From: Polaromonas sp.
Lineage (GTDB): Bacteria; Pseudomonadota; Gammaproteobacteria; Burkholderiales; Burkholderiaceae_C
Assembly: GCF_013817205.1 (NCBI RefSeq)
Contig: NZ_JACDDD010000012.1
Coordinates: forward strand, 1 to 56,853
Reading direction: 5' to 3'
DNA length: 56,853 bases
The position numbers were made by a program, and so were the translations under genes. The notes under the pieces were generated by a model, which was not told the DNA's origin, made no database searches, and saw only the letters and a list, made by a program, of their open reading frames with translations. Position 1 is the first letter of the stretch. Every line of letters begins with the position of its first letter. This document shows positions 1-56,853 of the stretch, piece after piece.

Positions 1-1011
1 GCCCTGCACCACGCCGCGCATGATCATGAACGCAATTGGCGTGAAGGCAAAGGTTTGCGCAACCCAGACACCGAACCAGCCGTAAAACCAGCGGGATGGC
101 TCAATGCCAAACGCGTACTCCAGAAACTGGTTCACTACCCCCGCGCGGCCAAACAGCAAAATCAAGCCGAGGCCCACCACAAAAGGAGGGGTGATGATGG
201 GCAGCATCGCCAGGATATTTAACGGCTTGGTAAAGCGTTTGCTGGCACGCTCAGACATCAATGCCATCATCGTGCCGAGCAGCACGGTACTGGTGGCTGT
301 CATCAAGCCCAAGAACAAGGTGTTCCAGGCCACCCCGCAGCTTTGCCCATCAGCGAGGCAGCCAAACCCGAAGTTGCGCGCAGTCGCTACGCGATTCCAT
401 AACGCCAACGGCGACCAGGTGCCGTCTTCCAGGTAAAAAGCGCCGCTTAACGCCTTGAGAACCGGAAACAAAATAAACAAAGCCAACATCGTGCCGCAGC
501 CCACAACGGCAGCCGACACGAACAAATCCCCTTTGAAATAGCCTCGGCGAGCCACTCCAAAAGCCATCACAACCACCAATGACGCCAACGCAACAAAGCC
601 GCCCCAACCGATGCCAAACTGGCCCTTGCCCAACGCGCCAAATGCATTGCTGAGCGCTTCAAATGACCAGCCTTTGGCGCCTATCGCAAACCCCGACAGC
701 ATCAAACCCACAACACCCAGAGCGCCTGCCGCCAGCAGCACCGTACCTTGCTTTTTAGTTGGCAACATACTCGCGCCCAAAGCCGCAAAAGCCAATGCAA
801 CGAGGCCTACCCAAAGCCACGGCCGCTGGTATTCGGCTGCCTGCATCAACCCGTTACCGGCTTGCTCGTTTGAAAACACCTGCGGAATCGACAACAGGCC
901 GTTGGTGTCCTGAATGGCATACCAGGGAAAAGCCAAATAGCCTAAAAAACCCAATGCTATGCATGACCAAATACCTGAGTTGAGCCACTGACGGTCTGCT
1001 TGTTGGGCCAT
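1..1011 (-). CDS. Fe3+-type ABC transporter permease, partial (3' end outside window)
   Basis: The frame is open from an ATG at 1011 to the left edge, giving 337 residues of an inner-membrane permease whose C-terminal part lies outside the window. The N-terminus (MAQQADRQWLNS) leads into a hydrophobic segment at about residues 12-30, and further membrane segments follow near 67-100, 120-140 and 150-175. The later stretch around ILAMLPIITPPFVVGLGL resembles the FbpB/AfuB/SfuB family, long permeases with two fused BPD_transp_1 halves. It lies 13 bases after the binding-protein gene at 1025-2050 in the same direction, so the two are probably co-transcribed. The substrate (ferric iron or another anion or metal chelate) is inferred from the binding-protein family. 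The ribosome site is weak. Confidence 0.8.
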   Translation of the reverse strand, partial: MAQQADRQWLNSGIWSCIALGFLGYLAFPWYAIQDTNGLLSIPQVFSNEQAGNGLMQAAEYQRPWLWVGLVALAFAALGASMLPTKKQGTVLLAAGALGVVGLMLSGFAIGAKGWSFEALSNAFGALGKGQFGIGWGGFVALASLVVVMAFGVARRGYFKGDLFVSAAVVGCGTMLALFILFPVLKALSGAFYLEDGTWSPLALWNRVATARNFGFGCLADGQSCGVAWNTLFLGLMTATSTVLLGTMMALMSERASKRFTKPLNILAMLPIITPPFVVGLGLILLFGRAGVVNQFLEYAFGIEPSRWFYGWFGVWVAQTFAFTPIAFMIMRGVVQG

Positions 1012-1024
1012 GTGCGAAGTGGAT

Positions 1025-2050
1025 TTACTTGGCACTGTTAAAAACTTCTTTTTCCCACTTTTCAATGAGCCGGCGACGCTCTGCGCTGGCACCGTACTTT
1101 GCCAAGTCGTAATTAATGAACTTCGCCCCTTTGACTTTAGGTGCGCCCTCTGGATCTGGCGTGTTGCGATTCGACGGGAATTGGTAAGAGCGCGACGTTG
1201 CCGCAACGCGCTGGCCTGCGGGCGACAATGCCCAATCGTAGAATTTTTTGGCTTCGTTCAAATGAGGCGCGCCTTTGACAATACTCATGGCGCCCACGCT
1301 GTAGCCTGTGCCTTCGCAGGGGGCAACATAGGCAACCGGGAACTTTTGTTCGGCTTCTTGCGCCGCGTTGTGTAAAAAGCTGATGGACACTGCGCTTTCA
1401 CCCTTGGCAACCGCCTTGATCGGGCCCAATCCCTGACGTGAGTATGCGTTCATGTTTTTATGCATGGCCTGCATGAATTTAAAGGCTGCATCTTCACCCA
1501 TGACCTGTACAAAGGTAGCAATGGCGACATAGCTCGTGCCGCTGGATTGCGCATTGGCCATTTGCAACTCTCCTTTATAAACAGGGTTGACCAAGTCCTT
1601 CCAGCACTTGGGGGCTGGCAGCTTCTTTTTGGCCAACAGTTCGGTGTTGTAGGCAATACCCAGCACTTCTGAATACAAACCCACAGTCTTGTAGCCTGAT
1701 GCCTTGGCCGTGTCTTGCGCCCACGGGTGCAATTGACCAAGCAAAGGCGAGCGGTACTCATCAACCAGTCCGAGCTCTGCCGCCTGAAAATGCGGGTCAG
1801 ACGTGCCGCCAAACCACACGTCCATTTTCGGCCTCTCTTTTTCGGCCATGAGCTGCGCAAAAGACTCGCCAGTGGGCTTGTTGACAACATTGACTTTGAC
1901 GTTATTCAAACGCTCGTACACCACTGCCGCATTGCGGCACCACTCGGGGTTCATGCTGCACACCACGTTGACCTGCGCAGCCTGAGCCACGCCCGCAAAC
2001 GCCAAGCACAGAAACAAACCCGAACGAACGACCTTAAGAAACTTCATCAT
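1025..2050 (-). CDS. Fe3+-type ABC transporter periplasmic substrate-binding protein (copy 1)
   Basis: A 341-residue extracytoplasmic binding protein of the AfuA/FbpA type (SBP_bac_6/8 class). I start at MMKFLK; the 13 extra upstream residues in the open frame do not look like protein. A signal peptide ends near FAGVAQA. Family features include DVWFGGTSDPHFQAAE, a YNTELLAKKK segment, a QSSGTSY ligand-loop region and the C-terminal KYGASAERRRLIEKWEKEVF. It is a tandem paralogue of the neighbour at 2111-3124, matching along its whole length, and probably feeds the permease just downstream. The ligand cannot be read from sequence; ferric ion is the family's usual one. Confidence 0.88.
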   Translation of the reverse strand: MMKFLKVVRSGLFLCLAFAGVAQAAQVNVVCSMNPEWCRNAAVVYERLNNVKVNVVNKPTGESFAQLMAEKERPKMDVWFGGTSDPHFQAAELGLVDEYRSPLLGQLHPWAQDTAKASGYKTVGLYSEVLGIAYNTELLAKKKLPAPKCWKDLVNPVYKGELQMANAQSSGTSYVAIATFVQVMGEDAAFKFMQAMHKNMNAYSRQGLGPIKAVAKGESAVSISFLHNAAQEAEQKFPVAYVAPCEGTGYSVGAMSIVKGAPHLNEAKKFYDWALSPAGQRVAATSRSYQFPSNRNTPDPEGAPKVKGAKFINYDLAKYGASAERRRLIEKWEKEVFNSAK

Positions 2051-2110
2051 CTGCCCACAACTTTCAAATAAACAGGACAACCCAAGCACTGAGCGCAGTG
2101 TTCAAGCAGT

Positions 2111-3124
2111 CTACTTTTGTTGATTGAATACTTCTTTCTCCCACTTTGCGATCAGGCGACGTCGCTCAGCACTGGCGCCGTACTTGGCGTAGTCATAGTT
2201 GATCAGTTTGATCTTGCTGGGGTTCGTCATGCGCGGGTCAACTGGCACTTTGGCGTTGCTGGGCAACTGGAACTGCTTGGCCGCCAAACCAAACTGTTGC
2301 CCGCCAGGGGTTAATGCCCACTCATAAAACTTCTTTGCGGCCTCGGTGTTGGGACCGTCTTTCACAATGCTCATGGAGCCCACCTCGGCACCCGTGCCTT
2401 CTATCGGGGTCACTGAAGCAGCCGGAAAACCCTGCGCTGCTTCAGTCGTCACGTCATGCACAAAGCTGATCGACACCGCGGTTTCGCCACGAGCCACAGC
2501 TTTAGCCGGGGCCACGCCCGAACGCGTGTAGGTGCTGACGTTTTTGTGCAGCTGCTTCATGTACTCAAACGCCTTGTCTTCACCCATCAATTGCACCAGC
2601 GTGGCAATAACGGTGTATGACGTGCCGCTGGACGCGGCATTGGCCATCTGGATTTCGCCCTTGTACTCAGGCCTGAGCAAATCGGCCCAGGATTTGGGAG
2701 CTGCGATTTTCTTTTTTGCCAGCAATTCGGTGTTGTAGCCAAAGCCCAAGGGGCCAAGGTACACGCCGACCGTGCGGAATTTTGAGTCCGCAGCCTGCTT
2801 TTGCGCCCATGGGTAAAGCGCGCCAAGCTGGGGAGACTTGTACTCAAGCGTCAGGTTTTGCTCTGCTGCCTGCAAGTGGGGGTCCCCCGTGCCGCCAAAC
2901 CAGATGTCGGTTTTAGGGTTGGCTTTTTCAGCGTTGATTTGCGCCAGCGCCTCACCCGAACCCTTGGCCACCATGTTGACCTTGACGCCGGTTGTTTTGG
3001 CATAGACGGTGGACATCAAATTGCACCATTCGGCCTGGACCGAGCAAATGATATTGACCTGGCCCTGAGCAGCCACGCCACCGGACAAACCGGCGAGGAG
3101 CACGGCGGTTAAATAAATCTTCAT
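2111..3124 (-). CDS. Fe3+-type ABC transporter periplasmic substrate-binding protein (copy 2)
   Basis: A 337-residue periplasmic binding protein. The start chosen is MKIYLTAVLL, which begins a clean signal peptide ending GVAAQ and has AGAGG-like bases upstream; the longer frame to 3259 is non-coding. It carries the same landmarks as copy 1: DIWFGGTGDPHLQAAE, YNTELLAKKK, SSGTSY and KYGASAERRRLIAKWEKEVF. The two copies look roughly half identical by eye, so this is an old duplication rather than a recent one. It is first in a three-gene run (two binding proteins, then permease) divergent from zwf. Whether the copies bind different ligands is unknown. Confidence 0.88.
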   Translation of the reverse strand: MKIYLTAVLLAGLSGGVAAQGQVNIICSVQAEWCNLMSTVYAKTTGVKVNMVAKGSGEALAQINAEKANPKTDIWFGGTGDPHLQAAEQNLTLEYKSPQLGALYPWAQKQAADSKFRTVGVYLGPLGFGYNTELLAKKKIAAPKSWADLLRPEYKGEIQMANAASSGTSYTVIATLVQLMGEDKAFEYMKQLHKNVSTYTRSGVAPAKAVARGETAVSISFVHDVTTEAAQGFPAASVTPIEGTGAEVGSMSIVKDGPNTEAAKKFYEWALTPGGQQFGLAAKQFQLPSNAKVPVDPRMTNPSKIKLINYDYAKYGASAERRRLIAKWEKEVFNQQK

Positions 3125-3310
3125 AAGACCTCTGAAATGAGTAACTGGATTACATCGCGAGCATAGCCGACGGGCACACATCGGCCTTTGGGGGAAACAC
3201 CAACATCTGTCAAAGCGCACCAACGAGAAGATCCTGACACCAGCAAATGATGAAACCAAGTTACAGTTACAACATCCACTTTGTACCTGACCTTGACCCT
3301 CAGGATTTCC

Positions 3311-4777
3311 ATGAGCTTTGACCTCGTCTTATTCGGTGGCACGGGTGATCTGACCTGGCGCAAATTGATGCCCGCACTATTTCAAGCTTTCCGGCACGGC
3401 TCGCTGCCGCCCGAGGGCCGCATCATCGGCGTGGGGCGTGACAGCATGAGCGATGACCAATACCGCGCCCTGATCCACTCGCGTTTTGACCAGGTGGAGC
3501 TGGCCAAGCGTCCCAGCGCCGGCGAGTTCGAGCAGTTTGCCGCCCTGTTGCACTACTTGCGCATGGATCTGTCGCAAGCCGCCGACTATGCACAGCTGGC
3601 GGACATCCTGAAAGCCCGCCAGGCCAACACCGTGGTGATGTACCTGGCGACCGCGCCGGCCCTGTTCACCGGCATCTGCGAAAACATGGCGGCCGTGGGA
3701 CTCAATGGCCCGCAGACCCGGGTGGTGCTGGAAAAGCCGCTGGGCCATGATCTGGCCTCGAATCGCGCCATCAACGAAGCGGTGCTGCGGGTGCTGCCGG
3801 AAAGGCAGATCTTCCGGATTGACCACTACCTGGGCAAACCATCGGTGCAAAACCTGTTTGCCATGCGTTTCGGTAATTCGCTGTTCGAGCCGCTCTGGCG
3901 CCGCGAAACGATTGCCAACATCCAGATCACGATTGCCGAAGAGCTGGGCGTTGAAAAGCGCGGAGCTTTCTATGACAACACCGGCGCGTTGCGCGACATG
4001 GTGCAAAACCATGCACTGCAGCTGCTCTGCGCCATCGGCATGGAGCCACCCATCAACGCCCATGCCGACGCCATCCGCGACGAAAAACTGAAGGTGCTGC
4101 GTTCGCTCAAGCCCTGGACACCGGAAACCCTGAAGCAACACGCCATTCGCGGCCAGTACGCCGCAGGCAACATCAACGGCGAAGCGGTGCCCGGCTACCT
4201 GCAGGAAAGCGGTGTCCACCCGGACAGCCGGACCGAAACCTTTGTATCGCTGCGTGCCGAGATTGCCAACTGGCGCTGGGCAGGCGTGCCGTTTTACATA
4301 CGCACCGGCAAACGCCTGGCGGACCGCGATGCACACATCGAGGTCAACTTCAGGCCTACGCCGCACGCCATCTTCAAGTCGCCGCAAGGCGCCGGCAACC
4401 GGCTGGTGATCAACCTGCAACCCAAGGACGGGCTGGAGTTGCACCTGTTCGCGCAGGGCCAGGACAACCGCGCAGGTGGACGTGCGGCGGGCCAGACGCT
4501 GGCGCCGGTGCAGCTCGACCTTGATTTTGACAAGCGCTTCGGGACCGAACGCGTGGGCGCGTACGAACGCCTGCTACTCGATGTGATCAATGGGCGGCTG
4601 AATCTGTTTGTGCGCAGTGACGAGCAGGAAGAAGCCTGGCGCTGGGTCGAACCCATCCTCGACGCATGGAAGCATGACGCAGACGGCCCGCGCCCCTACA
4701 CGGCCGGCACCTGGGGGCCCAGCGCATCGAGCGCCATGATTGCGCGGGATGACTATTGCTGGAGCGAGGAGTGTTAG
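3311..4777 (+). CDS. zwf: glucose-6-phosphate 1-dehydrogenase
   Basis: A cytoplasmic enzyme of 488 residues, the usual length, oxidising glucose-6-phosphate to 6-phosphogluconolactone with NADP+ as the entry to the Entner-Doudoroff and pentose phosphate routes. The nucleotide-binding motif GGTGDL lies at residues 9-14 and the active-site signature RIDHYLGK at 169-176. An EKPLGHDL segment, also typical, is present. I start at MSFDLVLFGG rather than the upstream ATG at 3281. Its TAG stop is followed directly by a palindromic repeat (4777-4822) and then by hexR, the usual regulator of this gene in proteobacteria. Confidence 0.97.
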   Translation: MSFDLVLFGGTGDLTWRKLMPALFQAFRHGSLPPEGRIIGVGRDSMSDDQYRALIHSRFDQVELAKRPSAGEFEQFAALLHYLRMDLSQAADYAQLADILKARQANTVVMYLATAPALFTGICENMAAVGLNGPQTRVVLEKPLGHDLASNRAINEAVLRVLPERQIFRIDHYLGKPSVQNLFAMRFGNSLFEPLWRRETIANIQITIAEELGVEKRGAFYDNTGALRDMVQNHALQLLCAIGMEPPINAHADAIRDEKLKVLRSLKPWTPETLKQHAIRGQYAAGNINGEAVPGYLQESGVHPDSRTETFVSLRAEIANWRWAGVPFYIRTGKRLADRDAHIEVNFRPTPHAIFKSPQGAGNRLVINLQPKDGLELHLFAQGQDNRAGGRAAGQTLAPVQLDLDFDKRFGTERVGAYERLLLDVINGRLNLFVRSDEQEEAWRWVEPILDAWKHDADGPRPYTAGTWGPSASSAMIARDDYCWSEEC

Positions 4778-4822
4778 CCCCCACGCTTGTCGCTTCGCGT
4801 ACTGCGCTGCCCCCCGGGGGGG
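4777..4822 (+). repeat. GCCCCCACGCTTGTC-type palindromic repeat at the zwf stop codon
   Basis: This copy of a 46-base element begins at the G of the zwf TAG stop and ends in a run of six C followed by seven G, a strong hairpin. The first 45 or so bases match, with a few differences, the left half of the three 84-base tandem copies in cobT (41137-41388). On the plus strand it could act as a terminator-like structure after zwf, although no T tract follows. Confidence 0.75.
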
Positions 4823-4915
4823 CCGCTGCGCCTGCGGGCTGGCAGAGCCAGACCCGCGGCCCCTGCTTGCAATACGCAATCGGGGATGTGGTGCGCGACG
4901 TTTCCGGGGCATCCA

Positions 4916-5764
4916 GTGCTTGACCGTATAAAGGCTTGTTTACCCTCGCTGGCGCCGGCGGAGCAGCGGGTTGCGCACCTGGTGCTGGGCGACCCGCGGG
5001 CATTTGCCAACCTGCCGGTGACGGAGCTGGCCTCGCGCGCGCATGTGAGCAAACCCACGGTGATCCGCTTTTGCCGCAGCGTGGGTTACGACGGCCTGTC
5101 GGACTTCAAGCTCAAGCTGGCCGGCAGCGTCAGCGAAGGTGTGCCGTTTATTCACCGCAGCGTGGACGTGGACGACAAGACCAGTGACGTGCTGGTCAAG
5201 GTGATTGACAACACCGTGGCGGCTTTCCTGAAATACCGCAATGACGCCAGCTCGGCAGCCATCGAAAAAGCCGCGCTCGCGCTGGCCGCCACTTACAAGA
5301 CCGGGCAACGCATCGAGTTTTTCGGTGCCGGAAACTCCGGCATCGTCGCGCAGGATGCACAACACAAGTTTTTCCGCCTCGGCGTGCACGCCATCGCTTA
5401 CAGCGACGGCCACATGCAGGTGATGAGTGCCTCGATGCTCGGGCCGGGGGACTGTGTGGTGATCATCTCCAATTCCGGCCGCACCCGTGACCTGATGGAC
5501 GCGGAAAGCATCGCTCGAAAGAACGGCGCAACCACCATCGTGATCACTGCAAGTGGTTCACCCCTGGCCTCGGCCGCTCACATCCACCTGGCGGCCGACC
5601 ACCCGGAAGGTTACGACCGCTACAGTCCCATGGTCTCTCGCCTGCTGCACCTGATGATCATCGACATCCTGGCGACCTGCGTGGCGCTGCGCATCGGTGG
5701 CGACAAACTGCAGCCTCTGCTCAGGGAGATGAAGAACAATTTGCGGAACAAGCGCTACGCTTGA
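4916..5764 (+). CDS. hexR: HexR-type MurR/RpiR family transcriptional regulator
   Basis: A DNA-binding regulator of about 282 residues. An N-terminal RpiR-type helix-turn-helix (ELASRAHVSKPTVIRFCRSV) is followed by a SIS sugar-phosphate domain at about 120-250, with the characteristic GAGNSGIVAQDAQHKFFRLG and ISNSGRT segments. HexR is known to sense 2-keto-3-deoxy-6-phosphogluconate and repress zwf and Entner-Doudoroff genes, which fits its place directly after zwf. I prefer a GTG start at 4916 (VLDRIKACLPSLAPAEQ), because homologues begin there as MLDRI. An ATG at 4886 is possible, but the frame further upstream is translated repeat sequence. Confidence 0.9.
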   Translation: MLDRIKACLPSLAPAEQRVAHLVLGDPRAFANLPVTELASRAHVSKPTVIRFCRSVGYDGLSDFKLKLAGSVSEGVPFIHRSVDVDDKTSDVLVKVIDNTVAAFLKYRNDASSAAIEKAALALAATYKTGQRIEFFGAGNSGIVAQDAQHKFFRLGVHAIAYSDGHMQVMSASMLGPGDCVVIISNSGRTRDLMDAESIARKNGATTIVITASGSPLASAAHIHLAADHPEGYDRYSPMVSRLLHLMIIDILATCVALRIGGDKLQPLLREMKNNLRNKRYA

Positions 5765-5979
5765 GTTTTCCCGTGCTGTGAAGCCTGTAAAAGCCGGGGT
5801 TGCCCGGAGGCAACTCTTCCGTGTTGCATCGCCACAAGGAAAGTACGCAAAGAAGAGGCGACCCTGTGGTCCAGGTCCTTCCTCGTCGCTTCAGGCAAGT
5901 TCTGGTGCTTGCCGAAAATGTGGAACCTCAGCCAATCGCTCACCCTCTCGCCTTGGGTGAATTGCCGCAAAATACGCCG

Positions 5980-6783
5980 ATGACCTCATCCAGCTCCTTC
6001 CCCCGCTTCTGGGCCGACCTCACAAGCCCCGACTTCACGCGCCTCGACGCTGCGGCGACGATTGCCGTATTGCCGGTTGCGGCGATCGAACAGCATGGGC
6101 CGCATCTACCGCTCAGTGTGGACACCGACCTGGTCAACGGGGTGATCGCGCACTGCCTGCCGCATCTGCAAAACGTTCCGGTGCTGTTCTTGCCGACCCA
6201 AACCACGGGCCGCAGCATTGAGCACATCGCCTTTGCGGGCACGCTGACCCTGGGCGCAGCGACGCTGATTCAGGGCTGGGTAGACATTGGCGAATGTGTG
6301 GCACGCACCGGCATCAAAAAACTGGTGCTGCTCAATTCGCATGGCGGCAATGTCTCGACGCTGGACATCGTCGGACGCGAGTTGCGCGCGCGTTTCGGCC
6401 TGACGGTGTTCACGGTCAACACCTTCAGCCTGCCCATGCCGGCCGAGGTCAAACAACTGTTTGGCCCTGACGAGGAGCGTTTCGGCGTGCATGGCGGCGA
6501 TGCGGAAACCTCGATGATGCTGGCGCTGCACCCGCACAAGGTGGACATGGCGCAGGCGCAGAACTTTCATTCGAGCAGCCAGGACCGCGCGCGCCAGCAC
6601 GTCATCCTTGGCAATGGCAGCAGCGCCAAACTGGCCTGGGCCGCGCAGGACCTGAACCCGCAGGGCGCGGCCGGCAACGCGGCGGCCGCCACTGCGGAAA
6701 AAGGGCGGGTCGTGCTGCAGGCCAGCGGGCTGGCCCTGGCGCAGTTGCTGAACGAGGTGGGGCAGCTTGCAACTCTGCCTTGA
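5980..6783 (+). CDS. creatininase-family amidohydrolase
   Basis: A 267-residue cytoplasmic metal-dependent hydrolase of the creatininase superfamily (creatinine amidohydrolase, MftE and ArfB relatives). Metal ligands fit the pattern: an E-H-D set in AAIEQHGPHLPLSVDTD near residues 30-46, then NSHGGN and HGGDAETS. The start MTSSSSFPRFW at 5980 is chosen because upstream codons show no family similarity. Creatinine hydrolysis is only one activity in this family, and no creatinase or sarcosine genes accompany it, so the substrate remains open. Confidence 0.85.
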   Translation: MTSSSSFPRFWADLTSPDFTRLDAAATIAVLPVAAIEQHGPHLPLSVDTDLVNGVIAHCLPHLQNVPVLFLPTQTTGRSIEHIAFAGTLTLGAATLIQGWVDIGECVARTGIKKLVLLNSHGGNVSTLDIVGRELRARFGLTVFTVNTFSLPMPAEVKQLFGPDEERFGVHGGDAETSMMLALHPHKVDMAQAQNFHSSSQDRARQHVILGNGSSAKLAWAAQDLNPQGAAGNAAAATAEKGRVVLQASGLALAQLLNEVGQLATLP

Positions 6784-6904
6784 AGCGCATCTCGCAGCTC
6801 TCACAAAAACTGGGGGCATCGGCTGACAAACCCCCATGGGGCAACGGGTGAACAATCGGGCGGATGCGCGCCGACGGCGCGGCCTGAAAACTATTCAAGG
6901 ACTG

Positions 6905-8257
6905 ATGACCATGCGAGCCCTGCATTTTTCCGTCCCCGCGCCCCGCTGTGCCCTGCTGCCGCTGTGCGCGGTGTTAACCATCGGCCTGGCCGCTTGCGGC
7001 GACACCTCCAAGCTGCCACCGGGGGCCGATGTCGGTGCCGCCCCGACTCTTCCGGAGCCGGTTAAATCGCTGATCCCCACGGTGAACATTGCACCGGCCC
7101 AGGGCTGGCCCGAAGGCGTGATACCGCAACCGATGGCCGGCATGACGGTCACCGCGCTGGCCTCCGGGCTGGACCACCCGCGCTGGGTTTATACCCTGCC
7201 CAATGGTGATGTGCTGGTGGCTGAAAGCAACAAGCCACCCAAGCCCGATGCGGCGTTCAGCATCAAGGGCTGGATCATGGGCAAGGTCATGAAACGTGCC
7301 GGTGCCGGCGTACCGAGCGCCAACCGCATCACGCTGTTGCGCGATGTCGATGGCGACGGCAAGGCAGAAATTCGCACGGTGTTCATGCAGGGCCTGTTCT
7401 CGCCCTTTGGCATGGCGTTGGTGGGCAAGGAGTTGTTCATTGCCAATGCCGACGCGCTGGTCAAGGTGCCTTATGAAGAGGGCCAGACCACGATCAGCGC
7501 CACGCCGGTCAAGGTGGTGGACCTGCCGGCCGGCATCAACCACCACTGGACCAAAAACGTGATTGCCAGCCGCGACGGCAGCAAGCTGTATGTGACCGTG
7601 GGCTCCAACAGCAACGTCGGTGAAAACGGTATGGCCGTTGAGGTTGATCGCGCGGCGGTCCACGAGGTCGATCCCAAGGCCGGCACGCGGCGCCTGTTTG
7701 CTTCGGGCCTGCGCAACCCTAACGGCATGGGTTGGGCCGCCGATGGCACGCTTTGGACCGTGGTCAACGAGCGCGACGAGATCGGCAGCGACCTGGTGCC
7801 CGACTACCTGACCTCGGTCAGAGACGGGGCCTTTTACGGCTGGCCCTACAGCTACTACGGCCAGAACGTCGATGTGCGCGTCACGCCGCCGCGGCCCGAC
7901 CTGGTGGCCAAGGCCGTCTCACCCGACTATGCGCTGGGCTCGCATGTCGCACCGCTCGGCATGGCGTTTGCCGAGGGCAACAGCTTGCCCCCGTCGCTGG
8001 GCAGCGGCGTATTTGTTGGCCTGCATGGCTCCTGGAACCGCAAGCCGCTCAGCGGCTACAAGGTGGTGTTTGTGCCCTTTGCAGGCAGCAAGCCGGTGGG
8101 CAAACCCCTCGATGTGTTGACCGGGTTTCTCAGTCCGGACGGCAAGGCCTACGGACGGCCGGTCGGCGTGACCATCGACAAACGCGGCGCGCTGCTGGTG
8201 GCCGACGACGTGGGCAATGTGATCTGGCGAGTGGCCGGTGCCCCAGTGCGCCCGTGA
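6905..8257 (+). CDS. PQQ-dependent sugar dehydrogenase-like lipoprotein
   Basis: A roughly 450-residue exported protein of the glucose/sorbosone dehydrogenase family (soluble PQQ glucose dehydrogenase and YliI-like beta-propellers). The N-terminus has a signal sequence ending in a lipobox (IGLAAC followed by G), so it is probably anchored in the membrane facing the periplasm. Family landmarks include [46 protein letters not shown] and a C-terminal [18 protein letters not shown]. An ATG six bases further on (6911) has better spacing from AAGGA. No pqq biosynthesis genes are in the window. Family certain, substrate unknown. Confidence 0.85.
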
Positions 8258-8270
8258 CTCTGAATCAAAT

Positions 8271-8322
8271 CAGTCTCCAGCCCTCGTCGTTTTTGCGTTA
8301 GCAGCTATGAATTTAATAGCAA
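8271..8322 (+). repeat. GCTAT-ATAGC element, intergenic copy 1
   Basis: A roughly 52-base element downstream of the sugar dehydrogenase. It has the family layout: CTCCAGCCC at the left, a GCG-TTAGCA middle, then GCTATgaatttaATAGC (8304-8320). It matches copies at 22518-22570, 25221-25272 and, inverted, 37490-37541. Confidence 0.75.
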
Positions 8323-8339
8323 CTTGCGGCGGAGCCAAG

Positions 8340-9008
8340 TCAGGAATAGGTGATCCAGCTCGCGTGTTCAGGCGCGTCCAGGTGCGGCAGCGTGTTGTAG
8401 GTCACCAGCATGTGGCGCTTGGGCGTGAAGGCAAATTCGGTCAGCGAGCAGTTGCGTATGCGCAGGTTCAGTTCTATGGTGGTCTCGGGCGCGGTGCCCA
8501 GCACATGGCCGACGGCCGTGGCAATCGGCCCGCCGCTGGAGACCAGCAACACATTGCCGCTGTGATGGCTACGGATGTGGTCCAGCACACCGGTGATGCC
8601 GGCCACAAAATCGGTGTAGCTGGGCATACCCTGCGGGCTGACGACGCCGGCCATCCACTGCGCCAGGCCGTCTTTCAGCATGCGGAAGTGGCTGCGGTAC
8701 ATCTCGGGTGAGGTCGGCTTTTCCAGCTTGTGCGGATGGATCGCGCCTATCACCGCTTCGCTGTCGTATTCGTTCAAACCGCGCTGAGCCACCGCTTGCA
8801 TCAGTGTGCCCATGCCCTCGCAGATGCCCGCAAAGGTTTTCAGCTGCCGCTGCAGCGTGCCGGTGAAAGCCGCGTCAAAGGTGATGCCTTTGTACTTGAG
8901 GTATTCACCCAGGCGCACGCTTTGCCGGTAGCCCATCTCGCTGAGCACGTCGTAGTCGTCGGCGCCAAACGAGGCCTGGCCGTGGCGCACGAGGTAAAGG
9001 GTTCCCAT
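8340..9008 (-). CDS. histidine phosphatase family protein
   Basis: A 222-residue protein of the phosphoglycerate mutase-like (histidine phosphatase) superfamily. The catalytic RHG motif is at the N-terminus (MGTLYLVRHGQASFG), followed by the usual SEMGYRQSVRLGEYL segment. The second conserved histidine fits VLLVSSGGPIATAVGHVL poorly, since the common SHGG is SSGG here. The start at 9008 aligns with the family; upstream codons do not. It converges with the sugar dehydrogenase and is not obviously in an operon. The substrate is unknown, and the SSGG replacement may mean altered or reduced activity. Confidence 0.85.
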   Translation of the reverse strand: MGTLYLVRHGQASFGADDYDVLSEMGYRQSVRLGEYLKYKGITFDAAFTGTLQRQLKTFAGICEGMGTLMQAVAQRGLNEYDSEAVIGAIHPHKLEKPTSPEMYRSHFRMLKDGLAQWMAGVVSPQGMPSYTDFVAGITGVLDHIRSHHSGNVLLVSSGGPIATAVGHVLGTAPETTIELNLRIRNCSLTEFAFTPKRHMLVTYNTLPHLDAPEHASWITYS

Positions 9009-9133
9009 GCGCAAATTGTGACCAGGCACCGGGCGACGGCCAGTCGCACGGGCGACCGGCACGGTGCGACACTTGAGGGGCTGCGCCGCCAGAGTGGGCC
9101 GGAGATACGCGCTCCGACCCGCCCAGAATCCCA

Positions 9134-9892
9134 TTACTCGACCAGCAAGCCGCCATCGACCTGAAGGTCGACGCCGTTGACATAAGACGCTGCCGCAGAG
9201 GCAAGAAAGGCAATGGCGTGGGCAACTTCATCAGCGGTCCCGAATCTTTTCAGCGGGTTCGCCTCAAGCTTGGCTTTGCCCACGGCCGCCACGACATCCG
9301 CCGGCAGCCCGGTTTTCTCCCAGGCGGGAGTAGCAATCGTGCCTGGACTGACCGTGTTGACACGGATACCCCGGCCGGCCAGTGTCGGCACCAGGCCTTT
9401 CGCCATGAGTGTGAGCGCGGCCTTGGTGCCGGCATAAACGGCTGTCGCGGCGCCGCCACGGTGCGCCAGAAAAGAACTCACCATGGTGATACTGCCGCCG
9501 TCAGCCAGGCGCTTGCTGAGCGCCTGCACCATGAACCAGGGGCCGCGCGCGTTCACTGCGAAGGCTTCGTCAAACGCCTGCGCTGTCCAGCTGCCGAGTG
9601 GTGTGAAAGGCACGATGCCAGCGCTCAGCACGAGTGCATCGATAGGCGGAATTTTCTTGTCGGCCAAGGCGCCGTCCAGCGCCTTGATATCGGTAATCGA
9701 TGCCGCATCGCTGCGCAGCGCGATAAACCCATGCGCATGGGCGGCTTCGTTGAGCCTTGTGGTGTCTCGCCCTGTAATGATCACCTGCGCGCCGCGCGCC
9801 GCCAGCAGCCTGGCGGTTGCCAGCCCAATGCCAGACGAGCCCCCTGTTACCAGCGCTGTTTTACCCTTGAAATCCAAATCCCGACTGACCAT
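9134..9892 (-). CDS. SDR-family NAD(P)-dependent oxidoreductase
   Basis: A 252-residue classical short-chain dehydrogenase. The Rossmann motif TGGSSGIG is at residues 16-23, LSAGI stands in for the NNAG region, and the active-site YAGTK supplies the Tyr-xxx-Lys pair; the C-terminus YVNGVDLQVDGG is typical. The start MVSRDLDFKG at 9892 has a good AGGAGA ribosome site upstream. It is divergent from a TetR regulator with 128 bases between them, an arrangement that usually means the regulator controls it. The substrate cannot be inferred. Confidence 0.92.
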   Translation of the reverse strand: MVSRDLDFKGKTALVTGGSSGIGLATARLLAARGAQVIITGRDTTRLNEAAHAHGFIALRSDAASITDIKALDGALADKKIPPIDALVLSAGIVPFTPLGSWTAQAFDEAFAVNARGPWFMVQALSKRLADGGSITMVSSFLAHRGGAATAVYAGTKAALTLMAKGLVPTLAGRGIRVNTVSPGTIATPAWEKTGLPADVVAAVGKAKLEANPLKRFGTADEVAHAIAFLASAAASYVNGVDLQVDGGLLVE

Positions 9893-10020
9893 GACTTTCT
9901 CCTGAGTGTTGACATCGGTACCGGGCCGCCCTGAATGGGCAACCATCTTGTATCGATTGGTCCATGATAGTTTGTTAGACTGCTCAGTGCAAGATAAATT
10001 TTTCAGGATGGGGAAATTCC

Positions 10021-10629
10021 ATGAGTGGAGCCAAGCAGTTTGATGAGGCGGCAGCAGTGCTCAGTGCGGCGCACGCCTTCTGGGAAAAGGGTTTTGCGGG
10101 CACCTCGCTGTCAGACCTCGAGGCCGCTACCGGCCTGGGCCGGTCCAGCTTGTACAACGCCTTTGGCTCAAAAGAGGCTCTCTATGAACGCGCTCTCAAA
10201 AGCTATGCGGACACTTATGCCCGCCCCATCCTGCAGGCGCTGGAGCAAACGGACATCCGCACAGGGATAGGCGAGTTCTTTTCGCTGGCAGTTCAAGCCC
10301 TGCTGGACGCCTCCACGCCACCGGGATGTCTGGCTGCCATGGCCTGCCTTGAGACCGGTGGCTCAGAGGGGCCCGGTGCCAAGTTCACGGCGTTTCAGCT
10401 GAAGGTGATTGGCTCCTCACTTCGCGCAGCGCTGGACCGGGGTGTTGCCTCTGGGCAGCTCGCCAACAAGACCGACACCGCTTCGCTTGCGCTCACCTAT
10501 ACCGCCTTGCTGCGGGGGCTGGCCTCGCTGCACAAAGGGGGGCAGAGCGCCAAAGAGCTGCAGGCCATCGTGCGGGTCAGTGTTGGCATGTTGCCCCCCG
10601 CAGAAAAGAGCAGACAAAAATCCGCCTAA
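10021..10629 (+). CDS. TetR/AcrR family transcriptional regulator
   Basis: A 202-residue TetR-type repressor. The N-terminal helix-turn-helix covers about residues 20-55 (TSLSDLEAATGLGRSSLYNAFGSKEALYERAL), and the C-terminal half is a ligand-binding domain. It is divergent from the SDR gene and probably represses it and itself. I looked at 9893-10020 for an operator and saw only weak symmetry (a TATC-GATA pair), so no site is claimed. The ATG at 10021 follows AGGATGGGG. Confidence 0.9.
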   Translation: MSGAKQFDEAAAVLSAAHAFWEKGFAGTSLSDLEAATGLGRSSLYNAFGSKEALYERALKSYADTYARPILQALEQTDIRTGIGEFFSLAVQALLDASTPPGCLAAMACLETGGSEGPGAKFTAFQLKVIGSSLRAALDRGVASGQLANKTDTASLALTYTALLRGLASLHKGGQSAKELQAIVRVSVGMLPPAEKSRQKSA

Positions 10630-10648
10630 GCGGCGTGGACTTGCGGTG

Positions 10649-11662
10649 CTACCGGCCCGCTGCCAGCAAGTCGGCAAAAACCATGGCGTCCACATTGCCG
10701 CCGCACAGCGTGGTGCCCACCACCTGTCCGCGCAGTTGCTCACGCTCCTGCATCGCAGCTGCAAAACTCGCGGCGCCTGCGCCTTCGGCGACATTGTGTG
10801 TGTCGGCATACAAGTCGCGCATGGCCTGCGCCACTTCGCTGTCGGTCACCTGCACGATGTGGTCCAGGTGCGGCGCCAGGATGTCCAGCGCCTTCTGGTC
10901 CGCGATGCGGCAGGCCATGCCGTCGGCCAGCTGCGTTGTCACCGGTGCTTCGACCACGCGGCCAGCCGCCAGGGACTCTGCATAGGTGATGGCATGAGCG
11001 CTGACCACGCCCACAATGCGCAGCTTGCGTTTTAGCGCCAGCTTGGCGGCAATCGCCGAGCACGCGCCCGAGCCTTGGCCGATCGGCACATACACCACGT
11101 CAAGCTGCGGCACAGCCAGCATGAATTCCCACCAGTAGGTGCTGACGCCGCTCAGCAAGTCGGCGTGGAAACTTGGCACCATGTGTGCGCCGCTTTCGCC
11201 GGACAGCTGAAGAGCATGCTCGCGGCTTTCCTGGAAGTCTTCGCCGTGTTCCACCAGCGTCACGCCGAGTGCGCGCATGGCGGCATTTTTTTCCAGCGAG
11301 TTGCCTCGCGGCACGACGATGGTGCAGGCCACTCCATGCGCGCGCGCGGCCCAGCCCATGCTTTGGCCGTGGTTGCCGCGTGTGGCGCTCACCACCGCAG
11401 CTGGCAACTGTCCTCGCGTCTTGAGTGCGTCAAAGTAGGTCAGCCCGCCGCGAATTTTGAACGCGCCAACCGGTGTGTGGTTCTCGTGCTTGATCCAGCA
11501 ATCGGTGCCCAGCCGCCGGCTCGACAGGCCCCAGCGGTATTGCGGTGTCGCCTGAAACTCGCGATAGACAACACGTGCGGCGTGTTCAATGTCCTGAAGC
11601 CCGGGCAGCCCCCTTGGTCGGGTGGCCAATGCAGGTGCTTCTTCTCTTAACACAGCGCTCAT
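10649..11662 (-). CDS. threonine/serine dehydratase-like PLP enzyme
   Basis: A 337-residue fold-type II PLP enzyme of the threonine dehydratase family, without the C-terminal ACT domains found in biosynthetic IlvA (a separate ilvA lies at 38268). The PLP lysine is K69 in PVGAFKIRGG, and the phosphate-binding glycine loop is GQGSGACSA near residue 195. Such enzymes eliminate water and ammonia from hydroxy-amino acids through enamine intermediates. It is the last gene of the 10649-20928 run and overlaps the upstream LysE gene by 4 bases (ATGA). A relative such as a hydroxyaspartate or diaminopropionate lyase is possible. Confidence 0.88.
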   Translation of the reverse strand: MSAVLREEAPALATRPRGLPGLQDIEHAARVVYREFQATPQYRWGLSSRRLGTDCWIKHENHTPVGAFKIRGGLTYFDALKTRGQLPAAVVSATRGNHGQSMGWAARAHGVACTIVVPRGNSLEKNAAMRALGVTLVEHGEDFQESREHALQLSGESGAHMVPSFHADLLSGVSTYWWEFMLAVPQLDVVYVPIGQGSGACSAIAAKLALKRKLRIVGVVSAHAITYAESLAAGRVVEAPVTTQLADGMACRIADQKALDILAPHLDHIVQVTDSEVAQAMRDLYADTHNVAEGAGAASFAAAMQEREQLRGQVVGTTLCGGNVDAMVFADLLAAGR

Positions 11663-12297
11663 GATGCAGTCCTTTTTTCAGTCAGCAGGCGCAGCGCCAG
11701 CAGGCCCATGACGGTACCCATGACATAACGCTGAACACGCATCCAGCCGACGTTGCGGTTCAGAAAAACAGACATGGTCGCGGCAAAGAAAATCAGCAAG
11801 GTGTTGACAGCCACACTCACGCCGATCTGCACTGCGCCCAGGGTCAGGCTTTGCAGAAACAATCCACCGCGTTCAGGGTGCAGAAACTGAGGGAAGAACG
11901 AGAGGTAAAACATGGCCACTTTCGGGTTGAGCAGGTTGGTCAGGAAACCCATCAGAAACAGCTTGCGCGGCGGGTCGTGCGGCAGCGCGCGGGTTTCGAA
12001 CGGTGAGAGGCCTCCGGGCTTGACAGCCTGCCACGCCAGCCACAAGAGATAGACGGCCCCCGTCACTTTGATGGCAGTAAAAGCCAGAGGTGCTGCCAGC
12101 AGCAACGCCGTCAGGCCGAGCGAGGCGCCGAGCAGGTGCACGACAAACCCCAGCGCCACGCCGCCCAGCGACACCATGCCCGCACTGCGGCCCTGGCACA
12201 GGGTGCGCGAGATGCAATAAATCATGTTGGGCCCGGGCGTGAGCACCAGTGCCAGCGCGACGAAGGCAAACCAGCCGAGTTCGGAAGTTGTGAGCAT
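11659..12297 (-). CDS. LysE/RhtB family translocator (1 of 4 in the cluster)
   Basis: A 212-residue inner-membrane exporter with about six hydrophobic segments and the family signature LTPGPNMIYCISRTLCQGRSAG near residues 20-40. A second landmark, GFLTNLLNPKVAMFYLSFFPQF, is also present. Family members export amino acids (lysine, homoserine, threonine, cysteine and others) by proton exchange. It overlaps the dehydratase start and directly abuts the VOC gene. Being paired with a PLP dehydratase suggests it exports an amino acid related to that enzyme's substrate. Confidence 0.92.
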   Translation of the reverse strand: MLTTSELGWFAFVALALVLTPGPNMIYCISRTLCQGRSAGMVSLGGVALGFVVHLLGASLGLTALLLAAPLAFTAIKVTGAVYLLWLAWQAVKPGGLSPFETRALPHDPPRKLFLMGFLTNLLNPKVAMFYLSFFPQFLHPERGGLFLQSLTLGAVQIGVSVAVNTLLIFFAATMSVFLNRNVGWMRVQRYVMGTVMGLLALRLLTEKRTAS

Positions 12298-13011
12298 CTA
12301 GATTCCTTTTGATTCGAGCAAAACCCGCCCGCGCGGTGTGTTCAGCGTGGCGATGAGATTGGGTGGGCCCGGGATGACATCGACGCTGCTCAGGCCGATG
12401 GCGGCATAGGCGGTCTGCAGTTGTTCGGGGCGCGGATGGCGCGCCTGCAGCGCCTCCAGCGTCACGCCGGAGGCAGGCATGGCGTCCAGCGGATGCGCGG
12501 CACGCGCCGGATCTTCGCCAGCCTCGCCCCACTGGATCAGCGTGGGCAGCGCGCCGTAGAACAGGCGCTGGCCGTCGTCACGCACGGTCATGCGCCAGCT
12601 CAGTAAGCCGCCGGCAGTCTGGCGCGAGGCGGGCACCACGGTCCCGCGGTCCAACCCTTGGGTGGCCAGGGCCTTGGCGGCAGAAACCACGCCAGGCACG
12701 CTGGCCACAAAATGAACCAGCTGCGGTCCGTCGCTGGCCACGCGTGCCTGGAGCATGGCGTCATCCATGTCGAACCAGCGGTGTTTGCCGCCACCGCGCG
12801 CCGGTGTCACGCCGGGCTGGATCGCGATGATCTCGAAATAGGCCCGTGGAAAGGCGGCACTGGCGACACTGAACAGCCGGTTGTGCGTGCCCATCAGCGG
12901 GTGTTCGCCGCCCGGTCCGGGGGGGATGCCCAGGGCGCCTTGGCACCACTGGACACCCTGCTCCAGGCTCGTAGCCACCACAACCAGATGATCAACGTGA
13001 GCGCTGATCAC
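12298..13011 (-). CDS. VOC (glyoxalase-like) family protein
   Basis: A protein of about 237 residues with a glyoxalase-3-like VOC fold: HVDHLVVVATSLEQGVQWC opens the first module, and a histidine- and aspartate-containing KHRWFDMDD follows. Its start is a GTG at 13011 whose GTGA overlaps the TGA of the phzF-like gene, which decides the start and implies translational coupling. The longer frame upstream is the antisense-like reading of phzF and is rejected. The reaction is unknown; metal-dependent lyase, isomerase or dioxygenase activities all occur in this fold. Confidence 0.82.
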   Translation of the reverse strand: MISAHVDHLVVVATSLEQGVQWCQGALGIPPGPGGEHPLMGTHNRLFSVASAAFPRAYFEIIAIQPGVTPARGGGKHRWFDMDDAMLQARVASDGPQLVHFVASVPGVVSAAKALATQGLDRGTVVPASRQTAGGLLSWRMTVRDDGQRLFYGALPTLIQWGEAGEDPARAAHPLDAMPASGVTLEALQARHPRPEQLQTAYAAIGLSSVDVIPGPPNLIATLNTPRGRVLLESKGI

Positions 13012-13940
13012 AGCGTGACCGTCCCGGCTATGCAGGTAACCGATTCGCCGCCCACCCAGACGATGCTTGTGCCGCCCGCGCTTTCGCGCGACAGGTGAAC
13101 CCGCCCGGCCCGGCCCAGGCAGGTGCCCTGCGCCACGACGTAGTGGTCGGGCGCATGGCCCTCCGCCATCAGCCACTGCGCCAGGCTGGCGTTCAGGCTG
13201 CCGGTGACCGGGTCTTCGTTGATGCCTATGGGTGCGGCGAAAGCGCGCACCTCAAAGTCTGCTGTGGGCGTTTCTGCGCGGCCGGCGTGTGTGCTGCCGG
13301 AAAAAGCGCGTGCTTCGCGGTTGGCGCGTGCTATCAAAAGAGGAGCTGTTTGCGCTTGATGGGCGCCGGCTACACCCACTTTCAAGTCATACTTTTTGAG
13401 TGCGGCGTGATCCGGTTGCAGCTGCAGCACGGTGTCGGCGCTGTCGAGCAGCAAGCCCAGCCACACCGGCCCGTTGTCGAGAAGTTGTGCGGCAAGAATC
13501 TGTTGCGCCTTCAGACCGAGAGCGCCGGCCACCTGCGCAAGCGCGACAGGGCCAGGCGCAGAGCGCTTGAGCGGGGGCGCGGCAAAAGCCTGGCGCGGGC
13601 CTTCGCGGCGTATGTTCACCAGTCCGACCTGGCACTGTTGCACGATGAGGTCTGTGCGCTTTGGCTTGCCCCCAGCCTGCAGCCAGGCATGGCAGGTGCC
13701 CAGAGTCGGGTGACCGGCAAAAGGCAGCTCGCCGCCAGGCGTAAAGATGCGCACGCGGTAGTCGGCCGATGGCTCGGTAGGTGGCAGCACAAAGGTGGTT
13801 TCCGACAGATTGGTCCATTGCGCGAAGCGCTGCATGGTCGCGTCGTCCAGGCCACCGCCGTCCAGCACCACGGCCAGCGGGTTGCCGAAATAGGGCAGAT
13901 CGGTGAACACATCGACTTGTTTGAAAGGTCTGGTTTTCAT
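13008..13940 (-). CDS. PhzF family isomerase/epimerase-like protein
   Basis: A 310-residue member of the PhzF superfamily (diaminopimelate epimerase fold). Typical landmarks are QVDVFTDLPYFGNPLAVVLD at the N-terminus, LSETTFVLPP with the catalytic-type glutamate, TPGGELPFAGHPTLG, and INEDPVTGSLNA towards the end. An atypical stretch of about 30 residues just before ADFEVRAFAAPIGINEDP coincides with a GCTAT-family element at about 13330-13370, so that loop may be repeat-derived. Start MKTRPFKQVDV at 13940; the longer frame is rejected. It is translationally coupled to the VOC gene. Confidence 0.9.
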   Translation of the reverse strand: MKTRPFKQVDVFTDLPYFGNPLAVVLDGGGLDDATMQRFAQWTNLSETTFVLPPTEPSADYRVRIFTPGGELPFAGHPTLGTCHAWLQAGGKPKRTDLIVQQCQVGLVNIRREGPRQAFAAPPLKRSAPGPVALAQVAGALGLKAQQILAAQLLDNGPVWLGLLLDSADTVLQLQPDHAALKKYDLKVGVAGAHQAQTAPLLIARANREARAFSGSTHAGRAETPTADFEVRAFAAPIGINEDPVTGSLNASLAQWLMAEGHAPDHYVVAQGTCLGRAGRVHLSRESAGGTSIVWVGGESVTCIAGTVTL

Positions 13941-13965
13941 GGCGTATGGGTTCTTTGGAAAGTGT

Positions 13966-14586
13966 TCAGGACAGTGGCAAGTCCAGCACGCCGCGTGTTG
14001 CTGGGCGCGCAAGTATGGCTTGGTACCAGCGGTCCAGATGTGGACGTGCAAGCCGCGGCTGCGGCAAACCCTGCCAGCGGTGAATCTCGCAGGCCAGTGG
14101 AATGTCTGCCATGGTGAACCGGTCTCCACCGGCAAAGGCTTGGCGGGCCAGGTGCGCGTCCAGCAAGGCCAGCAAGGGTTCTGTGGCGGCATTGGATTGC
14201 GCAATCAGCGTCGGATCGCGCTGATCGGCCGGTGTACGAATCCACTGAATAAAAGCGTTGCGGCCGGCAGGGTTGAAGGTGGTCTGCTGCCAGTCCATCC
14301 ACTGCTCGGCGGCAAAGCGCTCAGGCAAGCCGGCGGGGTAAAAATCGCCATGCGAATATTTTGCGCAGAGATAACGCACGATGACATTGGACTCCCAGAT
14401 ACGCACTTCGCCGTCTTCAATCAGCGGCACAAGTGCATTGGGATTTTTCCGCAGGTAGTCCAATTCCTTCACGATGCCAAACTGGCCGCCCGCATCGGTG
14501 CGCTGCATGGTCAGGCCAAGCTCTTGCGCAGCCCACACGACTTTGCGTACATTGATGGAGCTGAGGCGTCCCCAGAGATGAAGCAT
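13966..14586 (-). CDS. glutathione S-transferase family protein
   Basis: A 206-residue cytoplasmic GST. The thioredoxin-like N-terminal domain begins LHLWGRLSSINVRKVVWA, where the SSxxVRK segment is the usual glutathione-activating region. VPLIEDGEVRIWESNVIVRYL carries the cis-proline and the glutathione-contacting E-S pair, and the helical C-terminal domain starts near residue 85. It lies 3 bases downstream of a LysE gene. GSTs in catabolic clusters often handle electrophilic intermediates, which would suit a cluster that also holds a VOC and a DJ-1 protein, but the substrate is unknown. Confidence 0.9.
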   Translation of the reverse strand: MLHLWGRLSSINVRKVVWAAQELGLTMQRTDAGGQFGIVKELDYLRKNPNALVPLIEDGEVRIWESNVIVRYLCAKYSHGDFYPAGLPERFAAEQWMDWQQTTFNPAGRNAFIQWIRTPADQRDPTLIAQSNAATEPLLALLDAHLARQAFAGGDRFTMADIPLACEIHRWQGLPQPRLARPHLDRWYQAILARPATRGVLDLPLS

Positions 14587-14589
14587 GGG

Positions 14590-15228
14590 TCAGACTCCTT
14601 TGGACGGGCGGTCAAGCAGCAAGAGGCGCAATGCCAACCCGGCCATCACAAATGCCAAAAAACCGGCCTGAAATTTCGCGACACGGGGCCGGGCCTGGAG
14701 GCGGCGCCCGATCTGCCCGCTGAAGGCACCCAGAACGGTGTTGAACACCAGCGCCATCACCGACAAAATGGCACCCAGGGCCAGTAGCTGCAGCGTGACG
14801 TGGCCGCGCGCCGGCTCAACGAACTGTGGCAGGAACACCATGAAAAAAAGCAGCGCCTTGGGGTTGACCAGATTGTTGAGCAAGGCCATGCGCATGATGC
14901 GGGCAAAGCCAGCAGGCTGCGTGTCGGCAGCGCCGCGTGCATCTGCGGGGCGCAGAGCCTGCCAGGCGAGCCAGAGCAGGTACAGCGCGCCCGCATAACG
15001 CAGGATGTCGAAAGACGGCGGCCAGGCTGCGATCAGCGCAGTGACGCCGGTCGCGGCACACAGCGTATGCACCAGGTCGGCTGCGGAGATGCCAAGCGCC
15101 GCAGCAAAACCACCGCGCACGCCGTGCGCCAGCCCGTGTGACATCACAAATGCCATGTTCGGCCCGGGCGACGCAAACAGTGCCAGCACCGCCAACGCGA
15201 ACAGCGACAGCGTGCCCGCATCCATCAT
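14590..15228 (-). CDS. LysE/RhtB family translocator (2 of 4)
   Basis: A 212-residue membrane exporter with the signature FASPGPNMAFVMSHGLAHGVRGG near the N-terminus and ALLNNLVNPKALLFFMVFLPQFV in the middle. Two consecutive ATG codons open the frame; the first (15228) overlaps the end of the aminotransferase gene by 4 bases. This copy is clearly diverged from the other three LysE genes in the run, so the set is not a recent tandem amplification. Its pairing with the aminotransferase suggests export of an amino acid or amine handled by that enzyme. Confidence 0.92.
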   Translation of the reverse strand: MMDAGTLSLFALAVLALFASPGPNMAFVMSHGLAHGVRGGFAAALGISAADLVHTLCAATGVTALIAAWPPSFDILRYAGALYLLWLAWQALRPADARGAADTQPAGFARIMRMALLNNLVNPKALLFFMVFLPQFVEPARGHVTLQLLALGAILSVMALVFNTVLGAFSGQIGRRLQARPRVAKFQAGFLAFVMAGLALRLLLLDRPSKGV

Positions 15229-16418
15229 GCGGCCCGCAGTTCTTCGGCAACGCCGGTCGGCAGCTGCTCACGTATGGCCGCGGCCAGCGCAGTGATGCCG
15301 ATATTGATCTGTTCAACGCTCGAGGTCACAAATGACAGTCGCAGCGTGCGGGCGTCAGCATGGTCAGCGTAAAACGCCCAACCGGGGACAAATGCCACGT
15401 TGCGCTCAACTGCTTTGGGCAGCAAGTCGATGGCGTTCATGCCTTCGGGCAGGCGCACCCACAAAAACATGCCGCCGGCGGGTGTGTTCCAGCTCACGCC
15501 TTCTGGCATATCGCGCTGCATGGCGGTCAGCATCGCGTCGCGCTGCGACTTGTAGAGCGCACGTATCGTGGGCACGTGTCGGTCGAGAAAATTGTCCTTC
15601 ATGGTCTCCACCACCATGCGCTGGTTAAAGCCGGGCGTGTGCAAATCGGCGGCCTGCTTGGCCTGCAGCAGCTTGGGGTAAAGCGCCTTGGGCGCGACCA
15701 GAAATCCCAGGCGCAAACCGGGCGCCAGAATTTTGGAGAACGAGCCCATGTACATGCAACCCTCGGGGTTGCGCGCCGTGAGCGGCAGCGGCGGCGGGTT
15801 GTCAAACCAGAGGTCGCCGTAGGGGTTGTCCTCAACGATGGGCAAGCCCAGGCGCATCGCTTCGGCACTCAATGCAGCGCGGCGCTCTTCAGACATGGTG
15901 CGGCCGGTCGGGTTCTGGAAGTTGGGCAGCACGTAGAAAAAGCGCGCGCCGGCGGCCTTGGAAGCCAGATCGCTGATATCAACACCTTCCTCGTCGCTGG
16001 CCACGCCCACCACCTCAGGCTCCATCGGTGTGAAGGCCTGCAGCGCACCCAGATAAGTCGGAGTTTCTACCAGCACCTTGCTGCCAGCGTCGATCAGAAT
16101 CTTGGCAATCAAGTCCAGCCCCTGCTGCGAGCCGGTGGTGATCAGCACCTGCGCCGGGTCAACCTCCCAGGGCAGCATGGCGGCAACCATCTCGCGCAGC
16201 GGGGCGTAGCCTTCGCTGGCGGCGTACTGCAGCGCGGCACTCCCGTCTTCACGCAGCACCTTGTCGCAGGCTTCGCGAAAGGCGGCGACAGGAAAAGTTT
16301 TGGGCGAGGGCAGGCCGCCAGCAAAGCTGATGATGCCGGGCTTTTCCGTGACCTTCAGGATCTCGCGGATCACCGAAGGGTTCATTTTCTCGGCGCGTTT
16401 GGCCATGGTCCAGTTCAT
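15225..16418 (-). CDS. PLP-dependent aminotransferase, class I/II (2-aminoadipate/LysN-like)
   Basis: A 397-residue fold-type I aminotransferase without a DNA-binding domain. The PLP lysine is K229 in MGSFSKILAPGLRLGF; other signatures are GGLPSPKTFP, LITTGSQQGLDLI, PNFQNPTG and VEDNPYGDL. It resembles the LysN/2-aminoadipate and aromatic aminotransferases that share ancestry with MocR regulators. The start MNWTMAKRAEKM at 16418 has a strong GGAGGAGAG site. The cupin stop and this start overlap by one base, and its end overlaps a LysE gene. The amino donor is unknown. Confidence 0.92.
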   Translation of the reverse strand: MNWTMAKRAEKMNPSVIREILKVTEKPGIISFAGGLPSPKTFPVAAFREACDKVLREDGSAALQYAASEGYAPLREMVAAMLPWEVDPAQVLITTGSQQGLDLIAKILIDAGSKVLVETPTYLGALQAFTPMEPEVVGVASDEEGVDISDLASKAAGARFFYVLPNFQNPTGRTMSEERRAALSAEAMRLGLPIVEDNPYGDLWFDNPPPLPLTARNPEGCMYMGSFSKILAPGLRLGFLVAPKALYPKLLQAKQAADLHTPGFNQRMVVETMKDNFLDRHVPTIRALYKSQRDAMLTAMQRDMPEGVSWNTPAGGMFLWVRLPEGMNAIDLLPKAVERNVAFVPGWAFYADHADARTLRLSFVTSSVEQINIGITALAAAIREQLPTGVAEELRAA

Positions 16419-16768
16419 TACTTCTCTCCTCCTTGTGGGCCGTAAAACACAACCCATGTCACAAAATCATTGCTGAAATTTTCAAAGCGGTGCTGCGCTC
16501 CCGCCGCTACAAAAAATGCATCGCCGGCAACCGCATCAAAACCTTGTCCGTTGATGATGATCTCACCCCGGCCGCTGTGCACAAAATAGAGTTCATCCTG
16601 TGTGTGCGGCTGCTGGCGGTCACGCCTATCCTGGTTGCTGCCGGGTGCGAACACTTCCACGCTCATGCTGCCATGGGCCAGAACCTGTGCAAAGGGCACG
16701 CCCTCCGGATAGACGCCGGCCGGCGCGCCGGGCAGGCGTTTCAGGGTTTGGTCAATGGAGGCCTTCAA
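16418..16768 (-). CDS. cupin domain protein
   Basis: A 116-residue single-domain cupin. The conserved metal-binding pattern is visible as PHTQDELYFVHSGRGEIIING (His, Glu) and a second motif around FFVAAGAQHRFENFSNDF. The start is an unusual TTG at 16768, chosen because the next ATG lies well inside the fold. TTGA overlaps the TGA of the upstream gene, so the two are translationally coupled. Possible roles are a dioxygenase, isomerase or small sensor; nothing in the sequence decides. Confidence 0.82.
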   Translation of the reverse strand: MKASIDQTLKRLPGAPAGVYPEGVPFAQVLAHGSMSVEVFAPGSNQDRRDRQQPHTQDELYFVHSGRGEIIINGQGFDAVAGDAFFVAAGAQHRFENFSNDFVTWVVFYGPQGGEK

Positions 16769-17223
16769 GCGCTTGCTCCCCGAGTCTGCATGCCATGGAT
16801 GATCTGGATCGCCTGGGCCGCGACGCCGCGCGGAATTCCCCAGTAGTCAAAGATGCCGCCATCGGCAGAGTTTTGTCCGCAGACCACAAACACGCCTGTG
16901 CCCAACTGCTGCTTGAGCTCGCTGGCGAGCCAGCCTACAAAGCCGCTGTTCGGAATATCGGGCGCAAAGTGAACACACACCACCGCGCAACAGTCTTGTG
17001 CAGGGGTTTGCGCCGGGGCCGGCAGTAGGGCACTCCAGACGTCCTGGTCGCGTACCAAAGCCAGCGCGCTGCTGGCGAGGCTGGAGGCCAAATGCGCCGG
17101 AAACTGCGCCATGGGAAACTCCGCGAAGGTATGGTCACCCGGCAAGACGTCCACACGTGCGTGCGCCATCACGCGCAACAGCCGGCGGCGTGTTTGTTCG
17201 GGTGTTTCTGGCGAAATGTCCAT
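16765..17223 (-). CDS. conserved hypothetical protein, GIFDYWGIPRG motif
   Basis: A 152-residue soluble protein with no signal peptide or membrane segment. It is acidic to neutral, with a helical N-terminus (SPETPEQTRRRLLRVMAHAR) and a C-terminal block SADGGIFDYWGIPRGVAAQA that looks conserved. It may belong to the small DUF6196 family, but I am not certain of that. It is coupled by a 4-base overlap to the TTG-started cupin and lies 26 bases after the DJ-1 gene. Its position between PLP-enzyme and stress-type genes suggests a metabolic role; no function is proposed. Confidence 0.72.
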   Translation of the reverse strand: MDISPETPEQTRRRLLRVMAHARVDVLPGDHTFAEFPMAQFPAHLASSLASSALALVRDQDVWSALLPAPAQTPAQDCCAVVCVHFAPDIPNSGFVGWLASELKQQLGTGVFVVCGQNSADGGIFDYWGIPRGVAAQAIQIIHGMQTRGASA

Positions 17224-17249
17224 GGGGTTCAGTCGTTGGCCCGGCAGGT

Positions 17250-17894
17250 TCAGGTGGCGCTGGAAGTTTCCAGCGCCACCGCTTGTTCTGGCAAATGCGG
17301 GGTGATGTGTGACAGTGCCCGTGCCACGTAGTCTTCTTTCTCACCGACTGGTGCGAAGTAATGCAGCACTTCTGTAGCCTGGGCAATGCCCTTCAGCCGC
17401 GCGATCATCCAGCCCGAAATGTATTGGGCCGACAAACAACCGCCGGCCGTTGCCAGGTTGCCGTTTGCAAAAAAAGCCTGGTTCAAAATTTTGACACCCG
17501 CCGCTTGCACCCAGGGTTTGCTGGTGGTGTCGGTACATGCCGGTGTTTGGCCAATGAGCCCCAGCTTGGCGAGCAGAAAGGTTCCGGAACACTGCGCCGC
17601 AATGAGCTGGCGCTGCGGGTCTAGCTGCAGTTGGCCGAGGATGGACGGGTCGTTGGCGACTTCACGCGTTTTCATTCCGCTGCCTATCAGTACGGCGTCG
17701 GCCTGGTTGGCCTCCTTCAGGCCGATGTGGGCGTCGATGGTCAGCCCGTTCATGGAGGTCACGCGTGCGGTGGGGCTGGCAATACTCACCCGCCAGTCGG
17801 TATCGCCGATCAATGACAGGCGGCTCAGCATGCCATAGGCAATGAGTGAATCGAGTTCATTGAATCCGTCGAAGGTGAGGATGGCGATGTGCAT
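17250..17894 (-). CDS. DJ-1/PfpI family protein
   Basis: A 214-residue class I glutamine-amidotransferase-like protein. The nucleophile elbow is C102 in IAAQCSGTFLLAKLGLI, with an acidic residue near the N-terminus (FDGFNELDSL) as in the family. The family includes PfpI-like hydrolases, isonitrile hydratases and deglycase or chaperone proteins. The QADAVLIGSG and TSKPWVQAAGVK segments suit the isonitrile hydratase/ThiJ branch, but this is a guess. It sits in the middle of the run, 62 bases after the DHCW cupin gene, the largest gap in the run. Confidence 0.87.
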   Translation of the reverse strand: MHIAILTFDGFNELDSLIAYGMLSRLSLIGDTDWRVSIASPTARVTSMNGLTIDAHIGLKEANQADAVLIGSGMKTREVANDPSILGQLQLDPQRQLIAAQCSGTFLLAKLGLIGQTPACTDTTSKPWVQAAGVKILNQAFFANGNLATAGGCLSAQYISGWMIARLKGIAQATEVLHYFAPVGEKEDYVARALSHITPHLPEQAVALETSSAT

Positions 17895-17956
17895 AAATGC
17901 GCTCCGGGGGCGGTTGACAGGGGCTTGGTTGATTGGATGTAGAAGCCGGGACGGAA

Positions 17957-18286
17957 TCAGTCCACGATAAACAGTTTGGCACCCTGGGGCGCGGTCGAGC
18001 GGTGCGCTTCGGCCTTGTCCGCCACCTGGTAACTCATGCCGGGCAGCAGCACATGCTGGCTGCCGTCTTCAAGCTCGGTATGCAATTCACCCTCCAGGCA
18101 GAGCAGGATGTGGCCCTTGCTGCACCAGTGGTCAGCGGTGTAGTCGGCGCTGTACTCGACCATGCGCACACGGACCTCGCCAAACTTGCGCGTACGCCAG
18201 AACGCCCGCCCGGTGATGCCGGGGTGCTCTGTCCGTTCCACGGTGGACCAGTCGGTCGTGCCAAAGGGAATGTTGTCGATCTGCAT
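17957..18286 (-). CDS. DHCW-motif cupin fold protein
   Basis: A 109-residue cupin-like protein. The family-naming motif appears as ADHWCSKGHILLCLEGEL, where the usual D-H-C-W order reads D-H-W-C, followed by a second beta-barrel half (GMSYQVADKAEAHRSTA). Start and length suit the family. It lies 3 bases after the short RidA-like fragment. No enzymatic role is established for this group as far as I know; its presence with another cupin (16418-16768) suggests small-molecule binding. Confidence 0.83.
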   Translation of the reverse strand: MQIDNIPFGTTDWSTVERTEHPGITGRAFWRTRKFGEVRVRMVEYSADYTADHWCSKGHILLCLEGELHTELEDGSQHVLLPGMSYQVADKAEAHRSTAPQGAKLFIVD

Positions 18287-18289
18287 GGT

Positions 18290-18400
18290 TTACGCGCTGA
18301 CCGCCACGATGGCTTCAATTTCCAGCGCAAAGCCGCGCGGCAAAGAGCTGACGCCGACGGTTAAATGTGCGTGGGGGCCTGGCTCCGGTGTCTTGGTCAT
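18290..18400 (-). pseudogene. RidA/YjgF family C-terminal remnant
   Basis: A 36-codon frame (MTKTPEPGPHAHLTVGVSSL and on) whose last 25 residues match the C-terminus of RidA proteins, which typically end in R-x-x-VGVxSLPxGxxVEIEAVVAV. The other 90 or so residues, including the substrate-binding arginine region, are absent. Its ATG overlaps the end of the ABM gene (ATGA), so it could still be translated as a short peptide. RidA removes reactive 2-aminoacrylate made by PLP dehydratases, so an ancestral full gene would have made sense beside the dehydratase of this cluster. Confidence 0.65.
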
Positions 18401-18729
18401 GCATGAGCCCGCTGGTTGGGGGTGATGTGGCTGATCTTTCCGTCGCCGTACGAACGCAGCACTTGCGAGATAACGATATGAAAGCCCTTGTACCACTGGG
18501 TGTACTGGCGTTTGGCTTCCAGATGTTTGGGGTGAGCCGAGAACGCGCGCAGCGACTCTTCGGTCTCCCAGAAGTAGGTGGCGTTTCTGAGCACGGCGTC
18601 GGGCGAGAGCCACAACTCTGATCCCAGATAACCGGGCGTGGTCCGCGCGGCTTCTTCGATCAACGCGTCCAGCGCGTGGAAGCGGTCGTCGTAGGTGCCT
18701 GGTTCAAACATAAAGGCGGCCGAATACAT
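18397..18729 (-). CDS. antibiotic biosynthesis monooxygenase (ABM) domain protein
   Basis: A 110-residue ferredoxin-like alpha/beta protein. The segments FHALDALIEEAARTTPGYLGSELWL and ATYFWETEESLRAFSAHPKHLEAKRQYTQWYKGFHIVISQVLRSYGDG fit the ABM family, small dimers that oxygenate substrates without cofactor or act as binding proteins. The start MYSAAFMFEPG at 18729 is chosen over a longer frame. A second, frameshifted ABM gene lies at 46519-46844. It overlaps the RidA remnant by 4 bases. Confidence 0.82.
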   Translation of the reverse strand: MYSAAFMFEPGTYDDRFHALDALIEEAARTTPGYLGSELWLSPDAVLRNATYFWETEESLRAFSAHPKHLEAKRQYTQWYKGFHIVISQVLRSYGDGKISHITPNQRAHA

Positions 18730-18752
18730 GGTGTTTTTTTGGAGTTCAAGAG

Positions 18753-19391
18753 TCAGGTGGACGGATTTTTGAGGCGCAGCAAACTCAGGCCCAGCAGAGC
18801 GAACGCGCCACCACACAGGCGGTTGAATATGCGGGCCCGGTGCGGTGTGCCAAACCAGCGCCGGGTGTGGCGCGCCAGCAGCACATAAGCCAGATGCGAA
18901 GTCAGCACGCAGGCGGCGAAGGCGCTGGTCAGCGCCAGAAACTGGGGCAGCATGCCAGTTTCGGGCCGGATGAATTGGGGAAACAGCGCGGTGAAAAACA
19001 AAATGCTTTTGGGATTGGTCAGTGCCACCAGCAAACCCTGGCGAAAAAGCGCGACATGGCTTTTGACGGATGAGGTCTGCGCGGGCAAAGGGGTGTCAAA
19101 CATTGAGGTCTTGCTGGTCCACTGCCGCCAGCCGAGGTAAACCAGATACACGGCGCCTGCGGTTTTGAGCGCAGCAAACAGCCAGGCCGAGGTATGCAGC
19201 AGGGTGCCCAGGCCTGCCATTGCCGCAGCAGAAACCAAAAACACACCCAGTACATTGCCCGCAGAACTCCACAGCGTCTTGCGCGGTCCCCAGGCCACGG
19301 CATTGGAAACGGCCAGCAAAATGCCCGGCCCCGGGCTGAGCGCGGTGACCAGCGAGATGGTGATGAAAAGCAGCCAGGCGGAAGTGGTCAT
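18753..19391 (-). CDS. LysE/RhtB family translocator (3 of 4)
   Basis: A 212-residue membrane exporter. The signature ALSPGPGILLAVSNAVAWGPRK replaces the usual PGPN with PGPG, and LLVALTNPKSILFFTALFPQF is the second landmark. About six hydrophobic segments are visible. Its ATG overlaps the stop of the EamA gene by 4 bases. Of the four paralogues it differs most at the substrate-lining first motif, so it may have a different specificity. Confidence 0.9.
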   Translation of the reverse strand: MTTSAWLLFITISLVTALSPGPGILLAVSNAVAWGPRKTLWSSAGNVLGVFLVSAAAMAGLGTLLHTSAWLFAALKTAGAVYLVYLGWRQWTSKTSMFDTPLPAQTSSVKSHVALFRQGLLVALTNPKSILFFTALFPQFIRPETGMLPQFLALTSAFAACVLTSHLAYVLLARHTRRWFGTPHRARIFNRLCGGAFALLGLSLLRLKNPST

Positions 19392-20320
19392 GTGCGTGAA
19401 GTAATGAGTGAGTTTTGCGTCGAGGGCTGGATCTGCATTTTCTTGCCGATGAAAACCGTGGCGATCACGGCGATACCAAAACCGACGGTGACAGCGTCCA
19501 GGCGTTCACCGAGAAGTGGCACGGCAAACAGCATGGACAAAAATGGCTGCACCAGCTGCACCTGGCTGACGCGCACCGTGCCGCCCAGTGCCAGGCCACG
19601 GTACCAGGCAAAAAACCCCAGCCACATCGAAAACACGCCGAGGTAGGCAAAGCCGGCCCAGGCGGTGGCCCGGACCGGCGCTGTGGGCCAATTCAGCCAC
19701 GCCAGCGGCAGGGTCAGCGGCAGGGAGATCAGCAGCGCCCAACAGATCACGTGTTCGGCCTGCATGTGCTGCGATAGCCGCGCGCCATAGCCGTAGCCGA
19801 TGGCTGCACACAACATGGCCGCCAGCAGCAACATGTCGGCGAAATGAATCGAGAAACCGGCCGCCCCCGACCGCAGCACCGCGAATGCCACCACCAGTGC
19901 GCTGCCGAACGCCGCGCACAACCAGAAACCTGTCGACGGCCGCTGGCGATGCAACACCGCCCCCACCGCAGCGGTGGCCAGCGGAAGCACGCCGACAATC
20001 ACGCTCGCGTGCATGGCTTCCACATAACGCATGGCGATCGAGGTGAACAGGGGAAAACCAAAAACCACCCCGGCGGCCGTGATCGCCAGCGGCAGCCAGT
20101 TTTGGCGCTGCGGCAAAGGTGCCCGGGTCGCCAGCAGAAACAGTGCTGACAACCCTGCGGCGACCACAGCCCGCCCCAGCGCAATGAACATACCCGACAT
20201 CTGCGGCGCATCGGGCGTGCCCACGGCCAGGCGCGTCATGGGCAGCGTGACGGCGAAAATCACGATGCCCAGCAGGCCCAGCCACAGCCCCTTGTTGATC
20301 TGCGCAGAGGTGGGGCTCAT
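19388..20320 (-). CDS. DMT-superfamily (EamA) transporter
   Basis: A 310-residue inner-membrane protein with about ten hydrophobic segments arranged as two EamA repeats of five. The start MSPTSAQINKGLW at 20320 overlaps the upstream LysE stop (ATGA); the longer frame is rejected. EamA proteins export amino acids and metabolites such as cysteine derivatives. Landmarks are LGIVIFAVTLPMTRLAVG early and AGFAYLGVFSMWLGFFAWYRGLALG late. It lies between two LysE exporters. Confidence 0.9.
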   Translation of the reverse strand: MSPTSAQINKGLWLGLLGIVIFAVTLPMTRLAVGTPDAPQMSGMFIALGRAVVAAGLSALFLLATRAPLPQRQNWLPLAITAAGVVFGFPLFTSIAMRYVEAMHASVIVGVLPLATAAVGAVLHRQRPSTGFWLCAAFGSALVVAFAVLRSGAAGFSIHFADMLLLAAMLCAAIGYGYGARLSQHMQAEHVICWALLISLPLTLPLAWLNWPTAPVRATAWAGFAYLGVFSMWLGFFAWYRGLALGGTVRVSQVQLVQPFLSMLFAVPLLGERLDAVTVGFGIAVIATVFIGKKMQIQPSTQNSLITSRT

Positions 20321-20928
20321 AGAAAAAGCATCCAGATGGCGGTGGCCACCAGCACGGCGGCCATCCCCAGGTTGAACCCACGCAGGCGCCTGCCCGTGCC
20401 CTGCGGCCCCGACAGCCATTCACGAAGCAGTGAGCCGGCCAGCGCGTACGTCAGATTGCTGGCAAAGGCATAGGCCAGCATCACCGGAAGCACCACGGCA
20501 AAACGCAGGCCGGGGTCGCTGCGGCCGGCGATCCAGCCACTGACAATGGCAAGGGCCAGCATCCAGGCCTTGATGTTGACAAACTGCAGTGCTGCGCCCT
20601 GCCAGAAGCCGATGTTCATGCGGTCGGCGTCGGCCTGGCTGAGCTGACGCGAACGCGCGATCTTCGAGGCCAGCCAGAACAGGTAGACCACGCCGAGCAA
20701 CTTGATCGCCAGCCCCAGCAGCGGGATCGCCAGCAGCAGCGCGCCCAGGCCCAGCGCGCACAGGCTCAGCAACACGCCCCAGCCGACCGGCACCGCACAG
20801 ACGAAGGGCATGGCGCGGCGCAGGCCGTGGTTGGCCGCCAGCGCGGTCGCGAGCGTGGTGTTGGGCCCGGGCGAAAAGCTCATGGCCGTCGCCAGCACCA
20901 GCAAAGCGATAAATTCTTGCCAATTCAT
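20317..20928 (-). CDS. LysE/RhtB family translocator (4 of 4, first gene of run)
   Basis: A 203-residue membrane exporter, slightly shorter than the other three. The signature SFSPGPNTTLATALAANHGLRR is near the N-terminus, and the second landmark is FVNIKAWMLALAIVSGW, in which the usual NPK is NIK. It is the first gene behind the divergent promoter region that holds a TACAGTT-AACTGTA inverted repeat, opposite the MocR gene, so it is the most direct target of that regulator. It probably exports a small amino compound. Confidence 0.9.
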   Translation of the reverse strand: MNWQEFIALLVLATAMSFSPGPNTTLATALAANHGLRRAMPFVCAVPVGWGVLLSLCALGLGALLLAIPLLGLAIKLLGVVYLFWLASKIARSRQLSQADADRMNIGFWQGAALQFVNIKAWMLALAIVSGWIAGRSDPGLRFAVVLPVMLAYAFASNLTYALAGSLLREWLSGPQGTGRRLRGFNLGMAAVLVATAIWMLFL

Positions 20929-20965
20929 GCTTCAGACTTTATAGTCCAAACCAGCACATCAACAG

Positions 20966-20996
20966 TACAGTTGTGAGTACAAAATCTGAAACTGTA
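20966..20996. promoter_or_regulatory. inverted repeat, probable MocR operator
   Basis: TACAGTT (20966-20972) and AACTGTA (20990-20996) are perfect inverted arms with a 17-base spacer, in the 109-base region between the divergent LysE (20928) and MocR (21038) genes. A further GAGTACAAAA lies inside. MocR regulators usually bind paired sites in such divergent regions, which is the basis of the assignment. Confidence 0.6.
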
Positions 20997-21037
20997 TTGC
21001 CCCGTTTGTCAGCACACCGATTGTCCAAGGCTCGCCC

Positions 21038-22495
21038 ATGTTGATGAAAACCGCCGCCCAGTCGCTGACCGAGCAGCTCAGCGCTCGTTTTGCCGAACGC
21101 ATACGCGGCCGCCTGCTGGCGCCGGGGGCGCGCCTGCCCTCGGTGCGCCAGTGTGCGCAGCAGCAGGGGGTGAGCGTCTCCACCGTGGTGGCCGCGTATG
21201 ACCAATTGCTGGCCCAAGGGCTGGTCGAGGCGCGCAAGAACCGGGGCTTTTTTGTGCGGGATGTGACCGCTGCATTTCCCGCCCGGTCCGCCAGCCGACC
21301 GGCGGCCGCCCCGACCGGCACCCCGGACTCACCGGTCTGGAGCACCTCGGCCTGGATGGCAACCCGGCAGGCGCCGGTCGATGCTTCGGCGCTGATCCGT
21401 GGCATGTTCCATCGCGTCAGCAACAAGCCGCAGCCTGGCATGGGCGTGTTCCCGCCCGAGTGGCTGGACACCAGCTTCCTGCCGGCTGCCGTGCGCAAGG
21501 TCACGAGCGGCAGCGCGCTGCGCGATTTTTCGCTGAGTTACGGCGAACCCATGGGCGACAGCGGCCTGCGCCGCGCGTTGTCGCAAAAACTCGGCGTGCT
21601 CAATGTGCATGCAGCGCCTGAGCAGATCATTACCAGCGTGGGCGCCACCCACGCGCTAGATATCGTCAGCCGCACCCTGCTGCGCGCCGGCGACTGCGTG
21701 ATGGTCGAGGAGCCGGGCTGGGCGGTCGAGTTTGCGCGGCTCGATGCTATGGGCATGCGCATCCTGCCGGTGCCGCGGCGTGCCGACGGCCCGGACCTGG
21801 AAGTGATGGCGCGTTACTGCGAGGCCCACGCGCCCAAGTTGTTTGTCAGCGTCAGCGTGCTCCACAACCCGACTGGTTATTGCCTGACACCCGGCAGCGC
21901 ACATCGCCTGTTGCAGCTGGCCAATACACACAACTTCCATATCGTTGAAGACGATACCTATAGCCACCTGGCGCCGGAGCATGCGACGCGGCTGTGCGCG
22001 CTGGACGGCCTGCAGCGCACCATTTACGTCAGCGGCTTCGCCAAGATCCTGGCGCCGGGCTGGCGTGTCGGCTTCATGGCGGCGCCGCCAGATCTGGTGC
22101 AGCGCCTGCTGGACACCAAGCTTCTGGGCACCTTGACCACACCGGCGCTGCTTGAAAAGGCGCTGGCCTGGTGCATCGACCAGGGTCAGTTGCGCCGCCA
22201 TGCCGAACGCATACGCACGCAGCTCGCTGCGGCGCGCGCCCGCAGCGTCAAGCTGGCGCTGGCCCACGGCTGCAGCTTCGCGGCCGAGCCGGCCGGCCTG
22301 TTCGGCTGGGTCGATACCGGTGTGGACACCGACGCGCTGGCCCAGCGCATGCTCGACGAGGCTTACCTGATCGCGCCGGGTGCGCTGTTCCACGCGGTGC
22401 GCACACCGACCACGCTGATGCGCATCAACTTCGCGACCACCCAGGAAGCGGCGTTCTGGAAGGTGTTTGCGCGGCTGCGTAACGCGATGTTGTGA
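21038..22495 (+). CDS. MocR-type (GntR/aminotransferase fusion) transcriptional regulator
   Basis: A 485-residue fusion of a GntR winged helix (residues about 10-75, RLPSVRQCAQQQGVSVSTVVAAYDQLLAQGLVEARKNRGFFV) and a fold-type I aminotransferase domain from about residue 120. The PLP lysine is K336 in YVSGFAKILAPGWRVGF, and SVGATHALDIV, LHNPTGYC and VEDDTYS are conserved. MocR proteins sense PLP together with an amino ligand. It is divergent from the exporter/PLP-enzyme run at 10649-20928 and is its likely regulator. An ATG two codons in (21044) is an alternative start. Confidence 0.93.
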   Translation: MLMKTAAQSLTEQLSARFAERIRGRLLAPGARLPSVRQCAQQQGVSVSTVVAAYDQLLAQGLVEARKNRGFFVRDVTAAFPARSASRPAAAPTGTPDSPVWSTSAWMATRQAPVDASALIRGMFHRVSNKPQPGMGVFPPEWLDTSFLPAAVRKVTSGSALRDFSLSYGEPMGDSGLRRALSQKLGVLNVHAAPEQIITSVGATHALDIVSRTLLRAGDCVMVEEPGWAVEFARLDAMGMRILPVPRRADGPDLEVMARYCEAHAPKLFVSVSVLHNPTGYCLTPGSAHRLLQLANTHNFHIVEDDTYSHLAPEHATRLCALDGLQRTIYVSGFAKILAPGWRVGFMAAPPDLVQRLLDTKLLGTLTTPALLEKALAWCIDQGQLRRHAERIRTQLAAARARSVKLALAHGCSFAAEPAGLFGWVDTGVDTDALAQRMLDEAYLIAPGALFHAVRTPTTLMRINFATTQEAAFWKVFARLRNAML

Positions 22496-22517
22496 TGGCC
22501 CCCAATTTCAAGCTTTT

Positions 22518-22570
22518 TAGGCCTCCAGCCCCCGTTCGATGGGCGCGAGTAGCTATCAAAACAATAGCGA
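22518..22570 (+). repeat. GCTAT-ATAGC element, intergenic copy 2
   Basis: About 53 bases in the MocR-LacI gap, starting TTAGGCCTCCAGCCCCCG and ending in GCTATcaaaacaATAGC (22552-22568). It has the same order as copies at 8271 and 25221, including a GGGCGCGAG centre. Confidence 0.8.
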
Positions 22571-22592
22571 ACAACGCCCCCGGAGATGCCGC

Positions 22593-23627
22593 ATGAGCGA
22601 AGACGCCACGCCTGCCGCGCGCCGCGCCCGCCGCGGCAGCGGCGCCGTCACACTGCATGAGGTCGCGCGCCTGGCCGGCGTGGCGCCCATCACCGCCTCC
22701 CGTGCGCTCAACACGCCGTCGCAAGTCTCGGCCGAGCTGGTGCGGCGCGTCACCGAGGCGGTGGCCAGCACCGGTTATGTGCCCAACCGCGTCGCCGGCG
22801 GCCTGGCCTCGGCGCGCAGCCGCTTGGTGGCGGCGATGGTGCCGACGATTTCGGGGCCGGTGTTTCTCGGCACCGTCCGGGCGCTCAACGAGGCGCTGGT
22901 CGCCCAGGGCTACCAGCTGATGTTGGGTCAGAGCGGATATGCCGATTCGCGCGAAGACGCGTTGCTGGAAGCCATCATCAGCCGCCGGCCTGATGGCATC
23001 GTGCTGACAGGCATCACGCATTCGCCCCTGGGGCGCCGACGCCTGCTGGCCTCGGGCATCCCGGTGGTGGAAACCTGGGACCTGACGTCGACACCCATCG
23101 ACATGCTGGTCGGTTTTTCGCACAGCGATGTGGGCCGCGCGGTGGTCAACTTCCTCTGGGCCAACGGCCGGCGCCGCCTCGCCATGATTGGTGGCGACGA
23201 CGAGCGGTCGATGCGGCGCCAGCAGGCTTTTCACACCGCAGCGCAGGCGGCCGGCCTACCGGCCGTGCCCGTGATCACCGTGCCGGCGCCAACCACACTC
23301 AAGAGTGGGCGCTGTGCTCTGTCGGAGTTGTTGCTAACTTCACCCGACGTTGATGCGGTGTTCTGCAGCTCTGATCTGCTGGCCTTGGGTGTGATGACCG
23401 AAGCCCGGGTGCGCGGCGTGGCGGTGCCCGGCCAGCTGGCGGTGGTAGGTTTCGGCGACCTCGAATTCGCTGCGGACCTGGATCCGGCGTTGACCACGGT
23501 ACGCATCGACAGCATGGCGATTGGCCGTCAGGCCGCGCAGTTCATCGTGGACCGCGCTGAGGGGCGGGAGGTCACCTCGCGCGTGGTGGACGTGGGCTTT
23601 TCCATCGTGCAGCGCGACAGCACCTGA
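22593..23627 (+). CDS. LacI-family transcriptional regulator (GntR-like), likely sugar-acid responsive
   Basis: A 344-residue repressor. The LacI-type helix-turn-helix covers about residues 18-45 (VTLHEVARLAGVAPITASRALNTP), followed by the hinge region (NRVAGGLASARSRLVAAMVP) and a periplasmic-binding-protein-like effector domain. The N-terminal basic tail RRARRGSG resembles GntR-type members of this family. Start MSEDATPAARR at 22593 with GGAGA upstream. A 28-base palindrome at 23669-23696, just before the glucarate dehydratase gene, is a typical LacI-family operator, so it probably controls gudD in response to glucarate or a product. Confidence 0.92.
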   Translation: MSEDATPAARRARRGSGAVTLHEVARLAGVAPITASRALNTPSQVSAELVRRVTEAVASTGYVPNRVAGGLASARSRLVAAMVPTISGPVFLGTVRALNEALVAQGYQLMLGQSGYADSREDALLEAIISRRPDGIVLTGITHSPLGRRRLLASGIPVVETWDLTSTPIDMLVGFSHSDVGRAVVNFLWANGRRRLAMIGGDDERSMRRQQAFHTAAQAAGLPAVPVITVPAPTTLKSGRCALSELLLTSPDVDAVFCSSDLLALGVMTEARVRGVAVPGQLAVVGFGDLEFAADLDPALTTVRIDSMAIGRQAAQFIVDRAEGREVTSRVVDVGFSIVQRDST

Positions 23628-23668
23628 GTTGGCGCTGGCCAAATCAGGTGCTTCTCTGAAATTGACCA

Positions 23669-23696
23669 AATGCAAAGGTAGCGCTACCATTGCATT
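23669..23696. promoter_or_regulatory. 28-base palindromic LacI-family operator, possibly also a terminator
   Basis: AATGCAA and GGTAGC on the left mirror GCTACC and TTGCATT on the right, around the centre at 23682/23683, with one mismatched pair. The core AGGTAGCGCTACCA is the usual LacI-family operator form. It lies 42 bases after the regulator gene and 60 before gudD. A run of T follows (23695-23701), so RNA from the regulator gene could also end here. Confidence 0.78.
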
Positions 23697-23756
23697 TTTT
23701 TCCTTTTCCCCTTTTCTTCTGTGCGCGTTTTCCGCCACGCAAGCCAAAATTTCCCC

Positions 23757-25091
23757 ATGTCTGGACATTCCACCCCCCGCATCACCGATCTGCGAGTGAT
23801 TCCCGTCGCCGGCCGAGACGGCATGCTGCTGAATCTCAGCGGCGCACACGGCCCTTTTTTCACCCGCAACATCCTGATCTTGAGCGACAGCGCCGGCCGC
23901 ACCGGCGTGGGTGAGGTTCCCGGCGGCGAAAAGATCCGCCAGACCCTGGAGGACGCGCGTGCGCTGGTGGTCGGTCAGGCCATCGGCTCGCACCAGCAGG
24001 TGCTGCAGGGTGTGCAGCGCCAGTTTGCCGACCGCGATGCCGGCGGGCGCGGGCTGCAGACTTTTGACCTGCGCACCACCATCCATGCGGTGACAGCCAT
24101 CGAGTCGGCGCTGCTCGACCTGCTGGGCCAGCACCTGGAGGTGCCGGTGGCGGCCTTGCTCGGTGAAGGTCAGCAGCGCGAGGCGGTGGAGATGCTGGGC
24201 TATCTGTTTTTTGTCGGCGACAAGTCGAAAACAAACTTGCCTTACGCCAGTGAGCCGGATGCGCCCGACGCCTGGTCGCGCGTGCGCCACGAGGAAGCCG
24301 TGACACCGGAAGCCATCGTGCGCCAGGCCGAGGCGGCGCATGCACGTTATGGTTTCAACGACTTCAAGCTCAAAGGCGGTGTGTTACGTGGCGAGGAAGA
24401 GGTCGAGGCGATTCGCGCCCTGCACGAGCGTTTTCCGAAAGCGCGCGTCACGCTGGACCCGAACGGTGGCTGGCTGCTGAAAGACGCGATCCGCCTGATG
24501 CAGGGCATGCGCGGCGTGGTGGCGTATGCCGAAGACCCCTGCGGGGCCGAAGACGGATTTTCAGGCCGCGAGGTCATGGCCGAGTTCCGCCGCGCCACTG
24601 GCCTGGCAACGGCGACCAACATGATTGCCACCGACTGGCGGCAACTCTGCCACGCGCTGTCGCTGCAATCGGTGGATATCCCGCTGGCCGACCCGCACTT
24701 CTGGACCATGGCCGGCTCCGTTCGTGTGGCGCAGACCTGCCGCGACTGGGGCCTGACCTGGGGCTCGCACTCCAACAACCATTTCGACATCTCGCTGGCG
24801 ATGTTCACCCAGGTCGGCGCCGCCGCACCCGGCCGCGTCACCGCCATCGACACCCACTGGATCTGGCAGGACGGGCAGCGCCTGACCAAAGAGCCGTTGA
24901 AGATCGAAGGCGGTTTGGTGCAGGTGCCGAAGACGCCTGGCTTGGGTGTCGAGCTTGACATGGTGGAGGTCGAGAAAGCGCATCAGCTTTACAAGCAGCA
25001 CGGCCTCGGTTCGCGCGATGACGCGGTGGCGATGCAGAGCCTGATTCCGGGCTGGAAGTTTGACCCCAAGCGGCCGGCGATGGATCGCTGA
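23757..25091 (+). CDS. gudD: D-glucarate dehydratase
   Basis: A 444-residue enolase-superfamily enzyme dehydrating D-glucarate (and usually L-idarate) to 5-keto-4-deoxyglucarate. The catalytic KxK pair is K204 and K206 in FKLKGG, the metal-binding DPNGGW and EDPCG blocks follow, and the catalytic histidine is H338 in [13 protein letters not shown]; these lie one residue from the E. coli positions. Start [11 protein letters not shown] at 23757. It is preceded by a LacI-type regulator and operator. The downstream aldolase and dehydratase steps are not in the window. Confidence 0.95.
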
Positions 25092-25138
25092 TCGACGGCG
25101 CACCACGTCATCCCCGGGCTGCCTCGGGATCCAGGTCG

Positions 25139-25183
25139 AAAAACCGGGCACCATTCGGGCTGAGCCCAGCCAGTCGGTTTTTT
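25139..25183 (+). terminator. possible rho-independent terminator after gudD
   Basis: AAAAACCG (25139-25146) can pair with CGGTTTTT (25175-25182), with a 28-base loop that holds a GGGCTGAGCCC sub-structure; a T run follows. The long loop lowers confidence. Confidence 0.4.
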
Positions 25184-25220
25184 ACACTGGTCAAACGTGC
25201 GCTCGATTTACGAACAGGAA

Positions 25221-25272
25221 TTGGCCTCCAGCCCCCGTCCAGCAAGGGCCACCAGCTACAAAAATAGTAGCG
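25221..25272 (+). repeat. GCTAT-ATAGC element, intergenic copy 3, at the dppF stop
   Basis: About 52 bases starting TTGGCCTCCAGCCCCCGT and ending GCTACaaaaataGTAGC (25255-25271). It stops one base before the dppF TAG (25273-25275 on minus), so the element abuts the gene end. Confidence 0.8.
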
Positions 25273-26274
25273 CTAGATCCGGCCCTCTTCCACCGCATGG
25301 CAGGCGATCTTCACGCCCTGGATGCTCAGCAATTGCGGACGTTCGGCGCGGCAGCGGTCGTTGACGTGTGGGCAGCGCGGGTGGAAGGTGCAACCGGTCG
25401 GCGGATTCAACGGGTTGGGCACTTCGCCCTGCACCGGCGTGCGGTCGCGCCCGATGTCGTGCATCTTCGGGATCGCGTCCAGCAGCATGCGTGTGTAGGG
25501 ATGGCGCGGCGCGGCAAACAGCGTTTGCTTGTCTGCCAGCTCGACCAGGCGGCCCAGGTACATCACGCCGACCTGGTCGCTGACGTGGCGCACCACCGCG
25601 AGGTTGTGCGAGATAAACAGATAGGTCAGGCCGCGTTCGCGCTGCAGGTCCTTCATGATGTTGAGGACCTGCGCCTGCACACTGACGTCAAGCGCAGAGG
25701 TCGGCTCATCGCAAACCAGAAACTCCGGCTGGGTCGCCAGCGCGCGGGCAATCGAGATGCGCTGGCGCTGGCCGCCGGAAAACTGGTGCGGGTACTTCAC
25801 CATGTCCAGTGGTGACAGGCCAACCGATTTGAGCAACTCCCCGACCTTGTTCTTGAGCTCGGCCCCATCGGTGATCAGCCCGTGCTCGCGCAGCGGCTCG
25901 CCGACGACGTCCTCGACAATCCAGCGCGGGTTCAGGCTGGCGTAGGGATCCTGGAAGATCATCTGGATGCGGCTGCGCAACTTGCGGCCCTGCGGCGTCT
26001 TGAAAGCCGCATGCGCATCCTGGCCGTCGAAGGTGAGACCGCCACGGGTCGGGTTGTACAGCCCCACCAGCAGCTTGGCCACCGTGCTCTTGCCGCAGCC
26101 GGACTCGCCGACCAGTGCCAGGGTTTTGCCTTTTTCGATCTCGAAACTCACACCGTCGACGGCATTGAGCATCTGCCGCGGTTTGCCTTCCAGCACCCGG
26201 TTGAGCCAGGGCGGCGACACATCAAAAGTCTTGGCCAGGTCATGTGCCTGAACCAGAGGTCCAGCGCTGCTCAT
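25273..26274 (-). CDS. dipeptide/oligopeptide ABC transporter ATPase (DppF/OppF type)
   Basis: A 333-residue cytoplasmic ATPase. Walker A is GESGCGKST at residues 56-64, the signature is FSGGQRQRISIARAL, Walker B is LVCDEPTSALD, and the C-terminal oligopeptide-transport tail is TGCTFHPRCPH with its cysteine pair. The start MSSAGPLVQAHD at 26274 overlaps the partner ATPase by 4 bases (ATGA). It is last in the transporter operon and partners the DppD-type subunit and the two permeases. Peptide import is inferred from family and context, since substrates of this group vary. Confidence 0.93.
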   Translation of the reverse strand: MSSAGPLVQAHDLAKTFDVSPPWLNRVLEGKPRQMLNAVDGVSFEIEKGKTLALVGESGCGKSTVAKLLVGLYNPTRGGLTFDGQDAHAAFKTPQGRKLRSRIQMIFQDPYASLNPRWIVEDVVGEPLREHGLITDGAELKNKVGELLKSVGLSPLDMVKYPHQFSGGQRQRISIARALATQPEFLVCDEPTSALDVSVQAQVLNIMKDLQRERGLTYLFISHNLAVVRHVSDQVGVMYLGRLVELADKQTLFAAPRHPYTRMLLDAIPKMHDIGRDRTPVQGEVPNPLNPPTGCTFHPRCPHVNDRCRAERPQLLSIQGVKIACHAVEEGRI

Positions 26275-27248
26275 GCGGATACTCCCACGGGAACGTCGTG
26301 CAGCCAGCAAGCAGCGCGGGTGGCGCCTGCGGTCAGCAGGTCGGGTCTTTCCTGTCGGCAGCGCTCAAACACCTGGGGGCAGCGCGGATTGTAGGCACAG
26401 CCGGGCGGAATCGCATTGAGACGCGGCATGGCGCCGTCGATCTGGTTGAGCCGCTCACGGTCCAGCGTGATGTCCGGAATCGCTGCCATCAGACCGGCCG
26501 TGTAGGGATGGGATGGATGGTTGATGACCTCATGCACCGGGCCAATCTCGGCAACCCGTCCGGCATACAGTACAGCCACGCGGTCGCAGGTTTCGGCGAT
26601 CACGCCCATGTCATGGGTGATCAGCATCACGGCAGCGCCGCGCTTCTTGCAGATGGTCTTGAGCAACATGATGATCTGCGCCTGAATCGACACGTCCAGC
26701 GCGGTGGTCGGCTCATCGGCGACGATCAACTTGGGCTCGGCGGCCAGCGCCAGGGCAATCACCACCCGCTGGCGCATGCCGCCGGAGAACTGGTGCGGAA
26801 AATGGTCGATGCGCTGTTCGGCCGCCGGAATGCCGGTGTCCTGCAGCAGCGAAATCGCGCGCTGCCGCGCCTCTGCCTGGCTCACCGGCAGGTGCGCCAG
26901 GATGGTTTCAATCAGCTGGCGACCCACGGAGTACAGTGGGTTCAGCGAGGTCAGCGGGTCTTGGAAGATGGCGCCAATCTTGCGGCCGCGAATGTGGCGC
27001 ATCTGCTCATAAGGCAGGTTGTCGATGCGCTGGCCTTCAAGCAGGACCTGCCCACCGCCTATGCGGCCGGGCGGCTCCAGCAGGCCGATGATGGCCGCAC
27101 CGGTCAGCGACTTGCCGGCGCCGGATTCACCAACCACGCCGAGGATTTCACCGGGCGCAATGTCAAAGGAAATGTCGTCCAGCGCGCGCAGCGTGCCGCG
27201 CCGGCCGGGAAATTCGACGATCAGGTTTTGGACTTGTAAAAGGCTCAT
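26271..27248 (-). CDS. dipeptide/oligopeptide ABC transporter ATPase (DppD/OppD type)
   Basis: A 325-residue ATPase with Walker A GESGAGKS at residues 40-47, signature FSGGMRQRVVIALAL, Walker B IVADEPTTALD, and the C-terminal PPGCAYNPRCPQVFERC tail. It overlaps its partner by 4 bases. Upstream in the operon is a 179-base repeat-filled gap and then dppC, so the two ATPase genes may be read less than the permeases. Confidence 0.93.
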   Translation of the reverse strand: MSLLQVQNLIVEFPGRRGTLRALDDISFDIAPGEILGVVGESGAGKSLTGAAIIGLLEPPGRIGGGQVLLEGQRIDNLPYEQMRHIRGRKIGAIFQDPLTSLNPLYSVGRQLIETILAHLPVSQAEARQRAISLLQDTGIPAAEQRIDHFPHQFSGGMRQRVVIALALAAEPKLIVADEPTTALDVSIQAQIIMLLKTICKKRGAAVMLITHDMGVIAETCDRVAVLYAGRVAEIGPVHEVINHPSHPYTAGLMAAIPDITLDRERLNQIDGAMPRLNAIPPGCAYNPRCPQVFERCRQERPDLLTAGATRAACWLHDVPVGVSA

Positions 27249-27283
27249 TCACTACTCACTAAATTCAAGCGGCCACAGTGGAA

Positions 27284-27417
27284 CCGGCTTTGCCGGGCCA
27301 CAGGTGGCGCCCCCTGGAGGGGCTGAGGACCGCGGCTCCACAAGCCTGCCTGTGCAGGCTTGGACGGCTCCGAAGAGCCACCGGCTCTGGCGGGGGTTCG
27401 AGGCGGCCGAAGGCCGC
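27284..27417. repeat. cluster of five or more hairpins between dppC and dppD
   Basis: This 179-base gap holds consecutive inverted repeats: CCGGC/GCCGG (27284-27296), CCCC/GGGG around 27310-27321, AAGCCTGC/GCAGGCTT (27342-27361), GGCTC/GAGCC (27366-27379) and GCGGCC/GGCCGC (27403-27417). Such arrays resemble REP/BIME sequences that stabilise or attenuate operon messages. No gene is seen in it. Confidence 0.7.
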
Positions 27418-27427
27418 TTCGGGGGTG

Positions 27428-28339
27428 TCACCGTAACCTCGGATTAAGTGCATCACGCAGCCAGTCGCCCAGCAAATTGACGCTCAGCGAAATCGTGACC
27501 AGCATGACGCCGGGGAATACCGTGATCCACCACTCGCCGGAGAACAGGTAGTCGTTGCCGATGCGGATCAGCGTACCCAGCGACGGTGAAGTCGGCGGCG
27601 CGCCCACGCCCAGAAAGGAAAGTGTTGCTTCGGTAATGATGGCCGTGGCCACCTGGATGGTCGCCAGTACCAGCACCGGCCCCATCACATTCGGGAGCAC
27701 ATGGCGGCGCATGATGCGCAGCGGCGCCACGCCTGTGACGCGCGCCGCCTGCACATACTCCTTGCTGCGCTCCACCAGCGTCGAGCCGCGCACGGTACGT
27801 GCGTACTGGACCCAGCCGGTCAAGGTGATGGAGATGATCAGCACGCCCAGCGCCAGCGAATCCTGCGCATTGGGAAACAGCGCGCGACCGACACCGGCAA
27901 TCAGCAGCGCCACCAGAATGGCGGGGAATGACAACATCACGTCGCATAGCCGCATCAGGGCCGAGTCGATCCAGCCGCCGTAAAACCCGGCCAGCAGGCC
28001 CAGCCCCACGCCGAACAGCACCGACAACACCACGGACGCAAAACCAACGGCCAGCGATATGCGGGCACCGTACATCAACGCGGAAAGAATATCGCGGCCC
28101 TGGTCATCCGTACCCAGCAGGTATTTGGAAGAACCCCCTTCCGACCAGGCCGGGGGCAAACGCGCGTCACTGAGTTCCAGTGTCGCCAGGTCAAACGGGT
28201 TGTGCGGGGCAACAAAACCCGCAAACACCGAACAAAAAATACAGATCAGGGCGACTGCGGCCGCAGCCATCGCCACCGGGGAGGTGCGAAAGCTGTAGCC
28301 GACGTCGCTGTCCCAGAATCGGAAAAGCGCGCTTGTCAT
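27428..28339 (-). CDS. dipeptide/oligopeptide ABC transporter permease (DppC type)
   Basis: A 303-residue permease with six predicted membrane segments. The first is near residues 20-43, the conserved LGTDDQGRDILS follows, and the EAA loop is EYVQAARVTGVAPLRIMRRHVLPN. It partners the DppB-type permease at 31195-32175, from which it is separated here by a hydrolase gene and a binding-protein gene. Its start lies 7 bases from the binding-protein stop at 28347. Confidence 0.93.
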   Translation of the reverse strand: MTSALFRFWDSDVGYSFRTSPVAMAAAAVALICIFCSVFAGFVAPHNPFDLATLELSDARLPPAWSEGGSSKYLLGTDDQGRDILSALMYGARISLAVGFASVVLSVLFGVGLGLLAGFYGGWIDSALMRLCDVMLSFPAILVALLIAGVGRALFPNAQDSLALGVLIISITLTGWVQYARTVRGSTLVERSKEYVQAARVTGVAPLRIMRRHVLPNVMGPVLVLATIQVATAIITEATLSFLGVGAPPTSPSLGTLIRIGNDYLFSGEWWITVFPGVMLVTISLSVNLLGDWLRDALNPRLR

Positions 28340-28346
28340 CGAGGGA

Positions 28347-29930
28347 TTACTTGTTCAGTTTGACGAATTTCCAGGGCATGCCGTTGTCAGGCCATTGCAC
28401 CAGCTCGATGTTCTTTTTGGCCGCCCAGTTGATGGCCTGCTGGTGCAGCGGCAAATGGCCGACCTCGTCCTGGTGGATCTTCAGCGCCTCGCGGATCAGC
28501 TCCGTGCGTTTCTTGTCGTCAGTCTCTGAAGCGACCAGGTTGGTCAGCTCGTCAACACGTGCGTTGCTGTAGGCCCCGAGGTTGAACTGGCCGCGGCCAC
28601 CTTCACCCGGTGTCGACATGATGGGATAAAGCACGTTGTGCGCGTCCACCGTGCTCGGCGTCCAGCCCAGCATGTAGAAGCTGGTGTCGCGGCGCAGGAC
28701 CTTCGGAAAATACGTGCCCTTGGTTTCAGCCTCAAGGTTGATCTTGACACCAATACGCGAGAGGTTGGCGGCAACCGCCTGGCAAATCTCGCCGTCGTTC
28801 ACATAGCGGTCATTCGGGCAGTTCATCTTGAGCTCGAAACCCGCACCATAGCCGGCGTCGGCCATCAGCTTCTTGGCGGCTTCAAGGTCAAACGGCAGGC
28901 GTTTGGCCAGCTCGGGCGCATAACCCCGGATTTCGGGCGCCAGCAGCGTGGCCACAGGCGTGGATGCGCCGCGCATCACACGGTTCTTGATCGCCTCGAT
29001 GTCGATAGCCTGGTAGAAAGCCTGGCGAACACGTTTGTCCTTGAAGGGATTTTTGCCCTTGACGCTGGAGAACAGCAGTTCATCACGTTTCTGGTCCATG
29101 CCCAGAAAAATAATCCGCAGCTCCGGGCCCTGGAATACCTGCAGGTTGGGCGTCGCCTTGATGCGCGGCACGTCCTGCACCGGCACCGGCTCCATCACGT
29201 CGATCTCGCCGGACAGCAGCGCGGCGACGCGGGTGCTGTCGTTGCCAATCACGTTGAAAATGACTTCCTCGACATTGCCGTCAATCTTTCCCCAGTAGTT
29301 GCCGTTGCGCGCGAAGGTGGTACGCACATTGGGCTGGCGCTCACGCACCCGGAACGGTCCCGTGCCGTTGGCGCGGAAAGAGGCCGCGTTTTCAATGCCC
29401 TTGCGGCGGTCCACCGGCTTGGTCGCCTGGTTGGCCTCGGACCACTTCTTGCTCATCATGTGCCACTGCGTAAACAACTCAGGCAGGATGGGAAAGGGGT
29501 TGTTCAAGACGAAATCAAGGGTGTGGTCGTCGATTTTTCTGATTTCCTTGATCTGGCCGACATAACTTTTCATGTCCGAGCCATCACCTTTGGCACGCTC
29601 GTAGCTGAAGATCACATCGTCGGCGGTGAAGGGGGTTCCGTCATGGAACTGCACGCCCTTGCGCAGATTGAAGCGCCAGACCGTCGGCGAGGTCTGCTTC
29701 CAGTCGGTGGCCAGCGAAGGCGCCAGTTTGTAGTTGCGGTCGCGCGTGACCAGCGGCTCATAGATGTTGCCCACCACCGTCAGCTGCAGCGATTCATTGA
29801 GCGAATGCGGATCCAGCGACAGGGCATCCCCCTGGTTGCCGACCCGCAGCGTCACTGCAGATGCTACAAAACTGGTAGCTGCCAGCGCAGAACCGATAAG
29901 GGCCAGGCTCGTTTTTCTCTTGAAACTCAT
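28347..29930 (-). CDS. peptide ABC transporter substrate-binding protein (SBP family 5), copy B
   Basis: A 527-residue periplasmic binding protein with landmarks NQGDALSLDPHSLNES and FHDGTPFTADDVIFSYERA. The C-terminal half aligns with copy A at 32318-33898 (for example VNDGEICQAV and HLPLHQQAINWAAKKNIEL). The signal peptide MSFKRKTSLALIGSALAATS is encoded over a GCTAC-GTAGC inverted repeat of the element family (29863-29879 and flank). The ligand may be a peptide, an acyl-amino acid or another compound, given the adjacent M20 hydrolase. Confidence 0.93.
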   Translation of the reverse strand: MSFKRKTSLALIGSALAATSFVASAVTLRVGNQGDALSLDPHSLNESLQLTVVGNIYEPLVTRDRNYKLAPSLATDWKQTSPTVWRFNLRKGVQFHDGTPFTADDVIFSYERAKGDGSDMKSYVGQIKEIRKIDDHTLDFVLNNPFPILPELFTQWHMMSKKWSEANQATKPVDRRKGIENAASFRANGTGPFRVRERQPNVRTTFARNGNYWGKIDGNVEEVIFNVIGNDSTRVAALLSGEIDVMEPVPVQDVPRIKATPNLQVFQGPELRIIFLGMDQKRDELLFSSVKGKNPFKDKRVRQAFYQAIDIEAIKNRVMRGASTPVATLLAPEIRGYAPELAKRLPFDLEAAKKLMADAGYGAGFELKMNCPNDRYVNDGEICQAVAANLSRIGVKINLEAETKGTYFPKVLRRDTSFYMLGWTPSTVDAHNVLYPIMSTPGEGGRGQFNLGAYSNARVDELTNLVASETDDKKRTELIREALKIHQDEVGHLPLHQQAINWAAKKNIELVQWPDNGMPWKFVKLNK

Positions 29931-29962
29931 GGGATTCTCCTGTTGGTGGAAATGTCTTGGGA

Positions 29963-31195
29963 CTACACGGTTAAAGGCATGGACTGCTCCACCAAGCCAG
30001 CATGCAATGCGGCGCCCAGCGGCAGGATGTCATCATTGAAGTCGTAGCGGGAGTTGTGCAGGAAGCAGCTGCCGACGCCATTTTCGGCACCCTGCCCGAT
30101 GCGCAGGTAGGCACCTGGCTTGACCTGCAGCATGAAGGAAAAATCCTCCGCGCCCATGCTGGGCGCCATGTCGCGCACGACATGGTCGGCACCGACCAGT
30201 CCCTCGGCCACATCGGCGGCAAACATGGCCTCATCGTAAGAGTTGATGGTGGCCGGGTAAATACGTTCGTAGTGCACTGCCGCCGAGGCGCCGAAACCCA
30301 GCGCCACGGCACCGCACAGTTCGCTGAGGCGGCGCTCCACCATGTCCTGCACGTCGGGGCTGAAGGTGCGCACCGTGCCCACCAGTGAGGCTTTGCCAGG
30401 CACCACGCTGAAGGCGCCCATGTCGCCGGCGTGCATGGCACAAATGCTGACCACCGCGCTGTCTATCGGATTGGCGTTGCGCGACACGATGCTCTGGATC
30501 GCCGTGATGATGTGCGCCGACACCACGACCGGGTCCACCGTCATGTAGGCATGCGCCCCATGGCCGCCGCGCCCGGTGATGTCGATGGTGACACGGTCTG
30601 CCGCAGCCATCATCGGGCCGGGCCGGATACCAATGGTGCCCGGCCGCATGGACGGCCAGTTGTGCATGCCGTACACCGCCTGCACCGGAAAGCGGTCAAA
30701 CAGGCCGTCCTCGATCATGATGCGTGCGCCGGCAAAACCCTCTTCACCGGGCTGGAAAATCAGCACTGCCGTGCCGTCGAAATTGCGTGTGGCTGCCAGA
30801 TAACGCGCGGCACCGACAAGCATGGTGGTGTGGCCGTCGTGGCCGCAGCCGTGCATCAGACCGACCTTGGAGGACTTCCAGGCGAACTCGTTGTGTTCGG
30901 TCATTGGCAGCGCATCCATGTCGGCACGCAGGCCGATCATGCGGCCGCTCTTGCTTTGCCGGCCTCGGATGACGGCCACCAGGCCGGTCTTGCCGATGCC
31001 CGTGTGGATCTCGTCGACACCACAGCGCTCCAGCGCCTCCCGCACGCGCGTGCCTGTATAAACCTCTTCAAAACCAAGCTCGGGATGGGCATGCAGGTCG
31101 CGGCGAAAGGCCGTCAGTTCCGGATGGAATTGGGCAATCTGGGCGAACACGCGGCCGTTGGCCCTGAGCGTCGGCGCGGGGCGCGGAGCCAGCAT
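29963..31195 (-). CDS. M20 family amidohydrolase/aminoacylase (hippurate hydrolase-like)
   Basis: A 410-residue metallohydrolase of the M20D group (hippurate and IAA-amino acid hydrolases). Metal ligands are in HGCGHDGH (115-122) and FQPGEEGFAGA, and the late MAPSMGAEDFSF holds the final histidine-position region as M-G-A-E-D. It cleaves N-acyl amino acids or small amides to an acid and an amino acid. It is joined to the permease gene upstream by a one-base TGATG overlap and lies inside the transporter operon, which suggests that the imported compound is its substrate. Confidence 0.9.
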   Translation of the reverse strand: MLAPRPAPTLRANGRVFAQIAQFHPELTAFRRDLHAHPELGFEEVYTGTRVREALERCGVDEIHTGIGKTGLVAVIRGRQSKSGRMIGLRADMDALPMTEHNEFAWKSSKVGLMHGCGHDGHTTMLVGAARYLAATRNFDGTAVLIFQPGEEGFAGARIMIEDGLFDRFPVQAVYGMHNWPSMRPGTIGIRPGPMMAAADRVTIDITGRGGHGAHAYMTVDPVVVSAHIITAIQSIVSRNANPIDSAVVSICAMHAGDMGAFSVVPGKASLVGTVRTFSPDVQDMVERRLSELCGAVALGFGASAAVHYERIYPATINSYDEAMFAADVAEGLVGADHVVRDMAPSMGAEDFSFMLQVKPGAYLRIGQGAENGVGSCFLHNSRYDFNDDILPLGAALHAGLVEQSMPLTV

Positions 31196-32175
31196 CAGTG
31201 CCCCCCGGCGTTGCTCGCGCGCAGGCGGGGATCAACGGCAAAATAAAGCAGGTCCACCACCAGATTGATGACCACGAAGATCAGCGCAATCAGGCACAGG
31301 TAGGCGGCCATCACCGGAATATCGGCAAAGGTCACGGCCTGGATGAACAGCAGGCCCATGCCCGGCCACTGGAACACGGTCTCGGTGATGATGGCGAAAG
31401 CGATCAGGCCACCGAGCTGCAGGCCGGTGATGGTCATCACCGGAACCAGCGTGTTCTTCAGCGCGTGACCGAAATGAATGGCGCGATTGGACAAGCCACG
31501 GGCACGCGCGAACTTGATGTAGTCGGTGCGCAGCACCTCCAGCATCTCGGCGCGAACCAGCCGCATGATCAGGGTGAGCTGAAAAATAGCCAGCGTCACG
31601 GCCGGCAGCACGATGTGGTGCCAGCCTTTGGCGCTGAGCAAGCCGGTCGTCCACCCGCCTATGTGCGTCACCTCACCACGGCCAAAGCTGGGGAACCAGC
31701 CCAGGCCCACCGCAAAAACCAGAATCAACAAAATACCGATCAGAAAAGTCGGCAGCGACACGCCCAACAACGACACCGTCATCAGCACCTGGCTGAAAAA
31801 CGTGCCGCGCCGCAAGGCTGCGTAGACCCCCATGGGCACGCCGATCACCAGTGCCAGCAGGGCCGCCACCAGCGCCAGTTCAAGCGTCGCGGGAAAGCGC
31901 TCGGCAATCAAGCGCGACACCTTCGCGCCCTGGCGCAGGCTCAGGCCAAACTCACCCTGCACGGCATTGAACAGAAAATGGCCAAACTGCACGAAAAAGG
32001 GCTTGTCCAAGCCCAAGTCGGCGCGGAGCTGGCGAATCTGGTCGGGCTGCGCATCCTGACCCAGCAAGAACACCACCGGATCGCCCACGTACTGGAACAG
32101 CATGAAAGCCAGGAAGGCGACTGTGATCATCACGATCACTGCCTGGAACAGGCGACGGAGAATGAATGCGAGCAT
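31195..32175 (-). CDS. dipeptide/oligopeptide ABC transporter permease (DppB type)
   Basis: A 326-residue permease with six membrane segments. The N-terminal segment is near residues 9-30, GQDAQPDQIRQLRADLGLDKPF is the conserved periplasmic region, and the EAA loop is DYIKFARARGLSNRAIHFGHALKN. Its start is downstream of a strong terminator (32269-32294), so its transcription needs readthrough or its own promoter in 32176-32268. It ends in TGATG overlapping the M20 gene. Confidence 0.93.
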   Translation of the reverse strand: MLAFILRRLFQAVIVMITVAFLAFMLFQYVGDPVVFLLGQDAQPDQIRQLRADLGLDKPFFVQFGHFLFNAVQGEFGLSLRQGAKVSRLIAERFPATLELALVAALLALVIGVPMGVYAALRRGTFFSQVLMTVSLLGVSLPTFLIGILLILVFAVGLGWFPSFGRGEVTHIGGWTTGLLSAKGWHHIVLPAVTLAIFQLTLIMRLVRAEMLEVLRTDYIKFARARGLSNRAIHFGHALKNTLVPVMTITGLQLGGLIAFAIITETVFQWPGMGLLFIQAVTFADIPVMAAYLCLIALIFVVINLVVDLLYFAVDPRLRASNAGGH

Positions 32176-32268
32176 CGAATGGGATTTTTAGTCGAGAGCC
32201 GATGCTAGCAGAGCAAACTGCCTGCCGACATCGGGTTTACTTTAGGTTTAAAGAAAATTATCACCGGC

Positions 32269-32294
32269 AAAAAAAGAGCCCCGGGGGGGCTCTT
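32269..32294 (-). terminator. rho-independent terminator between binding protein A and dppB
   Basis: AAGAGCCCC (32274-32282) pairs with GGGGCTCTT (32286-32294) around a three-base loop; on the minus strand the stem is followed by seven T (32275-32269). It is a strong terminator after the binding-protein gene, well placed to make the binding protein more abundant than the rest of the transporter. Confidence 0.85.
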
Positions 32295-32317
32295 GGGACC
32301 TTGCTCAGCCGCCGCGA

Positions 32318-33898
32318 TCAGTTGACCTTGATCAGGCGCCAGTCCAGACGGTTGTCGGCGCGGTGTGTCACCTCAATGTTTTTCTTCATCGCCCAAGGGA
32401 TGATCTGATTGTGCAGTGGCAGGTGCGACACGGTGTCATTGCTCAGTTGCAGGCCCTCGGTCAGGAAGCGGTTGCGCACCGGCAGATCGGTCTCGGTCTT
32501 GACGCGGTCCACCACGATGTCCATGCGCGGGTTGCTGTAACGGCCGACGTTGTAGTTGCCGTCGCCGCCCGTGCCCACGCTGCGTGTCAGAGACTGCAGG
32601 CTGTACAGCGCGTCAAAGGTCGGCACGCCCCAGCCCAGCATGTAGATGCTGGCTTCGTAGCGCTGGATCATCGGGAAGTAGGTCACCAGCGGCATCGTAC
32701 GCAGCTTGGCCTTGACGCCGATACGCGACCACATGGCGGTTACCGCCTGGCAGATTTCCTCGTCATTGATGTAGCGGTTGTTCGGGCAGGCAAAATCCAC
32801 CTCGAAACCCTGCGGATAACCGGCGTCAGCCAGCAGCTTTTTGGATGCTTCCGGATCAAACGGGAACCGCTTGTGCACCGCCTCGGTCCAGCCATTGACC
32901 TGCGGCGCCACCAGAGTCCCGGTCGCCTGGCCCAGGCCGCGCAGGGTCACGCGGACAATGCTGTTGATGTCGATGGCCTGGTACAGCGCCATGCGCACCC
33001 GCTGGTCTTTCAGCGGGTTCTTGCCCTTGACATTGGAGCCAGGTAGTTCATCCCTGAACTGGTCCATTCCAAAGAAGATGGTCCGATTTTCGATGCCGTC
33101 GATGACCTTGAGGTTGGCATTGCTGCGCAGACGCGCCAAGTCCTGCGGGCTCGGGTCCAGCACAAAGTCGACTTCTCCGGACAGAAGCGCAGCCACGCGC
33201 GTAGCTTCGGACTTGATCGGGGTGTAAATGATCTCGGTCACGTTCGTCGGGACGGTGCCCCAGTAGTTCGGGTTCTTCACCATCACCAGCTTCTGGTCAG
33301 GCTGCCACTCCTTGACCATGTAGGGGCCAGTGCCCATGGCGTTGCGGTGCGCGAAGGTTTCGTCCTTGGCGCGAATGTCTTTCGGCTCAACAGACTTGTT
33401 TTTCTCGGCCCAGGCCTTGCTCATGATGCGCAACTCGGTGAGTTGGTTGAGCAACACAGGATTGGAGCCCTTCATGATGAAGTCGACGGTGTTGTCGTTG
33501 ACCTTCACCACGCGGTCGATGCCCTGGGTGTAGACGGCGTAGTTCGAGGTCTTGGCCATGGCCCGGGTGATGGAATACACCACGTCGTCGGCCGTTAACG
33601 GCGTGCCGTCGCTGAATTTCACGCCCGAGCGCAGGGTGAAGCGCATTTGCGTTGGCGAGATTTCGCGCCAGGCCGTCGCCAGTTGCCCTTCGGGCTTGAA
33701 GGTCTGGCTGTTGTAGTAGACCAGTGCGTCGTAAATCGCGGCGTGCACGCCGTTACCCAGGGCATTGTTCTGGGAATGGATGTCCAGTGTAGGGATATCG
33801 CTGGCGCTGGACCATTTGAACGGCTTGGCGTGCAGCACCGGGGCAGTCGCCATCACCGCTAGGGTGGCAGAGACCCAAGCAAGCTGTTTGAATTTCAT
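32318..33898 (-). CDS. peptide ABC transporter substrate-binding protein (SBP family 5), copy A
   Basis: A 526-residue periplasmic binding protein with a clear signal peptide (MKFKQLAWVSATLAVMATAP, cleavage near VLHA). Landmarks are WSSASDIPTLDIHSQNN, FSDGTPLTADDVVYSITRA, LLSGEVDFVLDPSPQD and a C-terminal HLPLHNQIIPWAMKKNIEV. It is first of the transporter operon and has a terminator just after it. It is diverged from copy B, and having two binding proteins for one transporter suggests a widened substrate range. Confidence 0.94.
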   Translation of the reverse strand: MKFKQLAWVSATLAVMATAPVLHAKPFKWSSASDIPTLDIHSQNNALGNGVHAAIYDALVYYNSQTFKPEGQLATAWREISPTQMRFTLRSGVKFSDGTPLTADDVVYSITRAMAKTSNYAVYTQGIDRVVKVNDNTVDFIMKGSNPVLLNQLTELRIMSKAWAEKNKSVEPKDIRAKDETFAHRNAMGTGPYMVKEWQPDQKLVMVKNPNYWGTVPTNVTEIIYTPIKSEATRVAALLSGEVDFVLDPSPQDLARLRSNANLKVIDGIENRTIFFGMDQFRDELPGSNVKGKNPLKDQRVRMALYQAIDINSIVRVTLRGLGQATGTLVAPQVNGWTEAVHKRFPFDPEASKKLLADAGYPQGFEVDFACPNNRYINDEEICQAVTAMWSRIGVKAKLRTMPLVTYFPMIQRYEASIYMLGWGVPTFDALYSLQSLTRSVGTGGDGNYNVGRYSNPRMDIVVDRVKTETDLPVRNRFLTEGLQLSNDTVSHLPLHNQIIPWAMKKNIEVTHRADNRLDWRLIKVN

Positions 33899-33989
33899 GA
33901 AAACTCCTCATCGATTGAAAGACCACTACTATGCAATAAGCGGGCCGGGTCGTTTGCAGGGGTTTTCCTTCACAAACGTCGCCAAGTAA

Positions 33990-34790
33990 CTACTTGTGAC
34001 GCCCGGCTGTCCCCAAGGTGACAGGTCCGTACCAGGCCTGGGCCGTGCTGCGGGTGTTGTCGCTGTCAGTCATGATGGCGATGCCCACAAGCGCTCCGGG
34101 GGCTTCGCCGAATACTTTTTCATAGTCCGCACGGATGTTGCGCTCGTAATCCACCCACTGCTGGAGCCGGCTGGTGCCGGACTCCACCACCAGCTTTCGT
34201 ATGCGGTCGGTACGGGCATTAAGCATCACCGAACCGGCAGGCCGCGTGTTGCACCACACATACATCAGGGTCGCGTAAGGAAGCTCTTCCCCGGTCAGGG
34301 CACGCGCCATCTCGGAAAGCATGGCATTTTTGGCGGAAAAAGTGCTCCGGTCACCCTCGAACATCAACACGACGCGGACCGGCGAATCATCTGCTTCACG
34401 CAAAGCCATATCGGCCTGAGCTATCAATTCAGGAACTTTCCAGGAAAACCGCACCGCATCCAACTCTCCTGGCTCGATGCGGATCACCTTCCGCAGCATG
34501 CTTGCAGAAGACCGGGAAGTGGCAGCCATTGCATCGCGGCCATCCTTGCGTACATAACGAAACTGGTTAGGCCGCTTACCCGGTAAAGAATGATGCTTCC
34601 ACACCGGGACAGGCGCAGACACGGCTGCTGATTCACTGCTCAAGGCCGCGGCAGCCCATGGGGTGGCGCTCACAAACTCTTCCGGCGCCATTTCTACCGG
34701 CGACGGCTTGATGGAACCACAGGCAAGCAGTTGCAGCATCACAACCAGCGCCACCGCACTCTTTATTCCTGTCCACGCAGGTTTCTTCAT
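33990..34790 (-). CDS. DUF3047 domain lipoprotein
   Basis: A 266-residue exported protein. The signal sequence MKKPAWTGIKSAVALVVMLQ ends in a lipobox (LLAC before G). The C-terminal 170 residues match what I recall of DUF3047: VRVVLMFEGDRSTF, LPYATLMYVWCNTRP, YERNIRADYEKVFGEAPG and GIAIMTDSDNT. Function is unknown. It is monocistronic between the porin terminator (34828-34855) and the peptide-transporter operon, with no shared overlap. Confidence 0.8.
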   Translation of the reverse strand: MKKPAWTGIKSAVALVVMLQLLACGSIKPSPVEMAPEEFVSATPWAAAALSSESAAVSAPVPVWKHHSLPGKRPNQFRYVRKDGRDAMAATSRSSASMLRKVIRIEPGELDAVRFSWKVPELIAQADMALREADDSPVRVVLMFEGDRSTFSAKNAMLSEMARALTGEELPYATLMYVWCNTRPAGSVMLNARTDRIRKLVVESGTSRLQQWVDYERNIRADYEKVFGEAPGALVGIAIMTDSDNTRSTAQAWYGPVTLGTAGRHK

Positions 34791-34827
34791 CTATTTCTCC
34801 GAGCAGCGAACAATCTGCAATTTCCAT

Positions 34828-34855
34828 AAAAAAAGCCGCCCGAAGGCGGCTTTTT
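34828..34855. terminator. rho-independent terminator after porin (bidirectional form)
   Basis: GCCGCC (34835-34840) and GGCGGC (34845-34850) form a perfect stem with a CGAA loop, flanked by seven A on the left and five T on the right. On the minus strand the A run becomes the T tract that ends the porin message. The region also lies upstream of the DUF3047 gene. Confidence 0.88.
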
Positions 34856-34893
34856 GACTTTCTTCATAGAAGCTGACCTGGGCCAGCTGCCAA

Positions 34894-36231
34894 TTAGAAG
34901 GAGTGCTTGATACCGAAGTTGACAGCGCTGACCTTCTGGTTGAAGGTAGTCACGGACGTGCCAGTCAGAGCGCCGGTCACAGCAGCGAACGATGAACCGC
35001 GTGTGGTGGTGTCATTCTTGAAACGGCCAATGTTGGCTTCCAGCAGAGTGCGCTTGGACAGTGGGTACTGAACACCGATCTGGGCCGCTTTCTCTTTACC
35101 GTCGAGGTTAGAGACAGCAGTATTGACCGCACCATTTGCTGTGCGGCTACCTGCCGTCGTCTTCGAGACGCCGTACGAAGTGATCAGCGTGGCAGCGCCG
35201 ATAGGAGCGCGCAGACCGATGGTTGTTGCTTTTTCACGACCATCGGTGAAGCCGGCAGTAGCTACACCAGCACCAGGGGTGGTGACGTTGGAACCATCAA
35301 CACGCGCACGTGTGTGGTTGATGAAAGGCTTGACCACGCCGAAGTCAAAAGCCGCACCCAGGGTGTACTGCTTGCTACGTGCGCCGGCATTGACCAAGGA
35401 ATTCCCAGCGCCAGCCACACCGTTGTTCGAGTCAGAGTTGTTACCACCACGGTTGTAACCAAAACCAACGTACAGAGGACCATTGCCGTACTCAAGCGCC
35501 AGATCGAGTCCGGTCTTGGCTTTGGCATTAGTCGTAGCTGTAACAGGGATCACACCAGGAGCGAAGGCAGCAGTGGTGGAAGTGTTGGTATTGCCAGCAA
35601 TTTCAGGCGCAGCCAGAGTCACGGTCGCCTGGAAACCACCCATGTTGGGGGACAGGTACTTGACGGCGTTGGAGAAACGCACGCCGCCCATCAGAGGGGA
35701 CACAAGCGCACCTGGCTCATACAAACCATTGCTCGAACCGCCTGCCCAGCTCTTGGCTTGCACGCCGAAAGAGCCCAGAACTTGACGACCGAGGCGAACT
35801 TCACCCAGGCCACCCTGGATACCGAGCCATGCGTTACGGCCGAACAGGTTGCCACCGGAAGCGCCGGAGGAGCAAACATTGCCAGAGCCGTTGGTCACGC
35901 AACCGTCATCAACGCGCAGACCCATTTCCAGCTGGAACTTGGCTTTCAGACCGCCGCCCAGATCTTCCGTACCCAACCAGCCGATACGCGAAGTGCCGGT
36001 ACCTTGGTCGTTACCGTCATTGACACGGAAACCAGGCTTGTACTCGGTGCTAGCCATCGTTGTGCTGGCCAACGCGCCTGTAGGCGTGAAGGTTTGCGTC
36101 ATTGTGTTGGTTCTGTTCTTGTAACCAAAGTCAACGGTAGGCTCAACAGCACCGTACATGGTCACAGAAGATTGTGCAGAAGCTGCGCCAATAACGGCCA
36201 GTGCAGCCAAAGCGACTAGGGATTTTTTCAT
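34894..36231 (-). CDS. gram-negative porin (Omp32-like)
   Basis: A 445-residue outer-membrane beta-barrel, somewhat longer than typical Omp32 porins. The signal peptide is MKKSLVALAALAVIGAASAQ, then SSVTMYGAVEPTVDFGY begins the barrel, with RIGWLGTEDLGGGLKAKFQLEMG and a C-terminal FGIKHSF ending in the phenylalanine used for assembly. The start at 36231 has a GGAG site; the longer frame is rejected. Codon use and base composition look more AT-rich than its neighbours, as is common for highly expressed porins. Probably an anion-selective trimer. Confidence 0.94.
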   Translation of the reverse strand: MKKSLVALAALAVIGAASAQSSVTMYGAVEPTVDFGYKNRTNTMTQTFTPTGALASTTMASTEYKPGFRVNDGNDQGTGTSRIGWLGTEDLGGGLKAKFQLEMGLRVDDGCVTNGSGNVCSSGASGGNLFGRNAWLGIQGGLGEVRLGRQVLGSFGVQAKSWAGGSSNGLYEPGALVSPLMGGVRFSNAVKYLSPNMGGFQATVTLAAPEIAGNTNTSTTAAFAPGVIPVTATTNAKAKTGLDLALEYGNGPLYVGFGYNRGGNNSDSNNGVAGAGNSLVNAGARSKQYTLGAAFDFGVVKPFINHTRARVDGSNVTTPGAGVATAGFTDGREKATTIGLRAPIGAATLITSYGVSKTTAGSRTANGAVNTAVSNLDGKEKAAQIGVQYPLSKRTLLEANIGRFKNDTTTRGSSFAAVTGALTGTSVTTFNQKVSAVNFGIKHSF

Positions 36232-36541
36232 TGCGAGTTTCTCCAAGGTTAAACATAGGGCTCCAGGATTTTGGATCCCCGGGCCAACCTCCATTTAGGA
36301 AGTTGTGTGTATTGCACCAGAGGCCGGCTGCTTTCGCAAAGGAATTAGCCCGATAAATGTATTTCCGTTGCACCCCTGCAACAAATTCCTTTTCACTTTC
36401 CCGGGCGCTTTCGGGTCACTGAGCCTCTCAGAGACCAGCTCTTTGTACTACAATTTGTAGTACATCAATCAAGGGGCTTGTTTGACACAATGAAGCAGCC
36501 CTTTTCGCCTCGTTTTCCACCCTTGTCGCTCCGACGCTGCA
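36232..36541. other. 310-base gene-free stretch between the porin and the antitoxin
   Basis: It holds the divergent control region. On the minus side lies the porin leader and presumed promoter, and 36444-36464 carries a perfect palindrome described separately. A TTGACA-like sextet lies near 36481. No coding frame with family similarity is seen. The 76-residue plus-strand frame from 36478 overlaps the antitoxin gene out of frame and is a shadow. Confidence 0.6.
36444..36464. promoter_or_regulatory. 21-base palindrome, probable antitoxin autoregulatory operator
   Basis: TGTACTACAA and TTGTAGTACA are perfect 10-base inverted arms around a single central T. It lies 78 bases before the Phd-like antitoxin ATG. 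Phd and YefM antitoxins bind palindromes with a TGTACA-type core next to their own promoters, so an autoregulatory site is likely. Confidence 0.7.
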
Positions 36542-36898
36542 ATGAAACAACAGAACATCTCCCTGCGCGACGCCAATCAGAATTTCTCCCGCCTGATTGC
36601 GGCTGTCGAGCGCGGGGAAACCTTCTGCATCACGCGCAGGGGGCACGAAGTTGCGCGGCTGCTGCCCTCCTCCCCAGACAGCAACCCCGACGCCCGCTAC
36701 AGAAATAGCCCTTCAGACAAGGCCCTGCCAGCTGGGCCCCTACCCGCACAGGGCACGACCCTTGACGAACGCCTCCTTCGGCTTGAAGCCCGGGTGGATA
36801 AACTTTCAGCTGCAGCTACTGCCGCAAACCACCCCTCATCAGCAAGCCATCAAACACCTGAAACAGAACACCATGGACGCCCTGCTCAAGATCGCTGA
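36542..36898 (+). CDS. Phd/YefM-family antitoxin-like protein without a visible toxin
   Basis: A 118-residue protein. The N-terminal 55 residues match the Phd/YefM DNA-binding fold ([35 protein letters not shown]). The rest is a Pro/Ala/Gln/His-rich tail ending about 26 bases inside coq7, with a short helix ([15 protein letters not shown]) that could bind a partner. A GCTAC-ATAGC motif (36696-36709) lies at the start of the tail. A toxin is expected directly downstream, but coq7 is there instead. It may act as a free regulator of coq7 or be an orphan antitoxin. Confidence 0.78.
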
Positions 36899-37490
36899 CG
36901 GCGCGCTGCGCACCCTTTTTGCAAAACCACGCGCCAGCCGAAGTTGCCCGACCCTTGCGGGGGAAATCACGGCGTTGAGCGCTTCAGACAAGGCGCTGGC
37001 CGGTGCCCTGATGCGTGTCAACCACGTTGGCGAGGTGTGCGCGCAAGCGCTTTACGCCTCGCAGGCCCTGAGCACGCGCAACCCCGTGTTGCGCCAGCAG
37101 TTTCTGGAAGCCAGCAAGGAAGAAGGTGACCACCTGGCCTGGACACGCGAGCGCCTGGACGAACTGGGCGCACGGCCTTCCCTGCTTAATCCGCTTTGGT
37201 ATGCGGGCGCCTTCGGGATGGGTTTGCTGGCGGGAAGGCTGGGCGACCGGGTGAGCCTGGGGTTTGTGGTGGAAACCGAGCGGCAGGTTGAAGCGCACCT
37301 GGTCAGTCATCTCGAACGTTTGCCCGAGGGGGACCACGCATCTCGCGCCATCGTGGCGCAAATGAAAGACGACGAAGCACGTCACGCGGTGGAAGCAGAG
37401 GGCGCCGGAGCACTGGCCCTGCCTGCACCCGTGAAGGCCTTGATGCGCAGCGCAGCCAAGGTCATGACGACCACCGCCCATTACATTTAG
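36873..37490 (+). CDS. coq7: 2-polyprenyl-3-methyl-6-methoxy-1,4-benzoquinone monooxygenase (Coq7)
   Basis: A 205-residue di-iron carboxylate enzyme hydroxylating a late intermediate of ubiquinone synthesis, membrane-associated. Metal ligands are in [13 protein letters not shown] (E54) and [10 protein letters not shown] (E84, H87), then in a later [13 protein letters not shown]. The start [13 protein letters not shown] at 36873 lies inside the antitoxin frame, a 26-base overlap. The TAG stop begins a GCTAT element at its final G. Confidence 0.93.
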
Positions 37491-37541
37491 CTATTGTTTT
37501 TATAGCGTCTTGCGCTTTACCCACAAGGGCAAGCGGCCAAT
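37490..37541 (-). repeat. GCTAT-ATAGC element, intergenic copy 4, starting at the coq7 stop
   Basis: Read on the minus strand it is ATTGGCCGCTTGCCCTTG, then AAGCGCAAGACGCTATaaaaacaATAGC, matching the other copies. On the plus strand the GCTAT begins at the G of the coq7 TAG (37488-37490), so the element and stop share a base. Confidence 0.78.
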
Positions 37542-37558
37542 CTTCATCTGCAAAAAAA

Positions 37559-38026
37559 TCAGACGTCCACAAGCTCGAAGCTGGTAGTGATGTCTGCCGT
37601 TTTGCCGAGCATGATGGTGGCTGAGCAGTATTTGTCGTGGCTCATGGCGATGGCGCGCTCCACCGCACTGGCCGCCAGGTTTTTGCCGGTGACCACAAAA
37701 TGCATATGAATTTTGGTGAACACCTTGGGGTCTGTGTCAGCGCGCTCTGACGTCAGCTTGACCGTGCAGCCACGCACGTCGTGACGGCCCCGTTTGAGGA
37801 TCAGCACCACGTCGTAGGCGGTACAGCCCCCGGTACCTGCCAGCACCGTCTCCATGGGTCGCGGCGCCAGGTTGGCGCCGCCGTTTTCCGGCTTGGCGGC
37901 GTCAGGCGCGCCGTCCATCACCAATGTATGGCCGCTGCCTGTCGTGGCCAGAAAACTCATCGCCGAGCCAGAAGTACTGTTTCCAGCGGCCTCCTTGGCG
38001 CCTGTCCAGCTCACCGTGCATTCCAT
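37559..38026 (-). CDS. OsmC family protein
   Basis: A 155-residue OsmC/Ohr-superfamily protein. The second conserved cysteine is visible in MSHDKYCSATIML, and the first in LAGTGGCTAYDVVLILKRGRHD, the typical OsmC-type GxxxCxxxD arrangement. Members reduce organic hydroperoxides or have related thiol functions. It is convergent with coq7 and alone in its transcript; the ATG at 38026 is the first in frame. Confidence 0.92.
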   Translation of the reverse strand: MECTVSWTGAKEAAGNSTSGSAMSFLATTGSGHTLVMDGAPDAAKPENGGANLAPRPMETVLAGTGGCTAYDVVLILKRGRHDVRGCTVKLTSERADTDPKVFTKIHMHFVVTGKNLAASAVERAIAMSHDKYCSATIMLGKTADITTSFELVDV

Positions 38027-38099
38027 AAATTGCGCGCCCTTCCAAGCAGAAATACTGTCGAAAAAAAGAGGTTTTGTTTATTATTCGCAACAAATCATA

Positions 38100-38232
38100 T
38101 TGCAGTGCAACATGCCTCCGCTATACTGAAATCATCGCATGAACGCAGCCTTGTTTCATGCCACCGCTTGTCTCCTCCATCCCTGAAAGGGTGGATTTAC
38201 AGGCCCAGACCGCAAGGTCTGGGCCTTTTTTC
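38100..38232 (+). ncRNA. candidate leader or small RNA with its own promoter and terminator, upstream of ilvA
   Basis: TTGCAG (38100-38105) and TATACT (38122-38127) with a 16-base spacer form a plausible promoter, giving a start near 38134. The transcript of about 98 bases contains CTCCTCC, a small stem (CCATCCC/GGGTGG) and ends in a strong terminator: GGCCCAGACC (38202-38211) pairs with GGTCTGGGCC (38216-38225) around GCAA, then six T. ilvA begins 36 bases later, so this may be an attenuator leader or a separate small RNA. A 15-codon frame at 38139-38186 (MNAALFHATACLLHP) has no threonine, isoleucine or valine run. Confidence 0.5.
38201..38231 (+). terminator. rho-independent terminator 37 bases before ilvA
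   Basis: A perfect ten-base stem with a GCAA tetraloop and a six-T tail. It stands before ilvA rather than after a protein gene, which is the main argument that a regulated leader or a small RNA ends here. Confidence 0.85.
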
Positions 38233-38267
38233 TTGCCCACTATGATGTCGGGCTGCGAGAAAGACAC

Positions 38268-39881
38268 ATGCCCGCCTCTTCAAAACCCGCCCCACCCTCC
38301 AAGCCAGGGACCTCCCGGCCTGTACCCGCGCGCGCGCTGCAGCCCGCTGATTACCTGAAAAAAATTCTCACTGCACGCGTTTATGACGTGGCTGTCGAGT
38401 CCGCGCTGGAGCCGGCCAAAAACCTCAGCCGGCGTCTGCACAACACGGTGTTGCTCAAGCGGGAAGACCAGCAACCGGTGTTCAGCTTCAAGCTGCGCGG
38501 CGCGTACAACAAGATGGCGCACCTGAGCGCGGCCCAGCTGAAGAAGGGCGTGATTTGCGCCTCCGCCGGCAACCATGCGCAGGGGGTCGCGCTGGGCGCG
38601 CACAAACTCGGCACGCGTGCGGTGATCGTGATGCCGGTCACCACACCGCAGGTCAAGGTCGATGCCGTTCGCGCGCTGGGCGGTGAGGTGATCCTGCACG
38701 GTGACAGTTATTCCGATGCCCATCTGCACGCGGTCGCGCTGGAGAAAAAAAACGGGCTGACCTTTGTGCACCCCTTTGACGACCCCGACGTGATCGCCGG
38801 CCAGGGCACCATCGCCATGGAAATCCTGCGGCAGATCCAGACCATTGGCAAAGGCTCGCTCGATGCGGTGTTTGTGGCCATAGGCGGCGGCGGCCTGATC
38901 TCTGGCGTGGCCAATTACATCAAGGCGGTGCGGCCCGAGGTCAAAGTCATTGGCGTGCAGATGAACGATTCCAACGCCATGGCCCTGTCCGTAGGCGCAG
39001 GCAAGCGGGTGACATTGCCTGACGTGGGCCTGTTTGCCGACGGCACGGCGGTCAAGCTGGTCGGTGAGGAAACCTTCCGCATCAGCCGCGAGCTCGTTGA
39101 TGAATTCATCACAGTGGACACCGACGCCGTCTGCGCCGCCATCAAGGATGTCTTCATTGACACGCGCAGCATCGTCGAGCCTTCAGGCGCCATGAGTGTG
39201 GCGGCCATCAAGCAGTACGCGGCTACCCACAAAACCAAAGGCGAGACCTACGCCGCCATTCTGTGCGGCGCGAATATGAACTTCGACCGCCTGCGTTTTG
39301 TTGCCGAGCGGGCCGAGGTCGGCGAAGAGCGGGAAGCCCTGTTTGCGGTGACGATTCCCGAAGAGCGCGGCAGCTTCCGCCGCTTTTGCGAGCTGATCGG
39401 CGAATTGCCGGGTGGCCCGCGCAGCGTGACCGAGTTCAACTACCGCATCAGCGACGCCAGCCAGGCCCATGTGTTTGTCGGGCTGACCACACATGGCAAA
39501 GGCGAGAGCCTGAAGATCGCCAACAACTTCAGTAAACACGGCTTCAAGGCACTGGACCTGACGCACGACGACCTGGCCAAGGAACATATCCGCCACATGG
39601 TCGGCGGCCACACCGCGCTGTCGAAAAACGAACGCCTGCTGCGTTTTGTTTTTCCCGAGCGTCCGGGCGCACTGATGAAATTTTTGTCCACCATGCAGCC
39701 CGGCTGGAACATCAGCTTGTTCCACTACCGCAACCAGGGCGCGGACTATGGCCGCATCCTGGTCGGCTTGCAGGTGCCCAAGGCCGACAACAAGGCTTTC
39801 AAGGCCTTTCTGGACACCCTGGGCTACCCGCACGTGGAAGAGACCGACAACCCGGTTTATCGGCTGTTCCTACAGGCCTGA
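38268..39881 (+). CDS. ilvA: threonine ammonia-lyase, biosynthetic
   Basis: A 537-residue enzyme converting threonine to 2-oxobutanoate and ammonia, the first step of isoleucine synthesis. The PLP lysine is K75 in VFSFKLRGAY, and the tail from about residue 350 has two ACT-like domains (FAVTIPEERGSFRRFCELIG and RFVFPERPGALMKFLSTM) that bind isoleucine or valine. The long basic N-terminus to about residue 23 may be unnecessary for activity. It follows the candidate leader; the next gene starts 12 bases after its stop. Confidence 0.95.
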   Translation: MPASSKPAPPSKPGTSRPVPARALQPADYLKKILTARVYDVAVESALEPAKNLSRRLHNTVLLKREDQQPVFSFKLRGAYNKMAHLSAAQLKKGVICASAGNHAQGVALGAHKLGTRAVIVMPVTTPQVKVDAVRALGGEVILHGDSYSDAHLHAVALEKKNGLTFVHPFDDPDVIAGQGTIAMEILRQIQTIGKGSLDAVFVAIGGGGLISGVANYIKAVRPEVKVIGVQMNDSNAMALSVGAGKRVTLPDVGLFADGTAVKLVGEETFRISRELVDEFITVDTDAVCAAIKDVFIDTRSIVEPSGAMSVAAIKQYAATHKTKGETYAAILCGANMNFDRLRFVAERAEVGEEREALFAVTIPEERGSFRRFCELIGELPGGPRSVTEFNYRISDASQAHVFVGLTTHGKGESLKIANNFSKHGFKALDLTHDDLAKEHIRHMVGGHTALSKNERLLRFVFPERPGALMKFLSTMQPGWNISLFHYRNQGADYGRILVGLQVPKADNKAFKAFLDTLGYPHVEETDNPVYRLFLQA

Positions 39882-39893
39882 GGCCAGCAATCC

Positions 39894-40124
39894 ATGACTG
39901 CTGCGCCGTCCAATTCAGTCTGCCCACGCTGCGGCGCAAGTTTTCGCTGTGGCATGGTCAGCGGGGACGCCGAATGCTGGTGCGTCAGGCTGCCCCACAT
40001 CATGCCGGTCCCGTCCACCACACCTTCCCCAGCAGGGACACCACAAGCCTCCTGCTTTTGCCCCGCCTGCCTCCAGCAAATCACCGATGAACGACAACAC
40101 AAGCCTTCACCTGCCAGCGATTGA
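39894..40124 (+). CDS. cysteine-rich CWC family protein
   Basis: A 76-residue protein with cysteine pairs in CPRCGASFRCG, ECWC and CFCPACLQQI, the pattern of the CWC small metal-binding domain; the last part is basic. It overlaps the cobT start (40087) by 38 bases in another frame. Function is unknown. It is in the same direction as ilvA and cobT and is probably co-transcribed with them. Confidence 0.8.
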   Translation: MTAAPSNSVCPRCGASFRCGMVSGDAECWCVRLPHIMPVPSTTPSPAGTPQASCFCPACLQQITDERQHKPSPASD

Positions 40125-41388
40125 ACCGACTGCCAACGCCGCGCTGGCGGCACGGCTGCAGCAGCGCATCGATAACAAAACAAAACCCCTGGGCGCACTG
40201 GGCCGGCTCGAAACCCTGGCGCTGCAGCTCGGCCTGATCCAGCGTAGCGAGGCCATCACCTTCCAGTCGCCGCAGATGGTGGTCTTCGCCGCTGACCACG
40301 GCATTGCCAGCGAAGGCGTGTCGGCGTTCCCGCAGGCGGTCACGCTGCAAATGGTCGGCAACATGCTGGCCGGCGGCGCCGCCATCAATGTGTTTGCGCG
40401 CCAGCACGGTTTTGAGCTGCAGGTGGTGGACGCCGGGGTGGCCGGGGAATTGGCTGCGCACCCGCAACTGCTGCAGCGCAAAGTCGCCCCAGGCACGGCC
40501 AATATTTGCGAAAGCCCCGCGATGTCGATGGCGCAAGCAGTGCAGGCGCTACACACCGGCATGGCGGTGGTGAAGGATTTGCCCGGTAATGTGGTCGCCT
40601 TTGGCGAGATGGGCATCGCCAACACCTCGCCCGCCGCGCTGCTGTTGGCCCGGTTGGCGGGACTGCCGGTATCAGAGGTGGTCGGACGCGGTACCGGTCT
40701 GGACGATATCCAACTGGCGCACAAGCAAGTGGTGCTCAAGCGGGCGTTGGCACGACATGCCGATGTGCACGAACCGCTGGCCGTGTTGGCCTCGCTCGGC
40801 GGCTTTGAGATCGCCATGATGACGGGCGCCATGCTGCAGGCGGCGAGCGAACGCCGCGTGGTGCTGGTTGATGGTTTTATCGCCGGCGCTGCCGCGCTGG
40901 TGGCCTGTGCCCTGCAGCCGGCCGCGAAGGACTACCTGGTGTTTTGCCACCGTTCGGCAGAACGCGGCCACCACCTGCTGCTGGCGTACCTGCAGGCTGC
41001 ACCGCTGCTGGATCTGGACATGCGGCTCGGTGAAGGCACGGGCGCACTGCTGGCCTGGCCGCTACTGCAGTCGGCGTCGCTGTTTCTGGCAGAAATGGCG
41101 AGTTTTGATTCGGCCGGGGTTAGCGGAAAAGCCGAGGCCCCCACGCTTGTCACTGCGTGTACTTCGCTGCCCCCCGAGGGGACGCATTTCGCCTTGGGGC
41201 GGCCCGGCGGCGAAACCTTGGCCCCCACGCTTGTCACTGCGTGTACTTCGCTGCCCCCCGAGGGGGCGCATTTCGCCTTGGGGCGGCCCGGCGGCGAAAC
41301 CTTGGCCCCCACGCTTGTCACTGCGTGTACTTCGCTGCCCCCCGAGGGGGCGCATTTCGCCTTGGGGCGGCCCGGCGGCGAAACCTGA
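40087..41388 (+). CDS. cobT: nicotinate-nucleotide--dimethylbenzimidazole phosphoribosyltransferase with an 83-residue repeat-encoded tail
   Basis: CobT makes alpha-ribazole phosphate for the lower ligand of cobalamin. The 433-residue product is about 80 longer than the family's usual 350. Residues 1-350 are a normal CobT: DNKTKPLGALGRLETLALQL, a catalytic glutamate E316 in RLGEGTGALLAWPLL, and a typical end around FDSAGVSGKAE. From residue 351 the frame enters three 84-base repeats encoding APTLVTACTSLPPEG and HFALGRPGGETL units, ending at TGA. The start MNDNTSLHLPA at 40087 is family-like. The tail may be tolerated or cleaved. Confidence 0.93.
   Translation: MNDNTSLHLPAIEPTANAALAARLQQRIDNKTKPLGALGRLETLALQLGLIQRSEAITFQSPQMVVFAADHGIASEGVSAFPQAVTLQMVGNMLAGGAAINVFARQHGFELQVVDAGVAGELAAHPQLLQRKVAPGTANICESPAMSMAQAVQALHTGMAVVKDLPGNVVAFGEMGIANTSPAALLLARLAGLPVSEVVGRGTGLDDIQLAHKQVVLKRALARHADVHEPLAVLASLGGFEIAMMTGAMLQAASERRVVLVDGFIAGAAALVACALQPAAKDYLVFCHRSAERGHHLLLAYLQAAPLLDLDMRLGEGTGALLAWPLLQSASLFLAEMASFDSAGVSGKAEAPTLVTACTSLPPEGTHFALGRPGGETLAPTLVTACTSLPPEGAHFALGRPGGETLAPTLVTACTSLPPEGAHFALGRPGGET
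41137..41388 (+). repeat. three tandem 84-base repeats inside the 3' end of cobT
   Basis: Units start at 41137, 41221 and 41305 and are exactly 84 bases (28 codons), so they keep frame. They differ at very few positions (for example ACG against GCG within the hairpin), and the third unit supplies the TGA. The left 45 bases match the element after zwf at 4777-4822. Each unit contains two G/C hairpins (CCCCCCGAGGGG and around TTGGGGCGGCCC). Confidence 0.92.
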
Positions 41389-41398
41389 CGTTGCAAAC

Positions 41399-42244
41399 AT
41401 GTTGCAGTTCATCCGCCATTTCCTGCTCGCCGTACAGTTTTTCACCCGGATTCCTGTCACCGGGCGCTTGGCCGAATGGGTGGGCTACAGCCCGGCCATG
41501 CTGCGCGCCAGCGCTGCGCATTTTCCCGGCATCGGCTGGCTGGCTGGCACCGTCGCTGCGGGCGTATATGCCTTGCTGGTGGCGGTGCTGCCGCCGAGCT
41601 TGTTCACGCCCCTGGTTGCTGCGGCGCTGTCCACCGTCGCCACAGTGCTGCTGACCGGCGCTTTCCATGAAGACGGCCTGGCTGATGTCAGCGATGGCTT
41701 GGGCGGCAGCAGCGATGCGCCGCGCGCGCTGGAAATCATGAAGGACTCACGCGTCGGCGCTTTCGGCGCGCTGGCGCTGACGTTGGCCCTGGGCTGCAAG
41801 CTGGCGCTGATCGCCTTGCTCGGTTCACTCGAAACCGGGGTGCGGGACAGCGACCCCGTGGCATTTGAACTGGACCCCTGGCTGGTGCCCGCCGCATTGC
41901 TGGCCGCCCACGTGGTCTCGCGCGGCCTGCCCTTGCTGCTGATCCGCGTGTTGCCACATGTGGGCGACACCGCAAGCTCAAAATCCAAACCACTGGCGGA
42001 CCAGATCACGCTGGGCAGCCTGGGCGCTGCATTTTTATGGTGTTTTGTGGCCCTGGCCCTCGCCAGTTATGCGCTGAATGCTATCGCTTTGATAGCGGCA
42101 TGCAGCTTTGCCGTGATTGCCTTGCTGTGGATGGGCCGGCTGTTCACGCGCCGCCTGGGCGGTTTCACTGGCGATGGCCTGGGCGCCACCCAACAGGTTT
42201 GCGAAATCGCTTTCTACCTTGGCCTGGCCGTCGGGTTGTCATGA
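41399..42244 (+). CDS. cobS: adenosylcobinamide-GDP ribazoletransferase
   Basis: A 281-residue membrane enzyme with about six hydrophobic segments, joining adenosylcobinamide-GDP and alpha-ribazole. Landmarks are AVQFFTRIPVTGR at the N-terminus, AFHEDGLADVSDGLGG with the conserved acidic cluster, and GAFGALALTLALGCKLALI. Start ATG at 41399, 10 bases after the cobT stop. A perfect inverted repeat GCTATC-GATAGC (42080-42096) lies within a membrane segment (LNAIALIAACSFAVIALL). The end overlaps cobC by four bases. Confidence 0.94.
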   Translation: MLQFIRHFLLAVQFFTRIPVTGRLAEWVGYSPAMLRASAAHFPGIGWLAGTVAAGVYALLVAVLPPSLFTPLVAAALSTVATVLLTGAFHEDGLADVSDGLGGSSDAPRALEIMKDSRVGAFGALALTLALGCKLALIALLGSLETGVRDSDPVAFELDPWLVPAALLAAHVVSRGLPLLLIRVLPHVGDTASSKSKPLADQITLGSLGAAFLWCFVALALASYALNAIALIAACSFAVIALLWMGRLFTRRLGGFTGDGLGATQQVCEIAFYLGLAVGLS

Positions 42245-42807
42245 AACTCTGGCTGGTGCGCCACGCGCCGGTGCTGCTGGCGCCCGGAAGTTGCTATGGC
42301 GCGCTGGATGTGCCGGCCGACGATGACGCAACCCGCGCGTGCGCCGCAGCTTTGGCTGACGTGCTGCCGCGCGGCCTGCGGGTCAGCAGCTCCCCGCTAC
42401 AAAGATGTGAGCAGCTTGCGCAGGTACTACAAGGGCTGCGGCCCGATTTGGCTGTTGAAAGTGATGCCAGGCTGCGCGAGATGAACTTCGGCAGCTGGGA
42501 AGGCAGGCATTGGGACGCGATTGCCCAGAGCGAGTTCGATGCCTGGACCGCCGATTTCGCCGGCCATGCCGTGGGCGGACATGGCGAGACCGTGCGCGCA
42601 GTGATGCAGCGTGTGGGGCAGGCCTTCGACGAACTGGGCGAGGCCGACGCCGTGTGGATCACGCATGCGGGCATCATCCGCGCAGCGCAGTTGCTGGCGC
42701 GCGGCATCCGCGAGGTCGACCGCGCCGACCAGTGGCCGCTGGAGGCCACAGCCTGCGGCCAATGGCGCACACTCGAGCTATCGGTGAACAAACCCTCCTC
42801 AAGGTAA
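42241..42807 (+). CDS. cobC: alpha-ribazole phosphatase (histidine phosphatase family)
   Basis: A 188-residue protein with the RHA form of the catalytic motif (MKLWLVRHAPVLLAPGSCYG), SSSPLQRCEQLAQVL and REMNFGSWEGRHWD. A second histidine is in WITHAGIIRAAQLLARG. It dephosphorylates alpha-ribazole phosphate before CobS. The ATGA overlap with cobS and the gene order cobT-cobS-cobC support the name. Codons around 42388-42440 look like a degenerate GCTAT element. Confidence 0.88.
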   Translation: MKLWLVRHAPVLLAPGSCYGALDVPADDDATRACAAALADVLPRGLRVSSSPLQRCEQLAQVLQGLRPDLAVESDARLREMNFGSWEGRHWDAIAQSEFDAWTADFAGHAVGGHGETVRAVMQRVGQAFDELGEADAVWITHAGIIRAAQLLARGIREVDRADQWPLEATACGQWRTLELSVNKPSSR

Positions 42808-42809
42808 CC

Positions 42810-43778
42810 ATGGCAGCAACTCTGGACGGACAACTGGTGGTGGCGATTTCTTCGCGCGCGCTGTTCGACTTTGAAGAAGAAAACCGCGTCTTCGAGGACG
42901 GCATGGGGCAGCCGCCCGCACCGGGCGCCAAAAAAGACGCGGCCTACATGCAGCTGCAGCTGGACCGGCTCGACGTACCAGCAAAGCCCGGCGTGGCCTT
43001 TTCGCTGGTCAAGAAGTTGCTGGCCTTTAACGAAGCCCCTGATGCCCTGGACGACGCTTCCCCTGCCGCAAAACTGGCGCAGCGCGTCGAGGTCGTCATC
43101 TTGTCGCGCAACGACCCGGTCTCGGGCATGCGGGTGTTCCGCTCGGCCCAGCACTACGGCCTGAACATCCAGCGCGGCACCTTCAACCGCGGCGAGGCGC
43201 CCTGGCGTTACCTCAAGCCGCTGCACGCCAACCTGTTTTTGTCGGCCCACCTGAGCGACGTGCGTGACGCGCTGGCGGCCGGCGTGCCGGCCGCGCAGGT
43301 CTACCCACAATCAGCCCATGCCAGCGACAAACACCCGAACGAGGTGCGCATCGCCTTCGACGGCGACGCGGTGATTTTTTCGGACGAGGCAGAACGTGTC
43401 TTCCAGGCGCAGGGCCTGTCTGCCTTCCAGGCGCATGAACGCGACAAGGCCGCGCAGCCGCTGCTGGCCGGGCCCTTCAAACCGTTGCTGGAAGCGCTGC
43501 ACCGCTTGCAGAGTGTCGGCACCTCGCGCATGCGCATACGCACCGCGCTGGTCACGGCGCGCAGCGCGCCGGCGCATGAGCGCGCGATCCGCACGCTGAT
43601 GGACTGGAACATCGAGGTCGATGAAGCGATGTTTCTGGGCGGCCTGCCCAAGGGCGAGTTTTTGCGCGAGTTCGAACCCGACTTCTTCTTCGACGACCAG
43701 ACTGGCCATGTCGATTCGGCCTCGCAGCATGTGCCCTCGGGCCATGTGGTCAGCGGCGTGTCGAATCAGTTGTCCTAA
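42810..43778 (+). CDS. cytosolic 5'-nucleotidase family protein
   Basis: A 322-residue protein of the 5'-nucleotidase family (PF06189-like, related to cytosolic NT5C1). Landmarks: LVVAISSRALFDFEEENRVFE near the N-terminus, VVILSRNDPVSGMRVFRS, NIQRGTFNRGEAPWRYL, and IAFDGDAVIFSDEAERVFQ with the D-x-D-type catalytic acidic pair; the C-terminal FFFDDQTGHVDSA is conserved. It starts 3 bases after the cobC stop. The physiological nucleotide is unknown; its place in the cob run may be incidental or may reflect nucleotide recycling. Confidence 0.87.
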   Translation: MAATLDGQLVVAISSRALFDFEEENRVFEDGMGQPPAPGAKKDAAYMQLQLDRLDVPAKPGVAFSLVKKLLAFNEAPDALDDASPAAKLAQRVEVVILSRNDPVSGMRVFRSAQHYGLNIQRGTFNRGEAPWRYLKPLHANLFLSAHLSDVRDALAAGVPAAQVYPQSAHASDKHPNEVRIAFDGDAVIFSDEAERVFQAQGLSAFQAHERDKAAQPLLAGPFKPLLEALHRLQSVGTSRMRIRTALVTARSAPAHERAIRTLMDWNIEVDEAMFLGGLPKGEFLREFEPDFFFDDQTGHVDSASQHVPSGHVVSGVSNQLS

Positions 43779-43797
43779 AGCCGGGCTGCGGCTTTAG
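43775..43797. terminator. bidirectional hairpin containing both convergent stop codons
   Basis: CTAAAGCC (43775-43782) and GGCTTTAG (43790-43797) pair with a seven-base loop. The TAA of the nucleotidase is in the left arm and the TAA of the crotonase in the right arm. There is no T tract beyond the stem, so the termination efficiency is uncertain. Confidence 0.55.
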
Positions 43798-44609
43798 CGC
43801 CCCTGAAACTTCGCCGGCCGCTTCTCGACAAACGAGCGCACACCTTCGGCGGCGTCTTCGCTGCGCGACAGGCCTTGCTGCACCGTGATGAAATCCTGCA
43901 TGGCGACCAGCGGGCCTTGCTCCACCGCCTTGAGTGCATTTTTTCGCGTCGACACAACGGCCAGCGGCGCCTGCGCGGCGATCGCTTCGGCAATGCGCAA
44001 GGCTTCGTCCAGCAGCTGCGCGGCGGGCACCACTTTTTGCACGAAGTTCAGCCGCAGGGCTTCGGTGCTGCCGAACTCGTCGCCGGTCAGCAAATGCAGC
44101 AATGCATTGCCCAGACCGGCACGTTCGGCCATGCGCAGGGTCGCACCGCCGGTCGCCATGATGCCGCGCTTGACTTCCAGCTGTGAGAAGCGGCAGTCAT
44201 CCGCGGCCACCACGATGTCGGCGGCCAGCATCAGCTCGATGCCCAGGGTGTACGTGATGCCCTGCACCGCGACCACCATGGGTTTGCTGCGGCGCCGGTA
44301 ACCGTCCATGCCAAGGTTGAGCGGGTCGACCAGACCCAGCGGCACCGCCTTTTCACCGCGCTGCATCAGCGGCGCAATCGTCGGCAGGTCCAGCCCGGCG
44401 GTGAAATGGGCGCCCAGCGCGTGCAACACGCCCACGCGCAGCGCCGGATCATCGTCCAGCCGGGTGTAGGCCTCGCCCAGTTCGCGGAACATCTTCGGCG
44501 TGAAGCCATTGCGTTTGGCCGGTCGGTTGATGGCGATCAGCAGCAAGGGGCCTTGCACGGTGCAATCAATGCTTCCCTCGGCGGCCGGGAGGGATGGAGA
44601 GATGTTCAT
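43794..44609 (-). CDS. enoyl-CoA hydratase/isomerase (crotonase) family protein
   Basis: A 271-residue crotonase-fold protein. Landmarks are LLIAINRPAKRNGFTPKMFRELG near the N-terminus, GAHFTAGLDLPTI forming the oxyanion region, and DCRFSQLEVKRGIMATGGATLRMAERAG. The usual catalytic glutamates are not evident in the two canonical places, so the reaction type (hydratase, isomerase or hydrolase) is open. It is convergent with the nucleotidase and divergent from the ABC exporter. Confidence 0.88.
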   Translation of the reverse strand: MNISPSLPAAEGSIDCTVQGPLLLIAINRPAKRNGFTPKMFRELGEAYTRLDDDPALRVGVLHALGAHFTAGLDLPTIAPLMQRGEKAVPLGLVDPLNLGMDGYRRRSKPMVVAVQGITYTLGIELMLAADIVVAADDCRFSQLEVKRGIMATGGATLRMAERAGLGNALLHLLTGDEFGSTEALRLNFVQKVVPAAQLLDEALRIAEAIAAQAPLAVVSTRKNALKAVEQGPLVAMQDFITVQQGLSRSEDAAEGVRSFVEKRPAKFQGR

Positions 44610-44707
44610 GGAACCATCCTAGCGCTGCTACCTCACACAGCGGTTCACCGACGCGACAGCCTGCCCCACTACACTCCGTCCATCCCGCTCAAGAAGGACA
44701 ACACCCC

Positions 44708-46522
44708 ATGGTCACGACCCCTCCGGCTTCCACCACGTCCGGCAAAATCGCATCCTTTCAGGATTTCTGCCGCAAGACCTGGGCGCTGACGCGGCCCTAC
44801 TTCCAGTCAGAGGAAAAATTGAAAGCCCGCGGCCTGCTGCTGGCCATCGTGCTGCTCAACCTGGCGGCGGTTTACATGCTGGTGCTGCTCAACGAGTGGA
44901 ACCGGGTATTCTACGACGCGGTGCAGGAAAAGAACCAGCCAGTGTTCTGGGAGCAGTTGGGCCGCTTCACCTATTTGGCCTTTGCCTTCATCATCATCGC
45001 GGTTTACCGCTTTTACCTGACGCAGCTGCTGGAGATCCGCTGGCGCGCCTGGATGACGGCGCACTACCTGGAGCGCTGGCTTGCCAACAAGGCCTTCTAC
45101 CAGATGGAGCTGGCGCGCTACGCTGGCACCCCCGGCAGTGACCCGGCAACGCCGGACAACCCGGACCAGCGTATCCAGGAAGACCTGAACCTGTTTACCA
45201 GCTACACCATCTCACTGAGCATGGGCCTGCTCAATGCCGTGGTCACGCTGCTGAGTTTTGTCGGCATCCTGTGGAGCCTGTCCGGGCCATTTGCCTTCAC
45301 GCTGGGCGGCAACAGCTACAACATTCCCGGCTTCATGGTCTGGATGGCAGTGCTCTACTGCACGGTCGGCAGCATCATTACCCATTACATCGGCCGGCCG
45401 CAGATCCGGCTCAACTTCCTGCAGCAGCGTTACGAGGCCGACTTCCGCCACCATTTGGTGCGCGTGCGCGAGTACAGCGAATCGATTGCGCTGGACAAAG
45501 GCGAAGCCGTCGAACGGGTGCAACTGGACAGCCGCTTTGCCACCGTGCTGGCCAACTACCTGACGCTGATCAAAAAGCAGAAAAACCTGATCTGGTTCAC
45601 CAACTTCTTCGGCCAGGCGGCAGTAGTCTTCCCTTTCATCGTCGCCGCACCGCGGTTTTTCAGCGGCGCCATCCAGCTCGGGCAGCTGATGCAAATTGCG
45701 TCGGCCTTCGGCCGGGTACAGGACTCGCTGAGCTGGTTTGTCGACAACTACAGCAGCCTGGCGGCCTGGCGCGCCACCACCGACCGCTTGACCGGATTTG
45801 AAGAGAGTTTTGTGGCTCTGGCCCAATCGCAGCGGGCGCAAGCAGCTATCAATTCAGTAGCAACCGGCGAAACTGCCGGTGGCCTTGAGGCGCAGCATCT
45901 CACTGTGGCGCTTCCGGGTGGCGCGGTTCTGCTGGCAGACCTGTCGCTGCATGCCGCAGCCGGTGAAAACGTGCTGATCAAAGGCCCGTCGGGCAGCGGA
46001 AAGTCGACACTGTTCCGCTCCTTCGCGGGGATCTGGCCCTTCAGCCGTGGCCGGACCACTCTGCCGGCCAACGCCATGTTCATCCCGCAGCGCCCCTACT
46101 TTCCCAACGGCAGCTTGCGTGACGCGCTGGCCTACCCGCAGCCGGCGGCCACCTACAGCGACGCGCAACTCCGGCAGGCGCTGGAAGACGCCCTGCTGCC
46201 GAAGCTGACCCACCGGCTGGACGATGAAGACAGCTGGGGCCAAAAGCTTTCTGGCGGCGAACAGCAGCGCCTGGCGATTGCCCGCGTGCTGCTGAAAAAG
46301 CCGGCCTGGCTGTTTGCCGACGAAGCCACCAGCGCGCTCGATGAAGCAGCCGAAAAAACACTGTATGAACGGCTGGTAGCCCAGACACAACAAGCAGGAG
46401 GCGCTATCGTTTCAATAGCGCACCGGCCGACAGTCGCAGCATTTCACAGCAAGCGCTGGGAGCTGGAAAAGCAGCCTGAAGGCTCGCCGGCGCTGTACCA
46501 GCTCAAGGAGACAAGCGCATGA
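44708..46522 (+). CDS. ABC transporter fused permease/ATPase (SbmA/BacA-YddA type)
   Basis: A 604-residue fusion with a membrane domain (residues about 30-350) of the SbmA/BacA type (LLNEWNRVFYDAVQEKNQPVFW and ARYAGTPGSDPATPDNPDQRI) and a C-terminal ATPase: Walker A GPSGSGKST at 426-434, a KLSGGEQQRLAIARVL signature and LFADEATSALD. Possible roles are uptake or export of peptides or lipid-like substrates. Two GCTAT-type motifs lie in the gene: one in the linker (45845-45861) and one near the H-loop (46403-46419). Confidence 0.92.
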   Translation: MVTTPPASTTSGKIASFQDFCRKTWALTRPYFQSEEKLKARGLLLAIVLLNLAAVYMLVLLNEWNRVFYDAVQEKNQPVFWEQLGRFTYLAFAFIIIAVYRFYLTQLLEIRWRAWMTAHYLERWLANKAFYQMELARYAGTPGSDPATPDNPDQRIQEDLNLFTSYTISLSMGLLNAVVTLLSFVGILWSLSGPFAFTLGGNSYNIPGFMVWMAVLYCTVGSIITHYIGRPQIRLNFLQQRYEADFRHHLVRVREYSESIALDKGEAVERVQLDSRFATVLANYLTLIKKQKNLIWFTNFFGQAAVVFPFIVAAPRFFSGAIQLGQLMQIASAFGRVQDSLSWFVDNYSSLAAWRATTDRLTGFEESFVALAQSQRAQAAINSVATGETAGGLEAQHLTVALPGGAVLLADLSLHAAAGENVLIKGPSGSGKSTLFRSFAGIWPFSRGRTTLPANAMFIPQRPYFPNGSLRDALAYPQPAATYSDAQLRQALEDALLPKLTHRLDDEDSWGQKLSGGEQQRLAIARVLLKKPAWLFADEATSALDEAAEKTLYERLVAQTQQAGGAIVSIAHRPTVAAFHSKRWELEKQPEGSPALYQLKETSA

Positions 46523-46844
46523 TTGCCACCACACCACCTGCCCCTTATTACGCCGTGATCTTCACCTCAGTGCGCACAGATGTCGACCAGGTTATGGCGA
46601 CATGGCCGACCGCATGCTCGAGCTGGCGGCGCAGCAGCCCGGGTTTCTGGGCGTGGAGTCTGCCCGCGATGGCGTGGGCATCACGGTGAGCTACTGGCGC
46701 CATCTGGAATCCATCAAAGCCTGGAAAGCCAATGCCGAGCACCTGGTGGCCCAACAGACAGGGCGGGCCGACTGGTACCGCCAGTACAAGACGCGCATTG
46801 CCCGCGTCGAACGCGACTACGGTTTCGACAACGCAGCCGCGTAG
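46519..46844 (+). pseudogene. ABM-domain gene with a one-base frameshift
   Basis: The first 24 codons (MIATTPPAPYYAVIFTSVRT followed by DVDQ) and the later frame from about 46592 (MADRMLELAAQQPGFLGVE, VSYWRHLESIKAWKANAEHL) together make a normal antibiotic-biosynthesis-monooxygenase protein. They are in different frames. Adding one G in the CAGGTTATGG stretch at 46588-46597 restores the family's GYGDMADRM reading. The start overlaps the ABC gene (ATGA). It is either a true frameshift or a sequencing error; the 3' end overlaps queC by 28 bases. Confidence 0.82.
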
Positions 46845-47524
46845 GCAGCGTAGCCGCGCAGCCGCAACGCGCAGGCCGGACACTGGCCGCAGCCATAACC
46901 CCAGGCATGGCGGTGTTCACGGTCGCCCAGGTAGCAGGTGTGCGTGTGCTCGATGATCAGATCTACCAGCGCTTGGCCACCCAGCGCCTCGGCCAGCGCC
47001 CAGGTGGCCGCCTTGTCTATCCACATCAGCGGTGTGTCGATCAGGAAGCGTTTGTCCATGCCCAGCGACAAAGCCAGTTGCATGGCTTTCATGGTGTCAT
47101 CGCGGCAGTCGGGGTAGCCAGAAAAATCGGTCTCGCACACACCTGTCACCAGAACCTGCAGGTCGCGCCGGTAGGCCAGCGCCGCAGCCAGCGTCAAAAA
47201 CAGCAGGTTGCGGCCAGGCACAAAGGTATTCGGCAAGCCCGAGCTTTCCATTTTGAACGCCGTATCGCGCGTCAGCGAGGTCTCGCTGACCTGGCCCAGC
47301 ACGGCCAGATCCAGGAAATGATCCTCGCCCAGCTTGTGCGCCCACTGCGGGAACTGCGCCCTGATTTCGCGCAGCACCACCAGTCGTGCCTGCAGCTCCA
47401 CGCTGTGCCGCTGGCCATAATCAAAGCCCACGGTTTCCACACGTTCGTATTTGGACAGCGCCTGGGCCAGGCAGGTGGTGGAGTCCTGGCCTCCGGAGAA
47501 CAGAACAAGGGCGGTGGTGTGCAT
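46817..47524 (-). CDS. queC: 7-cyano-7-deazaguanine synthase
   Basis: A 235-residue ATP-dependent enzyme making preQ0 in queuosine synthesis. The PP-loop motif SGGQDSTTC is at residues 10-18 of the [12 protein letters not shown] reading, and a zinc-binding cluster near the end has CYLG, then CGQCPAC. The ATG at 47524 is preferred over a TTG at 47548. It is a single minus-strand gene between the frameshifted ABM gene (convergent) and the TonB receptor gene; no other queuosine genes are in the window. Confidence 0.95.
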
Positions 47525-47574
47525 GGCGTAAAAATCGGGCAGCGGCAAAGCGGCTATTGTGCCCGCGCACCGCT

Positions 47575-49704
47575 TTAAAAGCGGTAACTGGCCGACAGCG
47601 ACAGCACGTAATTGCGGCCGGCGGCCGGCTCGAAGTAGCGGCCATTGCCCTCGTTGACGATGACCGAGCCGGCGTATTTGCGGTCAGCGATGTTGTCGAC
47701 CCGGGCGGTCGCGGCGACATTCCAGCGCGCCAGGTCGAACACATAGCCCACATGTGCGCCCAGCGTGACAAACGACGCGGCGGCATCGGTGTTGAAGTCG
47801 TTGACCGCGACCTTGCCCAGGTAACGCGCATCGACACCGCTGCGCCAGCCGGTGGGCGGACGCCAGCCCAGTTCCATGGCCAGGGCGTTGCGCGCTGTAC
47901 CGGGAAGGCGCTTGCCGGCCGGCACCTGCGGCGCGGGGCATAAGGTGGCCGCACCGACACAGGCAAAAGCGTCGCGGTAACGCGCATCGAGCAGAGTGTA
48001 GGAAAACTGCGCCAGCCAATGCCGCGCCGGTGCGACACTGGCCGCCAGTTCGAGGCCCCGGCGCCGCGTGGCGCCGGCGTTGCGGAAGGTGCTGCGCCCG
48101 CCGGTGTTGCTTTGCGTGACGATTTCATCTTGCGTTGCCGTATGGAACACCGCCGCTGTCCATTCGGCGCGCATCGCAGCGCCCTGCGCGCTGCGCCACT
48201 TCACGCCGGCTTCGAGGTTGTCGCTGCGCGAAGGCCGCAGCGCGAAATTGAGCCCGCTGCCTGCGGCGCGGTAAGCGAGTTCGTTGAAGGTCGGCGTCTC
48301 AAAACCGCGCCCGGCGGCCACGTACACCCGCCATTGTTCTGAGGGCGCAAAGCTCACGCCAGCTGCCGGCAGAGTGGCGCTGTAGGTCACGCTGCCGCTG
48401 TCGTTGCCATTGGCGCCCACGACGAAGTTGTCGGCTGATTCGAAATTCACCCGGCTGTGGCGCACGCCGGCGTTGAGGGTCCAGCGCGGGTCCGGCTTCC
48501 AGGTCGCCTGCACATAAGGGTCCAGGCTGGTGACACGGTTGTCCTCGTCGCGCCGCAAAGCGCCCTGCACGCCCAGCGTTGCGCCCCGAAAGTTCTGCCA
48601 GCCGCGTCGCCGCTCATTCATGCTGTCATAAGCCAGGCCGCCGACAACTTCCAGCGGACGCTGCGCCAGTGTGGTGCGTGTGGTCCAGCGCACATCCAGC
48701 CCGCCGTAGTTGCGGTCCAGGCCGATCACACCGCCCGGGTGCTGCGGGCCGGCCTGCACTGCCACCGGGATAGCCTGAAACTGCGTGGTCGCGCGTTCAC
48801 CGCCATAAAGCATTAGGCGCAGCTGGTTGTCCGCATCGACCTTGCGCTCGTAGACCGCACCGATCTGCTGCTGGCTGACCGTCTTGCGGGTGTTGAAGGT
48901 GGTCGCCGCCGGGTCGGCGCTGCGCGGTGCGGTATCGAATTGCGCGCGGCTCAGGCCCAGCGGGTCCAGGGCCTCCACCTTCACAGAATTGGCCAGCAGG
49001 GTCAAGCTGCTGTCGCCCGCCAGCGCCCAGTCCAGCCGCATGTTGGCGCCTTCGCGTTCGGCCGCGCTGTGTGCGCGAAAGCCCTGGGTGCTCAAACGGC
49101 CGGCGCTCAGCACATAACCCATCGGCCCGGCGGCGCCGCTGGCCTTGACGTCGGCGCGCCGCAAGCCATAAGAGCCGGTTGCCACGCTGCCGCCCAGCAT
49201 TGGAGAGCCCTGCCCCTCCTCAGTGAACACCTGCATCACGCCACCCGAGGAGTTGCCGTACAGCACCGAGAAAGGGCCGCGCAGGACTTCCAGCCGGCCC
49301 ACCGAAGCCAGGTCGATATGCGAAAGTTGTCCCTGGCCGTCGGGCATGGTGGCCGGGATACCGTCCACGTACAGGCGCACGCCGCGCACTCCGAAGGTCG
49401 AGCGCGCGCCAAAGCCTCGCACCGAGAGCTGCAGGTCCTGCGCCTGGTTTTGCCGGTCGCGCGCCAGCAAACCCGGCAACAGCGACAGGCTTTCCGACAG
49501 ATTGAGCTGCGCACGGCCGTCGCTGCGCATGCGCTCGCCGTCGAGCACGTCCACCGAAGCCGGCACATCGAAGGGCACTTGTTCCGTGCGCGTCGCCGTG
49601 ACGGTCACGGGCGCCAGGGTTTGCGCGCCAACCACGCCTTGCGCGGCACATGCAAGGCCCAACAGGGTGGCAGGAACGGCGGAAAGGAAAGAAAAGGGTT
49701 TCAC
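47575..49704 (-). CDS. TonB-dependent outer-membrane receptor
   Basis: A roughly 709-residue TonB-dependent receptor. The signal peptide ([20 protein letters not shown]) ends near VVGAQ, followed by a TonB box-like [25 protein letters not shown], a plug domain ([38 protein letters not shown]), and a 22-strand barrel ending SASYRF. The start is a GTG at 49704; a TTG at 49764 gives a longer N-terminus. No ligand can be assigned, though a degenerate cobalamin-riboswitch-like leader (49823-49902) hints at a corrinoid or metal complex. Confidence 0.9.
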
Positions 49705-49822
49705 GGACAGGCCAGCGTTTTGGTTGCACTGATTCTGCCCGCAGCCGTGATGCCTGGGGTGCAACGCGCCAATAGACGCCGCCTGCTGCGGGGTATCAGC
49801 CTGTTGTTACCGAATGGTCGGT

Positions 49823-49902
49823 GCCAGGAGTCCTCCTTGGCTATGGGACAAAAAGACGGTGAAAAGGGAACCGCTGTGGTCGATTTTCACCCGACGATTC
49901 CC
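49823..49902 (-). promoter_or_regulatory. cobalamin-riboswitch-like leader (degenerate, uncertain)
   Basis: On the minus strand, in the 213-base gap before the TonB receptor gene, GGGAATCGTCGGGTGAAAAT followed by a CAGC segment resembles the start of cobalamin riboswitches, and AGCCAAGGAGGACTCCTGGC (49842-49823) resembles the B12 box. The strongly conserved CCCCGCAACTGT core is not visible, so this may be a variant, a relic or a coincidence. Confidence 0.3.
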
Positions 49903-49917
49903 AAGCCCAACAATCCC

Positions 49918-51210
49918 TTAGGGTGACCCAAGAAAGCCGAACTTCAGTGCGGGGCGCTGGCCATCAATCAACTCGGCCATCGCCTTGCCCGAACCGGCGC
50001 CATGCGTCCAGCCCAGTGTGCCGTGGCCAGCGTTGACCCAAAGTTTGCCAACGCTGGTCTTGCCAATGTAGGGAATGTTGGTAGGGGTGGCTGGTCGGAG
50101 GCCGGTCCAGAAGCCGGGTTCACCGCCCTGCGCTTCATTGCGCGTGTCGCACACACCGGGCAGGACCTGCTCGATACGGTCGGCCAGCATCTGGCAACGG
50201 GCTTTGGCCAGGGGTGTGTCGAGCGACATCCCGTAGCCACCCACTTCAATGGTGCCGGCGACGCGCAAAGTGTCGCCCAGCCGGCTGATGGCGCATTTGA
50301 CTTCGTCGTCAATCGCGCTCACCCAAGGGGCCAGTGCCGGTTTGAGCAGCTTGAAGGTGGCACTGTAGCCTTTGCCCGGATAGATCGATAAATCGACACC
50401 CGCCGTGCGCAGCAGGGGCGCCGACCACGATCCGCAGGCAACCACAAAAGCATCGGCTGTCCAGTGCATGGCTTCACCGCTGCTGCGCTTGCGCAGGTGT
50501 ACCGAGCCAATTTCATCGCCGGCCTTTTCAAGCCGCACGATGTCGTGACCATAAACAAACTGCACACCGGCCGCTTCGCACCTTTGCGCCAGTTCCTGCG
50601 TGAAGACGCGCGCGTCACCGCTTTCGTCACTGGCGGTGTACGTGCCGCCCACAATGTGGTCCGCAAAAGAGCTGTAAGCGGGTTCGATCTCGAAAAGTTC
50701 GCTGCGGCTGACCACCCGGCGATTGACGCCGAAGTCGCGCATCAGAGCCGCTGCCCCGGCTGCGGAGTCAAACGACCGCTGGTCGGTGTAGTAATGCGCG
50801 ATGCCGCGCTCCAGCCGGTTGTAGCTAATGCCGGTGCCCTGAACAATGTCTTTGAGCGCTTCGTGGCTGTACGCACCCAGCGCCACGATCTGCTCGACGT
50901 TGCGGCGAAAAGCTGCGTCAGTGCACTGGCTCAGAAACTGCAGGCCCCAGCGCCACTGGCGCCAGTCGAGCGTGGGCCGAAACAGCAGTGGCGCATCGTT
51001 GCGGAACATCCACTTGAGCAGCTTGGCGGGCGCCTCGGGGTTGGCCCAGGGCTCGCAGTAGCTCACGGAAATTTGCGCCGCATTGGCAAAACTGGTTTCC
51101 ATGGCGGCGCCAGCCTGCCGGTCGACCACGGTCACCTCGTGCCCCCGCTGGACCAGATGCCAGGCGGTACTAACGCCGATGATGCCGGCACCCATCACAA
51201 TGATTTTCAT
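49918..51210 (-). CDS. dadA: D-amino acid dehydrogenase small subunit (DadA-like)
   Basis: A 430-residue FAD-dependent oxidoreductase. The dinucleotide motif GAGIIG is at residues 7-12. Family landmarks are ETSFANAAQISVSYCEPWA, ERGIAHYYTDQRSFD, GGTYTASDESGDARVFTQEL, and the terminal GHGTLGWTHGAGSGKAMAEL. It deaminates D-amino acids such as D-alanine. It is divergent from argP, whose product controls lysine and arginine metabolism genes in other bacteria; the pairing may mean regulation of dadA. The gene has no partner racemase in view. Confidence 0.92.
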   Translation of the reverse strand: MKIIVMGAGIIGVSTAWHLVQRGHEVTVVDRQAGAAMETSFANAAQISVSYCEPWANPEAPAKLLKWMFRNDAPLLFRPTLDWRQWRWGLQFLSQCTDAAFRRNVEQIVALGAYSHEALKDIVQGTGISYNRLERGIAHYYTDQRSFDSAAGAAALMRDFGVNRRVVSRSELFEIEPAYSSFADHIVGGTYTASDESGDARVFTQELAQRCEAAGVQFVYGHDIVRLEKAGDEIGSVHLRKRSSGEAMHWTADAFVVACGSWSAPLLRTAGVDLSIYPGKGYSATFKLLKPALAPWVSAIDDEVKCAISRLGDTLRVAGTIEVGGYGMSLDTPLAKARCQMLADRIEQVLPGVCDTRNEAQGGEPGFWTGLRPATPTNIPYIGKTSVGKLWVNAGHGTLGWTHGAGSGKAMAELIDGQRPALKFGFLGSP

Positions 51211-51240
51211 GGGCGCTAGTCTGTACGAGCTTGCTGCAAG

Positions 51241-51256
51241 TTAACAGCTTCGTTAA
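51241..51256. promoter_or_regulatory. TTAAC-GTTAA inverted repeat in the dadA-argP divergent region
   Basis: TTAAC (51241-51245) and GTTAA (51252-51256) are perfect arms with a six-base spacer. Their position between the divergent starts at 51210 and 51292 suits a LysR-type binding site. Confidence 0.5.
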
Positions 51257-51291
51257 ACTCTTTATAAAAGCATTAGGAAGGCTAATACATC

Positions 51292-52194
51292 ATGTATGAC
51301 CCCCTCGCCCTGGAGTGTCTGGCCGCCATTGTGGAAGAAGGCGGCTTTGAACGCGCCGCCCAGCGCCTGAACGTCACCCAATCGGCCATCTCGCAACGAC
51401 TGCGCGTGCTGGAGGGTCAGGTCGGCGCCATCCTGATTGTGCGCAGCCGGCCGTTGAAGGCCACCTCTGCAGGGAAACTTCTGCTCAAGCACACGCGCCA
51501 GCTGCGCCTGATACGCGCCGACCTGGAGCGCGACCTGAAAGAGCTGGCGCCGGGCCTGTCGGGCGGTGTCCGCGAAGAAGAGCGCATCTCGATTGCCGTC
51601 AACGCCGACAGCATTGCAAGCTGGGCGCTGGACGCCCTGACCGGACTGGTGAAGCAGGGCCTGCCCATCGAAATCATTGTTGACGACCAGGACTTCACGC
51701 ACGACTGGCTGCGCCAGGGCCACGTGCTGGGCTGCGTGACCACCCTGAAGCAGGCCCTGCGCGGCTGCAAGGTGGCGCACTTGGGCGCCATGGATTACGT
51801 GGCCGTGGCCGAGCCGGCGTATGCGAAAACGCATCTGCCGGGCGGGCTGGATGCCTCCAACTTTCGCAACGTGACCTACGTGGCCTTTAACCGCAAGGAC
51901 GACGGGCAAAGCGAATTTGTCGCCAAGGCGGTGGGGCTCAAGCGGGTTGCCCTGTGCCAGCTGTTCGTTCCCAGCTCCGAAGGCCAGTTGCACGCGGCGC
52001 GCGCAGGATGGGGGGTGAGCGTTCTGCCAGAGCTGCTGGTTCGCGGCGCGATCAAAAGCGGCGAGCTGGTCAATGTGGCCCCCAAACACGCGCTGCCTGT
52101 ACAGCTGTTCTGGCATTGCTGGAACCTCGAATCGGCGGTACTGGACTCGATTTCAGCCGCGCTGTCCGCAGAGGCGGCCAAGCTGCTCACCTGA
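51292..52194 (+). CDS. argP: LysR-family regulator, ArgP-like
   Basis: A 300-residue LysR-type regulator. The N-terminal winged helix (ALECLAAIVEEGGFERAAQRLNVTQSAISQRLRVLEGQVG) and the downstream VRSRPLKATSAGKLLLKHTRQ match ArgP (IciA). The C-terminal domain is the effector domain: HDWLRQGHVLGCVTTLKQALRGCKVAHLGAMDYVAVAEP. ArgP senses lysine and arginine in E. coli and controls argO and lysine genes. Here it is divergent from dadA. Confidence 0.93.
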   Translation: MYDPLALECLAAIVEEGGFERAAQRLNVTQSAISQRLRVLEGQVGAILIVRSRPLKATSAGKLLLKHTRQLRLIRADLERDLKELAPGLSGGVREEERISIAVNADSIASWALDALTGLVKQGLPIEIIVDDQDFTHDWLRQGHVLGCVTTLKQALRGCKVAHLGAMDYVAVAEPAYAKTHLPGGLDASNFRNVTYVAFNRKDDGQSEFVAKAVGLKRVALCQLFVPSSEGQLHAARAGWGVSVLPELLVRGAIKSGELVNVAPKHALPVQLFWHCWNLESAVLDSISAALSAEAAKLLT

Positions 52195-52280
52195 GACCTC
52201 CCGCCAACACCCGGCTTTGACCTTTGCGCGAGAATGGCGCCTTGCTGCAGTCTTCATATATTCCCAACTCCTACACTCCC

Positions 52281-52757
52281 ATGAACATCGAAAAAGACAC
52301 TGCCGTGACCCTGCGCTTCAAGGTTTCCGAAATCCAGGGCAAGCTGATTGAAGAAGGCAAGGAGCCCATGGTTTACCTTCACGGCGGCTATGGCAACACC
52401 TTGCCCAAGATCGAAGAAGCGCTGGACGGAAAAACGCGCGGCTACCAGACCACACTTGAGCTGCAGCCCGAAGATGCCTTCGGCGTGCGCGATGAAGGCC
52501 TGCTGCGGACAATCCCCAAAAGCCAGTTTCCCCCGGGCGTGAAAGTGGGCGGCCAGCTTGAAGGCCGCGACAACGACGGCAAACCGCATGCCTTCACCGT
52601 GACAAAAATCAAGGGCGACACCGTCCTGCTGGACGGCAACCACCCGCTGGCCGGCAAAGCCCTGCGTTTCAGCCTGACCGTCACCAACGTGCGCAAGGCC
52701 AGCGAAGAGGAGATTGCGCACCGCCACGTGCATGGCGAACACGGGCATCACCACTGA
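52281..52757 (+). CDS. FKBP-type peptidyl-prolyl isomerase (SlyD-like)
   Basis: A 158-residue SlyD/FKBP-type chaperone: an FKBP domain with an inserted IF chaperone loop (residues about 60-120, KTRGYQTTLELQPEDAFG and AFTVTKIKGDTVLLDGNHPL), and a short histidine-rich tail HRHVHGEHGHHH that may bind nickel or other metals. The start MNIEKDTAVTLRFKV at 52281 is family-like; 19 upstream residues are rejected. Confidence 0.93.
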   Translation: MNIEKDTAVTLRFKVSEIQGKLIEEGKEPMVYLHGGYGNTLPKIEEALDGKTRGYQTTLELQPEDAFGVRDEGLLRTIPKSQFPPGVKVGGQLEGRDNDGKPHAFTVTKIKGDTVLLDGNHPLAGKALRFSLTVTNVRKASEEEIAHRHVHGEHGHHH

Positions 52758-53101
52758 GGCTTGCTGCTGCAATTTTTGGAGGCCCAAAATTCTGGCCCTT
52801 GGGTTTTCTGCGCTGACAGCGCGCCAGGTTGTATGTTTTTGGCGACACCCTGTTCAGCCCTTTCGGAGTTCAGTTTTCGCGGCTAATTCCCTCACTCCTC
52901 TCTGAAAATTGCTATTTAGATTAATAAATACTCTTATCATATGTTTACATATGCTTTAACGGCATAAGTAACAGGCGCGAAAACTCGCCGTTTTCCTGCT
53001 CGTCCGCCATAAGATCGCCCCCCATGTCAGGCTGTTTTCCCTATTCTTGGGAAAATAGTTATAAAAAACAAGCACTTGGGAGCGTCATCATTCATCCATT
53101 C
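52758..53101. other. gene-free AT-rich junction before the two-partner secretion genes
   Basis: The first 130 bases after slyD are of normal composition, with a weak CCCAA/TTGGG stem followed by T. From about 52905 the sequence turns strongly AT-rich and holds a perfect CATATG-TTTA-CATATG inverted repeat (52938-52953). No protein is supported. The 53024 ATG is an alternative start for the next gene. Confidence 0.7.
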
Positions 53102-54862
53102 ATGTCGCCCGGCCGGCCAGGCCTCGCCGCTGCGTGGCGCAAATCCTGGCGTTCAGGGTTTACCTCTAGTGTTGTCGGAGGAAGCGTTGCGCTGCTAACT
53201 GCATCGAACGCCTTTGCCCAGCCTGCCCCGACAGTGGACGCGGCCCAGGAGCAGCGTCGGGCGCAGGAGCGGGAAAAAGCTCTGCGCGAGCAACTCGAAG
53301 CAACACCCGACGTGCGCTTGCGCGGCGAGCCCGAGAGCGGGCAAGCCCGCTTGCCAGCCTCCGAAACTCCATGTTTCGAGATCCGAAGCATCACCTTGCG
53401 CGGCGAAGGTACGGCGCCCCAGCAGTTTGACTGGCTGCTCGGCACCCTCGCCGGCCCCGCCACTGACGATTCGCCTCTTGGGCGCTGCATGGGCGCGCAG
53501 GGTATTCAGTTGGTGCTCAAGCGCGCGCAGGACGCGCTGGTGGCCCGGGGCTTTGTCACCTCGCGCGTGCTGGCCGAGCCGCAAGACCTCAAAAGCGGCA
53601 GCCTCGCACTGACCGTACTTCCGGGCAGCATTCGCGCCATCCGTTCCGCCCCGGGGAGCAACGCCAACCCGGTGCCGCGAAACACCGCGCCGGTGGAACC
53701 CGGCACCGTGCTGAACCTGCGTGACGTCGAGCAGACCCTGGAGAACCTCAAGCGCGTCCCGACCGCCGAAGCCGACATCCAGATCGAGCCGGCCGAACTG
53801 CCCGGTCAGAGTGATCTGGTGGTCAGCTACAAACAGGCCTTTCCGCTGCGGCTGTCGCTGTCGGCTGATGACAGCGGCTCCAAAGGCACCGGTAAATACC
53901 AAGGCGGCCTGGCACTGTCCTGGGACAACCCGCTGGGCCTGAACGACTTGTTCTATGTGTCGTTCAATGGTGACCTGGGCGGCGGCGACGCAGGCGATCG
54001 CGGCACCCGGGGGCGCACGCTGCACTACTCAGTTCCCATGGGCTACTGGCTGCTGGGCGCCACCGCCAGCAAGAGCCGTTACTGGCAATCCGTTGCGGGT
54101 CTGAGCCAAAGCTATGTTTACCGCGGCACCAGCCACAACGCCGAGCTCAAGCTGTCGCGTCTGGTCTACCGCGACGCCGTGCGCAAGACCACGCTGTCTA
54201 TGGGCGCGTTTTACCGCAGCTCCAACAACTACATCGACGACACCGAGATTGAGGTGCAGCGGCGCAAGGTCGGTGGCTGGCAGGCTGCACTGCACCACCG
54301 CGAGTTCATTGGCCAGTCCACGCTGGACACCACCCTGGCCTACAAGCGCGGCACCGGTGCCTTTCATGCCCTGCCGGCACCGGAAGAAGCTTTTGGCGAG
54401 GGCACGTCGCGTTTCAAGCTGGTCACGCTCGATGTCGCCCTCGCCGCGCCATTTCAGTTGGCTCAACAAAAGTTCAGGTACAACGCCAGCGTTCGGGCGC
54501 AGGCCAACCGCAGCCCCTTGAGCCCGCAAGACCGCTTTGCCATTGGCGGGCGCTACACCGTGCGCGGTTTTGACGGCAACTCCAGCCTGGTTGCAGAGCG
54601 CGGCTGGTTGCTGCGCAACGACCTGGGTGTGGCGCTGGGCAACAGCGGCCAGGAGTTGTATGCCGGACTTGACCACGGCGAGGTCAGCGGTCCCTTGGCC
54701 GAATTTCTGTCAAGCCGTCGCCTGACCGGCGCTGTACTGGGCCTGCGCGGCAGCTTCAAAGCCCTGACCTATGACTTGTTTGCAGGCCGCCCCCTGGAGA
54801 AGCCCCAAGGCTTCGTCACTGCCCGCAACACGGTCGGCGTGAGCCTGAACTACAGCTTCTGA
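53102..54862 (+). CDS. two-partner secretion outer-membrane transporter (TpsB; ShlB/FhaC/HecB family)
   Basis: A 586-residue TpsB transporter. The signal peptide ends near ASNAFA. A POTRA domain holds the paired cysteines of this family (CFEIRSITLRG and GRCMGAQGI), then a C-terminal beta-barrel ends TVGVSLNYSF; RFAIGGRYTVRGFDG is the conserved barrel motif (usual VRGF). It exports the partner TpsA directly downstream. The ATG at 53102 begins the signal; an upstream ATG at 53024 adds 26 residues. The stop is 32 bases before the TpsA ATG. Confidence 0.92.
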   Translation: MSPGRPGLAAAWRKSWRSGFTSSVVGGSVALLTASNAFAQPAPTVDAAQEQRRAQEREKALREQLEATPDVRLRGEPESGQARLPASETPCFEIRSITLRGEGTAPQQFDWLLGTLAGPATDDSPLGRCMGAQGIQLVLKRAQDALVARGFVTSRVLAEPQDLKSGSLALTVLPGSIRAIRSAPGSNANPVPRNTAPVEPGTVLNLRDVEQTLENLKRVPTAEADIQIEPAELPGQSDLVVSYKQAFPLRLSLSADDSGSKGTGKYQGGLALSWDNPLGLNDLFYVSFNGDLGGGDAGDRGTRGRTLHYSVPMGYWLLGATASKSRYWQSVAGLSQSYVYRGTSHNAELKLSRLVYRDAVRKTTLSMGAFYRSSNNYIDDTEIEVQRRKVGGWQAALHHREFIGQSTLDTTLAYKRGTGAFHALPAPEEAFGEGTSRFKLVTLDVALAAPFQLAQQKFRYNASVRAQANRSPLSPQDRFAIGGRYTVRGFDGNSSLVAERGWLLRNDLGVALGNSGQELYAGLDHGEVSGPLAEFLSSRRLTGAVLGLRGSFKALTYDLFAGRPLEKPQGFVTARNTVGVSLNYSF

Positions 54863-54894
54863 TTTTATTTGAGATCTTCGAGAAAAGCCGCATC

Positions 54895-56853
54895 ATGAAC
54901 AAACACCTGCACCGCATCATCTTCAACGCCAAACGGGGCCAGCGCATGGCTGTGGCAGAAAGCGCCAGTAGCTGCGGCAAGGCAACGGGGTCCACGCAGT
55001 CTTGTGCAGCGTCGCGGTCCGCCTCACTGTGCGGCGCAACTTTCCCCAGCCTGAAGGCGCTCAGTGTTGCCGTGTTCTGCGCCCTTGGCGGGTTTGCGCA
55101 GTGGTTGCCGGTGGCCCAGGCCCAAGTTGTGGCTGACCCCAGCGCACCCGGCAACCAGCGCCCCACGGTGCTGACGGCGCCCAACGGCGTGCCGCTGCAG
55201 AACATCACCACGCCTTCGGGCGCCGGAGTGTCGATCAATCAACTGAGTTTGTTCAACGTGGGCCCCCATGGCGTCATCCTCAACAACAGCCGCACCAACG
55301 CCCAGACCCAACTGGGCGGCTGGGTGCAGGGCAACCCCTGGCTGGCAACGGGCTCTGCGCGCAAGATCGTCAACCAGATCAACTCCAGCAGCCCAAGCTA
55401 CATCAACGGCTATATCGAGGTAGCAGGCCAGCGCGCTGAGGTGATCATTGCCAACCCGTCCGGCATCAACATCAACGGCGGCGGCTTCATCAACGCCAGC
55501 CGCGCCACCTTGACTACCGGCACGCCCATCATCAAGGCTGGCAACTTGGAAGGCTATGTGGTCCAGAAAGGCCTGGTCCGCATTGACGGCGCCGGTCTGG
55601 ACAGCAGCCGCACCGACTTCACCGGCATCATCGCCCGTGCAGTCGAAGTCAATGCCGGCATCTGGGCTAACGATTTCAAAGTCACCACCGGGGCCAACCA
55701 GGTCGATGAGGCGCAGACATCTGCCACGCCCATCGCCGGCAGTGGCGCGGCCCCTGCATTTGCACTCGATGTGGCGCTGCTGGGCGGCATGTATGCGGGC
55801 AAGATCACCCTGGTAGGCACTGAGGGCGGGGTAGGCGTGCGCAACGCAGGCGTCATAGGCGCCAGCGCCGGAGACTTGGTGCTGCAAACGAACGGCTGGC
55901 TCACCAACAGCGGCAGCATTCAGGCCAGCGGCAACGCCCAAATTCAAAGCAGCGGCAGCATGGCCAACAGCGGGCTCGTGAGCGCCAGCCAGACGCTCGC
56001 GCTCGCAACGCCAGGCGCGCTGGACAACAGCGGCGGCACCTTGAACGCCCAACGCCTGGATGTCAGCGCCGCAAGCCTTGGCAATCGAGGCGGCACCATT
56101 GAGCAAACCGGCATCCAGGCCCTGAGCCTGCAAAGCCAGAGCCTGTCCAACGCCGCTGGCGGGCATATAGGCCAGACGCCTGCAAGCACCGGCACCACCC
56201 CTGCAGCCGATGGCACGGGCTCCACAGGGGGCACTGGAGCATCTGGAACAACGGGAACAGGCGCAACGACCGGCCAAACAACACCAGGCACACCAGGCAC
56301 GCCAGGCGCGCCAGGCGACACAGCCGCAGGCAATGCAGCACAGGCCGTGGTGCTGCAGAGCGGAGCGCTGCGCATCAGCGGCCCGTTAAACAACGACGCG
56401 GGGCGCATCAGCGCAGCAGGCCCTATGGACCTGAGCAGCCACAATGGGCTGAACAACGATGCAGGCACGCTAAGCCTGCGCCAGCTCCATGTGGCCAGCG
56501 GCGACGTCAGCAACCAGGGCGGCAGCCTGCGCACGCAAGGCGACATGCGCATCCAGGCCGGGCAGCTCAACAACCAGGGCGGCAGCCTCACCGCCCATGG
56601 GCCACTGCAGATTGCAGCAGCCAGCCTGAACAACCGCCAAGGAGACATCACCCAGGGCGGTGGGGCAGACACCACCCTGCAAGTCAGCGCCAGCTTGGAC
56701 AACAACCTGGGCCGCATCGCGACCAACGGCCAGAGCCTGACCCTGGCCGCCAACACCCTGAGCAACGTTGAAGGCAAGATCGAGCACGCCGCTGGACGCG
56801 ACGCAACGGGCCAGCCCGTGGGCACCCTGGCCATCACGGCCACGACCCTGAAC
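54895..56853 (+). CDS. filamentous hemagglutinin-type exoprotein (TpsA), partial (3' end outside window)
   Basis: The visible N-terminal 653 residues of a large TpsA protein. An extended signal peptide (MNKHLHRIIFNAKRGQRMAV, then a Cys-rich stretch and VFCALGGFAQWLPVAQA) is followed by the TPS domain. Secretion motifs read NPWL (148-150 region) and NPSGININGGGFINASR (187-203), variant forms of NPNL and NPNGI. FHA-type repeats with NNQGG and NNRQG patterns follow, interrupted by a Gly/Thr/Ala/Pro-rich linker (56170-56340). The C-terminus, including any toxin domain, is unseen. Confidence 0.92.
   Translation, partial: MNKHLHRIIFNAKRGQRMAVAESASSCGKATGSTQSCAASRSASLCGATFPSLKALSVAVFCALGGFAQWLPVAQAQVVADPSAPGNQRPTVLTAPNGVPLQNITTPSGAGVSINQLSLFNVGPHGVILNNSRTNAQTQLGGWVQGNPWLATGSARKIVNQINSSSPSYINGYIEVAGQRAEVIIANPSGININGGGFINASRATLTTGTPIIKAGNLEGYVVQKGLVRIDGAGLDSSRTDFTGIIARAVEVNAGIWANDFKVTTGANQVDEAQTSATPIAGSGAAPAFALDVALLGGMYAGKITLVGTEGGVGVRNAGVIGASAGDLVLQTNGWLTNSGSIQASGNAQIQSSGSMANSGLVSASQTLALATPGALDNSGGTLNAQRLDVSAASLGNRGGTIEQTGIQALSLQSQSLSNAAGGHIGQTPASTGTTPAADGTGSTGGTGASGTTGTGATTGQTTPGTPGTPGAPGDTAAGNAAQAVVLQSGALRISGPLNNDAGRISAAGPMDLSSHNGLNNDAGTLSLRQLHVASGDVSNQGGSLRTQGDMRIQAGQLNNQGGSLTAHGPLQIAAASLNNRQGDITQGGGADTTLQVSASLDNNLGRIATNGQSLTLAANTLSNVEGKIEHAAGRDATGQPVGTLAITATTLN

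Follow-up and report, generated by a model that had tools for sequence, protein, structure and literature searches.

A MocR-flanked operon of exporters and PLP enzymes in Polaromonas with a proposed role in amino-acid efflux and detoxification

Regulators of the MocR family sense PLP together with an amino ligand. A 2016 computational survey (Suvorova & Rodionov 2016, PMC5320631) predicted MocR regulons containing DMT or LysE transporters, PLP aminotransferases, GloA, PhzF (COG384), threonine dehydratase and RidA; it named PhzF and DMT transporters as a functional link and described further MocR regulons for the use of GABA, ectoine and taurine. Its PdxQ regulons comprise transporters of the DMT or LysE type together with aminotransferases, GloA, PhzF, RimI and pdxO/pdxH, and for the described class nearest to the locus reported here its authors lean to PLP metabolism. 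The gvg cluster of Pseudomonas fluorescens WH6, which is confined to few strains and whose product is 4-formylaminooxyvinylglycine, combines a MocR-type positive regulator with an aminotransferase and three LysE genes, and at least one of two exporters is required for export and survival (PMC8067088).

Here, we describe an operon from Polaromonas sp. (GCF_013817205.1) that lies in a window of 56,853 nucleotides, the whole stretch of DNA analyzed (contig NZ_JACDDD010000012.1). The initial annotation knew of no system with this gene set; that view is not supported, as MocR regulons of such make-up were predicted in 2016 (PMC5320631); the kind of system is therefore already on record as a computational prediction. 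For the exact operon we found no published description in the literature searched, nor any paper combining MocR, EamA, an aminotransferase and a regulon. Like PdxQ regulons, the operon has DMT/LysE exporters, a PLP aminotransferase, PhzF, a GloA-type lyase and a MocR regulator, and the survey also lists threonine dehydratase and RidA, the latter a remnant here, as MocR-regulated. GST, DJ-1, the cupins, DUF6196 and an ABM-like gene are extra relative to the survey text covered. With gvg the operon shares MocR, an aminotransferase and several LysE genes. GabR, EnuR and TauR operons likewise place amino-compound genes under a MocR-type regulator, but their catabolic sets (gabTD, ectoine, taurine) are absent here.

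Gene content and packing of the operon

The operon is a densely packed minus-strand string of 10,280 bp (10649-20928) beside a divergent MocR gene, with these members:

10649..11662, minus strand: PALP enzyme of the threonine/serine dehydratase type (NF004771, 517.8 bits, cut-off 317; PF00291, 200 bits)
11659..12297, minus strand: LysE_a exporter (PF01810, 109 bits)
12298..13011, minus strand: VOC protein, Glyoxalase_3 (PF13468, 114.9 bits)
13008..13940, minus strand: PhzF-family isomerase (PF02567, 191 bits; closest solved structure 1ym5)
13966..14586, minus strand: glutathione S-transferase-like protein (PF02798 and PF00043 over cut-off)
14590..15228, minus strand: LysE_b, LeuE-like exporter (PF01810, 126.4 bits; under the NCBIfam cut-off)
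15225..16418, minus strand: LysN/KAT-II type aminotransferase without an HTH (best solved relative Thermus LysN, 2egy)
16418..16768, minus strand: Cupin_2 protein (PF07883, 45.1 bits)
16765..17223, minus strand: DUF6196 (family scan; structure model)
17250..17894, minus strand: DJ-1/PfpI protein (PF01965, 44.7 bits)
17957..18286, minus strand: DHCW-motif cupin (NF038084, 178 bits, cut-off 70)
18290..18400, minus strand: RidA (YjgF) remnant of 36 codons, most of the middle missing (C-terminal similarity to RidA)
18397..18729, minus strand: ABM-like small protein, 110 aa, intact (weak PF13826, 21.2 bits, under the cut-off of 25)
18753..19391, minus strand: LysE_c, RhtB-like exporter (PF01810, 108.9 bits; NCBIfam cut-offs not reached)
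19388..20320, minus strand: EamA-type (DMT) exporter (PF00892, 94.4 bits; start codon placed by a 4-base overlap)
20317..20928, minus strand: LysE_d, LysE-type exporter (PF01810, 51.6 bits)
21038..22495, plus strand: MocR regulator with a GntR HTH and an aminotransferase-like domain (PF00392 and PF00155 both exceed their cut-offs)

The string thus comprises 15 intact genes and one remnant, where 14 intact genes and one remnant had been counted before. Other parts of the initial annotation held: the unit of about 10.3 kb beside the divergent regulator, the five exporters (four LysE and one EamA, all with Pfam matches over cut-off), the enzyme and cupin assignments, which family scans bore out, and the tight packing. 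By our count the junctions consist of seven 4-base overlaps, one 1-base overlap and gaps of 0, 3, 3, 23, 25, 26 and 62 bases. Chance packing is ruled out because the same gene order recurs in relatives' genomes. Terminator-like sites (19, against 11.6 with sd 3.7 in shuffles) occur at no internal junction on the operon strand, a weak stem lies directly beyond PALP on that strand (10626-10609), and promoter-like sites are at chance level (2 versus 1.7). We also rejected a 12-bp hairpin at the DJ-1 end as a terminator, as it has no T run and is absent from loci L030, L006 and L066. The whole string is probably transcribed as a single unit.

The aminotransferase aligns with Thermus LysN over nearly its full length (343 bits), an alignment that rules out its being a MocR protein minus the HTH, as its top-ranked NCBIfam model, PdxR, might suggest. 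LysN is an enzyme of lysine synthesis, whereas its relative here sits in a MocR operon. DUF6196, of which we found no mention in the literature searched, models as a double ACT fold of the amino-acid sensor type, a new detail. The ABM-like gene is full length against relatives, and copies in Polaromonas loci are 78-84% identical. No NCBIfam model matched the RidA remnant itself; its C-terminal part resembles an intact 155-aa RidA (PF14588) at the same place in locus L030, and Polaromonas sp. A23 carries an intact RidA gene at the remnant's position.

All four LysE proteins exceed the PF01810 gathering score, as part of 12 PF01810 matches genome-wide, and their pairwise identity of 27-38% rules out tandem duplication. 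The nearest exporter models are those for homoserine/threonine, cysteine/O-acetylserine (EamB, nearest to LysE_d) and leucine. Because neither the four LysE proteins nor EamA reach an NCBIfam cut-off, the substrate hint from the exporters is a weak one.

Recurrence and variation in relatives

In 200-genome samples of the family, which contain the window's own genome, the aminotransferase was found in 154 genomes and MocR in 142. A survey of gene orientation, based on 146 of 153 relatives with an aminotransferase match, revealed MocR in divergent orientation close to the aminotransferase gene in 124 of the 131 relatives' genomes listing both. Across 123 family loci, which are the 124 divergent ones minus G199, MocR is the direct left neighbor in 106 and stands otherwise in 17, and EamA, the aminotransferase and PhzF co-occur in 76. 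The genes therefore stand together in other genomes too, and the reading of the initial annotation passes the neighborhood check that it had set for itself. MocR, EamA, the LysN-type aminotransferase and PhzF form the common core, and the remaining genes are variable. Recombination has made the operon a mosaic, a detail added here. The window holds the longest string (16) and the most exporters (5) of 124 loci. Relatives' chains were delimited by a GC3 filter together with a gap limit of 220 bp, and some of the long ones extend into unrelated downstream genes.

Beyond the family, a search of 250 genomes at E 1e-110 yielded 17 loci in 16 genomes from other families of the order. Seven of these (L102-L105, L107, L108 and L110) carry the kit reshuffled with MocR divergent, and in 8 of the 17 no more than 200 bp separate RidA from the aminotransferase.

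Slots in relatives' loci also contain AlaX-like tRNA editing proteins and Asp/Glu racemases, neither of which occurs in the window's own operon. By chains, AlaX was found in 14 and the racemase in 12 of 124 loci; counted on the same strand within 5 kb, in 24 and 23 of 123. Near the aminotransferase in 73 named loci, whose genomes may overlap those of the 123, AlaX occurred in two loci and the racemase in none. Raw Fisher tests set PALP against AlaX/racemase (p = 0.008 and 0.0017), but independent pairs on the tree gave no signal, and we rejected the idea of mutually exclusive alternatives.

A predicted MocR operator between the divergent genes

The regulator joins a GntR HTH to a fold-type-I aminotransferase domain, and a multi-box predicted operator lies beside the putatively regulated genes, as in MocR-type transcription factors. 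Its aminotransferase-type lysine motif, KILAPG, aligns with the aminotransferase. The intergenic region holds two candidate elements:

20938..21016, minus strand: predicted four-box operator plus TATAAA (conserved upstream alignment)
20917..20945, plus strand: possible promoter toward MocR, TTGCCA-17-TATAGT (10/12 matches; overlaps the operon start)

The boxes lie at 21010-21016 (box 1), 20992-20999 (box 2, inverted), 20963-20970 (box 3) and 20952-20958 (box 4), and are conserved among the rows listed of an alignment of 61 upstream regions. This forward-inverted-forward-forward class comprises 4 regulogs and 19 regulons in Table 2 of the 2016 survey (PMC5320631). The box 3-4 pattern occurs with at most one mismatch in 57 of 72 loci and in 60 of 123, and 52 of the 123 family regions lack a site even at two mismatches. 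Within its own genome the operator pattern has one exact copy and five 1-mismatch sites against none for a reversed control pattern, so MocR may have further targets at these five sites outside the operon.

Toward the operon, a TATAAA (20938-20943) lies 9 nt ahead of the LysE_d ATG, and a good -35 element is absent. Of the 66 loci that start with LysE_d, 34 reach the score of the promoter-like match toward MocR (10/12), where shuffles predict 0.2; of 55 loci without LysE_d there, only 1 does, near chance. Being almost limited to LysE_d-first loci, the match may be due to the LysE_d coding sequence.

Proposed function and alternatives

We consider it fairly probable that the locus is an inducible amino-acid efflux-and-detoxification operon under its local MocR regulator. 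Export or detoxification of an amino compound under MocR control had been proposed in the initial annotation; that reading fits gene content, packing and recurrence, while the supposed uniqueness of the gene set is not supported. PLP and an amino compound would bind MocR, which, seated on the four boxes between the two divergent genes, would activate the outward promoter. The LysE and EamA carriers would then export the compound, the LysN-type aminotransferase and the PALP enzyme would deaminate it, and RidA where present, VOC, GST, DJ-1 and the cupins would handle reactive imine or carbonyl products. Both this deamination and scavenging chemistry and activation, as opposed to repression, are what we infer; MocR proteins can repress too (PMC8067088), and the MocR-type EnuR is described as a repressor. 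For MocR-activated LysE export, the gvg cluster may serve as an experimental parallel by analogy. As substrate we would guess at a small amino acid with a hydroxy or thiol group, of the kind of serine, threonine, cysteine or homoserine, or else at a toxic analogue, as the nearest exporter models, the PALP type, the AlaX proteins and racemases of relatives and the modelled sensor fold of DUF6196 hint.

The strongest competing explanation, which we regard as unlikely, is a PdxQ-like regulon for vitamin B6 homeostasis, in which MocR senses PLP, the operon keeps PLP, the enzymes that use it and B6-related compounds in balance, and PhzF acts on a B6 derivative. It draws on the transporter, aminotransferase, GloA and PhzF content that PdxQ regulons share with this operon and on PdxR being the best NCBIfam match of MocR. 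That match, however, reaches 215 bits, under the cut-off of 320, while a different gene of the same genome, on contig C94, exceeds it. Compared by gene content, PdxH and PdxO, which are PdxQ features, PdxST and pdxO2 are all absent from the operon genes, and no PdxH, PdxO or PdxST was recognized in relatives' chains, of which 10 representative extra proteins were family-scanned.

Rather less probable is a catabolic operon that uses a particular amino compound as food, with exporters merely relieving overflow. The MocR regulons described for using GABA, ectoine and taurine provide a precedent, and the aminotransferase and dehydratase could supply central metabolism, but the operon genes include five exporters and no uptake system, dehydrogenase or other later pathway step. 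We regard as very improbable a biosynthetic cluster for an exported non-protein amino acid: gvg too joins MocR, an aminotransferase and several LysE genes, but the core here is present in most sampled family genomes rather than in few strains, and the carbamoyl-, formyl- and amidinotransferases of gvg were not found in the operon.

Extending the efflux-and-detoxification reading, we tentatively raise a possibility with a small chance of being correct, that across Burkholderiales such loci form a general defence, modular in build, against amino acids that are toxic or in excess, with a fixed sensor-exporter-aminotransferase core, interchangeable modules gained by recombination and a content that would track local amino-acid antimetabolites. 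The modules would be exporters, dehydratase, tRNA-editing protein, racemase, imine/carbonyl scavengers and an ACT-domain sensor.

The operon is widespread in one bacterial family and carries a conserved predicted operator, and its function bears on the role of many exporters and of DUF6196. It also offers a test case for the 2016 prediction linking PhzF, DMT exporters and MocR (PMC5320631).

Layout of the operon and its probable mosaic origin

The operon is a same-strand gene string that faces away from its putative regulator gene:

20928 down to 10649, minus strand: 16 gene units, in the order LysE_d, EamA, LysE_c, ABM-like gene, RidA remnant, DHCW cupin, DJ-1, DUF6196, Cupin_2, class I/II aminotransferase, LysE_b, GST, PhzF, VOC, LysE_a, PALP enzyme
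21038-22495, divergent from the operon: MocR gene
18290-18400: RidA remnant, 36 codons
16765-17223: DUF6196 gene, double ACT-domain fold in the model

The layout given in the initial annotation is borne out, with junctions comprising seven 4-base overlaps, one 1-base overlap and gaps of 0 to 62 bases, while its count of fourteen intact genes is revised to 15 plus one remnant. Pairwise identity among the four LysE proteins is just 27-38%, which rules out recent copies and indicates four different exporters. A perfect 12-bp inverted repeat (17253-17280) at the DJ-1 3' end has no T run and was not seen in three relatives.

The nearest DNA to MocR, LysE_d, EamA, PhzF, VOC and the downstream phosphatase gene belongs to one group of relatives' loci (L015/L018-L023/L031), and that to the aminotransferase, LysE_b and GST to another (L003-L007/L100). 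GST DNA is 83% identical to L003 and 71% to L018, whereas VOC shows the reverse (68% and 83%); EamA discriminates the groups slightly, and LysE_a and PALP do not. The aminotransferase-LysE_b-GST block (13966-16418) thus has a nearest relative unlike that of its flanking genes, and was most likely swapped in by recombination, which would make the operon a mosaic. Between PALP and a histidine-phosphatase gene lie a plus-strand TetR gene and an SDR gene (9134-10629); since some Polaromonas loci, L003, L005 and L100 among them, have the phosphatase immediately after PALP, this pair looks inserted.

The end of the remnant resembles a RidA protein, and Polaromonas sp. A23 (L030) carries at its place, between the same neighbours, an intact 155-aa gene whose product matches PF14588 (YjgF_endoribonc). 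The window copy has evidently lost most of its middle.

Recurrence and turnover among relatives

An aminotransferase-anchored search returned 73 loci in named records, many from Polaromonas and Ramlibacter and a good share metagenome-assembled, with gene order as in the window and mostly fewer genes. Across 200 family genomes, the window's own included, the aminotransferase was present in 154 and MocR in 142. Among the matches listed, 131 relatives had both, divergent within 12 kb in 124 (median gap 1.7 kb), on different contigs in 6 and far apart in 1. The window gap, about 4.6 kb, is exceeded in one genome only (4.8 kb).

Gene chains were compared in 124 loci (123 fetched relatives and the window; L030 not included).

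Chain content, number of 124 loci
aminotransferase 124, PhzF 105, EamA 91, LysE_d 63, VOC 58
PALP 50, GST 44, LysE_a 20, DHCW 9, Cupin_2 7
LysE_b 5, DJ-1 5, ABM 3, DUF6196 2, LysE_c 2
RidA 1 (the window's own remnant)

The window has the longest chain (16 units; the next has 13) and the most exporters (5; two of the 123 relatives have 4). On a single FastTree aminotransferase tree, under our own chain rule, state changes numbered 29 for VOC, 28 for LysE_d, 22 each for GST and PALP and 17 for LysE_a, and gene turnover, as read from these changes, is therefore fast.

Relatives carry further modules, namely AlaX-like tRNA-editing proteins, Asp/Glu racemases, GNAT acetyltransferases, DUF2917, a class V aminotransferase and a PF00797 N-acetyltransferase. 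Counting same-strand genes no more than 5 kb away, AlaX occurs in 24 of 123 family loci and the racemase in 23; for the 73 named loci, a set nearer to the window, the counts are 2 and 0. Accessory slots of the relatives' operon hold such AlaX-like alanyl-tRNA editing proteins and racemases (L195:2539-3270 and L229:6661-7386).

We also examined 17 order-level loci from outside the family. Seven have a divergent MocR with at least one of LysE_d, EamA, VOC, GST, PALP and RidA, differently ordered; in most others the aminotransferase is the sole match. In 8 of the 17 (L102-L108 and L110, from other families of the order) an intact-looking RidA gene stands no more than 200 bp from the LysN-type aminotransferase, a proximity that links imine scavenging, the role given to RidA in PMC5320631, with this enzyme.

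Predicted operator and promoters

The shared intergenic region contains a predicted operator of four boxes (forward, inverted, forward, forward). Allowing one mismatch, the pattern of boxes 3 and 4 was recovered from 57 of 72 named loci, 60 of 123 family loci and 3 of the 17 outside loci, and from none of 1.46 million background positions (one strand); even with two mismatches allowed, 52 of the 123 family regions lack a site. In the window genome the only exact match is at this locus and five 1-mismatch matches lie elsewhere, versus none for a reversed control pattern. MocR therefore looks mainly local, and may have other targets.

Downstream of the boxes, a TATAAA is separated from the start codon of LysE_d by just 9 bases (the stretch from one to the other spans 20928-20943), with a similar distance in several relatives, and given this spacing the operon transcript may be leaderless. 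In the opposite direction, a candidate promoter rated good, TTGCCA-17-TATAGT, overlaps the operon start. Where LysE_d comes first, 34 of 66 loci reached a promoter score of 10/12, versus 1 of 55 loci without LysE_d there, so part of this motif may be coding sequence. If real, the promoter would suit a MocR that both activates the operon and governs its own expression.

Proposed function and relation to known regulons

MocR-type regulators sense PLP and amino compounds, according to PMC5320631 and PMC8067088. The gene set fits an operon that clears an unwanted amino compound together with the reactive substances formed from it: the five exporters would expel the compound, the two PLP enzymes, of amino-group-removing types, would break it down, and RidA, where present, with the glyoxalase-type and GST-type proteins would dispose of what is formed. 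As to substrate, small hydroxy or thiol amino acids are loosely suggested by the exporters' nearest models, by the dehydratase and by the relatives' AlaX and racemase genes, none of them strong singly.

DUF6196 is rare among the 200 family genomes (2, one being the window's own), but a database search gave 401 proteins; its AlphaFold model (pLDDT 92.3) is a double ACT fold, a type found in amino-acid sensors. Its best solved match is 1zvp (VC0802), with 1zhv (Atu0741) also matching, followed by aspartokinase regulatory domains and the human CASTOR arginine sensors. A role as amino-acid sensor is therefore likely for this unnamed family.

The 2016 comparative study (PMC5320631) lists a regulon class of this make-up and its parts. 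The experimentally studied gvg cluster is similarly built, with a MocR activator, an aminotransferase and LysE exporters, at least one of which is required for survival (PMC8067088). Operons of this kind are thus already known, though poorly characterised, and what is new here is a very large example.
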